Below are positions 1 to 64,000 of a DNA stretch of 64,000 bases, one piece after another; positions within the stretch are counted from its first letter, which is position 1; every line of letters starts with the position of its first letter. The notes under the pieces were generated by a model. It worked only from the letters and a program-made list of their open reading frames with translations. It was not told where the DNA came from and made no database searches. Position numbers and translations under genes: made by a program. Origin of the DNA: Oscillospiraceae bacterium. GTDB lineage: Bacteria > Bacillota > Clostridia > Oscillospirales > QAMX01. Location of the stretch: the NCBI GenBank assembly GCA_015067715.1, contig SVLY01000003.1, forward strand, positions 1 to 64,000, given 5' to 3'.

Positions 1-1
1 T

Positions 2-1837
2 CAGCTTCCCGCTCCCCTCTTCCGCTGGAAAAGCCCGGACGGAAGCGAGATCTCCGCCTTCCGGGCAGATAACGCCTACGCCAAAAACTGGCAGGACTCT
101 GCCGCCGCCGTCCCCGACGGGGAGGATTCCCTCATCGTTTACGGCGTTACCGACCACGGCGGCGCTCCCACCAAAAAGGCCATCGCAGAGATCCGCACCT
201 CCCCGGAGGCGGAATTTTCCACCGTCAGCCGTTTTTTTGACGACCACGCCCCAAAACAAGTCTTCGACGGCGAGCTGATCACCGGAGATTTCGGCCCCTA
301 CGCAAACTACAGCGCCATAAAAAAGCTCAACCGAACCGCGGAATACGCCCTTCAAAACGCCGAAAAGGCGACCCTGCTTGCCGGGCACGACCGTCGGAAG
401 GCCTTAAGCGATGCCTGGAAAACCGTGCTTTTTAACCAGTTCCACGATATTTTGGGCGGCGCCTCCATAAAAGACGCCTACACCGACGCCGAAAACCAGC
501 TCGGCGGCGCAATTGCAAAGGCAAACGAGGCAATGCACTTCGCCCTCCAGTCTCTTACCCGCCGGATAAAAATGCCCGGTAAAAACCCGGACAATGCCTG
601 GAACCTCGTGGTGTGGAACCTCAACGGCGCACCCTTTGAGGGCTTTGTGGAGGCCGAGGTCCAGTGGGCCCATGAGTTTGACTGGTACAGCGGCGGCCTT
701 TGCCTTGAAGACGGAGAGGGCAACTCCGTGCCCTGTCAGATAATCCGGGAAAAGTCTGTGATCCCCGGCTTCCGCTCGCGGTTCATCTTCCCCGCAAAGC
801 TCCCGTCCATGGGCTACCGGGCATTTAAGGTGGTTCAAAAGGGCAAGCCCCGAAGCATTCCCGCCGATTTCCCCTTCTCCATCGACACCGGGCGGCTCCG
901 GGTGGAGTTTTCCCCAAAGACCGGGTGCATATCCTCCGTAATGGACACGTTCTCCGGCAGGACCCTTTCCGGGGACGTGCTCGTCCCCCGGGTCTACGCC
1001 GACGAAGGCGATACCTGGTGCTTCAACACCCAAGGCTACGGGGACGTTCCGGAAAGCTTCCGGTTCGAAGGCTTCAAGGTCATCGAATGGGGCGAGCTGT
1101 TTTGGGAGCTGAAGGCCTCCTACCGCTACGGGGATTCAAAGCTTGATATATATTACCGGTTCTACGCCGGTCTTCCGGAGCTTGACCTGCGCTACCGGGT
1201 GAATTGGGAGGAAAAGCACCGGGTGCTCAAGCTTGAGCTCCCCCTCTCCTCCCCCTGCCACAGTGTCGCCGTTCCCCTGGGAGAGGTCTGCCGGGGCGAA
1301 AGCAGGGCAGATCTTCCCCTTGGCCCGTGGATAAGGGCCGAGGGAGTCACACTTGCCGCCGACGGGATCTTTGCCTATTCCGTCACAGAAAACAGGCTCG
1401 GTCTCACCCTGCTCCGAAGCCCCATTTACGGCGACCTTCGCATCTGCGAGATCAACATGGACGAGGACTACGACGTGATCGACCGGGGCATAGTCGAAGG
1501 TAAGCTCAGACTCTCCTTCGGCGACGAAAAATGGGAGGTCGCAGACCGGCTCTGCAATCCCCCCGTTGTGGTGGTGGAGTCCAACCACCCCGGCGACCTG
1601 CCCTCTGAGATGAGCTTTTGCCGCACAGAGACTCACGGCGCCGCCGTCACGGCGCTGAAGCTCCCCGAGGACGGCTCCGGAGCAATTCTCCGCCTGTCTG
1701 AGCAAACGGGCGCTCACCGCTCCGCAACGGTCGTCCTTGGGGACAGAAAGCTCTCCTGTGACCTTGACCCCTGGGAGACAAAGACCCTTCGGATCGACGG
1801 CAACGGCGTTACCGAAACGGATATGCTTGAAAGATAA
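2..1837 (+). CDS. Alpha-mannosidase, GH38 family (5'-truncated by window edge)
   Basis: Frame is open from base 2 through the 425..1837 ORF with no stop; '..TVLFNQFHDILGGASIKDAYTDAENQL' is typical of GH38 enzymes. Confidence 0.85.
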   Translation, partial: QLPAPLFRWKSPDGSEISAFRADNAYAKNWQDSAAAVPDGEDSLIVYGVTDHGGAPTKKAIAEIRTSPEAEFSTVSRFFDDHAPKQVFDGELITGDFGPYANYSAIKKLNRTAEYALQNAEKATLLAGHDRRKALSDAWKTVLFNQFHDILGGASIKDAYTDAENQLGGAIAKANEAMHFALQSLTRRIKMPGKNPDNAWNLVVWNLNGAPFEGFVEAEVQWAHEFDWYSGGLCLEDGEGNSVPCQIIREKSVIPGFRSRFIFPAKLPSMGYRAFKVVQKGKPRSIPADFPFSIDTGRLRVEFSPKTGCISSVMDTFSGRTLSGDVLVPRVYADEGDTWCFNTQGYGDVPESFRFEGFKVIEWGELFWELKASYRYGDSKLDIYYRFYAGLPELDLRYRVNWEEKHRVLKLELPLSSPCHSVAVPLGEVCRGESRADLPLGPWIRAEGVTLAADGIFAYSVTENRLGLTLLRSPIYGDLRICEINMDEDYDVIDRGIVEGKLRLSFGDEKWEVADRLCNPPVVVVESNHPGDLPSEMSFCRTETHGAAVTALKLPEDGSGAILRLSEQTGAHRSATVVLGDRKLSCDLDPWETKTLRIDGNGVTETDMLER

Positions 1838-1842
1838 TAAAT

Positions 1843-1892
1843 CCCGCACCGGGAGCATTTACCTGAGCCCGGTGCGGGTTTTTACGTTTTTT
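1843..1892 (+). terminator. Rho-independent terminator after GH38 gene
   Basis: cccgcaccggg ... cccggtgcggg followed by tttttacgtttttt. Confidence 0.8.
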
Positions 1893-1894
1893 GA

Positions 1895-2614
1895 TCAGTC
1901 TTCTTTTTTATACACCCTCACCCAGTCTGCGATCAGCTCGCCTGAGGGAGCATCGGGGCCGGGATCCTTTTCGGGTGCACAGAGGGAGAATATCAGCTCG
2001 TCCTCTTCAACGTTAACGCCGTCTGCCCAGGTCGAAACGCCAACACAAACGTCGTCTATAAAAATGCGGTAGGCCTCTTCGGTCCATTCAAGCCCGAAAA
2101 CGTGGTAGGCGGAATAGCAGTCGGGAAGCCGTTTGAAGGCGACGCACTGGCTGCGGATGCCGTTGGACTCGCTTCCGTCGTGGTAGCCTGCACAGTGGAT
2201 GTTGGACATCGCCGCAGGATAGCCCTCCGGGGTGCGGAAAGCCTCGACGATGTCTATCTCGGCGCCGTGGATACCGCCGCAGGATGCGGCAGTGTAGGGA
2301 TGCTTTGCCTGAAGCCAGAATGCGCTCCAGAAGCCGTTGTCGCCGGGATCGTTGCAAAGCATTTTTGCCTCGAAATAGCCCCGGCAGAACCACTCTTTAA
2401 GGGATATCTGGCCGGTGTACCAGCCTTCTCCCTCGGCTCCGGCACTAAGGTACTCGCATTTGATAATCAAATTGCCGTTTTCAACGCGCACCTGAGAGGG
2501 GTGACAGTTGGCAATGCGCTGTTTGCCCGTGCCGCGGTATCTCCACACCTCGGTATTGAGCTCAGTGCCGTTGAAATCGTCTTCAAAGATAAGCCTGTAG
2601 CCTTTGAGATTCAT
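1895..2614 (-). CDS. Glycoside hydrolase family 16-like protein
   Basis: FEDDFNGTELN...GAEIDIVEAF (ExDxxE GH16 catalytic motif); no signal peptide. Confidence 0.85.
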   Translation of the reverse strand: MNLKGYRLIFEDDFNGTELNTEVWRYRGTGKQRIANCHPSQVRVENGNLIIKCEYLSAGAEGEGWYTGQISLKEWFCRGYFEAKMLCNDPGDNGFWSAFWLQAKHPYTAASCGGIHGAEIDIVEAFRTPEGYPAAMSNIHCAGYHDGSESNGIRSQCVAFKRLPDCYSAYHVFGLEWTEEAYRIFIDDVCVGVSTWADGVNVEEDELIFSLCAPEKDPGPDAPSGELIADWVRVYKKED

Positions 2615-2616
2615 CT

Positions 2617-3333
2617 TCAGTCCTCCTTCTGATACACTCTGACGTAGTCTACCACAAATTCGCCGTGAAGACCGTTGTCTTCGGGAAGCTCTCCCGGAAG
2701 CTCAAGAGAAACGATAAGCTCCTCTGCCACGGTGGAAACACCCTCCGCCCAGGCGGAAACGCCGACGCATTTTCCGTCGATGTAAAAACGGTAGACCTCG
2801 TCGGTCCATTCAAGTCCGTAGGTGTGGTAGGCAGTGTAGCAATCCTCCAGCTTTTTAAAGGCAACGCACTGACTGCGGAGCCCCTGGGACTCGCTTCCGT
2901 CGTGGTAACCCGCGCAGTGGATGTTGGACTGGGCTCCGGGATAGCCCTCCGGGGTGCGGAAGGCCTCGAGAATATCTATCTCGGCGCCGTTAACACCGCC
3001 GCAGGATGCGGCAACGTAGGGGTTGCCCGCCTGCACCCAGAAAGCGCTCCAGAATTTGCTCTCCAAGGGATCGTTGCAAATGCATTTTATCTCGAAATAT
3101 CCCTTGAGAAATTCCTTTTTGGCACGGATCATGCCGGCATACCAGCCCTTTCCGTACTTGCCGTCACGGTAGTCGTACCGGATAATGAGATTGCCGTTTT
3201 CCACACGCACGGCATCTTCGGAGTTGAAGCCGCACCTGCGGGGTCCCTGGGCTCTGTGGCTCCATTTTTCAAGGTCCAGGCAGGGTCCGTTGAAATCGTC
3301 TTCGAATACAAGCTTGTAGCCTTTGAGATCCAT
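2617..3333 (-). CDS. Glycoside hydrolase family 16-like protein (tandem paralog)
   Basis: FEDDFNGPCLDLEKW...GAEIDILEAF; strongly similar to the adjacent ORF 1895..2614. Confidence 0.85.
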   Translation of the reverse strand: MDLKGYKLVFEDDFNGPCLDLEKWSHRAQGPRRCGFNSEDAVRVENGNLIIRYDYRDGKYGKGWYAGMIRAKKEFLKGYFEIKCICNDPLESKFWSAFWVQAGNPYVAASCGGVNGAEIDILEAFRTPEGYPGAQSNIHCAGYHDGSESQGLRSQCVAFKKLEDCYTAYHTYGLEWTDEVYRFYIDGKCVGVSAWAEGVSTVAEELIVSLELPGELPEDNGLHGEFVVDYVRVYQKED

Positions 3334-3439
3334 GATTCATCACCTCAGCTCAAGTATAGCAAGCAAAAGGGAGCCTGTCAATCTTTTTTTTGCAAATCCC
3401 GCGCCGGAAAAATATTCGTCCGGATAAATTTTGTGCGGC

Positions 3440-4300
3440 TCAGAATTTTTTCACGGGCAAAAGCATTCTCGTCTGCTTTTTGTATTCGGCAAAACCCGGT
3501 TTTCGGGACTGACGGCGGTCGGCCATGGGAATGCTCACGGCAAAAAACAGCACCGTGTTTGCCACAGCCCCGGCAGCGAGATACCACACCCCCGGCTCTG
3601 CCCAGACAACGCTCAGCGCAACGCCCCACCACATCAGTATCTCCCCTAAATAGTTCGGGTGCCTTGAATGCTTCCAAAGCCCCACCCGGATAAAGCCACC
3701 GGTCTTCTTTTTGCGGAAGGAGTGCATCTGAACGTCCGCAACGCCCTGAATGCACGCTCCGCACATTGAAAGGCAGATAAACAGAGCACCTCCCCAGGTC
3801 AGCTCCGTGCCGTTTATCAGAGCGTAGACCGCCGGAAGAACACAGCCCCAGACGACGAGAGTGGGCACGGTGTGGATACCGACGAAATTTATTACCGGGT
3901 AGACGGCCCCGGTCTTTTCCTTCAGCATGGTATAGCGCCAGTCCTGATGTGTAAGATCCCCAAAGGTATAGCCCCAGTTAGCGGTAAGGCGGATACCCCA
4001 GAAAAACACGGCAACGATCAGCGCCACCCCAAGGGCGTTTAGCTCTCGGCCGAAGGCAAAGGCCGCCAGTATTACCGGGGGCTGAACGCTCCAATAGGGG
4101 TCGTATACCGAGGCGTTATTGAAGATGAGGCTGAACACAAAGGTGAACGCCGTGGCCGCCAGGTCGGCAACCAGCAGCGCCAGCCACCAGGGAAGCTCAA
4201 GGGCCCGGTAAACCGCTACACCCAATACCCCGGCGGCAACGTAGACAAGTCCCACCGCGATAAAGCTTGCCCCGGGGCTCTGTTTTATTTTGTTTATCAT
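3440..4300 (-). CDS. DUF1295 / steroid 5-alpha-reductase-like integral membrane protein
   Basis: Multiple TM segments; 'LWKHSRHPNYLGEILMWWG' motif typical of DUF1295. Confidence 0.8.
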   Translation of the reverse strand: MINKIKQSPGASFIAVGLVYVAAGVLGVAVYRALELPWWLALLVADLAATAFTFVFSLIFNNASVYDPYWSVQPPVILAAFAFGRELNALGVALIVAVFFWGIRLTANWGYTFGDLTHQDWRYTMLKEKTGAVYPVINFVGIHTVPTLVVWGCVLPAVYALINGTELTWGGALFICLSMCGACIQGVADVQMHSFRKKKTGGFIRVGLWKHSRHPNYLGEILMWWGVALSVVWAEPGVWYLAAGAVANTVLFFAVSIPMADRRQSRKPGFAEYKKQTRMLLPVKKF

Positions 4301-4389
4301 TTTCTTTTTTCTCCCACCCGAAAATACGTTTTGAACATATTATATCACACATCGACAGGCAGGAAAAGCACAAATTTGCCTCTTCTCCG

Positions 4390-4418
4390 TTGACAGGAAA
4401 GGGATAATATAGTATTAT
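4390..4418 (+). promoter_or_regulatory. Sigma-A-type promoter for the 4460 sialidase-like gene
   Basis: TTGACA - 17 nt - TATTAT. Confidence 0.7.
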
Positions 4419-4459
4419 ATTTTCATAAGCCCCCCAAAACAAGGAGTGAGTGAGGAAAG

Positions 4460-5560
4460 ATGAAAGTTATAAGCCACGGAATTATCGCCAAAGCCCCCGA
4501 CCGGTTTTACGGATGGCCGGCAAACTGCGGGATGTGGAGCTGGCCGGGAGAATCCCCCTCCCGCCCGGAGATACTCGTGAGCTTTATCGAAGGCGCCCAC
4601 CTTGCAGACCACGGAGAGCATCACGCCATAGACACCGAACAGCCCAGCCGCACGGTCTTCGCCCGAAGCCTCGACGGCGGCGAAAGCTGGAGCATTGAGC
4701 GCACCGCCCTTTCCTGGCCGGACGTTGGCGCTCTTGAGGCGCTGGCTCCGGACGAAGAGGCAGACAACGCCTTTATTCCCACGCTCACACAACCCATAGA
4801 TTTCACCTCCCCGGATTTTGCCCTTATGTTCCAGAACATGGGCACCCACTACCCCTCCCGCTCCTGGTTCTATTACACCCTTGACCGGGGTCACAGCTGG
4901 AACGGACCTTACCGCGTGCCCATGATGGCCCGGGCAATGTCCATGCGCACGGACTACACCGTGCTGGACAAAAACACCCTTTACCTTGGCATGACCGCCT
5001 CCAGAGAGGACGGGTACGAGGGCGTTACCTTTGCCGGAAAGCTTTGCGACGGCGGTCTTCGCTGGGAGCGCCTTGGGGATATCGGCGCGGAGCCGGACGA
5101 CGGTTTTCGCATAATGCCTGCCACCTGTATTCTTCCCGACGGAAGCTATATCTCCGCCACCAGATTTTATCTCGACAGCGGATATAGGAGCATCGAGATA
5201 TACAAAAGCGCCGACCGGGGACAAAGCTGGGAAATGATATCGCAGGTCGGCTCATCCCACGACCCCAAGGCCGGAAATCCCCCGGCGATGTGCCTGCTCT
5301 CCGACGGAAGGCTTTTGCTGGTTTACGGCAAGCGGGACGTTCCCCAGGGCATCATCGCCCATACCTCTGCCGACGGGGGAAAGACCTGGAGCGAGGGCTT
5401 CGTTCTCCGCCACGATGCCCAAAGCGGAGACCTGGGCTACCCCAGAATGATCATCCGCCCCGACGGTATCGCCGTCGCCGCCTATTATTACACCCACGGC
5501 GAGCAGGATCTGCGGTTTATAGGCTGTACCCTGTTCGACCCCGAAAAACAGGAAAAGTGA
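4460..5560 (+). CDS. Sialidase-like (Asp-box/BNR repeat) protein
   Basis: Repeated Asp boxes: SLDGGESWS, DRGHSWNG, DRGQSWE, DGGKTWSE; no signal peptide. Confidence 0.75.
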   Translation: MKVISHGIIAKAPDRFYGWPANCGMWSWPGESPSRPEILVSFIEGAHLADHGEHHAIDTEQPSRTVFARSLDGGESWSIERTALSWPDVGALEALAPDEEADNAFIPTLTQPIDFTSPDFALMFQNMGTHYPSRSWFYYTLDRGHSWNGPYRVPMMARAMSMRTDYTVLDKNTLYLGMTASREDGYEGVTFAGKLCDGGLRWERLGDIGAEPDDGFRIMPATCILPDGSYISATRFYLDSGYRSIEIYKSADRGQSWEMISQVGSSHDPKAGNPPAMCLLSDGRLLLVYGKRDVPQGIIAHTSADGGKTWSEGFVLRHDAQSGDLGYPRMIIRPDGIAVAAYYYTHGEQDLRFIGCTLFDPEKQEK

Positions 5561-5573
5561 GGAGAAAAAGACC

Positions 5574-7520
5574 GTGAAATACCTTCCCTACGTAAATGTG
5601 AAAATGGGCACGAAGTCCCATCCCCGCCGCTCTTACGGCAACACCCTGCCGCTCACCCAGCTCCCCTTCGCCATGGCAGGCTTTGCCATCCAGACCGACG
5701 GCCGCTCACAGTGGTTTTACCACCCCGACCACGAATTTGCCGAGGGCGTGCGCCTTACCCACCAGCCCAGCCCGTGGATAAACGACTACGGCACCTTCCT
5801 TATGACTCCCCAGAACGACGTTGTTGCAAACACCGGCGGCGGAGCCTGGTCCGGCTACAGAATTCAGGACTCCGTTCAGATGCCCCACTACCTCCGGCTG
5901 AAATTTCTGCGGTCAAACTGCGTTTTCGAGCTTGTGCCAACCACCCGGGGCGGCGCCGTGCGTCTGACCTTTTGCGACGGCAGACCCTCCTGTCTGTCCT
6001 TTTTGCCCGTGAAGGGAAACTACACCTACCGCTTCGACGAGGCCTCCTCCACCCTTTTCGGCCAGACCGACGGCCACTCCAACGACAGGGCAAAGGACTT
6101 TAAAATGTACTTCGCCGTAAAATTCCTCTCCGGCGTTGCGGACCCATCCCGCATTACTACGGGAGAAAACTGCATTCACGTCGGCCTTAAGGAAAAGACC
6201 GCCGAGGCACGCATCGGCATATCCTATATCAGCCACGACCTTGCCCTTGCCGCCCTTGAGCGGGAGTGCGGAGACGCCGGCTTTGAAGAGCTTAAGATCG
6301 CCGCCGAGGAAAACTGGGAGGAAAAGCTCTCCCGGATCGAGATCGAGGCCGACGATGACATGATGCGCACCTTCTATTCCTGCCTCTACCGCCCCTTCCT
6401 CTTCCCCCACATGGCCTACGAGCTGAACGAAAAGGGCGAGCCCATCCACTATTCCCCCTTCGACGGCAAGACCCACCCCGGCGTGCGCTACACCGACAAC
6501 GGCTTTTGGGACACCTACCGCACGGTCTATCCCCTTTACACCCTCATCGCCAGAGAAGAGTTTGCCGAGATCCTCGAGGGCTTCGTTGCGGACTACACCG
6601 AGGGCGGCTGGCTGCCCCGGTGGCCCTCCATCGGTGAGGTGGGCTGTATGCCCAGCACTCTGATCGACGCCGTTATCGCCGAGGCCGCCGTCAACGGCAT
6701 CGGCAGCCGCGAGGTTCTGGAAAAGGCCCTTGAGGGCATGCTGAACCACGCAAACAATCCCGCTCCCGAGGATCGCTTCGGCCGCACCGGCGTTGAGTTT
6801 TACGTTGAAAAGGGCTACGTGCCACGGGAATACCGGGAATCCGTCAACCTCACCCAGGATGCCGCCTACGGCGACTGGTGCATTGCGGTCGTTGCGGAAA
6901 AGCTTGGCAGAACGGACCTTGTGGACGAATACATGGCCCGCTCCAAAAACTACAAAAACGTCTTCGACCCCGTCAGCGGCTTTATGCGCGGAAAGGACAG
7001 ACAGGGCAATATGGCAGAATTCTTCGACCCCACCTCCTGGGGCGGAGAATACACCGAGGGCTCTGCATGGCAAAACTCCTTTGCCGTGCCCCACGACCTC
7101 GAGGGGCTCGCCCAGCTTCACGGCGGCAAGGAGGCGCTCTTTGCCAAGCTGGATGAGTTCTTCACCGCTACCCCTGCCTACCGGGTCTTTGGCTACAACT
7201 GCGAGATCCACGAGATGACCGAAATGGCCCTCATCGACTTCGGCCAGATGGCCATCTCAAATCAGCCCTCCTTCCACATCCCCTTTATCTACGCCGCGCT
7301 GGGCTGTCAGGAAAAGACGGACTACTGGGTGGAGCGCCTTGCCCGGGAGACCTTCTCCGCCGCAGACAACGGCTATCCCGGAGACGAGGACAACGGCACC
7401 ACCTCCGCATGGTATATCTTCGCCGTGCTGGGCTTTTACCGCCTCTGTCCCGGCAAGACCGAATGGATAAAATGCCGCCGCCTGGCCCGCAAGGCAAAGA
7501 TCCTGGGCAAAGAGATCTGA
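5574..7520 (+). CDS. GH92 family glycosyl hydrolase (alpha-1,2-mannosidase-like), GTG start
   Basis: 'YTDNGFWDTYRTVYPLYTLI', 'EGGWLPRWPSIGEVGCMPSTLIDAVIAEA', 'GYPGDEDNGTTSAWYIFAVLGFY' are GH92 hallmarks. Confidence 0.92.
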   Translation: MKYLPYVNVKMGTKSHPRRSYGNTLPLTQLPFAMAGFAIQTDGRSQWFYHPDHEFAEGVRLTHQPSPWINDYGTFLMTPQNDVVANTGGGAWSGYRIQDSVQMPHYLRLKFLRSNCVFELVPTTRGGAVRLTFCDGRPSCLSFLPVKGNYTYRFDEASSTLFGQTDGHSNDRAKDFKMYFAVKFLSGVADPSRITTGENCIHVGLKEKTAEARIGISYISHDLALAALERECGDAGFEELKIAAEENWEEKLSRIEIEADDDMMRTFYSCLYRPFLFPHMAYELNEKGEPIHYSPFDGKTHPGVRYTDNGFWDTYRTVYPLYTLIAREEFAEILEGFVADYTEGGWLPRWPSIGEVGCMPSTLIDAVIAEAAVNGIGSREVLEKALEGMLNHANNPAPEDRFGRTGVEFYVEKGYVPREYRESVNLTQDAAYGDWCIAVVAEKLGRTDLVDEYMARSKNYKNVFDPVSGFMRGKDRQGNMAEFFDPTSWGGEYTEGSAWQNSFAVPHDLEGLAQLHGGKEALFAKLDEFFTATPAYRVFGYNCEIHEMTEMALIDFGQMAISNQPSFHIPFIYAALGCQEKTDYWVERLARETFSAADNGYPGDEDNGTTSAWYIFAVLGFYRLCPGKTEWIKCRRLARKAKILGKEI

Positions 7521-7527
7521 AGACAAT

Positions 7528-7944
7528 AAAAAAACAAGGGCACACTCAGCGTGTTATCCTTAACGGATAACACGAGTCAAATCCGTCTTCGACGGGTGAA
7601 ATCCACCTCTGGTGGATGAAATCGCTTTCGCGATGAAATCCTGCTTCGCAGGGTTGTATTCAGACGGATTTGATTTCATCCAAGGACTTGTCCTTGGATT
7701 TCATCTGAACGAAGTGAAGATTTCATCGTTGCCGCGCAACGATTTCATTAAACCAACAGAAAAAGAGATAACATTTCGGATTGACCCGATTTGTTATCTC
7801 TTTCTGTCGTTATAAGGGTTTGGGCAACTGCCCATGTTTGCGTTTGACTGGTCAAATGCGATGCTTGCACTTTGCTCAAAGCATAAGTTCTCCGCTAAGA
7901 ACGTCACCCTTCAGAGCGCAGGGTTTTGAGTGTGCCTTTGTTTA
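7528..7944. repeat. Composite hairpin-chain element A bracketed by terminator-like inverted arms
   Basis: Left arm aaacaagggcacactca pairs with right arm tgagtgtgcctttgttt; inside, hairpins separated by tgaaat/atgaaat in the first half and atttcat in the second half. Confidence 0.7.
7758..7911 (+). ncRNA. Candidate conserved structured RNA domain (copy 1)
   Basis: aaagagataac..gttatctcttt helix; gggcaactgccc; gcgtttgac tg gtcaaatgcgatgc; ttctccgctaagaa; same ordered motifs in 56680..56850 with compensatory changes. Confidence 0.5.
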
Positions 7945-8646
7945 TCTGCTGTAAGACCCGGTGGTGCGGCCTGTGAGCCTTTTGAAGACGGTGTAAAAAT
8001 ATTTCACGTCGTTAAAGCCGCACAGGGTCGCTATTTCTTCGTTACGGTAGTTTCCGCTTTCAAGAAGAAGAATGGCCTTGTTTATGCGCATACGGTTAAC
8101 GTATTCCGTTGGGGTGGTGCCAAGCTCCGCCTTGAAAAGCCTGTTGAAATACGTCCGGCTCATGCCCGACCGGCGGCAGAGGGAGGCCACGGAAAAGTCC
8201 CGGCAGTACATTTCCGCCTGAAGCTGTCTTAAGGCCGATGCAAACTGCGGGCCCTTCCCCTGTTTTTCCGGGGAGCTTAAGTCTACATGGGAGAGTATCT
8301 CATAGAGCAGAGCCGTTGCCCGGTGCGCCCCGCCGGGCTCGGTGCCGGTAAACTCCCGGTACGCCCGGAGAAAAAGAGATATCATCCCCTCCGGGTCGCC
8401 GGGGGAGAAAATGCAGATATCCGGGGGCATTTTGCTGTAGGCCTCAAGGTGGAAGGTGATTATCTCTTCTCCCGGGCTCTCCTGAAAGTATGAGCTTCCC
8501 GCCGGAATATAGATCACGTCCCCCCGGGAGACCCCGTGGGTGCCGTTGCCGTAAAAAAACAAACTTTCGCCCCGAATGCGACAGCTAAGGGCAAAACAGG
8601 ATTTGTTTATGGTCTTTATACGGGAATTGGTTCTTTCTATTCTCAC
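7942..8646 (-). CDS. AraC family transcriptional regulator
   Basis: C-terminal double HTH: 'FSVASLCRRSGMSRTYFNRLFKAELGTTPTEYVNRMRINKAILLLESGNYRNEEIATLCGFNDVKYFYTVFKRLTG'. Confidence 0.92.
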   Translation of the reverse strand: MRIERTNSRIKTINKSCFALSCRIRGESLFFYGNGTHGVSRGDVIYIPAGSSYFQESPGEEIITFHLEAYSKMPPDICIFSPGDPEGMISLFLRAYREFTGTEPGGAHRATALLYEILSHVDLSSPEKQGKGPQFASALRQLQAEMYCRDFSVASLCRRSGMSRTYFNRLFKAELGTTPTEYVNRMRINKAILLLESGNYRNEEIATLCGFNDVKYFYTVFKRLTGRTTGSYSR

Positions 8647-8851
8647 TATGTCCAGAATTTTCAGTATATACGCCTGTTCCGTAACTGCCGCCCCCTTTGC
8701 CGCTTTCCTTTTACCCTTAGTATACCACAGCCCAAAGGGAAAATAAACAGTTTACAAAATTAAACTTTTATTATTCATTTGTGGGTTAACCCCAAAAGGG
8801 GACTCTGTTAAAATAGAACCGCAGAACAAGCTTCCGGAGGTGGAGGACCCA

Positions 8852-11572
8852 ATGAGAATAACCGGCTTTACCCAGACTCCCTTTGTTTCCCACAGCGACG
8901 GAAACATGGTCTACCTAAGCGTTGGGGACTGGGATCACTGTAATCCCTTTACGCTCACCCTCAGGGCAGAGGGAAAAAACCTTCTCACAAAAAAGCTGTT
9001 TGCCGAAGAGTTTTCCCTTATGCTCCCCCGGTTTGATAAGGACACCCTTCTTGAAACCGAGATCACGCCTTTCGAGGACCTTCCCGTTCGCCAGAGCTTT
9101 TTGCTCAGACCCTGCCGGGAGCTGAACATCTCCCTGATCTATTCCTCCCACGAGGATCTGGGCTATTGCGCCTACGTTGACAAGCTCCACCGGGAAAGCT
9201 ACGAATACCTTCTCAAGGCCATGGAGCTCTGCGAAAAGCACGGGGGCTTCAGATATATGATCGAGCACTTCTGGTGGCTGGACGCCTTCGACACCTACGC
9301 AACCGAGGATGAAAAGCTGAGGCTGAAAAAGCTCTTTGCCGAAGAAAAGATAGAGCTAAACGCCATCCACAGCGGAGTTCACACCTCCTGGAGCAATTCC
9401 GAACAGCTTGTGCGTGAGGTATATTTCAGCACCCTTAAGGCACGCGAGCTCTACGGAGCTTGCCCCAGGTGCGCCATCTACACGGACATTTCCGGCATGA
9501 GCCGAGCCTGTATCAACGCCCGGAAGAGCATGGGCATACGCTATATGGGAGCCCTGGCAAACCCCTGGCGGGCCGGTGACCCGGAGCCTTCCATCCCTCC
9601 CCTGTTCTGGTGGCAGGATGAAAGCGGAAAAAACAGGGTGCTCTTCTGGTACCAGCGGTCTTACAGACCCACGGGGCTTGGCTGGGTGTGGTGCGACACC
9701 ATGCGCCAATACCCCCAGGGTGAGTTCGTTTTCGACGAAACCAAGGCCCTCCGCACGGAAAAATGGGTCACCGAACAGTTCCGTGAGCTCTACGGCTACG
9801 GCTTTACCCACTTTCCCGTCAGCTTCTACGACGACAGGGAGCTGCCCACAACCATGCTCCTCACCGTGTGCGACGAGATGAACCGCCGCTGGAAATTCCC
9901 CCGGTTCTCCCTCGACCTGCCCTCCCGGGTCATGGAGCGGATCGAAAAGGAAAACGGCCATCTGCTCCCCACCCTTTCCGGGGAAATAACTGATCAGTGG
10001 GCAGATTTTGCCACGATCGCCCCGGCATATTTAAAGCAAAAGCGAAACGCCGCCCGGGCGCTGTACGATGCGGAGCTTCTCTCTGCCATTTCCGGCAGGG
10101 AACGGGAAAAGGATATCTTTGACAGAGCGGTTTTCGACATGTGCTCCTTCGACGAGCACTGCTGGGCGACCTCCTCGAAGCACCCTCAGGAAATGCACCG
10201 GAGCAATATTCAAAAGGTTAAAAAAGAAACCGCAGAAAACGCCTTCCGCGAACTTTGCGCCGTGGTTGAAAAACACGCCGGTAAAGCGAAAGCCGAGGGT
10301 ATCTCGGTTATAAACACCCTCCCCCGCCCCCGGAAAAGCCGCCTTACCGTGGAAAAAGACGGGTTTGTTCCCCAAAACCTGGGCCACCAGATACTCCCAA
10401 GCGGCAAAACCGTCACGGAAGAGATAGAGTTTTCGGCCATGGGCGTTAAAAAATACCCCGCCTGCCGTCCCGTCTCTCCGTCCCGGCTGATCCCGGACGG
10501 GGGCTTTGAGACCGAGTATTACCGGGTAACTCTCGACCGCTCCGCAGAAAAGATCGCCCGGGTCACGGACAAGTCCACGGGACGGGAGCTTTTCGACGGG
10601 GACGCACGCTTTGAGCCGGGGCAGTTTATTTACGCCTACTCCGAGCAAAAGGACGCCCCCCCAAGCGGCATCGAGGTGCCAAAAAAGCAGGGGCTTGAGC
10701 TGTACGAGGGGGACGTTGCCTACGTCGTGCGGCTGAAGGGCTACGAGGAACAGAGCGGCGCCGAAACCCTTGCGGACTTTATCTTCTACAAGACCGGAAG
10801 GACCGTGGACGCAGAGCTTTCCTACAAAAACGCCACCGGGCTTTTGGGTGACTTTTACGACAGGTATAAGAAAAACTATTTTTTCGCCTTCCCCTTCAAG
10901 GTGGACTCTCCCCGGTTTTTCACGGAGACTCAGCTTGGGGAAAGGGATGAGGAGAGGGACTATATCCCTCTGAACCCCCGGGACTTCACCGTTGCCCAGA
11001 ATTACGTCCGGGCAGAAAACGGAAGGGACGGGAGCGGAATTGCCCTTTACTCCCGGGATATGCCGGTTTTCCATCTGGGACAGATAAAATACAACCGTTT
11101 TTCAAAGGACTTTAGCGAAAGCCTTGGCCACGTTTTCCTCTACGCCAGCTCAAACAGGTGCAATAACCTTATCTACAGATCGCCCAGGGATTGCCACGGT
11201 GAGTTTTCCTTCTCCATTCTGCCCTACGGCTCTGCATCGGAGGTGGCGCAGTGGAGCGAGAATGCGGACAGGGAGCTTCTCACGGGAAGTATATCCACCC
11301 TCGTCCCCGTGGGCGTAGACAGGCAAAACCTTCGCCTGGTGTGTCTTAAACAGGCGGAAGACGGGTCGGGCGACCTTATTTTCCGCTTCACCGAGACTCA
11401 AAACACAGCCACAACCGCAACGCTCACCCTCCCCTTTGAGCCGGAAGCGGCCTTTCTTGCCACAAACAACGAGCACCCCACCGGCAAGCTTTGCATTTCG
11501 GGCAATTCGGTCACCTTCTTCTCAGAGCCCTCTTCCTACACAACGGTGAGGATCAGCAGACCCGAAAAATAA
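8852..11572 (+). CDS. GH38-type alpha-mannosidase-like protein
   Basis: ORF track starts at GTG 8840; ATG at 8852 is better placed after the cggagg RBS; N-terminal 'SLIYSSHEDLGYCAYVDKLHRESYEYLLKAMEL...MIEHFWWLDAF' GH38-like. Confidence 0.8.
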   Translation: MRITGFTQTPFVSHSDGNMVYLSVGDWDHCNPFTLTLRAEGKNLLTKKLFAEEFSLMLPRFDKDTLLETEITPFEDLPVRQSFLLRPCRELNISLIYSSHEDLGYCAYVDKLHRESYEYLLKAMELCEKHGGFRYMIEHFWWLDAFDTYATEDEKLRLKKLFAEEKIELNAIHSGVHTSWSNSEQLVREVYFSTLKARELYGACPRCAIYTDISGMSRACINARKSMGIRYMGALANPWRAGDPEPSIPPLFWWQDESGKNRVLFWYQRSYRPTGLGWVWCDTMRQYPQGEFVFDETKALRTEKWVTEQFRELYGYGFTHFPVSFYDDRELPTTMLLTVCDEMNRRWKFPRFSLDLPSRVMERIEKENGHLLPTLSGEITDQWADFATIAPAYLKQKRNAARALYDAELLSAISGREREKDIFDRAVFDMCSFDEHCWATSSKHPQEMHRSNIQKVKKETAENAFRELCAVVEKHAGKAKAEGISVINTLPRPRKSRLTVEKDGFVPQNLGHQILPSGKTVTEEIEFSAMGVKKYPACRPVSPSRLIPDGGFETEYYRVTLDRSAEKIARVTDKSTGRELFDGDARFEPGQFIYAYSEQKDAPPSGIEVPKKQGLELYEGDVAYVVRLKGYEEQSGAETLADFIFYKTGRTVDAELSYKNATGLLGDFYDRYKKNYFFAFPFKVDSPRFFTETQLGERDEERDYIPLNPRDFTVAQNYVRAENGRDGSGIALYSRDMPVFHLGQIKYNRFSKDFSESLGHVFLYASSNRCNNLIYRSPRDCHGEFSFSILPYGSASEVAQWSENADRELLTGSISTLVPVGVDRQNLRLVCLKQAEDGSGDLIFRFTETQNTATTATLTLPFEPEAAFLATNNEHPTGKLCISGNSVTFFSEPSSYTTVRISRPEK

Positions 11573-11721
11573 CCAAAACCCGGCCGGGCCTCCGTCCTTT
11601 TCGCAGAGGATGATGCGCTTTGACTTTTTCAGCATGGCGCAGAGCAGGGTGCATATCCCCGCGCAACAATCTGGCTTCTTTTTTCTTCAAATATCAATAG
11701 TCCTGCCGCAGTAAAACCTGA

Positions 11722-11761
11722 AAAAAAACATCTCCCGGGGCATCAGTACCTCGGGAGATGA
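11722..11761 (-). terminator. Rho-independent terminator overlapping the stop of 11743..12690
   Basis: On the - strand: catctcccgaggtactgatgccccgggagatg followed by ttttttttc. Confidence 0.75.
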
Positions 11762-12690
11762 TCTTTTATAGGCAACATAAGGTTTGAAGCTCTGAATCTT
11801 TTTCTGTATCGCTCGATGAACTCTTCCATCCACCAAAGAGAGTCGCCGGAATAGTGTTTCATTTCTGTCCCGTAAGGGCCTGCAGTAAAGCAGTCCACCG
11901 TTCTGCGCCCTGCGGGCTCTCCGCGGAATTCGGCAAACAGCTCTGAAAGCTCGGGGTATCTGCTTCTTTTTTCGCAGAACACGTTCATATTGAAAAACAT
12001 GGGTCTGTTTTTTTCCATATTGCTTGCCCTGTCGTAAAGGGATGGCATTTCTGCCTTCAGCTTTTCGTAGACCGCCCCGGTGCACTCGGCGTAGGACACG
12101 AAAAAGTCCTTTATTACAGCCTTTCCCACCAGTCCCACTTCAAGGGTGGTGAGCCTGTGGAGCCCCACGCCGCACATGACCACCCGGTTTCCGTAGGGTA
12201 TCTCCATATAGCAAAAGCGTCCGCTCAGATTGGAATACACCTGGTAGTCCAAAAGCCTTTCCCGGTCTTTTCGGGCTACGGCGATAACGTTGTTCAGGTA
12301 GACGTTGTGCTCCACCGCTTTTTCCATTATCTCCTGAAGCGTGGCCACACGGAAACAGCACCTGCGGTATCCGTGGGTGACGTTATAGGTTTCAACCTTC
12401 AGCCAATAGAGATTACAGTCGGCCTTGTCTGCCACCAGAGCAAAATAATCGAAAATGTCGTTTTCCTGAAGCCAGATAACGTGGACCCTGACCTTCACTT
12501 GACCGTGGGGATACACGTTTCGGCAATTGCGGGGAATATCACAGGTCAGAACGTGGTCGGGAACGCAGGCATTTCCGATGCCGTAAACCGTTTTTTCCAA
12601 GGGTTCAACCTCGTCCCTGCAAGTAAAATAGCGGCCGGTATTCAACGCCACCAGCTCTGCCGCTCTGACAACGGGTGTTTTGTCGGCCAT
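11743..12690 (-). CDS. Hypothetical protein
   Basis: 316 aa from ATG at 12690 (MADKTPVVRAAEL..) with gggggagg RBS; no family recognised. Confidence 0.7.
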   Translation of the reverse strand: MADKTPVVRAAELVALNTGRYFTCRDEVEPLEKTVYGIGNACVPDHVLTCDIPRNCRNVYPHGQVKVRVHVIWLQENDIFDYFALVADKADCNLYWLKVETYNVTHGYRRCCFRVATLQEIMEKAVEHNVYLNNVIAVARKDRERLLDYQVYSNLSGRFCYMEIPYGNRVVMCGVGLHRLTTLEVGLVGKAVIKDFFVSYAECTGAVYEKLKAEMPSLYDRASNMEKNRPMFFNMNVFCEKRSRYPELSELFAEFRGEPAGRRTVDCFTAGPYGTEMKHYSGDSLWWMEEFIERYRKRFRASNLMLPIKDHLPRY

Positions 12691-12734
12691 GTTCTCCTCC
12701 CCCAAACGTACTTTGCGCTCCGTCTGCCAAAAAT

Positions 12735-13523
12735 CTATCTGTCCGTATAGCGGGAGACCTCGCCGCACTCAAAATATTTTGCCTCAACCCCGGGAATTCG
12801 GGCGTTTATCATGTCTGCCACCAGCTTCATGCCGTCACGCTCGGAGCCGATATGTCCCATGAGGATAACGGCCTTTTTAAAGCCCATATCCGCCGCGTCA
12901 CGGCAGTATTCTCCCAGACCGATCTCGCTGCCCTCGCCTGTGAGCATCACCTGGCAGTCGTCGGAACGAAGCTCCTCGTAAACTCCGCCGGGCGTGCCGA
13001 ACATACAGCTCAGCTTTTCAAAGCTTGCGTCCATGTCTCCGCAAACGCGGACGTGGGCAATACCCAGATTGCGCTCTATCTGAGACGCTATCTGCCCCAG
13101 GGTCATGGGGCTGTCAAGATGAATCCTTCGCAGGTCGAAAACGTCGGTATATTCGGTCTCCCCCGCAAAGCCCATGGCTTTCACCACGCCGTCCGCAATA
13201 AGGTCGGTGGGCGCAGAGTGGGGATAGTCGTGGTAGCGCCAGATGACGATGCCCGTCTCTTCAATGCGGCGGCGCTTTTCGCACTCTATCTTTTCGTCGG
13301 TGTGAACGTCCATATGTGTGTAGTACAAGGGCTCGTGGACAATGAGCAGCTCCGCGCCCCACTCCCGCGCGGCCTTCACCACACCAAGCGTGCCAAACAT
13401 ACACACGGCGACCTTTTTTACCTCGCGGTTTTCATCTCCGCACTTAAACGTGTCGCAGGTACGCTCAAAAACGCCCTTCTCCGCCCAGGAAGCAAGCCTT
13501 TGGGTTATCTCGTAAGCCTTCAT
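12735..13523 (-). CDS. Nif3-like dinuclear metal center (DUF34) protein
   Basis: 'LLIVHEPLYYTHMD', 'VMLTGEGSEIG...KKAVILMGHIGSERDGMKLVADMI' Nif3/DUF34-like. Confidence 0.75.
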   Translation of the reverse strand: MKAYEITQRLASWAEKGVFERTCDTFKCGDENREVKKVAVCMFGTLGVVKAAREWGAELLIVHEPLYYTHMDVHTDEKIECEKRRRIEETGIVIWRYHDYPHSAPTDLIADGVVKAMGFAGETEYTDVFDLRRIHLDSPMTLGQIASQIERNLGIAHVRVCGDMDASFEKLSCMFGTPGGVYEELRSDDCQVMLTGEGSEIGLGEYCRDAADMGFKKAVILMGHIGSERDGMKLVADMINARIPGVEAKYFECGEVSRYTDR

Positions 13524-13603
13524 AAATCCAGCACCTCGTCTTTCACGGTCTTATTATACCACCGCCCCCGGGGCAATTGCAAGAGCAATCACACCCCCTA
13601 CCT

Positions 13604-14015
13604 TAGTAAAAGGAAACACCTTTTGTCTGGGACAAAAGGTGTTTCCTTTTACAATGAAATTTGCCCTGCGGGCAAGTGAAATCGCTTCGCGATGAAATAT
13701 TTACTTCGTAAATGTGAAATATTCGCTGACGCGAATGTGGGCAAATTCATTTCTATTCGCCCTACCGCAATTATTCATTATTCATCAGCGAAGCGGCTTC
13801 ATTATTCAATATTCATTCGTCCCACGTGTCATCCCGCTTGCCTCCCGGCAATACAGTTTCACACATTCATCGCAGCAAAAAGCCCCCCTTGCCTAAAGGG
13901 GGGGGTAGGGGGGGATTCCGTAAGCCTTCCCCGGCAACACCGTGCCAAAGGCGATGTTTGCGGGCGTTCACAGAACGCCCCTACGGGCAAAAGGTAAACC
14001 TTAATCCCAACGTTC
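13604..14015. repeat. Interspersed repeat island 1 (hairpin chain E plus palindromic modules)
   Basis: Left ~190 bp is near-identical to 22416..22606; modules 'tatcatcccg..cggcaatacagtttcacacattcatcgcagcaaaaagcccccctt' and 'ttccccggcaacaccgtgcc' recur at 15 kb and 22 kb. Confidence 0.85.
13606..13652. repeat. 22-bp perfect palindrome, 3-nt loop TGG
   Basis: gtaaaaggaaacaccttttgtc TGG gacaaaaggtgtttccttttac. Confidence 0.9.
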
Positions 14016-14054
14016 CCTAAAAAAACTTCCCCCAACCGACTCCGGTTGGGGGAA
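14016..14054 (-). terminator. Terminator of lipoprotein gene
   Basis: ttcccccaaccg actc cggttgggggaa; T-run on the - strand side. Confidence 0.8.
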
Positions 14055-14058
14055 AAGC

Positions 14059-14904
14059 TTATTCCGGTCTGATGCCGTTTATGTCGTAAATTGCCGTTCT
14101 GCGGTGGGAGACACCGTCTTTTTCGTATTCCAGAACTATCCTGCAGGACTCACCGTCGATATCCTCGCAGTAGAACCCGGTCACGGATTGAAAGAAAACG
14201 TAGCCGTCGTCCAACTGTCCTTCCCCGGCGCCGACGAAGTCTTCTGCCGGGAAGAGGTAGGAGAGGTCGAGCTGGTCGTACCCATCCCCGTACCACGGAG
14301 CGTAATATCCATAAGCGGAGAGATTAATTCCATCTTCAAAAATGCCGATGCCATATCCGTTTTTATAAATGTCCAGCAAAACTATAAAATGCTGTCTGTC
14401 TATGGCGTATATCCCAACGATTTCTTCTGCAAGGACGAGGTTGATCCTGTCCCAACACCCTTCACGATGCTCTGGTCCGCGGTAGCATATTTCATGGTTA
14501 AATTCCGGACCCCACGCCGCAGAAACATAGGAGACAAACAGCTCGCTGTCGTTTTCGCCAAAGACACAGTAGGCCTCGGCTTCTACGTAGTGATTCGCAA
14601 AGCATTCGGGCATTGGAATATCATCCGGAAAACCCTCCCCGGGATTAACTGGTACAACCACTTCAACATCGCTTACTTTTTTATCTACAATTCGTTTTAC
14701 CAATCGCTCAACCTCCTCTAATGAAAAGAGTCTTTCAGGAGTGGAAGTTGTATCTTGGGCAGTCATATCTGCGGTACTTTCGATAATAATTACAGTCGGT
14801 CCGTCTGCTGTGGATTCCGACGGTACAGGCTCCGCCGTTCCGCAGGCAGAAAACAGGCTTATAAGCATTGTCGTAAGCAAAATAACAGTGACAGTTCTTT
14901 TCAT
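14059..14904 (-). CDS. Putative lipoprotein
   Basis: MKRTVTVILLTTMLISLFSACGTAEP: signal peptide plus lipobox LFSAC. Confidence 0.8.
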   Translation of the reverse strand: MKRTVTVILLTTMLISLFSACGTAEPVPSESTADGPTVIIIESTADMTAQDTTSTPERLFSLEEVERLVKRIVDKKVSDVEVVVPVNPGEGFPDDIPMPECFANHYVEAEAYCVFGENDSELFVSYVSAAWGPEFNHEICYRGPEHREGCWDRINLVLAEEIVGIYAIDRQHFIVLLDIYKNGYGIGIFEDGINLSAYGYYAPWYGDGYDQLDLSYLFPAEDFVGAGEGQLDDGYVFFQSVTGFYCEDIDGESCRIVLEYEKDGVSHRRTAIYDINGIRPE

Positions 14905-14952
14905 TTTGGTTCACCTCTCCTTTGAGCTATATTATAGCACAAAGGAGAGGCA

Positions 14953-14996
14953 AATACGATTACAAAACGGTTACAGTTTGGTTACAAAACGGTAAC
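14953..14996 (-). promoter_or_regulatory. Four 11-bp direct repeats upstream of the lipoprotein promoter (candidate response-regulator site)
   Basis: On the - strand: GTTACCGTTTT GTAACCAAACT GTAACCGTTTT GTAATCGTATT, ending 16 nt before TATAAT (14931-14936). Confidence 0.6.
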
Positions 14997-16040
14997 AGCG
15001 AGCCCTCCGTGCCTTCGGGGCACCTCCCCCGAGAGGGGGAGGTTTATTAGGGTCGATTTGTAAATCGACCCTACCGCAATTAGTCATTCGTTCCAACGTA
15101 TCATCCCGGTTGCCTCCCGGCAATACCGTTTCACACATTCATCGCAGCAAAAAGCCCCCCTTGCCGGGTGAGGGGGGTAGGGGGGGATTCCGTAAGCGTT
15201 CCCCGGCAACACCGTGCCGATGGCGACGTTTGCGGGAGGCTGATAGCCTCCCCTACGGGTGCAAAGGTAAACCGCGAGCCGTAGGGGCGAACTGCGTTCG
15301 CCTATCTTGCCGTATCATCCCGTTTGCCCCTCCCGGCAACATTGTGCCGATGGCAACGTTTTCCGGACGCCCCGGGAGGGGCGTCCCTACGGGCAAACAG
15401 ATAAACCGCACACCGTAGGGCGGGGGCTTGCTCCCGCCGAACCCCTGTGAAGGCACACGGTTTACAAACTGTGTAAGGACATGGTATACGCCCCAAGGCT
15501 CCCTCTCCGAGGGAGCTGGATCGGCCAAAGGCCGAGACTGAGGGAGTGAATGCACCAACGTATCATCCCGGTTGCCTCTCCCGGAGACATTGTGCCAAAG
15601 GCGACCTTTTCCGGACGCCCCGGGAGGGGCGTCCCTACGGGCACTCCCACGTATCCGCGGGCGATTTAAAAATCGCCCGAGGCATATACAATCGGGGCGA
15701 TTTAAAAATCGCCCCTACCGCAACTTTTCACTCTTCACTATTCTCTATTCACTCTTCACTTAATCCCAACGTGACGGACCGTCGGGGCGCCGGTCCCTAC
15801 GGGTGCAATGGGCGATTTAAAAATCGCCCATAATAAACCGCAACCCGTAGGGGCGAACTGTGTTCGCCCGTTTTACCGCCAATATGCCGTTGTTCAACAC
15901 CGTGCTAAAGGCGCCCTCCGTGCCCCCTCCGCCCCTGCGGGGCACCTCCCCCGAGAGGGGGAGGTTTATATGGGGCGATTTAAAAATCGCCCCTACCTCT
16001 TCTTTTCTCTGTTCACTATTCACTATTCACTCTTCTCTGA
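14997..16040. repeat. Interspersed repeat island 2: mosaic of short palindromic modules
   Basis: Recurring 'cctccgtgcc..cggggcacctcccccgagagggggaggttta', 'ggggcgatttaaaaatcgcccctacc', 'gtaggggcgaactg[c/t]gttcgcc', 'ggctccctctccgagggagctggatcggccaaaggccgagactgagggag'. Confidence 0.85.
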
Positions 16041-16087
16041 AATATAACAGAGGCACACTCCCCGTGGAAGTGTGCCCCTGTTATATT
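16041..16087 (-). terminator. Terminator after queA
   Basis: ataacagaggcacact ccccgtgga agtgtgcccctgttat with T-rich flank. Confidence 0.75.
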
Positions 16088-16093
16088 TATTAA

Positions 16094-17116
16094 TTACACT
16101 ATCATCATTGCGTCGCCAAAGGAGAAGAACCTGTATCTTTCCTCCACGGCTTCACGGTAGGCGTTCAGAACGTTTTCTCTTCCCGCCAGAGCTGAGACCA
16201 GCATGACAAGGGTGCTTTCCGGCAGGTGGAAATTGGTGATAAGGGCGTCCAGAGCCTTGAATTTATAGCCGGGGTAGATAAAGATCTCCGTCTCGGCGCT
16301 TGAGGCGGCGAAGGTGCCGTCCTCCCGGGCGAGGGATTCAACGGTTCGGCAGGAGGTGGTGCCAACGCAGACTATCCTGCCGCCGTTTTTCTTCGTGGCG
16401 TTCAGAAGCTCCGCAGTTTCGGCGGACATCATACAGAGCTCGGAGTGCATATGGTGCTCTGAGATATCCTCTGCCTTAACCGGGCGGAAGGTGCCAAGCC
16501 CCACGTGGAGGGTGACGAAGGCGGTGTTCACGCCCATGGCGCGCACTTTTTCCAGAAGCTCGGGCGTAAAATGCAGTCCCGCCGTTGGTGCGGCGGCAGA
16601 GCCCACCTCACGGGAATAGACCGTCTGGTAGCGCTCCTGGTTTTGAAGTTCCTCTTTTATGTAGGGCGGCAGGGGCATTTTGCCAAGGCGCTCCAGAACC
16701 TCAAGAAAGATGCCCTCGTAAAAAAACTCAACGATGCGGTTGCCGTCTTCCTTAACCTCGCGCACCACGGCGGTGAGCTCGCCGGAGCCGAAGGTCACCT
16801 GCTGACCCTCTTTAAGCCGTCTGCCGGGTCGGGCAAGGCATTCCCATTTTCTGTCTCCAAGGTCGCGGAGCAGCAAAAGCTCCGCCGCGCCGCCGGAGGG
16901 ACGGCTGCCCAGAAGTCTTGCGGGAAGCACCCGGGAATCGTTGAGCACAAGACAGTCTCCCGGGCGAAGATAGTCCGTTATATCGTAAAAATGGCGGTGA
17001 GAGGTCTTTCCCGTGGCCCTGTCCAAAACCAGAAGCCGGGAGCTGTCCCGCTGTTCCAGAGGGGTCTGGGCGATAAGCTCTTCGGGAAGCTCGTACCAGA
17101 AGTCGTGTGTTTTCAT
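16094..17116 (-). CDS. queA: tRNA preQ1(34) S-adenosylmethionine ribosyltransferase-isomerase
   Basis: '[28 protein letters not shown]', '[17 protein letters not shown]', '[14 protein letters not shown]'-like QueA motifs. Confidence 0.97.
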
Positions 17117-17143
17117 TGTGTGATCCTTTTGTCTGTTTCAGGC

Positions 17144-18937
17144 TCAATAGTCAAAGCCGCTGATCTGAACGCCGGTGAAGTAGTATTTTATGATCTGGTC
17201 AAAGGTGTAGCCCGCTCTGCCCATGCCAATGGAGCCCCACTGGCAAAGACCCAGGCTGTGACCCCAGCCGGCACCGTCGAAGATCCATACGTTGTCTCCG
17301 GAGGAGGAGGCAGAGATGACCTCCTGTCCGCTTGCGGTAAGGGCAGTTCTCGCGGTGTCCGGGAGAAGCACGGCCTCCCCGTCCCCACCCATGACGTAAA
17401 CGTCCGTGAGTCCGGAGGAAAGCTCAACACCGTCGTTGACGTAAACAGAGCCCTCCTGATAGACCTTAAAGTTCTGGCTTAAGAGCACGTCCGTGCCCAG
17501 CACCATGCGCATATTCTCTTTTTTGAGGTTGACGGTGTGGGTCCCGTCGGATATGGTAAGGGTGAGGGCACTGCCCGCTTCGCTTCGCTCGGTGACCTTG
17601 ACGCTGGTGACCGTGTTCATAATGTAGTTATAGCGGTTCAGCTTAACGGCGATCTCGTAGCCCGTGAGCTCGTTTGTCCAGATACCGTTCTGTCCCCTTG
17701 TGGCGCCCTCGGTGGTCTGCTCGAATTTCTCCGGCACGGAGCGCAGATAGGGCAGTGTTGCCACCCAGACGTTCTCGCTGTTTTCCGTCCAGCCGCCGTT
17801 GGTGGAGTGGTAGACAGCCTGAATGGGCTCGCCGTCGTAGGTTATGACCATACCGTCCACGGCGGTACAGCAGTCAACGACCTTGTCCGTCTCGTATCTG
17901 TTGGAGGCTGTGCCGATACCCCGGTAGACCTGGCAGTGCTGGCCGGTGCAAACGTCGAAGCCGTAGGAGGAATGGCGGCCCTCGTTGTAGGCCGCGTAGG
18001 TGGCGGCGATGATGGCCATGGCCTTGGTGCTCTCGTCGGGGTAGCTCATGCCAAGCTCGTAGGGCACGACGCCCCGGATATACAGCCCCAGCGGCACCAC
18101 GTTGACCACGCCGAAGGTGGTGGAGGAGGAAGAGGTCTTTACAAAGTCCATAATACCGTAGTAGCGGTAGGTGCCGGAAGAGGTGGCCATATAGGTCTCC
18201 GGGGCGCTTCCGCCGTAGGCCTTAAGGGCAAGCTCCTGGCTGGCGCCGTCCCACTCGAAAAGGATGTTCCGGGTGCCGTATTCCAGCACGGCGTAGCCGT
18301 TTGCTCCGCCGGAAACGGTGGAGAGCGTTGCCCCGGCAAAGGTTGAGGTGGAATTCAGCCGTTCGGTGATCTTTGCCTTCACCTCTGCGGCATCGTCGGA
18401 GGAGGTAAAGCGGCCTATCCTCACCCTGTAGCCCCCCTGGGTAAATGCGGGGTAGCATACGTAGCCCGAAGCGGAAGCCGCAGCGGAAACGGCGGCGTCA
18501 AGCTCAGAGGCGGTATCGTAGTCGATCTGGATCTCAAGATGCCATCTGCCCACGCAGACAGAGCTGTCCGCCCCGTCGGAAACGTAGGAGCCGGTGTTTA
18601 CGTTGTAGTTTTTTCCGTAGGTGCGGATAACGGTCACCTTGGTTGCGGGGATATTGTAATAGGTGGTGAAAACGTCGGTGGAGGGGTTGATATATCCCGC
18701 CCGGAAGCCCGTGCCCGTGCCGGAGGCCACCTGAAGGGTGGCGGCGTTTTTGGAGCTTGAGCCGTAGGCAAGACCCACACGGACGTGGTGCTCGGCATAG
18801 TCCACAACGGCCCGGGTTCGGTTTACGGGAAAAGCGGAAAAGAGCATCACCAGCGCAAGAGCAACAAGGGCAACGCGTCCGCAATATCCAAAAGAGCAAT
18901 TTTTCTTCAAAAGGGCACACCCGCCTTTCCTCTGCAT
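17144..18937 (-). CDS. SpoIID/LytB domain protein with SPOR-like repeat region
   Basis: 'YIRGVVPYELGMSYPDESTKAMAIIAATYAAYNE', 'GAGWGHSLGLCQWGSIGMGRAGYTFDQIIKYYFTG'; start chosen inside the 17144..19090 ORF, before the TM segment. Confidence 0.85.
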   Translation of the reverse strand: MQRKGGCALLKKNCSFGYCGRVALVALALVMLFSAFPVNRTRAVVDYAEHHVRVGLAYGSSSKNAATLQVASGTGTGFRAGYINPSTDVFTTYYNIPATKVTVIRTYGKNYNVNTGSYVSDGADSSVCVGRWHLEIQIDYDTASELDAAVSAAASASGYVCYPAFTQGGYRVRIGRFTSSDDAAEVKAKITERLNSTSTFAGATLSTVSGGANGYAVLEYGTRNILFEWDGASQELALKAYGGSAPETYMATSSGTYRYYGIMDFVKTSSSSTTFGVVNVVPLGLYIRGVVPYELGMSYPDESTKAMAIIAATYAAYNEGRHSSYGFDVCTGQHCQVYRGIGTASNRYETDKVVDCCTAVDGMVITYDGEPIQAVYHSTNGGWTENSENVWVATLPYLRSVPEKFEQTTEGATRGQNGIWTNELTGYEIAVKLNRYNYIMNTVTSVKVTERSEAGSALTLTISDGTHTVNLKKENMRMVLGTDVLLSQNFKVYQEGSVYVNDGVELSSGLTDVYVMGGDGEAVLLPDTARTALTASGQEVISASSSGDNVWIFDGAGWGHSLGLCQWGSIGMGRAGYTFDQIIKYYFTGVQISGFDY

Positions 18938-19008
18938 AAAAACAGAACAAAATGTAAATTTAATGCAAATACAATACGGCAACAACGAAATATTTGTTGG
19001 GTTTTCAG

Positions 19009-19038
19009 TTGACACCGTCCCCCCCGGTCTGTTATAAT
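19009..19038 (+). promoter_or_regulatory. Sigma-A-type promoter for asd-dapA-dapB
   Basis: TTGACA - 18 nt - TATAAT. Confidence 0.75.
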
Positions 19039-19178
19039 AACTCACAGCCGAAAGAGGGAAAAAGTGCGGCATTTTCTGCCTTACTTGCATATTATACTAT
19101 ACAGAGGCTTCATTTGCAAGCATCAAAGTTGTAAACTCGTATTCGGCGGCTATTACACGGAACGAAGGTAATGTTGAA

Positions 19179-20264
19179 ATGGAAAAGTACAGTGTAGGTA
19201 TTATCGGCGCCACGGGCATGGTCGGTCAGCGCTTTGCGCTTCTTTTGGCCGAGCATCCCTGGTTCGACGTCAAGGTCATGGCCGCAAGCGCCCGCAGCGC
19301 AGGCAAGACCTATAAAGAGGCTGTTGGCAAGCGTTGGCTCCTGGCCGACCCCATGCCCGCCAAGTTTGAAAACATGATCGTCATGGACGCTACCGCAGAC
19401 ATGAAGACCATCGCCGGTGCCGTTGACTTCGTCTTCTGCGCCGTTGATATGCCCAAGGCCGAGATCAAGGCCCTTGAAGAGGCCTACGCTTCCCTTGGCT
19501 GCCCCGTTATGTCCAACAACAGCGCAAACCGCTTCACCCCCGACGTACCCATGATCATCCCCGAGATCAACGCCGACCACGCCGAGGTCATCAAGTACCA
19601 GCAGAAGCGCCTTGGCACCGACAAGGGCTTTATCGCAGTCAAGTCCAACTGCTCTCTCCAGAGCTACGTTCCCGCCATCCACCCCCTGCTTCCCCTTGGC
19701 GTTGAGCGCGCCCTTGCCTGCACCTATCAGGCCATCTCCGGCGCCGGCAAAAACTTTAACACCTGGCCCGAGATGATCGACAACGTCATCCCCTACATCG
19801 GCGGCGAGGAAGAAAAGAGCGAGCAGGAGCCCACAAAGATCTGGGGCGTTCTTGAAGACGGCGTTATCAAGCCCCGGAACACCGTTCCCATCACCGCCCA
19901 GTGCATCCGCGTTCCCGTGAGCGACGGTCACATGGCCGCAGTTTTCGTCAAGCTGGAAAACAACCCCGGCATGGACGAGATCAAGCGCCTCTGGGCTGAG
20001 TTTGCCGGCGAGCCCCAGAAGCTTGGCCTGCCCAGCGCCCCGGCTCAGTACATCCACTATTTCGAGGAAGACAACCGCCCCCAGACCAACATGGACCGCA
20101 TGCTTGAAAAGGGCATGGCCGTTTCTGTGGGACGTCTCCGCGAGGACAGCCAGTATACCATCAAGTTCGTCTGCCTCTCCCACAACACCCTTCGCGGCGC
20201 CGCCGGCGGCGGCGTGCTCATGGCTGAGCTTCTCTGCGCCAAGGGCTATATCAAGAGATCCTGA
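19179..20264 (+). CDS. asd: Aspartate-semialdehyde dehydrogenase (archaeal/fungal-type)
   Basis: 'VGIIGATGMVGQRFALLL', 'SNCSLQSYVPAIHPL'; upstream of dapA and dapB. Confidence 0.95.
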   Translation: MEKYSVGIIGATGMVGQRFALLLAEHPWFDVKVMAASARSAGKTYKEAVGKRWLLADPMPAKFENMIVMDATADMKTIAGAVDFVFCAVDMPKAEIKALEEAYASLGCPVMSNNSANRFTPDVPMIIPEINADHAEVIKYQQKRLGTDKGFIAVKSNCSLQSYVPAIHPLLPLGVERALACTYQAISGAGKNFNTWPEMIDNVIPYIGGEEEKSEQEPTKIWGVLEDGVIKPRNTVPITAQCIRVPVSDGHMAAVFVKLENNPGMDEIKRLWAEFAGEPQKLGLPSAPAQYIHYFEEDNRPQTNMDRMLEKGMAVSVGRLREDSQYTIKFVCLSHNTLRGAAGGGVLMAELLCAKGYIKRS

Positions 20265-20294
20265 ATTTATTAAAAGCGAGGTTTCCGCACAGCA

Positions 20295-21185
20295 ATGAAA
20301 AAACCCGTATTTACCGGCGCCTGTGTTGCCATCGTAACCCCCTTCAAGCCGGACGGTTCCGTGGATTTCGACACTTTGGGCAACCTCATTGAGCTCCAGA
20401 TCGCCAGGGGCACCGATGCCATCACCATTTGCGGCACCACCGGCGAAAAGTCCACCCTGGCTGACGGCGAGCACAAGGAGTGCATTGAATACTGCGTTAA
20501 AAAGGTGGCGGGCCGTGTTCCCGTTATCGCCGGCACCGGCGGCAACGACACCCGCTATTCCCTCTCCCTCTGCCAGCACGCCGAAAGCGTCGGCGCGGAC
20601 GCTCTGCTCTGTGTCACCCCTTATTACAACAAGGCAAGTCAGGCCGGTCTTATCAAGCACTTTGAGTATCTGGCGGACAACGTCAATATCCCCCTCATTC
20701 TCTACAACGTCCCCTCCCGCACGGGCATGACCATCACCCCCGCGACCTACGCCCACCTTGCAAAGCACCCCAACATCAACGGCACCAAGGAGGCCAGCGG
20801 TGACTTTTCCCTTGTGGCAAAGATCCGCGCCGCCTGCGGCGACGAGCTCAACGTCTGGAGCGGCAACGACGACCAGATCGTTCCCATGATGGCTCTGGGC
20901 GCAAAGGGCGTTATCTCCGTTCTTTCCAACGTGGTGCCGGAGGTCGTGGCAAACATGACCCACGCCGCGCTTGCAGGGGATTTTGCCGCGGCCGCTTCCA
21001 TTCAGCTTGAGTATCTGCGCCTTGCAAACGACCTCTTTTTGGAGGTCAACCCCATTCCCGTCAAGACCGCTCTGGGCATGATGGGTCTCTGCAGACCCGA
21101 CCTGCGCCTGCCCCTTTGCGAAATGGGCGAGGCTACCTCAAAGACCCTGGCAGAAACTCTCGCCGCCTACGGTCTTATAAAGTAA
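20295..21185 (+). CDS. dapA: 4-hydroxy-tetrahydrodipicolinate synthase
   Basis: 'GTTGEKSTL', 'VTPYYNKASQAGLIKHFEYLAD', 'LYNVPSRTGMTI'. Confidence 0.97.
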   Translation: MKKPVFTGACVAIVTPFKPDGSVDFDTLGNLIELQIARGTDAITICGTTGEKSTLADGEHKECIEYCVKKVAGRVPVIAGTGGNDTRYSLSLCQHAESVGADALLCVTPYYNKASQAGLIKHFEYLADNVNIPLILYNVPSRTGMTITPATYAHLAKHPNINGTKEASGDFSLVAKIRAACGDELNVWSGNDDQIVPMMALGAKGVISVLSNVVPEVVANMTHAALAGDFAAAASIQLEYLRLANDLFLEVNPIPVKTALGMMGLCRPDLRLPLCEMGEATSKTLAETLAAYGLIK

Positions 21186-21212
21186 CCCACACTCAGAGGA
21201 GCACAAAGGACC

Positions 21213-21974
21213 ATGCTGAAGATAATTCTCTGCGGCTGCTGCGGCCGCATGGGCAGGGCAATAACCGAGCTTGTCTCACGCACGGAAGGCGTTGAGATAG
21301 CCGCCGGTATCGACCCCGTCGGGGCTTCCGGCCTTGCCTACCCCGTTTTTTCCGATATTTCCCTCTGCGAGGTCTCAGCGGACGTTGTGGTGGACTTTTC
21401 CCACAGAAGCGCCCTTGGAAACATTCTGGACTTCTGCCGCCGCACCGCCACCCCGGCCGTGCTGGCCTCCACGGGTTATCTGCCCGAGGATATTGAAGCT
21501 CTGGAAGCCGCCGCAAAGGAGATCCCCCTTTTCCGCTCTGCAAACATGAGCATCGGCGTTGCGATCCTCACCCGTCTCGTCCGGGAGGCCTCAAGCCTTT
21601 TCGGTGACGATTTTGACGTTGAGATAATCGAGCGCCACCACAACCAGAAGCTTGACGCTCCATCCGGCACGGCGCTCCATCTGGCAAAAGCCGTGAAAGA
21701 AGGGGCCGCTTCTCCCAAGACCGAGATCTACGACCGCCACGCCGTGCGCCGCAAGCGCGAAAAAAGCGAGATCGGCATGCACGCAGTCCGTGGCGGAACC
21801 ATTATCGGCGAGCACGAGGTGCTCTTTGCCGGTTGGAACGAGACAGTTTCTATTTCCCATTCTGCCCAGAGCAGAGAGGTTTTTGCCTCCGGCGCCGTGC
21901 GCGCCGCGGCCTTTATGGCAGGGGTGAAGACCCCCGGCATCTACGGAATGGACGATATCTTCGCCGGCGAATAA
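21213..21974 (+). CDS. dapB: 4-hydroxy-tetrahydrodipicolinate reductase
   Basis: 'GCCGRMGRAI', 'DVEIIERHHNQKLDAPSGTALHLA'. Confidence 0.97.
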   Translation: MLKIILCGCCGRMGRAITELVSRTEGVEIAAGIDPVGASGLAYPVFSDISLCEVSADVVVDFSHRSALGNILDFCRRTATPAVLASTGYLPEDIEALEAAAKEIPLFRSANMSIGVAILTRLVREASSLFGDDFDVEIIERHHNQKLDAPSGTALHLAKAVKEGAASPKTEIYDRHAVRRKREKSEIGMHAVRGGTIIGEHEVLFAGWNETVSISHSAQSREVFASGAVRAAAFMAGVKTPGIYGMDDIFAGE

Positions 21975-22086
21975 AAAAATTTTCGATTTTTTCCGTTTTA
22001 CCTATTGCAATTTGATTCGATTTGTGATATCATCTTAAGGCTGTTCTTTCGATGCAGTTTTAAGATTACAAAGGAGGTGTGCCACA

Positions 22087-22275
22087 ATGGCAAAATGCGA
22101 TATCTGCGGCAAGGGCGTGAATTTCGGCATCAACATTTCCCATTCGCACCGTCGTTCAAACAGGGCTGTTAAGCCCAACGTGAAAAGGGTCAAGGCCGTG
22201 GTCAACGGATCGCCCTGTCACATCTATGTTTGCACAAGGTGCCTCCGCTCCAATAAAGTCACCCGCGCCATCTAA
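22087..22275 (+). CDS. rpmB: 50S ribosomal protein L28
   Basis: MAKCDICGKGVNFGINISHSHRRSNRAVKPNVKRVK. Confidence 0.96.
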   Translation: MAKCDICGKGVNFGINISHSHRRSNRAVKPNVKRVKAVVNGSPCHIYVCTRCLRSNKVTRAI

Positions 22276-22292
22276 GGTTAATCTTTAGAAAA

Positions 22293-22331
22293 TTAACAGG
22301 ACTGTCGGTTTCGGCGGTCCTGTTTTTTTGC
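22293..22331 (+). terminator. Terminator after rpmB
   Basis: aacaggactgtcggtttcggcggtcctgttttttt. Confidence 0.8.
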
Positions 22332-22415
22332 TGTATTTTACACTATTTGAAATAGCCGCAGGGGCGTATCATCCCGGAAGAAATATTTGGTACAACGTCA
22401 AAAGCGGGCACTCCC

Positions 22416-22960
22416 TAGTAAAAGGAAACACCTTTTGTCCCAGACAAAAGGTGTTTCCTTTTACAATGAAATTTGCCCTGCGGGCAAGTGAAATCGCTTC
22501 GCGATGAAATATTTACTTCGTAAATGTGAAATATTCGCTGACGCGAATGTGGGCAAATTCGTCTCAAATCGCCCTACCGCAATTATTCATTATTCATCAG
22601 CGAAGCGGCTTCATTATTCAATATTCATTTGTCCCCATGTATCATCCCGTTTGCCTTCCGGCAATACAGTTTCACACATTCATCGCAGCAAAAAGCCCCC
22701 CTTGTCTAAAGGGGGGAAGGGGGGATTCCGTAAATCTTCCTTATGCGCCCCCCTTGCCGGGTGGGGGTAGGGGGGGGATTCCGTAAGCGTTCCCCGGCAA
22801 CACCGTGCAAAAGGCAACCTCCGTGCCCCCTCCGCCCCTGCGGGGCACCTCCCCCGAGAGGGGGAGGTTTATATGGGGCGATTTGAAAATCGCCCCTACC
22901 GCTTCTTTTCACTTTTCTCTGTTCACTATTCACTCTTCTCTAAAACACAACAGTATCATC
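22416..22960. repeat. Interspersed repeat island 3 (hairpin chain F plus palindromic modules)
   Basis: Near-identical to 13604..13790 at the left, and to the 15911..15995 module (cctccgtgccccctccgcccctgcggggcacctcccccgagagggggaggtttatatggggcgatt) at the right. Confidence 0.85.
22418..22464. repeat. 22-bp perfect palindrome, 3-nt loop CCA
   Basis: gtaaaaggaaacaccttttgtc CCA gacaaaaggtgtttccttttac; loop is the reverse complement of that at 13628-13630. Confidence 0.9.
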
Positions 22961-22974
22961 CCAAATACAAGGTT

Positions 22975-23790
22975 TTACCGCTTTGAATAATAATACTCCG
23001 ACACCCGGCGGATATAGTCAAGCTTTATGCTTCGAAGCTCAAGGTCAACCTCACGCTCGCCGCTGATCTCGTAGTTGTAGAGCCCGTCGTAGCCGATGGC
23101 CCTGGTCCCGGCAAAGACGGCCGCAAAGTCCACCGTGCCCTTTGCGGAGGGCATGATATGCTGGTCGCCGGATCCGTCGTTGTCCGCAAGGTGGAGAGCT
23201 CTGAGATATTTTCCGGCGGTGCGGATGAATTTTGCCTGATCCCTGTGGGGAGTGAGGTTCAGATGCCCCGTATCAAGGCAGATGCCCATGTTTTCTCCGC
23301 CGATGCGCTCAATAAACCAGAGCAGGTTTTCCGCAGAGTTTGCAATGGGAGCTTTTATGTTCTCAAGGCAGATCACCGTATCCCTGCCGGAAACGTGGGC
23401 GGCAAGGTCGGCAACAGCCGCCAGGTTTGCCTCTCTCAGCTCCTCAAAGCTGAGCTCCGTCCGGGTGCGGTCCACGTGGAGAACGGCGTTTTTGACCCCC
23501 AGAGCCTCAAACATATCAAGCTGAGCCTTTATATAGTTCCTGTCCACGTCGTTGAGGATATGCGCCCGGAGCATGAGATGCCCCTGGAGAAAGCTTACGC
23601 CGTGGGAGGCGGCAAAAGCCCTGAACTCCGCTCCAACCTGTCTGGGGTCGCCCCGGGAGAGAAGCACGTCGGCGTGCTCGTCGGAAAGCTCGCTGTAGTC
23701 GTAGCCGTTCTTCTCAAGCTCAAGAACGGCCTCCTCCGGGCTGAGATCAATGTAATAAGCGGACCACATACTGAGTTTCATTTTATTCAC
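22975..23790 (-). CDS. Sugar phosphate isomerase/epimerase (xylose isomerase-like TIM barrel)
   Basis: 'ICLENIKAP...ENLLWFIERIGGENMGICLDTGHLNL', 'LRALHLADNDGSGDQHIMPSAKGTVDF'. Confidence 0.85.
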   Translation of the reverse strand: MNKMKLSMWSAYYIDLSPEEAVLELEKNGYDYSELSDEHADVLLSRGDPRQVGAEFRAFAASHGVSFLQGHLMLRAHILNDVDRNYIKAQLDMFEALGVKNAVLHVDRTRTELSFEELREANLAAVADLAAHVSGRDTVICLENIKAPIANSAENLLWFIERIGGENMGICLDTGHLNLTPHRDQAKFIRTAGKYLRALHLADNDGSGDQHIMPSAKGTVDFAAVFAGTRAIGYDGLYNYEISGEREVDLELRSIKLDYIRRVSEYYYSKR

Positions 23791-23793
23791 CCT

Positions 23794-24942
23794 TTACTGA
23801 TTTATCTCTGAAAATTCCACTTTGACTACCTTGGTGCAGTTAAGCCGTCGGTCGGTTCCGTTGCTGTGATAATAGCTCACCAAAAAACCGTCACGCACGC
23901 CGATCACCGCAGGGTAGCAATAGCTGTCGGATTCGTCGTCTTCCAGCATATAGCAGTTTTCCTCAAAGACTCTGAACTCCTTGTCCACAAAGGTCTTTGC
24001 CGTGCCGTCGAAGGACTTGCCCCCGTCGTAGCTCACAGCGCAGAGAATGGGCGTGCGCCTGATTCCGCTCATTGTCTCTCTGTTTTGTCCCACGTGGCAA
24101 AAGCTTCGTGGGTTGAACACCGCAAGGGTCATGTTTTCGACTCTTTTGACCCGCATTGGGGCATCGGGAGACATGAAGAGAAAGTTTGGCTCGGCAGGGG
24201 TCCAGCTTTCGCCGCGATTCTGTGAGAAGCTTTGGTACTGGAAGCCGTAGTTTGTGCGGCAGTACGTCCAAAGCGTACCGTCTTCGTATTCGTGAATACC
24301 CGGCTCGGCAAAACCCACGTTGTCGTCAAAGGGGGACTCTATAGTGTAGGGAAGCTTCGTCCAGGTCTTCCCGCAGTCATCCGAGACCGCAAACTGAACG
24401 ACTCCGCTTTTGAACTTTGTGTAGCTGAATCCCGACCTTCCGAAAGAATCGTGGCTCGCCCCGTGAAACGCAAGGGGAACCCATATGCGCCCCAAACTGT
24501 CCACCATGCAACCGTCGTTTATAGCGCAGTAATAGCCCACCTCGTCGGTGCAGGGAACAGCCTTGCTCCACGTCTTTCCCTCGTCGGAAGAGCTTCGAAA
24601 CCACGGCATACAGGTCACGGTTCCGTCTTCTATAACCTCTTTTCGCAGGTATTCAAATCCAAGCTCCCCGTTTGACATTCTGAAAAGGCATGGGGACATA
24701 TAGTTTTGGGCTTTCTCGTCCTTTTCAAGGAGTATTTCGGGTGTTGTCCATGTCTCACCCTCGTCGGAGGAATAACAGGCGGAGATCCTTGCCGTGCCGT
24801 GGTCGTCCCACTCTTCGCTGTAATACTCGGTAAAGGCGTGGCAGATCCGCCCGTCGCTCAGCCGCACAAAAGCAGCTTCGCCGTTGCGGGGATTAAATTT
24901 CGACGTTGTAATAAACAGGGTCTCCCGTCCGATCTTTTTCAT
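23794..24942 (-). CDS. Sialidase-like (Asp-box) protein
   Basis: SSDEGETWTTP, SSDEGKTWSK, SDDCGKTWTK, NRGESWTP repeats. Confidence 0.8.
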   Translation of the reverse strand: MKKIGRETLFITTSKFNPRNGEAAFVRLSDGRICHAFTEYYSEEWDDHGTARISACYSSDEGETWTTPEILLEKDEKAQNYMSPCLFRMSNGELGFEYLRKEVIEDGTVTCMPWFRSSSDEGKTWSKAVPCTDEVGYYCAINDGCMVDSLGRIWVPLAFHGASHDSFGRSGFSYTKFKSGVVQFAVSDDCGKTWTKLPYTIESPFDDNVGFAEPGIHEYEDGTLWTYCRTNYGFQYQSFSQNRGESWTPAEPNFLFMSPDAPMRVKRVENMTLAVFNPRSFCHVGQNRETMSGIRRTPILCAVSYDGGKSFDGTAKTFVDKEFRVFEENCYMLEDDESDSYCYPAVIGVRDGFLVSYYHSNGTDRRLNCTKVVKVEFSEINQ

Positions 24943-24962
24943 TTCAAGACCTCCTAACCTTT

Positions 24963-26099
24963 CTATTCCAGCTCGGAATATTCTATCTTGACGAGCTTTG
25001 TGCTGTTAAGGCACACCTTGGTTCCCGCGCTGTGGTAGTAGGCAACCAAGAATCCGCCCTCCACACCGATTGTTGCGGCGTAGCAATAGCTGTCGCTCTT
25101 GTCGGTCTCAAGCAGGTAGCAGTTTTCGATAAAGTCCGCAAACCCGCCGTCGTGGGCAAGAGTTTTGCCGCACATGAAGGATCTTCCGCCGTCCCGGCTG
25201 ACAGCGCAGACAAGGGGAGTTCTCTTTGGGCTTCCCCAAATCTCTTTCTCCTCGTCCAGACAGCAAAAGCTTCTGGGGTTGAACAGCGAAACCGTATATT
25301 TTCCCACGTTTTTAATACGCATGGGTGCATCGGGCGAGGTAAACTTGAAGTTCGGCTCTATGGCAGTCCAGCTTTCGCCTCGGTCGCCTGAGAAGCTCTG
25401 GTACTGGAAGCCGTAGTTCGTGCGGCAGTACATCCAAAGCGTACCGTCCTCAAACTCAAAAACCCCGGGCTCCGCAAGTCCCGCATCGTCCGAAAAGGGG
25501 GCTTCGATGGTCACGGGAAGCTTCCGCCACGTCTCCCCGCAGTCGTCGGAGACCGCAAACTGAATAACGGCGTTTTTGTACTTTTCAAACTTAAAGCCGA
25601 TGTCCATTATGCAATTTCCGTGGTAGGACACGGGAACCCAAATGCGCCCCGTGCTGTCCACAAAACAGCCGTCGTTTATAATGCAGTAGTAGCCCATCTC
25701 GTCGGTGCACAAGACCCGCTTGCTCCATGTCTTGCCCTCGTCTTCCGAGTAGCAGAACATGGGCATACAGGTTATCTCGATATTGTCCACGATGGCTTTG
25801 CGAAGATAGGTCATACCGAGCTTTCCGTTTGCAAGTCGGAAGAGGTTCGGCGCCATAATGTTTTGGTCGGTCTCTTCCTTTTCGATGAGTATTTCGGGGG
25901 TTGTCCATGTCTCGCCCTCGTCGGAGGAATAGCAGGCGGAGATCCTTGCTGTGGCGTGGTCGCTCCAGTCGCCTCCGTAGTATTCCGTAAAGGCAAGGCA
26001 AATCCGTCCGTCCTTCAGACGGACAAAGGTGGATTCTCCGTTGCGGGGATTCTTTTCCGTGGTAGAAAGAAACAAAGTCTCCCGTCCGATCTTTTTCAC
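24963..26099 (-). CDS. Sialidase-like (Asp-box) protein, tandem paralog, GTG start
   Basis: Same Asp boxes and overall sequence as 23794..24942. Confidence 0.8.
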   Translation of the reverse strand: MKKIGRETLFLSTTEKNPRNGESTFVRLKDGRICLAFTEYYGGDWSDHATARISACYSSDEGETWTTPEILIEKEETDQNIMAPNLFRLANGKLGMTYLRKAIVDNIEITCMPMFCYSEDEGKTWSKRVLCTDEMGYYCIINDGCFVDSTGRIWVPVSYHGNCIMDIGFKFEKYKNAVIQFAVSDDCGETWRKLPVTIEAPFSDDAGLAEPGVFEFEDGTLWMYCRTNYGFQYQSFSGDRGESWTAIEPNFKFTSPDAPMRIKNVGKYTVSLFNPRSFCCLDEEKEIWGSPKRTPLVCAVSRDGGRSFMCGKTLAHDGGFADFIENCYLLETDKSDSYCYAATIGVEGGFLVAYYHSAGTKVCLNSTKLVKIEYSELE

Positions 26100-26173
26100 T
26101 GTTCCGGCACCTCTCTTTTATCTTTACGGTCATTATAGCACAGCAACAGCCAAAGCGCAATCCCGGCAGACAA

Positions 26174-26315
26174 AGAAAAAAAGCCTCGTAACGAGGCTTT
26201 GGAGCAAATACAAGCGGATGGGCGGTGTATCCATCATCTCAGGTACTTCTAACGAAGTGCGTCGGGAACCATTTCCGACCTCGCCTGTATCTGCAGAGTA
26301 TTATATTAATTCTCC
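26174..26315 (-). ncRNA. Candidate stand-alone small RNA, family not identified
   Basis: Promoter TTTACA-17-TATAAT on the - strand (26350..26322); ends in terminator aaagcctcgttacgaggctttttttc; closing helix gcagatacag/cttgtatttgc; no ORF of note. Confidence 0.6.
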
Positions 26316-26321
26316 GAACAC

Positions 26322-26350
26322 ATTATACCAGACAATATCCTCTTTGTAAA
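26322..26350 (-). promoter_or_regulatory. Promoter of candidate small RNA
   Basis: TTTACA (26350-26345), 17 nt, TATAAT (26327-26322). Confidence 0.7.
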
Positions 26351-26351
26351 G

Positions 26352-26525
26352 AAAAAACACCGCCCCGATAAAGGGTGTTGTTCTATTCGCCATAAACTGT
26401 CCGCAGGACAATATCACTATGCGTAGCATAATATCACTGCGAAGCAATATAACTCGCCGTCAGGCGAATAGAACTGGCGTGATACTCCGAAAAGAGTATC
26501 ACGCCAAAGCTGAACGGTGTTTTTT
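26352..26525 (-). repeat. Hairpin-chain element C bracketed by aaaaaacaccg/cggtgtttttt
   Basis: On the - strand: ggcgtgatactc ttttc ggagtatcacgcc hairpin, then gttctattcgcc ... ggcgaatagaac 12-bp outer helix enclosing hairpins spaced by ttatatt/agtgatatt. Confidence 0.7.
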
Positions 26526-26539
26526 GTCAGATATTTAGC

Positions 26540-28654
26540 TTACTGCTCGTCGGTGGGGGGAACGGCGTCCTTGTGGGAGAGGTTGATTCTGCCCTTTTCG
26601 TCAAGCTCTTCGAACTTGACCCAGAGCATATCGCCCACGTTGCAGACGTCCTCGACCTTGTTGATGCGCTTCTTGGCCAGCTTGGAGATGTGCACGAGGC
26701 CTTCCTTGCCGGGAGCGATCTCGACGAAAGCGCCGAAGGTCATAATGCGGGTGACGCGGCCGTAGAACATCTGGCCGGGTTCGGGCTCGAAGACGATGCT
26801 CTTGATGGTGGCTTCGGCAGCGCGGCAGGCCTTGGCGTCGGCGCTGGAGATAAAGATGCGGCCGTCCTCTTCGATGTCGATCTTGGCGCCGGTGTCGGCG
26901 ACGATCTTCTGGATAACGGAGCCGCCCTTGCCGATGACCTCGCGGATCTTGTCCACGTCGATCTGCATCTGGATCATCTTGGGAGCGAATTCGGAAAGCT
27001 CGGCGCGAGGCTCGGCGATGCAGGGGAGCATGATCTCGTCGAGGATCTCGAGTCTGGCTTCGTAGGTCTGGTTAAGGGCTTCGCGGATGATGGCGGGGGT
27101 GAGACCGTCGATCTTAAGGTCCATCTGAATGGCGGTGATACCGGTCTTGGTGCCGGCAACCTTGAAGTCCATGTCGCCGAAGAAGTCTTCAACGCCCTGG
27201 ATATCGGTGAACACCATCCAGCGGTCTTCCTCGGTGATGAGGCCGCAGGAGATGCCCGCAACGGGAGCCTTGATGGGAACGCCGGCGTCCATCAGAGCAA
27301 GGGTGGAGCCGCAGACGGAACCCTGGGAGGTGGAACCGTTGGAGGAGAGGACCTCGGAGACAAGGCGAATGCAGTAGGGGAACTCGGCCTCAGAGGGAAT
27401 GACGGGCTCGAGAGCTCTTTCGGCAAGAGCGCCGTGGCCGATCTCGCGGCGGCCGGGGCTGCGGGCGGCACGGGCTTCGCCAACGCTCCAGCTGGGGAAG
27501 TTGTAGTGGTGCATATAGCGCTTGGTGGTCTCGGGGGAGATACCGTCAAGGGGCTGGTAGTCGGCTACGGTGCCAAGAGTGCAGGTGGTGAGGACCTGAG
27601 TCTGGCCGCGGGTGAACATACCGGAACCGTGAACTCTGGGAAGAATGCCGACTTCGGCGGCGAGGGGACGGACCTGGTCCATGCGGCGGCCGTCAACGCG
27701 CTTCTTGTCGTCAAGCAGCCAGCGGCGGACGACGAACTTCTCAAGCTTGTAGAGGCACTCGTCGAAAGCGGCTTCGCTGTCGGGATACTTCTCGCCCAGA
27801 GCGGCAAGAACCTTTTCCTTCAGAACGGCAAGGTTGGCATCGCGGACGGTCTTATCGTCGGTGTCCATGGCGAAACGCATGTCTTCGATAAAGCCGGCCT
27901 TGATCTCCTCGAACATCTCTTCGGGAACGTTGACGTGGGGATAGTCGAACTTGGGCTTGCCGATCTTTGCCTGGATGTCGGAGATGAAGCGGCAGATGGG
28001 CTTGATCTCTTCGTGGGCCAGCATGATGGCGTTGTACATGATATCGTTGGGGATCTCGTTGGCGCCGGCTTCGATCATAACGACCTTTTCCTCGCTGCCG
28101 GCAACGGTGAGAGCCAGGGTGGAAGCGGCGCGCTGGGCCTCGGTGGGGTTGATGACGTACTTGCCGTCAACAAAGCCAACGTTCAAAGCGGCGGTGGGGC
28201 CGTTCCAGGGGATATCGGAGATGGACAGGGCAACGGAGGTGCCGATCATGGCGCAGATCTCGGGGGAGTTGTCCTGTTCGACGGACATGACGGTGCAGGA
28301 GATGCAAACGTCGTTTCTCATGTCCTTGGGGAAGAGGGGACGGATGGGACGGTCGATGACGCGGGAGGTCAGAATGGCCTTCTCGCCGGGGCGGCCTTCT
28401 CTTCTGCCCCAGGAGCCGGGAATGTGGCCCACGGAGTAGAGCTTTTCTTCGTAGTCAACGGAGAGAGGGAAAAAGTCGATGCCGTCGCGGGGCTTGGCCG
28501 ATGCGGTGGCGTTGACGAGAACGGCAGTGTCGCCATATCTGACGAGGCAGGAGCCGTTGGACAGACCGGCCATCTTGCCGATCTCGATCTTCATTGTTCT
28601 GCCGCCGACGAGAGTTTCGAACTCGTGGGTGGTGAACTGCATTTTGGTTACCAT
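26540..28654 (-). CDS. pnp: Polyribonucleotide nucleotidyltransferase
   Basis: KH 'IREVIGKGGSVIQKIV' and S1 'GQMFYGRVTRIMTFGAFVEIAPGKEGLVHIS'; start at ATG 28654 after aggagg. Confidence 0.97.
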   Translation of the reverse strand: MVTKMQFTTHEFETLVGGRTMKIEIGKMAGLSNGSCLVRYGDTAVLVNATASAKPRDGIDFFPLSVDYEEKLYSVGHIPGSWGRREGRPGEKAILTSRVIDRPIRPLFPKDMRNDVCISCTVMSVEQDNSPEICAMIGTSVALSISDIPWNGPTAALNVGFVDGKYVINPTEAQRAASTLALTVAGSEEKVVMIEAGANEIPNDIMYNAIMLAHEEIKPICRFISDIQAKIGKPKFDYPHVNVPEEMFEEIKAGFIEDMRFAMDTDDKTVRDANLAVLKEKVLAALGEKYPDSEAAFDECLYKLEKFVVRRWLLDDKKRVDGRRMDQVRPLAAEVGILPRVHGSGMFTRGQTQVLTTCTLGTVADYQPLDGISPETTKRYMHHYNFPSWSVGEARAARSPGRREIGHGALAERALEPVIPSEAEFPYCIRLVSEVLSSNGSTSQGSVCGSTLALMDAGVPIKAPVAGISCGLITEEDRWMVFTDIQGVEDFFGDMDFKVAGTKTGITAIQMDLKIDGLTPAIIREALNQTYEARLEILDEIMLPCIAEPRAELSEFAPKMIQMQIDVDKIREVIGKGGSVIQKIVADTGAKIDIEEDGRIFISSADAKACRAAEATIKSIVFEPEPGQMFYGRVTRIMTFGAFVEIAPGKEGLVHISKLAKKRINKVEDVCNVGDMLWVKFEELDEKGRINLSHKDAVPPTDEQ

Positions 28655-28704
28655 GCTAATGGGTTCCTCCTTTTTGGAACGTTTTTGTCCGGAGCGCGCC
28701 CAAT

Positions 28705-28769
28705 AGCACTTGAAGCCGCCCTTCCTTCGTTTTTTTCTCTTTACCAAACGAAGGGTGCCTTCAACTGCT
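28705..28769 (-). promoter_or_regulatory. Long stem-loop in the pnp 5' leader
   Basis: agcagttgaag..cttcaagtgct plus inner ccttcgttt..aaacgaagg, between rpsO and pnp. Confidence 0.5.
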
Positions 28770-28824
28770 AACAGGCGCAGCCCGCCTTTTTTTAACTTAC
28801 GCTTTTGTCGGCTAAACAGTATAT

Positions 28825-28856
28825 ACCGGCGGACAGGATCCCGCCTGTCCGCCGGT
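28825..28856 (-). terminator. Strong hairpin between rpsO and pnp (terminator or processing stem)
   Basis: accggcggacagg atcccg cctgtccgccggt, 13 bp; only a weak T tract. Confidence 0.5.
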
Positions 28857-28869
28857 GTTCTGTTTATCC

Positions 28870-29136
28870 TTACTTACGGATCTCCAGCTTCTCGATGAGA
28901 GCTCTGTAACGCATGATGTCCTTGCGCTGCAGATAGTCGAGCATGGAGCGGCGGTTGCCAACCATCTGAAGGAGGCCACGACGGGAGTGGTTGTCCTTGG
29001 GATGGGTCTTCAGGTGCTCGTTGAGCTCCTTGATTCTGGCGGTGAGGATGGCGATCTGAACTTCGGGAGAACCGGTGTCAGTCTCGTGGGTGCGGCAAGC
29101 CTCGATAACGGCCTGCTTCTTTTCGGTGCTGATCAT
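28870..29136 (-). CDS. rpsO: 30S ribosomal protein S15
   Basis: '[58 protein letters not shown]'. Confidence 0.97.
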
Positions 29137-29401
29137 AGCTGTTTTTCACCTTTCAAAAAATATTTTCCACGCGCAACGCCGCAATACCGGGACGGGAGCG
29201 GGTGAAACCACCCCGGTTCGGGGCTTTACCTCCGGGCTCAGTAAAGGGCTTACGCACGCTTTCATATCATAACATAAACTCTCCCGTTTGTAAAGAGCTT
29301 TTGTGAAAAAATTGCGAATTATACAAAATTTTTTTCGCCCTTGATTTTGCCCCCCAAGTGTGATATGCTAATTGCATAAACCACTAAAGGAGAACCGCCT
29401 T

Positions 29402-29749
29402 ATGATAAAGCACGGACACGAGCTTAAATGCGAGACCAGAGAGAACATGCGCGGCGGCGCGGGAGAGGTCGTTTTGCGCGCCTTTCTTTCCCCGGAGGAA
29501 ATGAACGGCAAAAACCGCCTCTTTTCCCAGATAACCCTTGCCCAGGGCTGTTCCATAGGCTACCACGAGCACCACGGCGAAAGTGAGATCTTCGTTGTCA
29601 AGAGCGGCAACGGCGTTTTCAACGACAACGGCAAAGAGTATCCCGTTTCTGCCGGGGACGTTTGCATAACCACCTCCGGCAACGGCCACGCCATAAGCTG
29701 CGCCGGAAACCAGAACCTTGAGCTCATCGCCCTCATCATTCTGGACTGA
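29402..29749 (+). CDS. Cupin domain protein
   Basis: 'QGCSIGYHEHHGESEIFVVKSGNGVFNDNGKEYPVSAGDVCIT'; ATG at 29402 after aaaggag. Confidence 0.85.
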   Translation: MIKHGHELKCETRENMRGGAGEVVLRAFLSPEEMNGKNRLFSQITLAQGCSIGYHEHHGESEIFVVKSGNGVFNDNGKEYPVSAGDVCITTSGNGHAISCAGNQNLELIALIILD

Positions 29750-29766
29750 ACCAAAAAAAACGTATG

Positions 29767-29805
29767 GACCGCGGGAGGGGGAGCCCCTTTCCGCGGTTCT
29801 TTTTC
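29767..29805 (+). terminator. Terminator after cupin gene
   Basis: gaccgcggg ... tccgcggttcttttt. Confidence 0.7.
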
Positions 29806-29846
29806 ACCCTGCATATTAGTTTGCCTAAGCAACTGATTTTGTTTTC

Positions 29847-29871
29847 CGACGGAGGCTCTCCGTCTTTTTTT
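29847..29871 (+). terminator. Second terminator-like hairpin
   Basis: gacgga ggctc tccgtc ttttttt. Confidence 0.7.
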
Positions 29872-29941
29872 GTTTAAATTAAAGTGGTATAATATAATGG
29901 TTATATTCTTTAAAGGACAGGAGGCGGTTGGTTAAAACCGT

Positions 29942-31774
29942 ATGAAAAAGCTGTTCAGGTACATTCTGCCATACAAATGGCTGGCGCTGGTATCTCCCCT
30001 GATGATGATGGGCGAGGTGGCCTGCGACCTTTGTCTGCCCTATTTAATGTCCTACATAGTCAATTTCGGCATTCTGGGCATGGACGTTTTCTCCCCCACG
30101 GAGGGCTCTCCCATGGCCGCAAGGCTTGTCGGCCTGTTTTTGGGCGAGGACTATACGGGTATGCAGCTTATTTTGCTCTTTGGCATACTCATGATCTCAC
30201 TCACTCTCGTTGGCGGATTTTTCGGCACCATGTGCGCCTACACCGCCGCCCGCGCGGCCCAGAGCTTTGGCCGGGACCTGCGGGTTGACGTGTTCAAAAA
30301 GGTGATGAGCCTTTCCATTGAACAGACCGACCGCTTTACAACGGGCTCTCTGGTCACAAGAATGACCAACGACATCACCATGATCGTGGACTTTATGGAA
30401 ATGCTCATGCGAATGTTCGTCCGCGCCCCAATGTTTCTCATCGGCGGCACGATAATGCTGCTGTCCCTTGAGCCGAAATTCGGTCTGGTGCTGCTGTGCT
30501 CCATTCCGGTTTTGCTTCTGGTCATGGTCCTGGTGCTGAAAAAGGCCGTTCCCCTGTTCAGCATCGTTCAGACCAGACTTGACAGGGTCAACTCCGTGGT
30601 TCAGGAAAACGTGAGCGGTGCAAGAGTTGTCAAGGCCTACGTCCGCGAGGAGCACGAGTGCGGCAGATTCAGAAATGCCAACGGAGAGCTCCGGGACGTT
30701 AACCTCCGTGTTCTGCGGCTCATGGCCATAATCAACCCCGTTATGATGATCGTTATGAACGTAACCGTTATCGTGGTCATGTATCTGGGCGGCGTTAACA
30801 TCGCCTTCGGGGACGCATCCATGAACACCGGCTCCATAATGGCCTCCATCACCTACGTTTCCATGGTTTTGAACTCCGTTCTCATGGTCACCGGCATGTT
30901 CGGCGCCATCTCCCGTGCCAGCGCCAGCGCAAAGCGCGTTGTTGAGGTCATGGGCGAGGAACCCGTTATTCTCGGGGGCGAAGGCGCAACAGAGCAGGGC
31001 GACATTGCCGTCAGCTTTAAAAACGTCAGCTTCCGCTACCCTGGCACCGTGGGACGTCCCGTGCTTTCGGGCATCGATCTGGATATCAAAAAGGGCGAGA
31101 CCCTTGCCATCATCGGCGCGACGGGCTCCGGAAAGAGCTCCCTCGTTGCCATGATACCCCGGTTTTACGACGCAATTGAGGGCGAGGTGTTTGTAAACGG
31201 CGCCCCGGTAAAGGACTATCCCCTTGCCGACCTCCGGGCAAAGATCGGCTACGTTATGCAAAAGACCGTTCTCTTCTCCGACACCATCGCCGGAAACATA
31301 CGCTGGGGCGACCCGGACGCATCGGACAAGGCAGTCCGCGCCGCCGCCGCTGCCGCTCAGGCAACGGAATTTATCGACGGCTTTGCCGAGGGCTTTGACA
31401 CCTTCGTGGCGGAGAAGGGCGCGTCCCTTTCCGGCGGACAGAAACAGCGCACCTCCGTTGCCCGGGCGCTGGTGAGAAAGCCCGAGATACTCATTCTGGA
31501 TGACTCCACCTCCGCTCTCGACCTTGCCACCGAGGGTAAGCTCCGCGCCGAGCTTGCAAAGATGACGGGGGACACCACCGTTATAATCATTGCCCAGCGA
31601 ATTGCCAGCGTTATGACCGCAGACAGGATCGCCGTGCTCGAAAACGACGGCACCATCGTCCACTGCGCTCCCCACGAGGAGCTTCTGAAGATAAGCGAGA
31701 CCTACCGCGATATCTGCGATTCCCAGATACGCTCCGGCGCTCTTGTGAGAAAGGAGGACGGCGAAGATGAGTGA
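29942..31774 (+). CDS. ABC transporter, fused permease/ATP-binding protein
   Basis: Walker A 'GATGSGKSS', signature 'LSGGQKQR'. Confidence 0.95.
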   Translation: MKKLFRYILPYKWLALVSPLMMMGEVACDLCLPYLMSYIVNFGILGMDVFSPTEGSPMAARLVGLFLGEDYTGMQLILLFGILMISLTLVGGFFGTMCAYTAARAAQSFGRDLRVDVFKKVMSLSIEQTDRFTTGSLVTRMTNDITMIVDFMEMLMRMFVRAPMFLIGGTIMLLSLEPKFGLVLLCSIPVLLLVMVLVLKKAVPLFSIVQTRLDRVNSVVQENVSGARVVKAYVREEHECGRFRNANGELRDVNLRVLRLMAIINPVMMIVMNVTVIVVMYLGGVNIAFGDASMNTGSIMASITYVSMVLNSVLMVTGMFGAISRASASAKRVVEVMGEEPVILGGEGATEQGDIAVSFKNVSFRYPGTVGRPVLSGIDLDIKKGETLAIIGATGSGKSSLVAMIPRFYDAIEGEVFVNGAPVKDYPLADLRAKIGYVMQKTVLFSDTIAGNIRWGDPDASDKAVRAAAAAAQATEFIDGFAEGFDTFVAEKGASLSGGQKQRTSVARALVRKPEILILDDSTSALDLATEGKLRAELAKMTGDTTVIIIAQRIASVMTADRIAVLENDGTIVHCAPHEELLKISETYRDICDSQIRSGALVRKEDGEDE

Positions 31775-33623
31775 AAAAAGACACGGACCCGGCGGTCCCG
31801 GTCCCCGTCCCGGCGGCAGACCCGGCGGACCCATGGGCGCAAGGCTGAACGCCGAAAAGCCCAAGAACACAAAGCGCACCCTCTTCCGGCTTGCACGGTA
31901 CATAGGCAAGAGCGGCTGGGTGCTGGTGGGACTGCTGGCGATCATGCTGGTCGTCACACTGGTTGAGATACTCAACCCCTTCTTCCAGCAAAAGGCCATC
32001 GACACCATCACCCTGGTGGACGGAAAGCTGGCCGTTGACCTCAGAGCCATGGTGGGCTACCTTGCCGCCATCGGCGGAACCTTCGTGTTCAGCGCCACCC
32101 TCTCATATTTCCAGGGGCTTCTGGCGGCAAAGCTCTCCCAGACGACGGTTTACACCATGAGAAACGAGCTTTTCTCAAAGATCTCCCGCCTACCCATCAG
32201 CTACACCGACACCCACCGCCACGGCGACATTATGAGCCGCATGACCAACGACATTGAAAACGTTTCAAACGCCGTTTCCCAGTCCATTGCAACTCTGTTC
32301 TCCGCCGTGCTCACCCTTATCGGCGCGCTGACCATGATGCTCTACTACAGCCCCCTGCTCACGGCTGTGGCCATAACCATAATCCCCATGACCCTTCTGG
32401 TCTCCTCCGTGCTTGCAAAGTTCATGCGGAAGTATTTCGTCGCCCAGCAGAGAATACTCGGCCGCCTCAACAGCAACGTTGAAGAGTCCGTAACCGGCTA
32501 CAAGACCGTTGTCGCCTACGGCAAAGAGGCCGACGCCATCGCCAGCTTTGCGGAAAACGCCCAGGAGCTTCGCACTACCTCCATCAAGGCAAGAGTGTGG
32601 GGCTCGATCATGGGACCCATTATGAACTTCCTCGGCAATTTCCATTACGTGCTCCTTGCGGCCCTCGGCGGCTACATGGTCCTCTCCGGCAGGGGAGGGA
32701 TAACCGTTGGCAGTATTCAGGCAATGCTCCAGTACTCCAAAAAGTTCAGCCAGCCCATTAACATGATCGCAAACCAGTATTCCACCATTCTCACCGCCCT
32801 TGCAGGCGCGGAGCGCATTTTTGAGATAATGGACTCCGCAAACGAGGTGGACACCGGCAGAAGCGATATCCGCGTTGAGGATATCCGGGGCGACATCACC
32901 TTTGAAAACCTTCAGTTCGGCTACGTTCCCGGGGAGCCCGTTCTCAAGGGCTTCGACCTCGAGGTCAAGGCCGGACAGAAGATCGCCATCGTGGGCGCAA
33001 CGGGCTCGGGCAAGACCACCGTGGTCAACCTGCTCACCCGGTTCTACGAGCTGGACGGCGGACGCATCACCATAGACGGCGTGGACATCACCGAGATCCC
33101 CAAGGACACCCTCCGCCACGCCATCGCCATAGTCCTTCAGGACACCGTTCTCTTCTCCGACACCATCGGCGCAAACATCCGCTACGGCCGGGACAACGCC
33201 ACGGACGAAAGCGTTCGCGCCGCCGCCCACACCGCCATGGCCGACGTGTTCATAGACCGTCTGCCCGAGGGCTACGAGACCAGGCTCACCGAGTCCGGCT
33301 CCAACCTCTCCGAGGGTCAGCGCCAGCTTCTGTCCATATCCCGCGCGGTTTTGGCAGACCCCAAGATCCTCATTCTGGACGAGGCCACCTCCTCCGTTGA
33401 CACCCGTACCGAGCTGAGGCTCCAGCAGGCCATGAACAACCTGATGAAGGGGCGCACCTCCCTCATCATCGCCCACCGGCTTTCCACCATCCGCGACGCG
33501 GACAAGATCGTCGTCGTCTCCGACGGGCGCATCGTTGAGGTGGGCAGCCACGACGAGCTTCTGGCAAAGGGCGGGCAGTATTCAAAGCTCTATTCCAGCC
33601 AGTTTGCAGGCGTTGCCATTTAA
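31767..33623 (+). CDS. ABC transporter, fused permease/ATP-binding protein (probable heterodimer partner)
   Basis: Walker A 'GATGSGKTT', signature 'LSEGQRQL'; overlaps the previous CDS by 8 nt. Confidence 0.95.
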   Translation: MSEKRHGPGGPGPRPGGRPGGPMGARLNAEKPKNTKRTLFRLARYIGKSGWVLVGLLAIMLVVTLVEILNPFFQQKAIDTITLVDGKLAVDLRAMVGYLAAIGGTFVFSATLSYFQGLLAAKLSQTTVYTMRNELFSKISRLPISYTDTHRHGDIMSRMTNDIENVSNAVSQSIATLFSAVLTLIGALTMMLYYSPLLTAVAITIIPMTLLVSSVLAKFMRKYFVAQQRILGRLNSNVEESVTGYKTVVAYGKEADAIASFAENAQELRTTSIKARVWGSIMGPIMNFLGNFHYVLLAALGGYMVLSGRGGITVGSIQAMLQYSKKFSQPINMIANQYSTILTALAGAERIFEIMDSANEVDTGRSDIRVEDIRGDITFENLQFGYVPGEPVLKGFDLEVKAGQKIAIVGATGSGKTTVVNLLTRFYELDGGRITIDGVDITEIPKDTLRHAIAIVLQDTVLFSDTIGANIRYGRDNATDESVRAAAHTAMADVFIDRLPEGYETRLTESGSNLSEGQRQLLSISRAVLADPKILILDEATSSVDTRTELRLQQAMNNLMKGRTSLIIAHRLSTIRDADKIVVVSDGRIVEVGSHDELLAKGGQYSKLYSSQFAGVAI

Positions 33624-33637
33624 GTTCAAAAACCGTT

Positions 33638-33678
33638 ATAAGCCCCGGTTTTCTCCCAAACCGGGGCTTATCCTTTTA
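33638..33678 (+). terminator. Terminator after ABC pair
   Basis: ataagccccggttt tctccc aaaccggggcttat ccttttat. Confidence 0.75.
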
Positions 33679-33726
33679 TGTATTGATATTTAAACTTATT
33701 GTTCCTCCCGGGGAGCAAAATGCGAC

Positions 33727-33755
33727 TTGTATTTTGCCTGCGGGTTTGGTATAAT
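33727..33755 (+). promoter_or_regulatory. Promoter for the yggS-like gene
   Basis: TTGTAT - 17 nt - TATAAT. Confidence 0.6.
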
Positions 33756-33807
33756 GTATTCGGAGTATTGTCAATTTTTTTACAGTTAAGAAACGGGGGC
33801 GGTATTC

Positions 33808-34506
33808 ATGGATACCCAGACGATAAAATTAAATACGGCCCTTATAACCGGGCGTGTCCGCCGGGCGGAGAAGCTTGCGGGCAGAGCTCCGGGGGAGGTG
33901 ACCCTTCTTGCGGCCACCAAGACCCGCACCCCCGAAGAGATACGCGCCGTTATCGAAGCCGGCATTGACGCCTGCGGCGAAAACCGGGCTCAGGAGCTTC
34001 TTGAAAAGCTGCCCTCCGGGGCCTACAACGGCAAGCCCCTTCATTTTATAGGCTCGTTCCAGTCCAACAAGGCCCACCTGCTCTACGGCAAAACGGACAT
34101 GATAGAGTCTCTCAACTCCCCCAAGGCCGCGCGCATACTCTCCCGCATCGGTCTCGAGCAGGGGGGCGTGACCAACGTTCTTGCGGAGATTAACATCGGC
34201 CTCGAGCCGGGCAAGGCCGGCATTCTGCCCCAGGCGGCAGAGGCCTTCTGCGCGGATATCGCCGCAATGGACGCCATGCGCATCCGGGGACTTATGGCGA
34301 TTCCCCCCGCCGGAGAGGACGGAACACCCTATTTTGCCGCCATGAAGGAGCTTTTCGACAGGCTGGCAAAAAACCTGCCCGACTGTTTCGACACACTCTC
34401 CATGGGAATGTCCGGGGACTTTGAAAAGGCCATCGCCTGCGGCGCCACGGTAGTTCGCATCGGCACCGCCCTTTTCGGTCCCAGAGACTACGGAGCGGCA
34501 AAATGA
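33808..34506 (+). CDS. YggS family pyridoxal phosphate-dependent protein
   Basis: 'LLAATKTRTPEEIRAVIEAGIDACGENRAQEL', 'HFIGSFQSNKAH', 'LSMGMSGDFEKAIACGATVVRIGTALFG'. Confidence 0.95.
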   Translation: MDTQTIKLNTALITGRVRRAEKLAGRAPGEVTLLAATKTRTPEEIRAVIEAGIDACGENRAQELLEKLPSGAYNGKPLHFIGSFQSNKAHLLYGKTDMIESLNSPKAARILSRIGLEQGGVTNVLAEINIGLEPGKAGILPQAAEAFCADIAAMDAMRIRGLMAIPPAGEDGTPYFAAMKELFDRLAKNLPDCFDTLSMGMSGDFEKAIACGATVVRIGTALFGPRDYGAAK

Positions 34507-34838
34507 GCAGAAAGACCGAAAACACCACCTTCGTGTGCGAAAACTGCGGAAGGACCGTTCCTCCCCTCACCAACGGAAGCTACCGCAACCACTGTCCCTT
34601 CTGCCTGTGCTCAAAGCACGTGGACGAGACCCCCGGGGACAGGGCAAGCCTTTGCGGCGGGGTCATGGACCCCGTTGAGGTGATCTACCGCCCGGCAAAG
34701 GGCTGGCAGATCGTCCACAAATGCCGCATCTGCGGCCACGAACAGCGTAACCGCACCGCGGAGAACACCCTTGAGCCGGACAACGGCGAGCTTTTGCGAG
34801 CCATTGCCGCCGAGCCCCGGGGCTCCCGCCGGAGATAA
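34503..34838 (+). CDS. RNHCP domain protein
   Basis: 'TFVCENCGRTV', 'YRNHCPFCLCSKHVDETPGDRAS' motif; overlaps the previous stop (ATGA). Confidence 0.9.
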   Translation: MSRKTENTTFVCENCGRTVPPLTNGSYRNHCPFCLCSKHVDETPGDRASLCGGVMDPVEVIYRPAKGWQIVHKCRICGHEQRNRTAENTLEPDNGELLRAIAAEPRGSRRR

Positions 34839-34880
34839 AACTCACCAGCCAACCACACACAGCCTCGCCCCGAAAAAGCG

Positions 34881-37574
34881 ATGGGGCAGAAAGATCCGGG
34901 CAAAATGGAAAAAATCACTGATTTCTTCAAAAAAATAGATCCCCGCCGCAACAGCCGCTTCGTCCGCACGGTGGACACCATGACCTACGGCTTTTCCCTT
35001 GCGGCAAAGATCTTCATAAGCATTCTTTTCGTTATCCTCTTCACCGGCGTGATATGCGTGGGTGTTTTCGGCATATACGTTAAAAACCACCTTCAGCCCA
35101 TGGCGGAGATAGACATCGCCTCCATCAGCATGAACTACACCTCCGTGGTCTACTACACCGACGAGAACACCGGCGCCGAGGTGGAGCTTGAGCGGCTCTA
35201 CGGCACGGAAAACCGCGTGTGGGCCAATTACGAGGTCATTCCCCAGGACCTTAAGGACGCCTTCATCGCCATAGAGGACGAACGCTTCATGAGCCACAAG
35301 GGCGTTGACTGGAAGCGTACCGTCGCCGCAACGGTGAACCTGGTCCTGCCCTATTCCAGCGGCTTTGGCGGTTCAACCATAACCCAGCAGCTTGTCAAAA
35401 ACATCACCGGCGACGACGAGGTCACCATCCAGCGAAAGGTGCTTGAGATACTCCGCGCTCTGGACCTTGAGCGAAAGCTCTCAAAGGAAGAGATACTTGA
35501 AATGTATCTCAACACCATCAACCTCAGCCAGGGCTGCTACGGCGTTTCCAGCGCGGCCTACGTCTATTTCGGAAAGAGCGTAAGCGACCTCAGCCTTGCC
35601 CAGTGCGCCTGTATTGCAGGCATAACCAACAGTCCCACCTATTACGACCCCTTCCAGAACCCGGACAACAACAAGGAGCGTCAGGAGCTCATCCTTGGCA
35701 AAATGCTTGAGCTGGGCTCCATAACCCGGGAGGAATACGCCGCGGCCATGACCGAGGAGCTTGACTTCCGCACCGAGGACGACGACGTTACCGATACCTC
35801 CGGCGTTCAGTCATATTTCACCGACCTGCTCATAAGCGAGCTCATCGAGGATTTCCAGACGGAGCTGGGCTACAGCTCCACCATGGCCTACAAGCTTCTC
35901 TACGCCGGCGGCCTGAGGATCGAGTCCACCATAGACCCCCGCGTTCAGTCCACCCTTGAGAGCGTTTACGAAAACCGGGAGAATTTCCCCCGTGTTAAGG
36001 GCACCACCCAGCTTGAGTCCGCCATGGTCATTATGTCCTCCGACGGCTATCTTCGGGGCATCGTTGGCGGCATAGGCCAGAAGAGCGGCAACCTTGTTCT
36101 GAACCGCGCTCTTGCGGCACGCCAGCCGGGCTCGGCCATAAAGCCCCTTTCGGCCTACGCTCCCGCTCTGGAATACGGGCTTATCACCCCCTATTCCGTG
36201 CTCGACGATTCCCCCTCAAAATACATCTCCTCCACGGGAGCGCTGGTTGAGGGCGAATCCGTTATTCTTCTCAACGACTCGTCCATAACCTCGTGGCCCT
36301 CCAACAGCGACGATACCTACCGGGGGCTGATGAGCGTTACCGAGGCAATGGAGCGCTCCACCAACACCGTTCCCGTACGGGTGCTGGACATGATGACTCT
36401 GGACACCGCCTTTGACTTTGCCACCGAGCGTTTCCACCTCTCCCTCATCCGGGACGAGATACGAAACGACGTTTTCTGCACCGACCTTACCTACAGCGCC
36501 CTTGCCCTGGGCGGCCTTTCCTACGGCGTGAGCCTTCTGGAGATGACCGCGGCTTACGTGCCCTTCGTTAACGACGGCGTTTACAGCGACCCCACCACCT
36601 ATACCAGAGTCTACGACTCCGACGGTAACCTTATCCTTGACAACACCGACCGGGACTCCATTGCAGTTTCCGCCGAGACCGCCTATTACATGACCGAAAT
36701 GCTCCAGTCCGCCGTTGAAAACGGCACCGGCGCCGCCGCGGCCATTCCCGGCATGGCGGTGGGCGGAAAGACCGGCACCACCTCCAACGACTACGACCGC
36801 TGGTTCATGGGCGTCACCCCCTACTACGTGGGCGGCGTATGGGTGGGCTTTGACCGCAACAAGACCATCGGCCTTGACTACAACCCCGCTGTCACCGTCT
36901 GGCAGGACGTTATGGAGCTTTTGCACGAAAATCTTCCCTCCGCCGAATTTGAAGCCCGAAGCGACCTTGTCACCTGCTCTTACTGCATGGACAGCGGCGG
37001 AATACCCACCGAAAGCTGTAAAAACGACCCCAGAGGCTCAAGGATCGCCACCGGCGAATTCTTTGAGACCGACGCCCCCACCACCGTCTGCACGACCCAC
37101 GTGGACGTAAAGCTCTGCCCCGATACGGGCAAGATCTGCACGGACTACTGCAACCGGTCAGACGCCCGTGTGGTGACAAGGCTGAACCTGTACAGATATT
37201 TTGCCATTCCCAACGTTGAGGTGGCGGACGAGGGCTGGTGCGTCCACTACGACGACGCCATAAGCGACCGCGTGCGCACCTATTATTTCCCGGCCATCTC
37301 CCCCGACCCCGTGCAAAAGGCTCTGGCCGGTGAGTGCCATCTCCACATTGCGCCGGTATCCACCAGAGCTTCCTCCACCAAGCCCCGCACCACCCGCGCG
37401 CCCATGAACACCCCCAGAGTTATGACCGTTATAACCACCACCACCGAGGAGACCACCCTGCCCCCCGAGACAACGGCAGTTCCCCCCGGCGGAAGCGAGG
37501 GCAGTATCGTTCCCGGCGGCTCCACCTCCGGCGGCGGCGGAGGAAGCGGACTTCCCGAACCGCCTCCGGCATAA
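34881..37574 (+). CDS. Penicillin-binding protein 1A family (transglycosylase/transpeptidase)
   Basis: 'AFIAIEDERFMSHKGVDWKRT', 'GGSTITQQLVKNITGD', 'ARQPGSAIKPLSAYAPALE', 'GKTGTTSNDYDRWFMGVTPYYVGGVWVG'; Thr/Pro/Gly-rich tail. Confidence 0.95.
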   Translation: MGQKDPGKMEKITDFFKKIDPRRNSRFVRTVDTMTYGFSLAAKIFISILFVILFTGVICVGVFGIYVKNHLQPMAEIDIASISMNYTSVVYYTDENTGAEVELERLYGTENRVWANYEVIPQDLKDAFIAIEDERFMSHKGVDWKRTVAATVNLVLPYSSGFGGSTITQQLVKNITGDDEVTIQRKVLEILRALDLERKLSKEEILEMYLNTINLSQGCYGVSSAAYVYFGKSVSDLSLAQCACIAGITNSPTYYDPFQNPDNNKERQELILGKMLELGSITREEYAAAMTEELDFRTEDDDVTDTSGVQSYFTDLLISELIEDFQTELGYSSTMAYKLLYAGGLRIESTIDPRVQSTLESVYENRENFPRVKGTTQLESAMVIMSSDGYLRGIVGGIGQKSGNLVLNRALAARQPGSAIKPLSAYAPALEYGLITPYSVLDDSPSKYISSTGALVEGESVILLNDSSITSWPSNSDDTYRGLMSVTEAMERSTNTVPVRVLDMMTLDTAFDFATERFHLSLIRDEIRNDVFCTDLTYSALALGGLSYGVSLLEMTAAYVPFVNDGVYSDPTTYTRVYDSDGNLILDNTDRDSIAVSAETAYYMTEMLQSAVENGTGAAAAIPGMAVGGKTGTTSNDYDRWFMGVTPYYVGGVWVGFDRNKTIGLDYNPAVTVWQDVMELLHENLPSAEFEARSDLVTCSYCMDSGGIPTESCKNDPRGSRIATGEFFETDAPTTVCTTHVDVKLCPDTGKICTDYCNRSDARVVTRLNLYRYFAIPNVEVADEGWCVHYDDAISDRVRTYYFPAISPDPVQKALAGECHLHIAPVSTRASSTKPRTTRAPMNTPRVMTVITTTTEETTLPPETTAVPPGGSEGSIVPGGSTSGGGGGSGLPEPPPA

Positions 37575-37594
37575 ATTTAAAGGAGAACAGACCC

Positions 37595-38512
37595 ATGACT
37601 CTTCCCGTTGAAGAAATTAAAAAGGCCGTCGGGGCGGAAAACCTGCTCACAGGGGAGCCCCTTTCCCGTCACACCTCCTTTCACATCGGGGGAGAGTGTA
37701 CCATTGCCCTGCCCCGGAGCCCGGAGGCCTTCGCGGAGCTTTTCAGCCTTTCAAAAAGGCTTGGCTTTCCCGTTTTCGTCCTTGGCAACGGCACCAACGT
37801 CCTCGCATCGGACGACGGCTGGGACGGGCTGGTCATAAAAACAAAGGGACTTTCAAAAATCGGGATAAACGGCAACACCGTCACCGCAGGGGGTGGGGCT
37901 TTGCTCTCACGAACCGCCGTTGCCGCCGCTACGTCGGGGCTTTCGGGGCTTGAATTTGCCCACGGGATCCCCGGAAGCGTCGGCGGAGCCGTTGCCATGA
38001 ACGCCGGAGCCTACGGCGGAGAGATGAGCTCCGTCGTGCGCCGTACCCTGTGCATTACCCCGGAGGGAAATACCCTCACCCTGTCCGGGGCTGACCATCA
38101 CTTCGGCTACCGCCACAGCGCCGTCATCGAAACCCCCGGCACGGTGGTGCTGGAGACGGAAATTGAGCTGACCCCGGGAAACCGGGAGGATATAGAAGAG
38201 ACCATGCGCGCTCTGGCCGCAAAGCGAAAGGCCAGCCAGCCCCTTGAGCTTCCCAGCGCGGGAAGCGTTTTCAAGCGCCCCCAGGGACATTTCGTTGGCG
38301 CAATGGTTCAGGAGCTGGGCCTCAAGGGCCGCACCGTCGGCGGAGCTCAGGTCTCGGAAAAACACGCCGGGTTCATCGTTAACGTGGGCGGCGCCACCGC
38401 CGCAGACGTGCTGGACCTCATTGGCATCGTAAGAAGCGAGGTTCAAAAGGCCTTTGGAGTATGCCTTGAGTGCGAGATCCGTCCCCTTGGTTTGGGACGG
38501 GAGGAGATCTGA
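37595..38512 (+). CDS. murB: UDP-N-acetylmuramate dehydrogenase
   Basis: 'LGNGTNVLASDDGWDGLVI', 'LEFAHGIPGSVGGAVAMNAGAYGGEM'; start trimmed to ATG 37595 with aggag RBS. Confidence 0.95.
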   Translation: MTLPVEEIKKAVGAENLLTGEPLSRHTSFHIGGECTIALPRSPEAFAELFSLSKRLGFPVFVLGNGTNVLASDDGWDGLVIKTKGLSKIGINGNTVTAGGGALLSRTAVAAATSGLSGLEFAHGIPGSVGGAVAMNAGAYGGEMSSVVRRTLCITPEGNTLTLSGADHHFGYRHSAVIETPGTVVLETEIELTPGNREDIEETMRALAAKRKASQPLELPSAGSVFKRPQGHFVGAMVQELGLKGRTVGGAQVSEKHAGFIVNVGGATAADVLDLIGIVRSEVQKAFGVCLECEIRPLGLGREEI

Positions 38513-39429
38513 TGTCTTTTTCTTCCGAAGTAAAAAACGAGCTCTGCAAGATCTGGCCGGCCAAGCCCTGCTGCGCCCTTGCAGAGCTTTACGGCATGCT
38601 TTTGTACGCAAGCCAGCTTTCCGACCGGGAGATACGCATATACACCGCCACCCCCAGACTTGGCAAAAAGCTTATCCAGCTCTCCGCCGCCGCTCTTGGC
38701 CACAGCCTTCCCTGGGAGATAAGCTCCGGCAACACCGGCAGAAGCTCCCTGAGCCTCACGGACGTTTCCGCCGTGAGAGAGCTTTGCCGCAGATTTGACT
38801 ACGACTGCACCCACGGGGTGATCTGGCACTTAAACGGCTGGCACATTATCGACGACTGCTGCCGGGACGCTTTTCTTCGGGGAATGTTTTTGACCGGGGG
38901 CTACGTTGCCGACCCGGAAACCGGCTATTCAATCGAGCTCTCCGGCACCCACGCCGCCTTAGCTCGGGAAATATCCGCCCTTTTGGGGGAGATGGATATG
39001 CTCCCGGGCTATGTCCGCCGCCGGGACGAGCACGTGCTGTATTATAAGGATGCGGACAGTATAGAAGCCTTTCTCACCCACGCCGGAGCCCACCACGGGG
39101 TGATACGGCTCATGGAGGCACGGGTGATACGGGACATGAGAAACCGCATTAACCGAAAGGTGAACTGCGAGACCTCCAACCTCATGCGGACGGTGGAAAA
39201 GGCCGGAGACCATATGGAAGCCATCGAAAAGATCCGCGCCGCAGGAAAGCTTGGGGACCTTGAGCCGGGACTTCTCCAGGCCGTGCGTCTGAGAGAGGAA
39301 TATCCCGACGCCTCCCTTGCAGAGCTTGCGGCAATGTGTGAGCCGCCAATATCAAAATCAGGATTCAACCACAGAATGAAAAAGCTGGAGGCCATCGCCT
39401 CCGCCCTTTCCGGGAGAACACAGGAATGA
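38512..39429 (+). CDS. whiA: DNA-binding protein WhiA
   Basis: 'MSFSSEVKNELCKI', 'FLRGMFLTGGYVADPETGYSIEL', 'NRINRKVNCETSNLMRTV', 'EPPISKSGFNHRMKKL'; start trimmed to ATG 38512 overlapping the murB stop. Confidence 0.93.
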   Translation: MSFSSEVKNELCKIWPAKPCCALAELYGMLLYASQLSDREIRIYTATPRLGKKLIQLSAAALGHSLPWEISSGNTGRSSLSLTDVSAVRELCRRFDYDCTHGVIWHLNGWHIIDDCCRDAFLRGMFLTGGYVADPETGYSIELSGTHAALAREISALLGEMDMLPGYVRRRDEHVLYYKDADSIEAFLTHAGAHHGVIRLMEARVIRDMRNRINRKVNCETSNLMRTVEKAGDHMEAIEKIRAAGKLGDLEPGLLQAVRLREEYPDASLAELAAMCEPPISKSGFNHRMKKLEAIASALSGRTQE

Positions 39430-42400
39430 ACGATTTCGTACACCTTCACGTACATAGCGAATACAGTCTTCTGGACGGTGCCTGCCGCATCAGCGAGTCC
39501 GTTCTGCGGGCGAAAGAGATGGGGCAGAAGGCCCTTGCCATCACCGACCACGGCGCAATGTACGGGGTCTACGATTTCTGGAAGGCCGCAAAGGATGCGG
39601 GCATAAAGCCCATTATCGGCTGTGAGGTCTACCTCGCCCCCAGAAGCCGCTTCGACCGCACCTACGACCGGGATTCCGAGGCCGAGCATCTGGTTTTGCT
39701 CTGCGAAAACGGCGAGGGCTACAAAAACCTTATGAAAATGGTAAGCCTTGCCTGGACGGAAGGCTTTTACATAAAGCCCCGTGTGGACATGGAGCTTATC
39801 CGGAGCTGTTCAAAGGGGCTTATCTGCCTTTCTGCCTGCATTGCCGGGCGTATCCCCCGGCTTATCTTAAAGGGGCAGTACGAAAAGGCAAAGGCCTTTG
39901 CCCTTGAGCTGGAGGGCATCTTCGGCAGGGGAAACTTTTACCTTGAAATGCAGGACCACGGTATTCCCGAGCAGAAGACCGTTAACGCCGCAATACTCCG
40001 GCTTCACGCCGAGACCGGCATTCCCCTTGTTGCCACCAACGACGCCCACTACGTAAAGCGTGAAAACGCCGAGCTTCAGGACGTTCTCATGTGCATCCAA
40101 ACGGTGAAAAAGCTGGACGACAAGGACAGAATGCGCTTTGAGAGCAGCGAGTTTTACCTTAAATCCGGGGACGAAATGGCCGCCCTCTTCCCATCCACCC
40201 CCCAGGCTTTGGAAAATACCGTGAAAATTGCCGACCGCTGTAACGTGGAGTTTGGCTTTACGGGCTATATCCAGCCCGTTTTCCCCCTGCCCGAGGGCTG
40301 GACGGACAGCGCCGAATACCTTCGCGAGCGCTGTAACCGGGGCTTTTTGCGGCGTTACGGTGAAAACGCCCCCCAAAAATACCGGGAGAGGCTTGAATAC
40401 GAGCTTTCGGTCATAATCGGCATGGGCTTCCCGGACTATTACCTCATTGTTGCGGACTACGTTAACCACGCCAAGGAAGTTGGCATTCCCGTTGGCCCCG
40501 GCCGCGGAAGCGGCGCCGGAAGCATTGCGGCGTACTGCATGGGCATAACGGATATCTGCCCCATGAAATACGACCTGCCCTTCGAGCGCTTTCTCAACCC
40601 CGAGCGTGTCTCCATGCCGGACTTCGACGTGGACTTTTGCCCCAAGCGCCGGGGCGAGATGATAGACTATATGGTGGAGCGCTACGGCGCAGACCACGTG
40701 TCGCAGATCATCACCTTCGGCACCATGGCCGCCCGCGCGGTCATCCGGGACGTTGGCAGAGTGCTGGACGTGCCCTACGCCGAGGTGGACAAAATTGCAA
40801 AGCTCATTCCAAACGAGCTCCACATTACAATAGAAAAAGCCCTTGAAAAGACCGCACCCCTCCGGGAGCTCTACGAGAGCGACGCCACGGTAAAGCGGCT
40901 TATCGACCTTGCAAAGGGTCTTGAGGGTATGCCCAGAAACGCCTCCACCCACGCCGCAGGCCTTGTGGTCACACCCCGTCCCACCGTGGAGTACGTTCCC
41001 CTTGCCAAAAACGACGAGGCCGTTGTCACCCAGTTCCCCATGAACACCGTTGCGGATCTGGGACTTGTAAAGATGGACTTTTTGGGGCTCAGAAACCTCA
41101 CCATCATCGGCGACACAGTCCGCCAGATAAAAAAGCGCGTTCCCTCCTTTGAGATCGAAAGCATTCCCGACGACGATGCCGAGACCTTTAAAATGCTGGC
41201 CGAAGGCCGCACCTGCGGAGTTTTCCAGCTTGAAAGCTCCGGCATGACCGGGGTCGCGGTGAGCCTGAAGGCTCAGTCCGTTGAAGAGATCTCCGCCGTT
41301 ATCGCCCTTTACCGCCCGGGTCCCATGGAACAGATCCCGAAATACATCGAAGGCAAGTTCCACCCCGAGCGTGTCACCTACCGACACCCCCTGCTTAAAG
41401 ACGTGCTTGGCATAACCTACGGCTGTCCGCTGTACCAGGAGCAGGTCATGGAGATCTTCCGCTCCCTTGGGGGCTATTCTCTGGGACACGCAGACATTGT
41501 CCGCCGCGCCATAAGCAAAAAGAAAATGTCCGTGTTGGAGCACGAAAAAAACAGCTTTATCTACGGCAACGAGGCCGAAGGCGTTCCCGGCTGTCCCGCA
41601 AAGGGCATAGACGAGGCCACAGCCCGTGCCATTTTCGAGGATATCGAAAGCTTTGCCAGCTACGGCTTCAACAAGGCCCACTCTGCGGCCTATGCCATGG
41701 TGAGCTACCAGACCGCCTATCTCAAATGCCACTACCCCGGAGAATATATGGGCGCCCTGCTCTCAAGCGTTCTGGACAACGCCGGCAAGGTTGCGGAATA
41801 TTCCGCCGAGTGCAAGGCCATGGGGATCTCCGTTCTGCCTCCCAACGTCAACAAAAGCGAGGACGGCTTCGTCGTTGAGGACGGAAACATTCGTTTCGGC
41901 CTCGTGGCCATCAAAAACGTGGGCATGAAGCTCATACTCGACCTTGTTGCCGAGCGGAACAAAAACGGCCCCTTTACCGGCTTTGGGGATTTTATAACCC
42001 GTATGTGCGAGTACGATTTCAACAAGCGCGCCGCAGAGAGCCTTATACGCTGCGGAGCCTGCGATTGCTTCGGGCTTTACCGCAGTCAGATGATGGCCAT
42101 GTTCGAGGGGCTCATCGAGTCTGCCGTCCACGCAAAGGCCAGCCGCATTGAGAACCAGTTCATGCTCTTCGAGGAAGAGGAGCTTCCCCAGGTGACCGAA
42201 CCCGTTCCCCCCAGAATGGAAGAGTTTACCCGCCGGGACCTTTTGCTCATGGAAAAGGAGACCGCCGGGATCTACCTCTCCGGCCACCCCCTGGACGAAT
42301 ACGCCCGGGACTTCGAGGTCAGCCGCACCCTGCCCCTTTCGGAGATCATCGGCGAGGCCAACCCCGAGGAGGACGAGTACGGTGAAGGCCTGCGGGGCAA

Positions 42401-43037
42401 TATGAGCTACGACGGAAAGATCGTCACCGTTGGCGGCATCGTCACCTCCGTCAAGCAGAAATCCACCAAAAACAGCCAGCTCATGGCCTTCGTCGGGTTT
42501 GAGGACCTCACCGGAAGCCTTGAAATGCTGGTCTTCCCCAAGGTTCTGGCAAGCTTTGGGGGATATATCCGCGCGGACAACGCCGTTGTCGTAAAGGCAA
42601 GGGTGAGCATTCGCGAGGGCGAGGATCCAAAGCTTATCTGCGAGGAGTGCCGCCCGGCACGTCCCGCAAAAATGGTTGAGGAGGAGCTTGCCGCCGAAGC
42701 TCAAAGGCACGCCGCAGAGCCCGAACGTAACAGACGCCCCGAGCCCGACGAGTCCAACCGCACCACCATCTTCGACCGTCCCGCTCCCCCAAGACCCGCT
42801 CCGCCCCGGGAAGAAAACCGAAAGCTTTTCCTCCGGGTGGAAAAAGAAGATCCCGCGCTTTTCAAACGCCTTAAGGGGCTTTTCCAGATGTTCCCGGGAG
42901 AAATACCGGTCATCATCTGGGTGAGCTCCACAAACCGCAGGCTTTCCGGCGGCGCAGATAACACCGTTTGCGCAGACGAGCGCTTTATTTCGGAGCTTAT
43001 ACGCCTTTTGGGTCAGGGAAGCGCCATAATAAAGTGA
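39426..43037 (+). CDS. dnaE: DNA polymerase III subunit alpha
   Basis: PHP 'FVHLHVHSEYSLLDGACRI', 'VGPGRGSGAGSIAAYCMGITDI', 'PDFDVDFCPKRRGEMIDYM'. Confidence 0.98.
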   Translation: MNDFVHLHVHSEYSLLDGACRISESVLRAKEMGQKALAITDHGAMYGVYDFWKAAKDAGIKPIIGCEVYLAPRSRFDRTYDRDSEAEHLVLLCENGEGYKNLMKMVSLAWTEGFYIKPRVDMELIRSCSKGLICLSACIAGRIPRLILKGQYEKAKAFALELEGIFGRGNFYLEMQDHGIPEQKTVNAAILRLHAETGIPLVATNDAHYVKRENAELQDVLMCIQTVKKLDDKDRMRFESSEFYLKSGDEMAALFPSTPQALENTVKIADRCNVEFGFTGYIQPVFPLPEGWTDSAEYLRERCNRGFLRRYGENAPQKYRERLEYELSVIIGMGFPDYYLIVADYVNHAKEVGIPVGPGRGSGAGSIAAYCMGITDICPMKYDLPFERFLNPERVSMPDFDVDFCPKRRGEMIDYMVERYGADHVSQIITFGTMAARAVIRDVGRVLDVPYAEVDKIAKLIPNELHITIEKALEKTAPLRELYESDATVKRLIDLAKGLEGMPRNASTHAAGLVVTPRPTVEYVPLAKNDEAVVTQFPMNTVADLGLVKMDFLGLRNLTIIGDTVRQIKKRVPSFEIESIPDDDAETFKMLAEGRTCGVFQLESSGMTGVAVSLKAQSVEEISAVIALYRPGPMEQIPKYIEGKFHPERVTYRHPLLKDVLGITYGCPLYQEQVMEIFRSLGGYSLGHADIVRRAISKKKMSVLEHEKNSFIYGNEAEGVPGCPAKGIDEATARAIFEDIESFASYGFNKAHSAAYAMVSYQTAYLKCHYPGEYMGALLSSVLDNAGKVAEYSAECKAMGISVLPPNVNKSEDGFVVEDGNIRFGLVAIKNVGMKLILDLVAERNKNGPFTGFGDFITRMCEYDFNKRAAESLIRCGACDCFGLYRSQMMAMFEGLIESAVHAKASRIENQFMLFEEEELPQVTEPVPPRMEEFTRRDLLLMEKETAGIYLSGHPLDEYARDFEVSRTLPLSEIIGEANPEEDEYGEGLRGNMSYDGKIVTVGGIVTSVKQKSTKNSQLMAFVGFEDLTGSLEMLVFPKVLASFGGYIRADNAVVVKARVSIREGEDPKLICEECRPARPAKMVEEELAAEAQRHAAEPERNRRPEPDESNRTTIFDRPAPPRPAPPREENRKLFLRVEKEDPALFKRLKGLFQMFPGEIPVIIWVSSTNRRLSGGADNTVCADERFISELIRLLGQGSAIIK

Positions 43038-43044
43038 TTTTCGG

Positions 43045-43073
43045 TTGACGGAACCGCCATATTACGATATAAT
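43045..43073 (+). promoter_or_regulatory. Promoter for dnaB
   Basis: TTGACG - 17 nt - TATAAT. Confidence 0.7.
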
Positions 43074-43110
43074 ATAATTTACCCCTCGGGAAAGGAGAGA
43101 TCGCGACAAA

Positions 43111-44451
43111 ATGGAAGACCTGGTACTCAGAAGGCAGCCCTACAGCGCCGAAGCGGAACAGGCTGTGCTGGGAAGCATACTTATCGACTCCGCAACGGTG
43201 GCAACCGCCGTTTCTATGCTGAAGACAGACGATTTTTATATTCCCGAAAACGCGAAAATATTCGATACCCTCGTTTCAATGTTTACAGGGGGCGAAAAGA
43301 TAGACCCCATAACCCTGCTGGACAAGCTCAAGGAGCTTGAGCTCTACGACGACGCAGGAGGAAGATCCTACCTCTACAAGATCATGGAGGCAACGCCCTC
43401 TGCGGTGAACATCGAGGCCTACGCCGCCATCGTAAAGGACAAGGCAAAGCTCCGCAAGCTGGCCGAGGTCACCGGCGAGGCAAACACCCGCGCCATGGGC
43501 GAGGTGGGCTCCGTATCCGAACAGCTTGAAACTCTGGAGCAGCAGCTTTTTGAGCTTCGCGGCGAGAGAAGCGGAGCGGGACTCGTGCCCATCCGGGAGG
43601 CGCTCAACGACAGCCTTCGGGAAATGAAGGAGCTGGCAGGCCAGGGAGGCAAGCTTCCCGGTCTTCCCACGGGCTTCCGCGACCTTGACTTTTACATTTC
43701 CGGCCTGAACCGTTCCGACCTTATAATCCTTGCCGCCCGACCGGGCGTTGGCAAGACCTCCGTCGCCCTCAACATCGCCCGTTACGCCGCAGAGGCCGGG
43801 GAGGGCAAAAACGTTCTCCTCTTCAACCTTGAGATGAGCCGCGTTCAGCTGGTTCAGAGAATGCTCTCCAGCGAGGCTCTGGTCGAGCTGGGCAAGCTCC
43901 GCACCGCCAACATGGTGCGGGACGAGTGGGACAGGCTTGTGGCCGGCGCACTGAAGCTGGCAAAGCTTCCCATTTACGTGGACGATACCTCAAACATCAC
44001 CGTTGCCGAGATAAAGGCCCGTGTCCGCCGGGTGCGGGACGTGGGCCTGGTGGTCATAGACTACCTCCAGCTCATCAAGGGCGGCCGAAAGGACGGTAAC
44101 CGCGTTCTTGAGGTCAGCGATATCAGCCGTTCCTTAAAGATCATGGCAAAGGAGCTTAACATTCCCGTGCTCTGCCTTGCCCAGCTCTCCCGCGCATCGG
44201 AACAGCGCAAGGACGATCCCAAGCCCAAGCTCTCCGACCTTCGTGACTCCGGCGCCATCGAACAGGACGCGGACATCGTTCTCTTCCTCTACCGCGACGA
44301 GCAATACCACCCGGACACCGCAGAAAAGAACGTCTGCGACTGTATAATCGCCAAAAACCGCCACGGTCAGTGCAACACGGTTCAGTTCCAGTGGCAGGGT
44401 CAGTTCACACGCTTTACAATGCGTGACAGAATACATGAAAAGCCACAGTAA
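43111..44451 (+). CDS. dnaB: Replicative DNA helicase
   Basis: 'PYSAEAEQAVLGSILID', 'LIILAARPGVGKTSVALNIA', 'VVIDYLQLI'. Confidence 0.97.
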   Translation: MEDLVLRRQPYSAEAEQAVLGSILIDSATVATAVSMLKTDDFYIPENAKIFDTLVSMFTGGEKIDPITLLDKLKELELYDDAGGRSYLYKIMEATPSAVNIEAYAAIVKDKAKLRKLAEVTGEANTRAMGEVGSVSEQLETLEQQLFELRGERSGAGLVPIREALNDSLREMKELAGQGGKLPGLPTGFRDLDFYISGLNRSDLIILAARPGVGKTSVALNIARYAAEAGEGKNVLLFNLEMSRVQLVQRMLSSEALVELGKLRTANMVRDEWDRLVAGALKLAKLPIYVDDTSNITVAEIKARVRRVRDVGLVVIDYLQLIKGGRKDGNRVLEVSDISRSLKIMAKELNIPVLCLAQLSRASEQRKDDPKPKLSDLRDSGAIEQDADIVLFLYRDEQYHPDTAEKNVCDCIIAKNRHGQCNTVQFQWQGQFTRFTMRDRIHEKPQ

Positions 44452-45775
44452 ACGGGTTTTGGCCTGGATAAGGCAAAACGGACTCATCTCCCCCGGGGAC
44501 AGGGTCGTCTGTGCCCTTTCCGGCGGCGCAGACTCCGTGGCAATGACACTTTTGCTCTTTTCTCTTCAGAAAGAGCTTGGGGCGGAGATATCCGCCGCCC
44601 ACGTTAACCATATGCTCCGGGGAGCCGAGGCCGACCGGGACGAGGCCTTTTGCAAAAGCCTCTGCGAAAACCTCGGCATTCCCTTCACCGCCCTTCATGG
44701 CGACGCCGCAGAGCTCGCCCGGAAAGAGGGAAAAAGCCTTGAGGACGGGGCAAGGGAGCTTCGCTATTCCCTTCTTGCAACCCTCGGTGCAGACAGGATC
44801 GCCGTCGCCCACAACACGGAGGACAACCTTGAAACCGTGATCATGCGCCTTGCCCGGGGCGGCGGAGCCCGGGGACTTTCGGGCATTCCCCCGAAAAACG
44901 GCAGGGTCATTCGCCCGGTCATGTGTCTTTCCCGGGCAGAGACCGAAGAGATCTGCCGCAACGCCGGAGCCGGCTTCGTCACGGACTCTTCAAACCTGTC
45001 CGACGACTATACCCGCAACCTCATCCGCCACAAAATTATGCCGGTCATGGCAGAGCTTAACCCTGCCGCGGCCGCTCTTGCCCTTGAAAACAGCGCCTTT
45101 CTCCGCCAGGAGGACGCTTTTCTGGACAGCCGCGCCCGGGAGCTTCTGGAAAGCGCCGGCCAGATGAATACCGGGCTTTTCACCGCCGCCGGAGAGGTGC
45201 TCTCCCGGAGGATACTCCGCATTGAAGCCGAAAAGGCCGGAGCGGAGCTTGACGGGCGCACCGCCCAAAGGCTTTACGACCTGACCCTTTCCGGAAAAAG
45301 CCGCTTTTACGCCGACGTTCCGGGAAAGAGGTTTTACGGGGAATACGGCAGGTTTTGGTTCGGAGACAGGTGCGACAGCACCGGGTTTTCCTTTGACCTT
45401 ATACCGGGCGTTCCCGTGGACACGGGGGCGTGGACGGTGGAGCTTTTGCCCCGCAAAGAGGAAAACATTTATAGAAAATTCAACATTTTCACCCTGTCTT
45501 CTGATAAAATACAGAATGGGCTGAAGATCCGCTCCGTCCGTGACGGAGACCGGTTTTGCCGCAACGGGAAAAGCGGCACCAAGACCCTGAAAAAGCTTTT
45601 TTCCGACATGAAGCTCCCCCGGACCGAGAGGGAAACGCTTCCCGTCTGCGCCGACGGGGAAGGGGTGCTTTTCGTGCCGGGGCTGGGAGAAAATTTTTCC
45701 CGGAGACCCTTTACGGGGGACGGGGAAATTTTTGATATAGTTTTCACGAAAAAGGAACAAACTAACAAAACATAA
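44435..45775 (+). CDS. tilS: tRNA lysidine(34) synthetase
   Basis: 'VVCALSGGADSVAMTLLL', 'AAHVNHMLRGAEADRDEAFCKSLCE', 'IAVAHNTEDNLET'. Confidence 0.95.
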   Translation: MKSHSKRVLAWIRQNGLISPGDRVVCALSGGADSVAMTLLLFSLQKELGAEISAAHVNHMLRGAEADRDEAFCKSLCENLGIPFTALHGDAAELARKEGKSLEDGARELRYSLLATLGADRIAVAHNTEDNLETVIMRLARGGGARGLSGIPPKNGRVIRPVMCLSRAETEEICRNAGAGFVTDSSNLSDDYTRNLIRHKIMPVMAELNPAAAALALENSAFLRQEDAFLDSRARELLESAGQMNTGLFTAAGEVLSRRILRIEAEKAGAELDGRTAQRLYDLTLSGKSRFYADVPGKRFYGEYGRFWFGDRCDSTGFSFDLIPGVPVDTGAWTVELLPRKEENIYRKFNIFTLSSDKIQNGLKIRSVRDGDRFCRNGKSGTKTLKKLFSDMKLPRTERETLPVCADGEGVLFVPGLGENFSRRPFTGDGEIFDIVFTKKEQTNKT

Positions 45776-45792
45776 CAAAAGGGGAACAGAAA

Positions 45793-46338
45793 ATGGAACT
45801 GCACAACGACGTTGAGAGAATACTCCTTTCCGAAGAACAGATCAAGGCCCGCGTTGCCGAGATCGGCAGAGAGATCTCTCTTGATTACCAGGGCAAAAAA
45901 CCCCTGCTGGTGAGCGTTCTCAAGGGCTCCATTGTTTTTATGGCCGACCTTATGCGCTCCATCAACGTTGACTGCGAGATCGACTTTATGAGCGTCTCCT
46001 CCTACGGCAGAAGCAAGACCAGCTCAGGTGTCGTCCGCATTCTCAAGGACCTTGACCACGATATCACAGACAAGCATATTATCGTTGTTGAGGACATTCT
46101 GGACAGCGGCCTTACTCTGTCCTACATTCTCGAAATGCTCAAGAGCCGCGGCGCGGCGTCCATTCGCCTCTGCACTCTGCTGGATAAGCCCGAGAGAAGA
46201 AAGGTCAGCGTTGCCGTTGACTACGCCGGCTTTACCGTGCCGGACGATTTCGTCGTGGGCTACGGCCTTGACTACGGCGAGTATTACAGAAATCTGCCCT
46301 ATATCGGCGTTTTGAAGCCCGAGGTCTATACCAAGTGA
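45793..46338 (+). CDS. hpt: Hypoxanthine phosphoribosyltransferase
   Basis: 'LLVSVLKGSIVFMADLMRSI', 'IIVVEDILDSGLTLSYILEML'. Confidence 0.97.
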   Translation: MELHNDVERILLSEEQIKARVAEIGREISLDYQGKKPLLVSVLKGSIVFMADLMRSINVDCEIDFMSVSSYGRSKTSSGVVRILKDLDHDITDKHIIVVEDILDSGLTLSYILEMLKSRGAASIRLCTLLDKPERRKVSVAVDYAGFTVPDDFVVGYGLDYGEYYRNLPYIGVLKPEVYTK

Positions 46339-46369
46339 CCTGTTTTCCGGGCGCTTTAATTGGAAAGGT

Positions 46370-48253
46370 GTGAAACCGTTGAAGAAAAAGAATTTCCGGG
46401 GCGTACTGATATACGTTCTCATGCTTGTGGGTCTCATCGTTGCTCTCACGGTGCTCTTTGACCGTGGCGGCAAGGGCGAGGAGCCTCCCACCTATTCCGA
46501 GGTGCTTGAGCTCTTCAGAGAATCAAAGGTCTCTGAGTTCCTCCTCGACGACAGAGAGCTTTCAATGAAGCTCACCGACGGCACCGAAATGGTCTACGAG
46601 GTGCCCTATCTCTCCCTGTTTATCGACGATATCAACGAGATAATGGACGAAAAGCGCGCCGCAGGGGAAGAGCTTCCCTCGTCCTACGACCTCATCCCCG
46701 CAGATGAGACTCCCTGGTGGCTGAACTTCGTGCCCTATTTGGTGCTGTTCGGCGTTATTATCATCCTCTGGTTCTTTATGATGCGCCAGGCAAACGGCGG
46801 CGGCAAGGCCATGAACTTTGGCAAAGCCCACGCCAGAGTCAGCGTCGGCTCCAAAAACCCCGTCACCTTCGCAGACGTTGCCGGTGCGGACGAAGAAAAA
46901 GAAGAGCTTTCTGAGATCGTTGACTTTTTGAAGGATCCCAAAAAATATACCGACCTTGGAGCCAGAGTTCCCAGAGGCGTTCTGCTTGTGGGCCCTCCGG
47001 GCACGGGTAAGACCTATCTGGCAAAGGCCGTTGCAGGCGAGGCGGGCGTGCCCTTCCTCTCCATTTCCGGCTCCGACTTCGTGGAGATGTACGTCGGCGT
47101 TGGCGCAAGCCGCGTGCGCGACCTTTTTGACCAGGCCAAGAAAAACCAGCCTTCCATCGTCTTCATCGACGAGATCGACGCCGTCGGCCGCCAGAGAGGC
47201 GCCGGTCTGGGCGGCGGTCACGACGAGAGAGAACAGACCCTCAACCAGCTCCTTGTTGAGATGGACGGTTTCACCGTGAACGAGGGCGTTATCATCATCG
47301 CCGCCACCAACCGTCCCGACATTCTGGACACCGCCCTTCTCCGTCCCGGCCGATTCGACCGTCAGGTCTACATCGGCATGCCGGACAAAAAGGCCAGAGA
47401 GGCCATTCTCCGCATCCACGCCAGAGGCAAGACCTTTGAGCCGGACGTTGACTTTGAGGTCATCGCCAAGGCCACCACGGGCTTCAGCCCCGCCGACCTT
47501 GAAAACCTGCTCAACGAGGCCGCTCTTCTCACCGCCCGCCGGAAAAAGACCGCTATCGGCATGACCGAGGTCAACGAGAGCGTCGTTAAGGTCATGATGG
47601 GCCCCGAAAAGAAGAGCCGTACCGTTACCGAAAAGGACAAAAAGCTCACCGCTTACCACGAAGCCGGCCACGCCGTTGTGCGCCGCTTCCTGCCCAACCT
47701 CACCCCCGTCCACGAGATCTCCATTATTCCCCGTGGGATGGCCGGAGGCTACACCATGTGGCTCCCCTCTGACGACAAGAACTACGTCTCACGCAACGAA
47801 ATGTACGAGAGCATCGTATGCTCCCTTGGCGGCCGTGTGGCCGAAAAGCTCTTCCTGGACGATATCTCCACCGGCGCTTCTTCGGACATTTCCCACGCCA
47901 CCGACACCGCAAGAAAGATGGTCATGAAATACGGCATGAGCGACGAGCTTGGTCCCATCGCCTTTGACAGCGAGAACCACGAGGTCTTCATCGGCCGCGA
48001 TTTCGGCGCCGTCCACAACTATTCCGAACAGGTCGCCGCCAAGATCGACGCCGAGATCTCCGGCATGATCAAGAGCGCCTTTGCCAAAGCCGAGGAGATT
48101 CTCTCCGAAAAGGCAGACAAGGTCCACGCCGTCTCCGCCTACCTTATGGAGCACGAAAAGATGGACGCGTCCGAATTCAACAGCTTCTTTGCCCAGGGCG
48201 AGGGTACTCCCGCCGTTGATACCCCCGAAGAGGCCGAAACCCTGGAAAACTGA
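46370..48253 (+). CDS. ftsH: ATP-dependent zinc metalloprotease FtsH
   Basis: Walker A 'GPPGTGKT', HExxH '[10 protein letters not shown]', N-terminal TM segments. Confidence 0.98.
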
Positions 48254-48260
48254 AAACACC

Positions 48261-49130
48261 ATGGCAAGAACGGTTCTTCTCACTGCCGGAGAAAATGAAG
48301 GCAGAAGAAGTCTGTCCCGGGTTTTACGGAGCAGACTGTGCGCTTCGCACAGTCTGCTCGTTAAATTAAAGGCCAACTGCGCCGTTTCCGTAAACGGCGA
48401 GACCGCCCGGCTGGACAGACTGGTCTTTCCCGGAGATCTGATCTCCGTTGACGTTCCGGAGCTTTGGAGCGAGACCGGGGACGAGCCCAGCCTGGTCCCG
48501 GCGGACGTATCCGTGCCCGTTATTTTCGAGGACGAGGACTTCGTGGTCTTTTCAAAGCCTGCGGGAATGCCCAGCCACCCCTCCCACGGCCACCGGGACG
48601 ACACTTTGGCAAACGCCTTTGCGGCAATGTACCCCCAAAGGGTCTGCCGCACCGTGACAAGACTGGACTCCGGCACCTCCGGAGCCGTGCTCATCGCAAA
48701 AAATATGCTCTCCGGCGCAGTCGAGCGGGAGAGCGTGACCAGAATATACTACGGAATAACGGACAGACCCGTGAGCTTTTTCCGCAAAAGCTTTTCCGCC
48801 CCCATCCAACGGGAGCTTCCCGAACAGCCCCGGCGCATCGTCACACCCCGGGGAAAGAGCGCCGTGACCCATATTTTCCGGGTGCGGGAGAAAAACGGGT
48901 TCACCCTTTTGCGCTTCCGGCTTGAGACCGGGCGCACCCATCAGATAAGGGTACACTGCGCCGCTCTTGGCATTCCCCTTGTGGGGGACGGGCTCTACGG
49001 CGGCACCGAAGGTATTCTTGACCGTCCCGCGCTCCACGGGGCGTATCTTTCGCTGGTCAACCCCGTTACGGGCAGGCGAATTGCCGCAAAAGCCCCCCTC
49101 GCCCCGGACATGAGGGCGCTTATCATCTGA
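48261..49130 (+). CDS. RluA family pseudouridine synthase
   Basis: 'VCRTVTRLDSGTSGAVLIAKN', 'LRFRLETGRTHQIRVHCAALGIPLVGDGLYGG'; start trimmed to ATG 48261. Confidence 0.93.
   Translation: MARTVLLTAGENEGRRSLSRVLRSRLCASHSLLVKLKANCAVSVNGETARLDRLVFPGDLISVDVPELWSETGDEPSLVPADVSVPVIFEDEDFVVFSKPAGMPSHPSHGHRDDTLANAFAAMYPQRVCRTVTRLDSGTSGAVLIAKNMLSGAVERESVTRIYYGITDRPVSFFRKSFSAPIQRELPEQPRRIVTPRGKSAVTHIFRVREKNGFTLLRFRLETGRTHQIRVHCAALGIPLVGDGLYGGTEGILDRPALHGAYLSLVNPVTGRRIAAKAPLAPDMRALII
48329..48359. repeat. Perfect 14-bp hairpin inside the RluA-family CDS
   Basis: gagcagactgtgcg ctt cgcacagtctgctc. Confidence 0.9.
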
Positions 49131-49156
49131 AATTTTCCGGAAAGGAGACCGCGCAA

Positions 49157-50929
49157 GTGAGCGTGAAAGGAAAAAGCATAGCTCCCGTTTTGGGCAGAGT
49201 TTTTGCCAGGATATGTGCCGCCTGGTTTTTGGGCATTGCCCTCACCCTTATCCTTCGCCCGGGAGACGCATCATACACGGAATACAGCCTTGAAAACCTG
49301 CGCCTCACCCTTATCTGTGCCGGAGCGGCTCTGGCGCTGTTCACCGGGGGCGACGCGGTCTTCCGGCTGAAAAAACGGCAGAATTTCGACCTTCTGGCCC
49401 TTCTGGGGTGTTCGGTACTGCTGTCTGCGGTGTCCGCATATAAGTTTATGAGCATTTTCTACTCCGTGGGTTGCTTTGTGGGGCTTTGCGCTGTTTGTGC
49501 GGTGTGTTTTTACCGCCGCAGGCTGACCCTTCCGGAACTTTCCCTGGGGAAAAAGGCATCCCTGCTTATTCTTCTCGCCTCCGGCGCGGCGGTGACCATC
49601 TTTGTGGCGGCGGTCAGCGTTGTGCGCTACCGGGCGTATTACGCTCCCTCCTTTGACTTTGGCATTTTTGCGAATATGTTCGAAAACATGCTCTCCACCG
49701 GGCTTCCCAACACCACCTGCGAGCGAAACGGCCTTCTGAGCCACTTTGCCGTCCACCTTTCGCCAATATTCTACCTTATTCTGCCCGTCTACGCCCTTTT
49801 CCCCCGTCCGGAAACTCTGCTCATCGTCCAGGCGGCGGCTGTGGTTTCCGGCTGTGTGCCGATGTGGCTCATCGCAAGAAAAAAGACCGGAAGCTCCGGC
49901 GCGGCGGCGGTTTTTGCCCTGCTTTACCTGCTCTACCCCGCATTTTCCTGCGGCGCGTTCTTTGATTTTCACGAGAACAAGTTTTTAGCCCCCCTTATCC
50001 TTTGGCTCCTGTGGTTTGTCGAGGAAAAAAAGCGGCTTCCCATGTACCTTTTCTTTCTGCTCACCCTTGCCGTTAAGGAGGACGCTCCGGTCTACACCGC
50101 AGTGATCGGGCTCTATCTCTTCTTCGGGAAAAAAGAACGGCTCCACGGCGGGATCATGTTTTTGGGGTCGGGAGCGTATTTTGCCCTTGCGCTGGGACTT
50201 CTTTCCCGTTTCGGTGAGGGGGCACAGCTCTGGCGGTACGACAATATCGCCCCCGGAGGCATACGGGAGGTTATAAAGGCCACGCTTTTGAACCCCATGC
50301 GTGTGATCGCAAGCTGTGTTGACGGGGACAAGATCAAGTTCATCTTCCAGATGCTCTTTCCCCTGCTGGGGCTTCCCCTGATGTGCCGAAAGCCCTCGGG
50401 CTGTTTTCTGCTGATACCTTTTTTGCTTGTAAACCTCATGCCGTCGTATGCCTACCAGCACGACATCGGCTATCAGTATACCTACGGCTCGGGAGCGCTG
50501 CTGGTCTACCTTTCGGTGGTGAACTGGTGCGACGTTAGAAAGGCTCTCGAATCCCGGTACGTCTCCGTCTGCGCCCTGGGCGTTTGCGCCGCGGCGCTGC
50601 TCTCGTTTATGAGCTCCGGAGCAAGGGGCGGAATGTATTTCAAAATGGCAAGGGAAGAGGCTCACCTTATCAGCTCCATAGACTACGCTCTGGACTCCAT
50701 TCCCGAGGAGAAAAGCGTTTGCGCCTCAACCATGTTCGTTGCCCACCTTGCCGACCGGGAGGAGATCTACGACCTGGACGACGAGTTCCGCCTTGCGGAC
50801 TACGTTGCCATCGACCTTCGCAACCGCAGTACCCAGGAGGCCGACACACAGATAATGAGCCTTGAGGCTCTTGGCTACCGCCAAAAGGTCATCTGCCCCG
50901 GGGCGGCGGTGATTCTTGAAAAATACTGA
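49157..50929 (+). CDS. DUF2079 multi-pass membrane protein
   Basis: 'SFDFGIFANMFENMLSTGLP...HFAVHLSPIFYLILPVYALFPRPETLLIVQA', many TM segments. Confidence 0.85.
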   Translation: MSVKGKSIAPVLGRVFARICAAWFLGIALTLILRPGDASYTEYSLENLRLTLICAGAALALFTGGDAVFRLKKRQNFDLLALLGCSVLLSAVSAYKFMSIFYSVGCFVGLCAVCAVCFYRRRLTLPELSLGKKASLLILLASGAAVTIFVAAVSVVRYRAYYAPSFDFGIFANMFENMLSTGLPNTTCERNGLLSHFAVHLSPIFYLILPVYALFPRPETLLIVQAAAVVSGCVPMWLIARKKTGSSGAAAVFALLYLLYPAFSCGAFFDFHENKFLAPLILWLLWFVEEKKRLPMYLFFLLTLAVKEDAPVYTAVIGLYLFFGKKERLHGGIMFLGSGAYFALALGLLSRFGEGAQLWRYDNIAPGGIREVIKATLLNPMRVIASCVDGDKIKFIFQMLFPLLGLPLMCRKPSGCFLLIPFLLVNLMPSYAYQHDIGYQYTYGSGALLVYLSVVNWCDVRKALESRYVSVCALGVCAAALLSFMSSGARGGMYFKMAREEAHLISSIDYALDSIPEEKSVCASTMFVAHLADREEIYDLDDEFRLADYVAIDLRNRSTQEADTQIMSLEALGYRQKVICPGAAVILEKY

Positions 50930-51004
50930 GCTCACGCCCCTTGATAACCAATGGGTTTTGTGATAAACTTAAAAGCGAAAAATATATGGGAGGAAAAAAA
51001 TCTT

Positions 51005-52105
51005 ATGTACTGCAAACATTGCGGCCGCAAGCTGGACGAAGACGCCCGCTTTTGTCCCGCCTGTGGAAAGACCGTTGAAAAAGACGCGGCCGAAGAACCC
51101 GTTTACGTTGCCGAAGAGCCCGTTTACACCCCCGAAGAGCCCGTTTACGTTGCTGAAGAGCCCGTTTACGCCGCTGAAGAGCCCACGGCGGCTCCCAAGG
51201 CAAAAAGCCCCGTTCTGCCAGCCATTCTCATGGGCGTGTTTTTGCTGGTCTGGAACTTTATTACCGTTCTGCTGAACCTCAACCTCCGCACCCTTACGAC
51301 CTTGATCCAGCAAGGGTTTGACCGGGGGCTGAGAAACTTTTTCATCTCCTTTAGCGTAAACGCCGGTCTTGTGTGCGTCCAGGCCTTTATCGGCGCGGTG
51401 ATCGTGCTGGTGGTCATTCTCATCCGCAGAAAAAAGCTTGCCTCTGTCACCTATAAGGACCTTATCGCCTTTGCCGTGTTTGTTGTATCCGTTTACGTTT
51501 TCAACCGGCTTGGCGGTCTGATCACCGCCAACGCCATGAACAGATACGGAGGCTCTATTTTCGCGGCAAAGGCCGCTTCAACCTCTGCGCTGAGCATAGC
51601 CAGCTTTTCGACCCTTCTTGGGTGGGTCGGCCTTGCCATTTTCCTGCTTGCCCGCTCCGGCGCAAAGATAGTCTCCCTTATCGCGGGCATCTGCGTCGTC
51701 GTTTTCTATTTTATCGTCGGCGTCTGTCTCGCCGTTTTCGCCGCACACGTCATGCGCCTGTTCACCCCCCATTCCTTCGTTCTTGAAAGTGCCGTCATTT
51801 TCCTTCGCATCGGCGCTATCGTGATGGTGCTCCCCGTTTTCCTTCAGCTTCTGTTCTACTGGGGCTGGGGCTCTGAAAAGATCGGCTTTATTCCCGCCGT
51901 TATCTACGGACCCGTTCAGGGTATTTTAAATCTTGTTCTTGGATCGGGACTTACTTACCTGCTTGTAGGAGTTATCAACACCGGTTTGGCATACGTTGAA
52001 GCAGCTTCCGTTCTGCCCTGGCTCGCCGGTGGAGTATATCTCATTCTTTTCACCGTTCTTGGCGCTGTTAAGGCCGCAAAGAAGAAAAAAGCACTGAACG
52101 CATAA
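51005..52105 (+). CDS. Zinc-ribbon membrane protein, paralog 1 of 3
   Basis: MYCKHCGRKLDEDARFCPACGK zinc ribbon, EEPVYxx repeats, then TM domain 'PAILMGVFLLVWNFITVLLNLN'. Confidence 0.75.
   Translation: MYCKHCGRKLDEDARFCPACGKTVEKDAAEEPVYVAEEPVYTPEEPVYVAEEPVYAAEEPTAAPKAKSPVLPAILMGVFLLVWNFITVLLNLNLRTLTTLIQQGFDRGLRNFFISFSVNAGLVCVQAFIGAVIVLVVILIRRKKLASVTYKDLIAFAVFVVSVYVFNRLGGLITANAMNRYGGSIFAAKAASTSALSIASFSTLLGWVGLAIFLLARSGAKIVSLIAGICVVVFYFIVGVCLAVFAAHVMRLFTPHSFVLESAVIFLRIGAIVMVLPVFLQLLFYWGWGSEKIGFIPAVIYGPVQGILNLVLGSGLTYLLVGVINTGLAYVEAASVLPWLAGGVYLILFTVLGAVKAAKKKKALNA
51092..51184 (+). repeat. 21-bp coding tandem repeat (EEPVYVA/TP/VA/AA), 4 full units plus a partial
   Basis: gaagarcccgtttacnnnnnn x4 then gaagagccc. 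Confidence 0.9.
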
Positions 52106-52121
52106 GGGGAAGTTTTTTACC

Positions 52122-53042
52122 ATGTATTCTGAACGTGCGGAAGCCCCCAAAAACAGGGCGCTTCTTCCGGCCTTTCTCATGGGCGGATTTTTGCTGGTCT
52201 GGAATTTCATAGCCTTCGTTTTGGGCATAAATTTCCGGGCGCTGAAGGTCATTGCCCAGCAGGTTGGCTGGGAAATGCTCCGGCCTCAGCTTGCTGTCAT
52301 TGGCATAAACGCCGGAAAGACCCTTGTCCAGGCTCTCGTCGGAGCGGTCATCGTTCTGATCATCATTCTCGTGTGCAAAAACAGGCTCAGGGTCACCTAT
52401 AAGGACCTTATCGCCTTTGCCCTGTTCACGGTCTCTCTGTGGGGCTTTGGCAGGCTGGAGGGTCTGTTTACCACGGTTTTGACAGGACAGATGCTGGGTA
52501 ATTCCTATCTGGCGGCAAGCGGTGCGGCAACTTCTGTGACAAACCTTATAAATTTCGGCGTGCTCTTTGGCTGGCTCTGCCTTGCCGTGTGGCTTTTGGG
52601 CAGGGCGGGGAAAAAGGTGCTCTCCCCCGTTTTGGGCGGATGCATTCTGGGCGTGCGCTTTTTCGTCGGAATATGTGCCGCGGTCTTTGCAATGCCTATG
52701 CTGAGGCGCTTGGGCGCTCCCGAATCCGTTATCGACATTGCCGCTGGCATTGTCCGCGTGAGCGCACTTCTCTCCATCGTCCCCGCAACGGTGGAGATGC
52801 TGTTCTTCTGGACATGGGGAACGGAGAAGATGGGCTTTGTCCCTGCCATGATCTACGGTCCGGCGCAGGGGCTTTTGAACCTGATGCTCGGCTATACCGG
52901 GGCGTTTCTGGTTTTATCCGTGTTCCGTCTCGGCGCAGCTTATGCCGGGCTGGGCACTCTCGTCGCATGGCTTTTGGGCGGAGTGTATCCCGTTATTTTC
53001 GCCGTTATCGGCATTATCAGACAGGCCAAACGAAAAGCATAA
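52122..53042 (+). CDS. Membrane protein, paralog 2 of 3
   Basis: 'PAFLMGGFLLVWNFIAFVLGINFRALKVIAQQ', 'VTYKDLIAFALFTVSLWGFGRL' resemble the adjacent CDSs. Confidence 0.75.
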   Translation: MYSERAEAPKNRALLPAFLMGGFLLVWNFIAFVLGINFRALKVIAQQVGWEMLRPQLAVIGINAGKTLVQALVGAVIVLIIILVCKNRLRVTYKDLIAFALFTVSLWGFGRLEGLFTTVLTGQMLGNSYLAASGAATSVTNLINFGVLFGWLCLAVWLLGRAGKKVLSPVLGGCILGVRFFVGICAAVFAMPMLRRLGAPESVIDIAAGIVRVSALLSIVPATVEMLFFWTWGTEKMGFVPAMIYGPAQGLLNLMLGYTGAFLVLSVFRLGAAYAGLGTLVAWLLGGVYPVIFAVIGIIRQAKRKA

Positions 53043-53046
53043 GCTC

Positions 53047-53094
53047 AATACCGCACCTCCCGGGGGCAATAACGGGAAGGTGCGGTATTTTTTT
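53047..53094 (+). terminator. Terminator after paralog 2
   Basis: aataccgcacctcccgggggcaataacgggaaggtgcggtattttttt. Confidence 0.8.
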
Positions 53095-53115
53095 CGAAAA
53101 AAGTCGAATTTATTC

Positions 53116-53145
53116 TTGCAATCCTGCCGGTCGCTGTGTTATACT
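53116..53145 (+). promoter_or_regulatory. Promoter for paralog 3
   Basis: TTGCAA - 18 nt - TATACT. Confidence 0.5.
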
Positions 53146-53181
53146 CATATCAAAGAAAAGCTTTTGGGAGGTAATATCTTT

Positions 53182-54165
53182 ATGATGCGCAGGCTGAACA
53201 GCAAAGAAGCCCCTGCCGGGGGAGAAGCTACCGTCAAAAAAGCCGCGGTAATGCCGGCAATACTTATGGCGGCGGTTTGCTATCTTGCAGGCTGGATCAA
53301 CACTATGATGTCCCTTGACGTGGAGCGTGCCATAATCTTTATCCAGCAGGGCCGCACCGAACAGCTCAAAGCCATGCTCCTGGGCTTTGTCAAGGTTCTT
53401 GCCCACGACAACGCCGAACAGCTTTTGGGCGTTATTCTCGTTGCGGTAGTTATTTTCCTCAAGAGAAAATCCCTTGAAAACATAAAATACAAGGACATCG
53501 CCGTTGCGGCGGTGTGGTTTGTGTTCACTCTGGGTCTGGGCAAGCTCTCTGCCACGGTGAACCACCTGCTGGTCAGCGAGAACATGAGCCATATGGCAAA
53601 CGTTGCCATCGGCGAAAAGACCGCCGCTGTGGATATGTTCACGGTTCCCCTGCTTGTAAACTGGGTGGCTCTGGCCGTGTTCATTCTCGTCCGTTCCGGC
53701 GCTGTCAAGCTCGCCCGCACACTTTCCGGCGGCGTGAGCCTTCTGTCCCTTGTGGCAAGCGTTGCTTCCTGCATTTTCACAGGCAAGCTTCTGGGCGCGA
53801 TCTCCCAGAATATGCCCAACGTCATCGAAGCCGCCACACCCCTTACCCGGGTCGCACTTCTGCTGGACTTTATCGGCGTGGTCACCGTGCTGTTCTTCTG
53901 GTATATCTACGGTGAGGGCAGAATTAAGCTCTTCGGAGCCATTGTCTACAGCATCGTCCAGCCCCTTCTGCTCACCCTTTTGGGCGCGGCGTTCATCTTT
54001 ATCGGTGCCGCCCTCATGCCCGAAGGAGGAAAGATCGGCGCCGGTCTCGTGTTCACGGGCTTTGGCCAGCCTTTGGCATACTGCCTTGGCGGAGGCGGAC
54101 TCGTGGGCATTCTGCTTTTGAAAAAGCTCCGTGATGCCAAAAAAGCCGCAAAACAGCAGGCTTAA
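53182..54165 (+). CDS. Membrane protein, paralog 3 of 3
   Basis: 'MPAILMAAVCYLAGWINTMMSLDVERAIIFIQQG', 'IKYKDIAVAAVWFVFTLGLGKL'; start trimmed to ATG 53182 after gggaggt. Confidence 0.75.
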   Translation: MMRRLNSKEAPAGGEATVKKAAVMPAILMAAVCYLAGWINTMMSLDVERAIIFIQQGRTEQLKAMLLGFVKVLAHDNAEQLLGVILVAVVIFLKRKSLENIKYKDIAVAAVWFVFTLGLGKLSATVNHLLVSENMSHMANVAIGEKTAAVDMFTVPLLVNWVALAVFILVRSGAVKLARTLSGGVSLLSLVASVASCIFTGKLLGAISQNMPNVIEAATPLTRVALLLDFIGVVTVLFFWYIYGEGRIKLFGAIVYSIVQPLLLTLLGAAFIFIGAALMPEGGKIGAGLVFTGFGQPLAYCLGGGGLVGILLLKKLRDAKKAAKQQA

Positions 54166-54181
54166 AACCCCAAAAAATCTT

Positions 54182-54217
54182 CGGGACAGAGCAAAACCTG
54201 CTCTGTCCCGTTTTTTT
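54182..54217 (+). terminator. Terminator after paralog 3
   Basis: cgggacagagca aaacc tgctctgtcccg ttttttt. Confidence 0.85.
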
Positions 54218-54220
54218 CTT

Positions 54221-54250
54221 TTGACAGGGAGCTTGTCCCTGTGATATAAT
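54221..54250 (+). promoter_or_regulatory. Promoter with palindromic operator-like spacer, upstream of glycyl-radical enzyme
   Basis: TTGACA - 18 nt - TATAAT; ACAGGGA GCTTG TCCCTGT palindrome at 54224-54242. Confidence 0.65.
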
Positions 54251-54276
54251 CAAGTTGACAAACAAGCCTTAAGGCG

Positions 54277-56436
54277 GTGAGAAATATGTACAGCTTTAAA
54301 ATAAAGGACGAGCCCTTTGCGGTGGGCTATCTCTCCTGCGAAAGCGAAAGCATTTACGTTCGCACGGGCACGGGCGTTTTGGAGACCGTGCGCCATGGAA
54401 AAATATACTTCGATAAGGACACCGGCTTTGCCTCTCTCGATCTTGGGGGAATGGCCTGCCGCAACACCTGGCAGGCAGGGCAGAGTCCCGACCTTGGGCG
54501 GCTGGAGCAAAAGGCTTTGGCCAACCCGGAAACGGCGGAGGACTACCGCTATATCGCCCGGGAAATGGCAAAGGTGGATCTGAACGCCATTGAAAGGCAC
54601 TTCACCGAAAACCAGCGGGACATAATAATCTCCTCCTCGGGCTGGGGCGGAACCTGGGGCGGTCACAGCGTTCCAAACCTTTTCCACTTTGCCCTTTTGG
54701 GAACGGAAGCTCTCCGGGAAAAGGTCGCCCGCTGCGCCGCAGAAAACCCGGGCTCTGCAGATTTTTACCGGGGACTTGAACTGGCACTGGATGCAATCGA
54801 GCTCCTCGCCGACCGCATTTGCGCATCCGCCCGGGAGGAGCTTGAAAAGACCGGGGACAAAAAGCTGGAAAGGCTGATACGCACCTTTTCGGAGTGCCCC
54901 CGCAGGCCTGCCGTCACCTTTGAAGAGGCCCTCTGCGTTTACCAGATGGTCTATAATCTCGACGGCCCGGACTCCCCGGGACATTTCGACCAGTATATGT
55001 ACGGCTTCTGGAAAAACTCGGACTACGCCCCCTCACGCCAGGCGCTGGAGGACATTTGGGTCTATTTCCACAAGACGAGAACCTGGAATCTGTGCATTTC
55101 CGGCTCGGACGAAAACTGGAACGACCTTTCAAACGACCTCACCTACGAAATTCTGGACGTCGCCCGGAAATTCCGCTTCCAGACCCCAAACCTCACCATG
55201 CGGTGTCACAGAAACACCCCGGAAGCCCTCTACGCCGCCGCCGCAAAGACCCTTGCCACAGGCATCGGAATGCCGGCGCTCTACAACGACGAGGTTGTCT
55301 GTCCCGCCCTTGAGAGCCTTGGCATTCCCCCAAAGGACTCCCACCTCTACGTTATGAACGGCTGTAACCAGATAGATATCCAGGGCAAATCCCACATGGG
55401 ACTTGAGGACGGCGAGGTGAACCTTGCCCTTGCTCTGAGCTACGCCCTCACAAACGGCTACAACAAGCGCTACGACAGGGTCATCGGCCTTGAGACCGGC
55501 GTGGCTGAGAGCTTTGACACCTTTGAAAAGTTCTACGCCGCCGTAAAGGCGCAGATCGCCCACCTTTGCGACCAGGTCTGCGCCAGCGCAAACACCGCCC
55601 AGGAGATGGTCGCCGCACGCTCGGCAAACCTTTTCCGCTCACTTTGCATAGAGGGCTGTGTTGAAAAAGGCCTGGACCACAAAAACCGCGGACCCCTCTA
55701 CGGCCACGGTCAGATCCTTTGGGAGGGAGGCGCCGAGCTTTACGACTCGCTTGCCAACATCAAACGCTACGTTTATGAGCAGAAAAAGTACACTCTCGCC
55801 CAGGTACGTGATGCCATTCTTTCGGATTTCGCCGGTCAGGAGGAAATGTACGCCGATTTCAAGCGCTCGGGGCTGAACTTTGGAAACGACGACCCCTACG
55901 TGGACGGGTTTGCCCGGGAGACCATGGACGAATTCAACCGCTATCTGCGAAAGAAAAAGACCTGGCGGGGCGGTTTTTACTCCGGCGGATGCTCGCCCTT
56001 TAACCGCGCCGCAGACTACGGCCGCCAGACCGGCGCTCTGCCCAACGGCAAGCTCTCCACGGAGACCATGTTTGCCGACTCCATCGGCGCCACCCCGGGA
56101 CGGGACGTGAAGGGCCCCACGGCTCTGCTGAACTCCTGCCTCGCATTTGATCACAGCCTTGCCGGAAGCGGGTTTATTCTGAACCTGAAATTCGAACGGG
56201 GGCTTTTTGAGAGCGAAAAGGGTCAGGCAGGCTTTATTGCCCTGTGGAAGACCTATTTTGCCCGGGGCGGCCAGCAGCTTTCCGTCACCGTTGCCGACCG
56301 CGCGATCCTTCTCGCCGCCAAAGCCGACCCCGACGCCCACAGAGACCTCATCGTCCGCGTGGGAGGCTACAGCGAGTATTTTGTAAACCTGTCAGCCGAG
56401 CTTCAGGAAAACATCATCGCAAGAACGGGATATTGA
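54277..56436 (+). CDS. Divergent glycyl-radical enzyme (pyruvate formate-lyase-like)
   Basis: C-terminal 'DLIVRVGGYSEYFVNLSAELQENIIARTGY' glycyl-radical motif; 'GHFDQYMYGFW' and 'MNGCNQIDIQGKSHMGLEDGEVNLALAL' at the active-site Cys region. Confidence 0.88.
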   Translation: MRNMYSFKIKDEPFAVGYLSCESESIYVRTGTGVLETVRHGKIYFDKDTGFASLDLGGMACRNTWQAGQSPDLGRLEQKALANPETAEDYRYIAREMAKVDLNAIERHFTENQRDIIISSSGWGGTWGGHSVPNLFHFALLGTEALREKVARCAAENPGSADFYRGLELALDAIELLADRICASAREELEKTGDKKLERLIRTFSECPRRPAVTFEEALCVYQMVYNLDGPDSPGHFDQYMYGFWKNSDYAPSRQALEDIWVYFHKTRTWNLCISGSDENWNDLSNDLTYEILDVARKFRFQTPNLTMRCHRNTPEALYAAAAKTLATGIGMPALYNDEVVCPALESLGIPPKDSHLYVMNGCNQIDIQGKSHMGLEDGEVNLALALSYALTNGYNKRYDRVIGLETGVAESFDTFEKFYAAVKAQIAHLCDQVCASANTAQEMVAARSANLFRSLCIEGCVEKGLDHKNRGPLYGHGQILWEGGAELYDSLANIKRYVYEQKKYTLAQVRDAILSDFAGQEEMYADFKRSGLNFGNDDPYVDGFARETMDEFNRYLRKKKTWRGGFYSGGCSPFNRAADYGRQTGALPNGKLSTETMFADSIGATPGRDVKGPTALLNSCLAFDHSLAGSGFILNLKFERGLFESEKGQAGFIALWKTYFARGGQQLSVTVADRAILLAAKADPDAHRDLIVRVGGYSEYFVNLSAELQENIIARTGY

Positions 56437-56449
56437 TTCTCCCCGACAC

Positions 56450-56868
56450 AAAAAAGCTCCCTTTTTATGGCGTAATGTCCTTATGGGACATTACGCCAAC
56501 GAAATAAATCCCTCACGGGATTTATGAAATATCCTATGGATATGAAATATTGCTTCGCAATGTGAAATACGCTGCGGCGTATCGGGATTTATTTCATTTC
56601 ACGTTCGGGCGCAGTCCGAATATTTCACAATTCTCGAAGAGAATTATTTCACATTTTGCGTCAGCAAAATATTTCAATAAAAAGAAAGAGAAGGAACAAC
56701 CGATAGGTTGAGCCTTCTCTTTTTCTGTTGCAAGTGGGTTCGGGCAACTGCCCGACTGCATTTGTGCATACAAATGCGATGCCGGTTCTTTTCAGCAGAA
56801 ATGATAGAAAACGGTGCTTTCTAAAATTCTCCGTTAAGAACACAATCCTATCCAAAAGGGAGCTTTTT
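56450..56868. repeat. Composite hairpin-chain element B bracketed by terminator-like inverted arms
   Basis: aaaaagctccctttt / aaaagggagcttttt; atggcgtaatgtcc ttat gggacattacgcca; hairpins spaced by gaaat, then by atttca. Confidence 0.7.
56680..56850 (+). ncRNA. Candidate conserved structured RNA domain (copy 2)
   Basis: aaagagaagg..ccttctcttt; gggttcgggcaactgccc; gcatttgt gcat acaaatgcgatgc; ttctccgttaagaa; aligns with 7758..7911. Confidence 0.5.
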
Positions 56869-56873
56869 ATTCT

Positions 56874-58508
56874 TCAGGAAACGATCTCGATCTCAACGCC
56901 CTCCGGGGCGGAGTATTCGGTCTTTATGCCGTCGGGAGTGGCGGTATGGCTTACGTTGACGACGCCGTGGGGTGTGGGGTAGGTGCCACGGGCGAAGGTC
57001 ATGCCGCAGAGATCGGGGCGAAGAATGAGCTTTTTACAGCCGGGCTCGGCAATTGTAATGCCCAGCACGGTTTCTGCCAGAAACGCCGTGACCGCGGAGG
57101 ACCAGCCGTGGCAAAGGCTGTGGCGCAGGCCAATATAGCAGAAGGCGCCGTTGTCCCCATGGATATCGCTCTTGCCCTCGGGCACGGGAGCGTCGATGGG
57201 CGCGGCGTTTTCCATCCAGTCGATGTTGAAATCCTCCCAGAAGGTGGTTGCGCCCATGGAGAGCATTGCGCCGTAGTATTCCTTGAGCACCTCAATTGCC
57301 CCGGGGGCGTCGGCCCGGGCGGCAACGGTGAAGAGGTAGTAGCTCATAAAGGTGGAAAAGCCCTTTGCGCCGCCGGAAAGGATGTTTTTACCGGCGGTGA
57401 CCGTGTCGCTCCAGCCCGAAAGGGCGGCAAAGGCCTCGACCTGCTTTGCGCCGTGGGTGTCGAGCGCCGTTGCGCAGATAAGCTCTGCCTTGGCAAGACA
57501 ATCCCCGGCCAGCATCACGTCTCCGCAGACCCCGGCGAGAAGCGAGGTCTTTCTCAGGCACAGCGCCATAAGGGCTCTGGTGCCTGCCTTTTCCCACGGG
57601 GTCTCGTGGCTGGGCCAGTCCAGGAAATAGCCCGGGAGGTGATCCTCGCCTGTTTCGTCCACAAGGGCTTCTATCTTTCGGGCAAGCTCAAGGGCGTATT
57701 CCCGGTTTTTCTCAAGGAAGGCCGTGCTTCCGGTGTAAAAATACCAGTCCCAGACCATTATCAGCCACCAGAGAGAGTAAGAGGGCATACCGTTCATCCA
57801 GCCGGAAAGAGGCGTCTGGTCCCGCATAAAGTCAAGGCTGTCCTCGAAGACCTGCTGAGGGCCGAAAACCGTGCGGACGGTGAGCATTTCGGGGTGCATA
57901 TCTCCAACCCAGACCAGCCTGTCACGCTTTATGCCGTCCCAGATAAACTGCTGCATACAGTTGCGGCAGGTGTAGGCGGCAGTGGAGTAGATGCGGTTGA
58001 GAAGCTCGCTGTCGCACTCGAAGCTTCCGAGATAGGGAATGTCCCGGACGATCTCAACGGCGGAGAGCGCCTTTATGCGAAGAGAGGAATTCGGCTCCTC
58101 AAGAATTATGCGCACGAAGCGAAAGCCGCTTTCGGGGTAGGTCATGTCGCTGAAGGGGCAGATAAAGGTCTCGAAATCCCGGATGGCGTGGTCGTTGGTG
58201 GCACCCTTTTCGCCCACGGTGCTCATGGTCTCGGAGACGCTCTCTCCCAGCACGATGCGAACCTTTACGTTTTTCATTCCGGAGGTAACGTGGGTGAGCA
58301 GTCTTGGGGAGCCGTTAAGCTCTCTGCCAAAGTCCAAAATCACCTCTGCCTTTTCGCCGCTTTCGCCGTTTGAAAGCAGGGTGCAGGCAGGCTCGTCGGT
58401 GGTTATCTGAAGGGGCTTTTGGCTGAGCAAAAGCTCAGCGCCGGAAACCTCTCCCCGGGTGAGCACTACCTTCGAGGGGAAAAGGTCGTATCTTTTTCTC
58501 TGATCCAT
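56874..58508 (-). CDS. GH78-like alpha-L-rhamnosidase family protein
   Basis: 'CRNCMQQFIWDGIKRDRLVWVGDMHPEMLTVRTVFG...SLDFMRDQTPLSGWMNGMPSYSLWWLIMVWDWYFYTG', six-hairpin GH78 features. Confidence 0.82.
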   Translation of the reverse strand: MDQRKRYDLFPSKVVLTRGEVSGAELLLSQKPLQITTDEPACTLLSNGESGEKAEVILDFGRELNGSPRLLTHVTSGMKNVKVRIVLGESVSETMSTVGEKGATNDHAIRDFETFICPFSDMTYPESGFRFVRIILEEPNSSLRIKALSAVEIVRDIPYLGSFECDSELLNRIYSTAAYTCRNCMQQFIWDGIKRDRLVWVGDMHPEMLTVRTVFGPQQVFEDSLDFMRDQTPLSGWMNGMPSYSLWWLIMVWDWYFYTGSTAFLEKNREYALELARKIEALVDETGEDHLPGYFLDWPSHETPWEKAGTRALMALCLRKTSLLAGVCGDVMLAGDCLAKAELICATALDTHGAKQVEAFAALSGWSDTVTAGKNILSGGAKGFSTFMSYYLFTVAARADAPGAIEVLKEYYGAMLSMGATTFWEDFNIDWMENAAPIDAPVPEGKSDIHGDNGAFCYIGLRHSLCHGWSSAVTAFLAETVLGITIAEPGCKKLILRPDLCGMTFARGTYPTPHGVVNVSHTATPDGIKTEYSAPEGVEIEIVS

Positions 58509-58537
58509 ATATCTTTCGTCCCTTTGCGTCCGATTTA

Positions 58538-59425
58538 TTATGCCTTGCCGTTGAGCCGGGCAGAGTAGACTCCCGCCCGGTGGAGGGCGGCGAGCTTTTC
58601 CGCAACGGCAGGTCGGTCCTCCCGGTAGGTCACACCAAACCAGCTCCCCGCGGTGGGCCGCAGGAGTATCTCCAGCCGGTCAAGGGCCAGCATTCTGTTT
58701 ACGAAAACGGGAATGGGAAGCTCCTCGTTGTTTTTGCCGCCGTCGGTGGCGGCAAGGAATTCGGCAAAGCCGCGTTCAAGGTCACCGAAGATCTCCGGGC
58801 AGAAGCACCACATATTCATGGAGACCTGGGCGTCGGGGTCAAGCACCTCTCCGGAGACCGTGTCCACGATAGTGCCGTCGGGGTTCAGGCCGATTTTGGT
58901 GAGCTCTCTCACAGCGGTGAGTCTGCCGTTGCTGTTTTCAAATATTGCCCGGGCGACGGTGCCGTTGGGGCTGACGGTGTTTTTCAGCAGATAGGGCACG
59001 GAAACGCATTTGCCCTTTTCTCCGGCGATGTCGCAAAGCCCCCGGTAAGCCGCTCCAAAGGCCTCAGGCCCGTAATAATCGTCCGCATTGATCACCGCAA
59101 AGGGCTCCGCCACACAGGGCTTTGCGCACAAAAGGGCGTGGACGGTGCCGTAGGGCTTGGTTCTTCCGTGGGGCGCACCCTCCATGCTCTGGACGGCGTA
59201 TTTTATCTCCACGCCCAGCTCAAGCCTCGACCGGCAGAACTCGTCCATCCAGGGGCGCATATCCTCTTTGATTATGAACACGAGCTTGGAAAAGCCCGCC
59301 CTCACGGCGTCGTGAATGGCATACTCCATGAGTATCTCCCCGTTGGGGCCCACTCCGTCCAGCTGTTTACAGCCGCCGTACCTTTTTCCGAGACCTGCCG
59401 CCATGAGCACAAGTGACGCTTTCAT
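58538..59425 (-). CDS. Sugar nucleotidyltransferase family protein
   Basis: 'LVLMAAGLGKRYGGCKQLDGVGPNGEILMEYAIHDAVRAGF'; start trimmed to ATG 59425. Confidence 0.82.
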   Translation of the reverse strand: MKASLVLMAAGLGKRYGGCKQLDGVGPNGEILMEYAIHDAVRAGFSKLVFIIKEDMRPWMDEFCRSRLELGVEIKYAVQSMEGAPHGRTKPYGTVHALLCAKPCVAEPFAVINADDYYGPEAFGAAYRGLCDIAGEKGKCVSVPYLLKNTVSPNGTVARAIFENSNGRLTAVRELTKIGLNPDGTIVDTVSGEVLDPDAQVSMNMWCFCPEIFGDLERGFAEFLAATDGGKNNEELPIPVFVNRMLALDRLEILLRPTAGSWFGVTYREDRPAVAEKLAALHRAGVYSARLNGKA

Positions 59426-59555
59426 AAAAAAACAAAGCCTCCGCTGAATCTGGTAATCACTAAGACAATTATAACAGATAGCAAAGGCTTTGTCCACCGA
59501 TTTGAAATTATTTCGGCTTTTTTATCCGCAAAAAAGACCCCGCAATGCCGGAAGC

Positions 59556-60623
59556 TTATTCAAGAGAGATCTCCTTCTTAAGGGCGGCAGACTGATAGAG
59601 GTAGTCCAGCAGCTTGGCGCTTTCAAGTATATTGTCGATATGGCTGCGGTTCTTAACGCCGGAGTCGATCTCCTCCAGGAATGCGACGTCCTCGCAAAGG
59701 TACATATTGGGGATCTCGTAGTCGGGGGCTTCGGTCTCTAAGGTCTCGCCGTTGTAGAACTCAAAGTGTCCGCAATAGTCCAGCCTTGCGCCGCCCTTGT
59801 CTCCCAAAAAGTCCACGAACATATCACGCTTGTTAATATTCTGGGCCCAGGCGCCGTTGAAGGAGATGCTGGCCTTGTCGGTGCGGACGTAGCCGGTGAC
59901 GAAGTCCTCGACGTCGTTGGTGCCGTTTTCAACGTCGGAGGTATCCTCCGCCCACATACTTTCGTAGCGGTAGGACTTCATGTCCTTCGCCATTTCGCTG
60001 TAGGTGTCGCAGGTGAGATTTTCTATCTTTGCGCCGCCGAGAATGTAGAGAATAAGGTCCAGGAAGTGAACGCCCCAGTCGATGAGAGCGCCGCCGCCGG
60101 ACTGGGTCTTGGTGGTAAATGCGCCGCCAAGGCCGGGAATGGCGCGGAAGGAGCGGAAAGAGCAGTAAACGTGGTAGATATTTCCAAAGCGGCCCTCGCG
60201 CACCATCTGCTCGAGCATTTCAACGGAGCGGTGGAAGCGGTTGCAGACGCCGATGTTCAGCATCAGCCCCCGGGAGTTTGCAGCCTCGGCCATTTCGCAG
60301 GACAGGGCGTAGTTTACGGTGATGGGCTTTTCGCAGAAAACGTTCTTGCCCGCCTTCAGCGCGTCCATGGTAACGGTGTAGTGGGCGTAGTTGGGAGTGA
60401 GAACGTATACGGTGTCCACCTCGGGGTCGGAAAAGGCGACGTTGTAGTCCGTGATAACGTTTTCAACCTTTTCGGGATATTTCTCCTTAAAACTCCGGGC
60501 TTTTTCCTCTATAAGGTCACAGGCGTATTTAATGCGAACCTCGGGTATCTGTGTAAGGGCGGGAAAATGGGCGTCTCCGGCGATCCGGCCGCAGCCGACG
60601 ATGGCGATAACGTGTTCTTTCAT
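59556..60623 (-). CDS. Gfo/Idh/MocA family oxidoreductase
   Basis: 'IAIVGCGRIAGDAHFPAL', 'KNVFCEKPITVNYALSCEMAEAA'. Confidence 0.93.
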   Translation of the reverse strand: MKEHVIAIVGCGRIAGDAHFPALTQIPEVRIKYACDLIEEKARSFKEKYPEKVENVITDYNVAFSDPEVDTVYVLTPNYAHYTVTMDALKAGKNVFCEKPITVNYALSCEMAEAANSRGLMLNIGVCNRFHRSVEMLEQMVREGRFGNIYHVYCSFRSFRAIPGLGGAFTTKTQSGGGALIDWGVHFLDLILYILGGAKIENLTCDTYSEMAKDMKSYRYESMWAEDTSDVENGTNDVEDFVTGYVRTDKASISFNGAWAQNINKRDMFVDFLGDKGGARLDYCGHFEFYNGETLETEAPDYEIPNMYLCEDVAFLEEIDSGVKNRSHIDNILESAKLLDYLYQSAALKKEISLE

Positions 60624-60695
60624 GGATAACGGTCTTCCTTTCGCATATTTTCGGTTCTATTATATATCCTCCGCCCCCATTTTTCAAGCCGCTTT

Positions 60696-61748
60696 TCAGC
60701 TTTTCACAAAATAATCCGAAAGCTCCGTGCCGGGGTAGTAGTGGGAGAGTATCTGCTCCCAGCTTTTGCCCTCTTCGGCCATGGCCCGGGCGCCGTATTG
60801 ACTCATGCCCACCCCGTGGCCGTAGCCACGGACGTCGAAACGGATGAGATCCGTGCCCTCTTCCACGGCAAAGCAGGTGCTTTTCAGGCCGCAAAGGGCG
60901 CGGATCTCGCTCCCGGAGACCCATTCTCCTCCCACCTGCACCCTTTCCACGTAGCCCCCGTCGGAAAGCTCTGCCGCACCGAACCAGAACGCCCCGGAGA
61001 GATCCGCTCCCGGGTGGGAGGAGCGTATTGCCGCGGCGAAGGCCTGTTTTTCAACGTAGACCTCGCTGGACCAGGCGGAAAAGTCCTTTTCCCCCACCGG
61101 GCTGGGCACGCTGACCAGATATTCCACGTTTCCGCCCCAGACGGATGCGGCAGAGGCGGTGCGCCCGGCGCTGGATGCGTGGAACACCGCCAGAATGGGC
61201 TCGCCCTCAAAGGTAAGCACCTGTCCCGCCGTCTGCTCTGCGGCGGCTTCGATCCGGCCATACCAGCTCTCCCCGTTTTCTCCCCACGAGGCGACGAGCT
61301 CATCTTTTCCGGCAACGGCGCAGCAATGGCCGGGGTCGTCACAGACGGCGGCACCGGGGTGAGCCTCCACCGGACGGGAAAGACGGTAGGCGATATAGGT
61401 TCTGGCGGCAACTGCCTGGGCCTTTAGGGCTTCCTCCGGAAAAAGCGCCGGCATTTCCGCGGCGGTCACCCGGCAGACCAGCTCCTCAAGGGGAAGAAAG
61501 ACCTCTTCGCCCCCGAGAAGAGCGCAGATAAGCTCCTCCTCCTTTTCCCCGGGCGCGTCAGAGACCGAAACCGGGGGCAGAGAGGAAGAAGACGTGACCG
61601 GTTCAGCGGAGGTCGTCTCCGTGACCTGTGATTGGAGCTCCGCGGCCGTATCCGGCGGAACGGGGGGCTTATTCAGCGAAACAAAGGCCATGGGCAGGGC
61701 AAAGACCGCAAGGATCGCGCCGGACAGTAAAAATAAGAGCTTTCTCAC
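60696..61748 (-). CDS. SpoIID/LytB domain protein (stage II sporulation protein D-like)
   Basis: '[37 protein letters not shown]', '[39 protein letters not shown]'. Confidence 0.92.
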
Positions 61749-61815
61749 AACTTGTCCCTCCGGGATATTTATTCATCGGTAAATCACTATGCCAGGTCTC
61801 GCGGGGATATTCGTA

Positions 61816-61844
61816 TTGCTTTCACCGGCGAAAAGTAGTATAAT
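61816..61844 (+). promoter_or_regulatory. Promoter for nucleotidyltransferase-galE
   Basis: TTGCTT - 17 nt - TATAAT. Confidence 0.55.
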
Positions 61845-61881
61845 ATAAAGAGATAAAATCCCGGAAAATCGGAGGTCAACC

Positions 61882-62802
61882 ATGGAAAAAGTTAAAACCT
61901 CGCTGGTCGTCATGGCCGCCGGCATCGGCTCCCGTTTTGGGGGAGGAATTAAACAGCTTGAGCCCGTCGGTCCCAACGGCGAGATCATTATGGACTACTC
62001 CATCCACGATGCCCTTGCCGCAGGCTTTGACCGCGTTGTATTTATAATCCGCAGAGCCATTGAAAAGGACTTTAAGGAGATCATCGGAGACCGCATTTCA
62101 AAGGTCTGCGAGATCGCCTACGTCTATCAGGAAAACTCCGCCATCCCCGAGGGCATCGCCGTTCCCGATGGCCGCACGAAGCCCTACGGCACGGGTCACG
62201 CCGCCCTCTGCTGCAAGGGTGTTGTGAACGAGCCCTTTGCGATCATCAATGCGGACGATTACTACGGCCGGGAGTGCTTTAAGCTCATCCACGACTATCT
62301 CGTCTCCACCGCAGACAAAAAAGACCCCGTTTGCTTCTGCATGGCGGGCTTTTACGTTAAAAACACCCTCTCCGAAAACGGCGGTGTTTCCCGCGGGCTT
62401 TGCCAGGTCGACGAAAACGGCTTCCTTGCCGACGTAACCGAGACCCACAATATCGTCCCCAACGGGACGGGCGTTGCCGTTAAGACCGAAGAGGGACTTG
62501 TTGAGATATCCCCCGAGAGCTACGCTTCCATGAATATGTGGGGCCTTACCCCTGCTTTCTTCGACCGCACCGAGGCCGGATTTGAAGAATTCCTCAAAAA
62601 CCTTGGCAAGGACGATATTAAGAGCGAGTTTTATCTGCCCCGCGCCATCGATACCATGCTCAAAGAGGGACTTGCCACGGTAAAGGTCCTGCCCACGGAT
62701 GAAAAATGGTTCGGCGTTACCTACCGCGAGGATAAGCCGGGCGTTGTGGATGCCTTTAAAAAGCTCTATGCCACCGGAGTTTATTCCGGAAAGCTCTTTT
62801 AA
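61882..62802 (+). CDS. Sugar nucleotidyltransferase family protein (paralog of 58538..59425)
   Basis: 'LVVMAAGIGSRFGGGIKQLEPVGPNGEIIMDYSIHDALAAGFDRVVFII'. Confidence 0.85.
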   Translation: MEKVKTSLVVMAAGIGSRFGGGIKQLEPVGPNGEIIMDYSIHDALAAGFDRVVFIIRRAIEKDFKEIIGDRISKVCEIAYVYQENSAIPEGIAVPDGRTKPYGTGHAALCCKGVVNEPFAIINADDYYGRECFKLIHDYLVSTADKKDPVCFCMAGFYVKNTLSENGGVSRGLCQVDENGFLADVTETHNIVPNGTGVAVKTEEGLVEISPESYASMNMWGLTPAFFDRTEAGFEEFLKNLGKDDIKSEFYLPRAIDTMLKEGLATVKVLPTDEKWFGVTYREDKPGVVDAFKKLYATGVYSGKLF

Positions 62803-62824
62803 GAAAAGGAGATAGATTTAAAAA

Positions 62825-63835
62825 ATGAAAGTTCTTCTCACAGGCGGCGCCGGATATATCGGCTCCCATACTGCCGTTGAGCTCATCAACGCCGGCCACG
62901 AGGCCATTGTGGCAGATAATTTTGCAAACAGCTCCCCCGAAGCAACAAAGCGCGTGGAGCAGATAACCGGAAAGTCCGTTCCCCTCTACGAGCTGGACGT
63001 TTGCGACAAGGCCGCTTTGGAAAAGCTCTTTGCCGCCGAGCGCCCCGACGCGGTCATTCACCTTGCCGGTCTCAAGGCCGTTGGCGAGTCCGTTGCAAAG
63101 CCCGTGCTCTATTACCGCAACAATATCGACTCCACCCTGTCCCTGCTTGAGGTCATGGAGGAATACGGCTGCAACAGGCTGATCTTCAGCTCCTCCGCCA
63201 CGGTCTACGGCGCGCCGGACACCCTGCCCATCACCGAAGAGTCCAAAGCCGGCGGCTGCACCAACCCCTACGGCTGGACGAAATACATGATCGAGCGCAT
63301 TATCGAAGGCGCCGCCGTTGCAAACAAAAACCTCTCCGCCGTGCTTCTGCGCTATTTCAACCCCGTCGGCGCCCACGAAAGCGGACTTATCGGTGAAAAG
63401 CCCAACGGCATCCCCAACAACCTTATGCCCTATATCTGCAAGGTCGCCGGCGGCGAGCTTAAAGAGCTTTCCGTTTTCGGCAACGACTATAACACCCACG
63501 ACGGCACCGGCGTGAGAGACTATATCCACGTGGTCGACCTGGCAAAGGGTCACGTTGCCGCCCTTGGCTATTGCGCCGAAAACTCCGGCACCGAGATATT
63601 CAACCTTGGCACCGGCATCGGCTACAGCGTTCTGGACATGGTAAACGCCTTTGAAAGAGCAAACGGCGTTCCCGTTGCCCACCGCATCGCCCCCCGCCGC
63701 CCCGGCGACATCGACGCCTGCTACGCCGACCCCTCAAAGGCCGCCAGGCTTCTCGGCTGGAAGGCCGAAAAGAACCTGGACGATATGTGCCGCGACTCCT
63801 GGACCTGGCAGAAAAACTGCCTGGCAGGGAAGTGA
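62825..63835 (+). CDS. galE: UDP-glucose 4-epimerase
   Basis: 'LLTGGAGYIGSHTAVELINAGHEAIVADNFANSS', 'NPYGWTKYMIERI', 'FNLGTGIGYSVLDMV'. Confidence 0.96.
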   Translation: MKVLLTGGAGYIGSHTAVELINAGHEAIVADNFANSSPEATKRVEQITGKSVPLYELDVCDKAALEKLFAAERPDAVIHLAGLKAVGESVAKPVLYYRNNIDSTLSLLEVMEEYGCNRLIFSSSATVYGAPDTLPITEESKAGGCTNPYGWTKYMIERIIEGAAVANKNLSAVLLRYFNPVGAHESGLIGEKPNGIPNNLMPYICKVAGGELKELSVFGNDYNTHDGTGVRDYIHVVDLAKGHVAALGYCAENSGTEIFNLGTGIGYSVLDMVNAFERANGVPVAHRIAPRRPGDIDACYADPSKAARLLGWKAEKNLDDMCRDSWTWQKNCLAGK

Positions 63836-63937
63836 GTTATATTCGCCTTCGGCGAGTTATATTGCTGCGCAGTTATATTCGCCTTTGAGGCGAGTGATAT
63901 TGCTACGCAGTGATATTCGGCCTTCGGCCGAGTTAAA
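63836..63937 (+). repeat. Hairpin-chain element D directly after galE
   Basis: Hairpins cgccttcggcg / gctgcgc / cgcctttgaggcg / gctacgc / cggccttcggccg separated by (a)gttatatt or agtgatatt. Confidence 0.8.
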
Positions 63938-63950
63938 CAAAAGATAAAAA

Positions 63951-63982
63951 TGATCCGGTCGTTTTGACCGGGTCTTTTTTTT
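63951..63982 (+). terminator. Terminator after galE/element D
   Basis: atccggtc gtttt gaccgggt cttttttttg. Confidence 0.8.
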
Positions 63983-64000
63983 GCGTGGGGCGTTTGGATA

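Follow-up and report, generated by a model that had tools for sequence, protein, structure and literature searches.

Miniature elements with a Gut-1-like half and an RNA-like end, probably moved by large serine recombinases into intrinsic terminators

Multi-targeting large serine recombinases are under development as tools for genome insertion; what has so far been described of their natural target is no more than a loose A-rich/AA/T-rich motif. For Cp36, one of the TndX/TnpX-like recombinases with a DUF4368 domain, the motif is A-rich on the 5' side, has an AA core and is T-rich on the 3' side, and terminators and hairpins are unmentioned in the main text of that paper (PMC10083194). Bacterial MITEs are short, multi-copy, intergenic and gene-less, with inverted ends and autonomous relatives that have the same ends, and a review of them makes no mention of serine recombinases (PMC10969869). 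BrickBuilt, a MITE of Porphyromonas gingivalis, is rich in repeats and stem-loops and is often found near terminators (PMC4596501). The Gut-1 RNA (RF01706) is filed as a small RNA gene. Then, could a serine recombinase drive satellites of the MITE kind? No literature on serine recombinases at terminators or on serine-recombinase MITEs was found, which is weak evidence of novelty since subscription papers were mostly outside the search.

Here, we analysed a stretch of 64,000 nucleotides of an Oscillospiraceae genome (the window), in which a sequence-only reading had reported two copies of an RNA-like domain. Judged by sequence comparison, this domain makes up the right-end module of a non-autonomous, gene-less mobile element of ~370 bp. 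We propose, with a probability of roughly 0.83, that this is a miniature element moved in trans by large serine recombinases (Resolvase + Recombinase + Zn-ribbon + DUF4368). The element spans 7548–7912 in copy 1 (365 bp) and 56469–56851 in copy 2 (383 bp), and runs from a palindromic left half-site through a Gut-1-type hairpin array and the reported domain to a right half-site. The copies in the same genome have a common plan, that is, a GCGTGTTATCC-TTAA-CGGATAACACGC-like palindrome, an array with GAAAT/ATTTC or GTTATATT linkers, H1, H2, H3 and then TTCTCCGYTAAGRACATCAC. The last of these, H4 of the sequence-only reading, is the inverted repeat of the left end of the element. Like MITEs (PMC10969869), the elements are short, intergenic, multi-copy and free of a recombinase gene, with ~20-bp inverted ends that autonomous relatives share; the difference is that a serine recombinase, with a 2-bp core, appears to take the place of the DDE transposase as partner.

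In copy 1, the palindromic left half-site (AGCGTGTTATCC-TTAA-CGGATAACACG; 7548–7574, plus strand), which repeats the right end in inverted orientation and is common to other copies, is followed by a folded, Gut-1-like hairpin array with GAAAT/ATTTC linkers (7575–7756, plus strand). The H1 hairpin (7758–7803, minus strand) has covarying arms and a minus-strand T-run, and is proposed to be a terminator that faces inward from the right end; a minus-strand terminator scan listed only its inner TCGGGTCAATCCGA hairpin with a T-rich tail. H2 and H3 (GGGTTTGGGCAACTGCCC and GCGTTTGACTGGTCAAATGC; 7816–7859, plus strand) are conserved in 26 copies, with H3 covarying at its loop end. The right half-site, TTCTCCGCTAAGAACGTCAC plus 3 nt (7888–7910, minus strand), contains H4 and belongs to the sequence family of the right ends of serine-recombinase elements. 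An identical dinucleotide, TC, lies at both ends (7546–7547 and 7911–7912), exactly 5 nt outside the 7-mer anchor. Junction comparison shows a split host terminator around the element, whose left half, an A-tract plus GGGCACACTC (7528–7547, plus strand), pairs with 7927–7936 and whose right half ends in TGAGTGTGCCTTTGTTT (7913–7943, plus strand). This site is atypical, with the core at the inner end of the stem and outside the loop.

Copy 2 is built in the same way. The left half of its split terminator, AAAAAAGCTCCCTTTTT with the core AT at 56467–56468 (56450–56468, plus strand), is followed by the palindromic left half-site GGCGTAATGTCC-TTAT-GGGACATTACGCC (56469–56497, plus strand), the hairpin array (56498–56682, plus strand), the covarying H1 hairpin with its putative terminator role (56685–56722, minus strand), H2 and H3 (56736–56777, plus strand), the right half-site TTCTCCGTTAAGAACACAAT plus 3 nt (56827–56849, minus strand), and the right core AT (56850–56851) with the terminator half CCAAAAGGGAGCTTTTT (56850–56868, plus strand). 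The outer flanks, AAAAAAGCTCCCTTTTT (left) and AAAAGGGAGCTTTTT (right), are complementary. Copies 1 and 2 both sit between convergent genes: copy 1 is flanked by those for GH92 and an AraC-type regulator, copy 2 by those for a pyruvate formate lyase-like and a rhamnosidase-like enzyme. A third, deleted copy (26370–26505, minus strand) has the palindromic left half-site, the Gut-1 array and the outer right end GAACAACACCC without H1–H3; its cores are TT/TT and its split terminator is AAAAAACACCG..CGGTGTTTTTT. Close to it lies a match to skipping-rope RNA (RF02924; 70 bits, 26209–26289, minus strand).

All of the motifs that had been reported in the two copies were recovered in the same order, at or a few bases from the positions given for them. 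The H1 arms are at 7762–7773/7792–7803 in copy 1 and 56685–56694/56713–56722 in copy 2, H2 (GGGC/GCCC) at 7822–7833 and 56742–56753, H3 at 7840–7859 and 56758–56777, and H4 at 7888–7901 and 56827–56840. A covariance model of the domain, R1, built from 26 copies, finds only two strong matches in the window, which are the reported copies (132 bits for copy 1; 121 bits at 56674–56846 for copy 2); the next one, of 33.5 bits, overlaps copy 1 on the opposite strand. The fold of the domain beats all 200 shuffles (z = -5.8), and the full elements fold with z = -10.1 and -7.4. Among the 26 aligned copies, 43 cells are double-changed and still paired, compared with 15 in shuffles (0/500); the signal is lost when the pairing partner is slid. 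It should be noted that this count is not an independent probability because the 26 copies are related, and that shuffles can likewise be beaten by related sequences and by palindromic DNA. As proposed by the sequence-only reading, H1 and H3 vary and stay paired, with double changes in both, and no double compensatory changes were found in H2 and H4 among the 26 aligned copies. H4 (TTCTCCGYTAAGAA), offered as an RNA motif or hairpin, is better explained as a recombinase half-site. Nor did the extra closing pair AAGGGT/ACCCTT of copy 1 hold, since ACCCTT is the outer edge of the right half-site plus the crossover core and differs in other copies.

The domain has no named Rfam family, as had been stated, for a scan gives no match even at E <= 1, and with relaxed thresholds only Gut-1, one tRNA and one chance match appear. 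Is the domain an independent structured RNA, related to Gut-1, which acts as RNA and hitchhikes in the elements? Such a reading accounts for the covariation, the stable folds and the conserved H2–H3 loops, and an H2–H3-like motif is also present upstream of the cargo gene of one element (L087). However, H4 is a half-site, H2–H3 is inverted relative to the element end in another element (L101), the copy at 26370–26505 sits in a terminator without H1–H3, copy 1 yielded no sigma-70-like promoter, and palindromic DNA would give the same covariation. We thus regard an independent RNA as possible, though doubtful. What stands of the orphan structured RNA suggested earlier is a conserved, base-paired and repeated sequence with compensatory changes; what does not is a free-standing RNA gene, in the place of which we find the end module of a mobile element. 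Within that module, H1 is probably a terminator, and H2–H3 is a conserved module that may have a role as RNA. H2–H3 recurs upstream of cargo genes (L087 and L009), and its orientation is flipped in L101 (positions 1028–1375, G043:C10) and likewise in L074, L086 and L193; consequently, the modules appear to shuffle.

A set of 30 complete elements, comprising 26 miniature or cargo elements and 4 recombinase elements, was aligned to the anchor by hand. An identical 2-bp core was found at both junctions, at an offset of 5 nt, in 26 of the 30 (permutation mean 10.4, maximum 18 in 2000) and the cores are unequal in the other 4, while at other offsets from the conserved end the shared bases of these elements were not above chance. 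Identical cores were also found in all 10 new complete copies outside the set from which the rule was derived, which were retrieved with the domain model and handled by script. Of the 19 in the full scripted set, earlier copies and truncated ones among them, 13 share the core at an offset of 5, and at any other offset at most 4 do. Recombinase elements have AA as their core, and so do most miniatures (AA and TT being one core read on opposite strands), with AT the next most common; AA accounts for 30 of 41 sites. Miniature cores may also be AT, TA, TC or TG, which one attP core without change of lineage would not yield. A shared 2-bp core at a fixed point amid unrelated sequence is what serine recombination predicts. 

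These junctions also speak to the reading of the elements as ordinary MITEs of a palindrome-preferring DDE transposase with a short target duplication. The inverted ends, the length of ~370 bp, the copy number and the intergenic positions would all suit it, and some sites resemble 4–5 bp duplications by eye (CGATA, CTAT). However, the two sides share exactly 2 bp, at a single offset, with flanking offsets at chance, so that no target-site duplication of the DDE type is present; the same ends bound serine-recombinase genes, and none of the complete elements examined shows a DDE gene between such ends. A DDE transposase is therefore improbable. Duplications of 4–5 bp, seen by eye at a few sites, were ruled out by the offset scan.

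Serine-recombinase genes are indeed found between matching ends. The ends that bound the miniatures also bound elements of 5–13 kb that encode a large serine recombinase of the DUF4368 type. In four genomes, the same end bounds an inward-strand gene for such a recombinase (Pfam Recombinase, Zn_ribbon_recom and DUF4368), which has a PDB match to TnpX. A GTDB scan gave 73 relatives, and the exact 20-mer TTCTCCGTTAAGAACATCAC lies ~53–58 bp past the end of the recombinase match (~55 bp after the stop codon) in 8 of 29 loci scanned, with close variants at others of the 29. A complete element of 12.7 kb (L200, G304:C35:40400–53800) encodes an intact recombinase of 553 aa with the Resolvase catalytic domain, and thus has Resolvase, Recombinase and Zn-ribbon near one end, while the window copies are gene-less. 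Just inside each of its ends is an inward-facing terminator. As cargo it carries an FRG-domain protein, a type III restriction-modification pair and a DUF4435-containing ATPase with a PADLOC match to AriAB, that is, defence cargo parked in a terminator. In another case (L138, 1217–6176), the ends are ~5 kb apart and the recombinase is N-terminally truncated; this stretch also encloses chromosomal-looking genes, YitT-like and pyruvate kinase-like by sequence. The recombinase elements of G302 and G306 span contigs.

The sequence-only reading had also considered a remnant of a TnpB/IscB guide RNA (IS200/IS605-type), and a structured 3' end next to an element boundary agrees with this. The 20-bp inverted ends on both sides and the shared 2-bp core are, however, unlike IS200/IS605-type ends. 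Between the matching ends of intact relatives, where tnpB/iscB or tnpA would be sought, there are large serine recombinases or single cargo genes instead, with no tnpB/iscB in the complete elements examined, and such a remnant is very unlikely.

Where are the elements inserted? When the flanks are joined at the core, an intrinsic terminator is rebuilt, with an A-tract, a GC stem, the core AA/TT, the other side of the stem and a T-tract; for example, AAAAAACAGCCGCAAG[AT]CTTGCGGCTGTTTTT, GAACTCCTGCC[TT]GCAGGAGTTCTTTTTT and GCACCTTCCGT[AA]ATGGAAGGTGTTTTTT. A terminator-like form (stem >= 7 plus T-tract) is seen at 25 of 30 sites against 1.5% of random positions, and the flanks of recombinase right ends are T-rich in 32/37 against 13%. 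The mean stem is 10.7 in the real sites and 3.5 when the left and right halves are re-dealt among the sites, which preserves composition (maximum 4.8 of 1000). The joined flanks are true dyads, because the stems collapse upon re-dealing. Across 41 sites, the frequency of A is 0.78–0.83 at -15 to -13 and that of T is 0.88–0.90 at +13/+14. With the tract peaks at such fixed positions, the recombinase may read the A- and T-tracts at a fixed phase, and its reading of the dyad is putative. Orthologous empty sites were not found for the flank of copy 2 in G001–G003 or for G373 against its genus.

Group IIC introns favour terminator-like stem-loops as well, which is the point in favour of a derivative of such an intron. 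They insert beside the stem, not in the loop, and lack inverted ends, and no Rfam group II intron match was obtained in the window or in eight sampled loci; an intron derivative is thus extremely unlikely.

Taken with the core, the terminator statistics indicate that terminator loops probably serve serine recombinases as attB, and that these enzymes probably move the miniatures in trans. In the proposed mechanism, the attP of the element, in which both ends meet around AA/TT, would be synapsed by the recombinase with a terminator that acts as attB, and H4 would serve as the DNA half-site of the recombinase. Integration would take place at the terminator loop and would spare genes. Since there are inward terminators inside both ends of the 12.7-kb element, termination would be preserved for an interrupted host gene; in the miniatures, H1, with its minus-strand T-run, could restore termination from the right. 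Mobilisation in trans is suggested by the shared ends and cores. Against it, the assembly of the genome of the window (92% complete) holds no recombinase of the clade, and recombinase matches are present in 15/396 genomes (E <= 1e-150), far fewer than the 57/396 with miniatures, and few genomes have both (e.g. G373 and G397).

Compared with the TndX/TnpX-like recombinases described so far (PMC10083194), those considered here have the same domains, the AA core and the A-rich/T-rich target. The differences are that the targets here can be read as intrinsic terminators with real dyads, and that gene-less miniature derivatives are added. A terminator rule would explain the published motif of Cp36 (PMC10083194), for the present sites conform to that motif and have a dyad in addition. 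The reading of intrinsic terminators would be a biological rule, insertion where genes end, which would explain the relaxed specificity and predict insertion sites in bacteria; terminators as attB, if true, would form a gene-sparing target class with very many sites per genome. The copy of BrickBuilt described in PMC4596501 is located outside the terminator, which stays intact, whereas the elements here split theirs. A recombinase class would also be added to those able to drive MITE-like satellites. We consider it moderately probable that there is a DUF4368 branch for which intrinsic terminators are the natural attB and which supports gene-less satellites with termination-rebuilding ends, Gut-1 being at least in part a component of these satellites.

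As for Gut-1, the left half of the element matches this family. The array of copy 2 reaches 68.5 bits (56497–56573), above the cut-off of 50, that of copy 1 falls just under it with 49.7, and the H1–H4 domain itself gives no match. Although Gut-1 is filed as a small RNA gene, several of its copies here are flanked by recombinase half-sites within a mobile element, which suggests that this catalogued family is partly mobile-element DNA.

The elements are not confined to one genome and are spread over many gut bacteria. About ten or more copies were found in the genome of the window (2.69 Mb, 103 contigs). Among 297 genomes of the order, 32 contain the 21-base end pattern; the reversed-pattern control gave a single match, and many matches to the end pattern lie at contig ends, as expected for recent multi-copy repeats. 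The domain model matches in 57 of 396 genomes and 38 of 168 genera of the order. The elements travel between lineages, because copies occur in distant families and at least one of them, in another family, is 93% identical.

Several cargo-bearing relatives were also observed. L087 (1595–2790, G031:C33) has the same ends and a Gut-1 array, with the H2–H3-like motif upstream of a HAD-hydrolase gene, and its cores are TT/TT. L009 (1431–2993), of ~1.56 kb, is on contig C102 of the same genome as the window, with cores AA/AA in the terminator AAAACCCCGGAGG/ACTCCGGGGTTTTTT; it contains a peptidase S51-like gene, another ORF that resembles REP-associated transposases and has no Pfam match, and GGGTCTGGGCAACTGCCC. 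L059 (1500–2990, G240:C37) carries a gene with a nucleotidyltransferase domain in the terminator AACAGCCGCTTCGCG..TTGCGAAGCGGCTG. In the same genome, a solo 29-bp palindrome, GCGTGATGTCCTTAACGGACAAATCACGC (L097, 958–986, G240:C54), lies in the terminator CCCCGCTATA..TATAGCGGGG and is probably a deletion scar. Within the window, further Gut-1 matches at 13652–13725, 22464–22537 and 63870–63943 are not tied to these ends, and the first two belong to near-identical composite repeats next to a different palindrome (AGTAAAAGGAAACACCTTTTGTC). Dense composite intergenic repeats (GTAGGGGCGA.. and CGATTTAAAAATCGCCC.. units), apparently unrelated to the element, occupy 13740–14010, 14990–16060 and 22560–22900.
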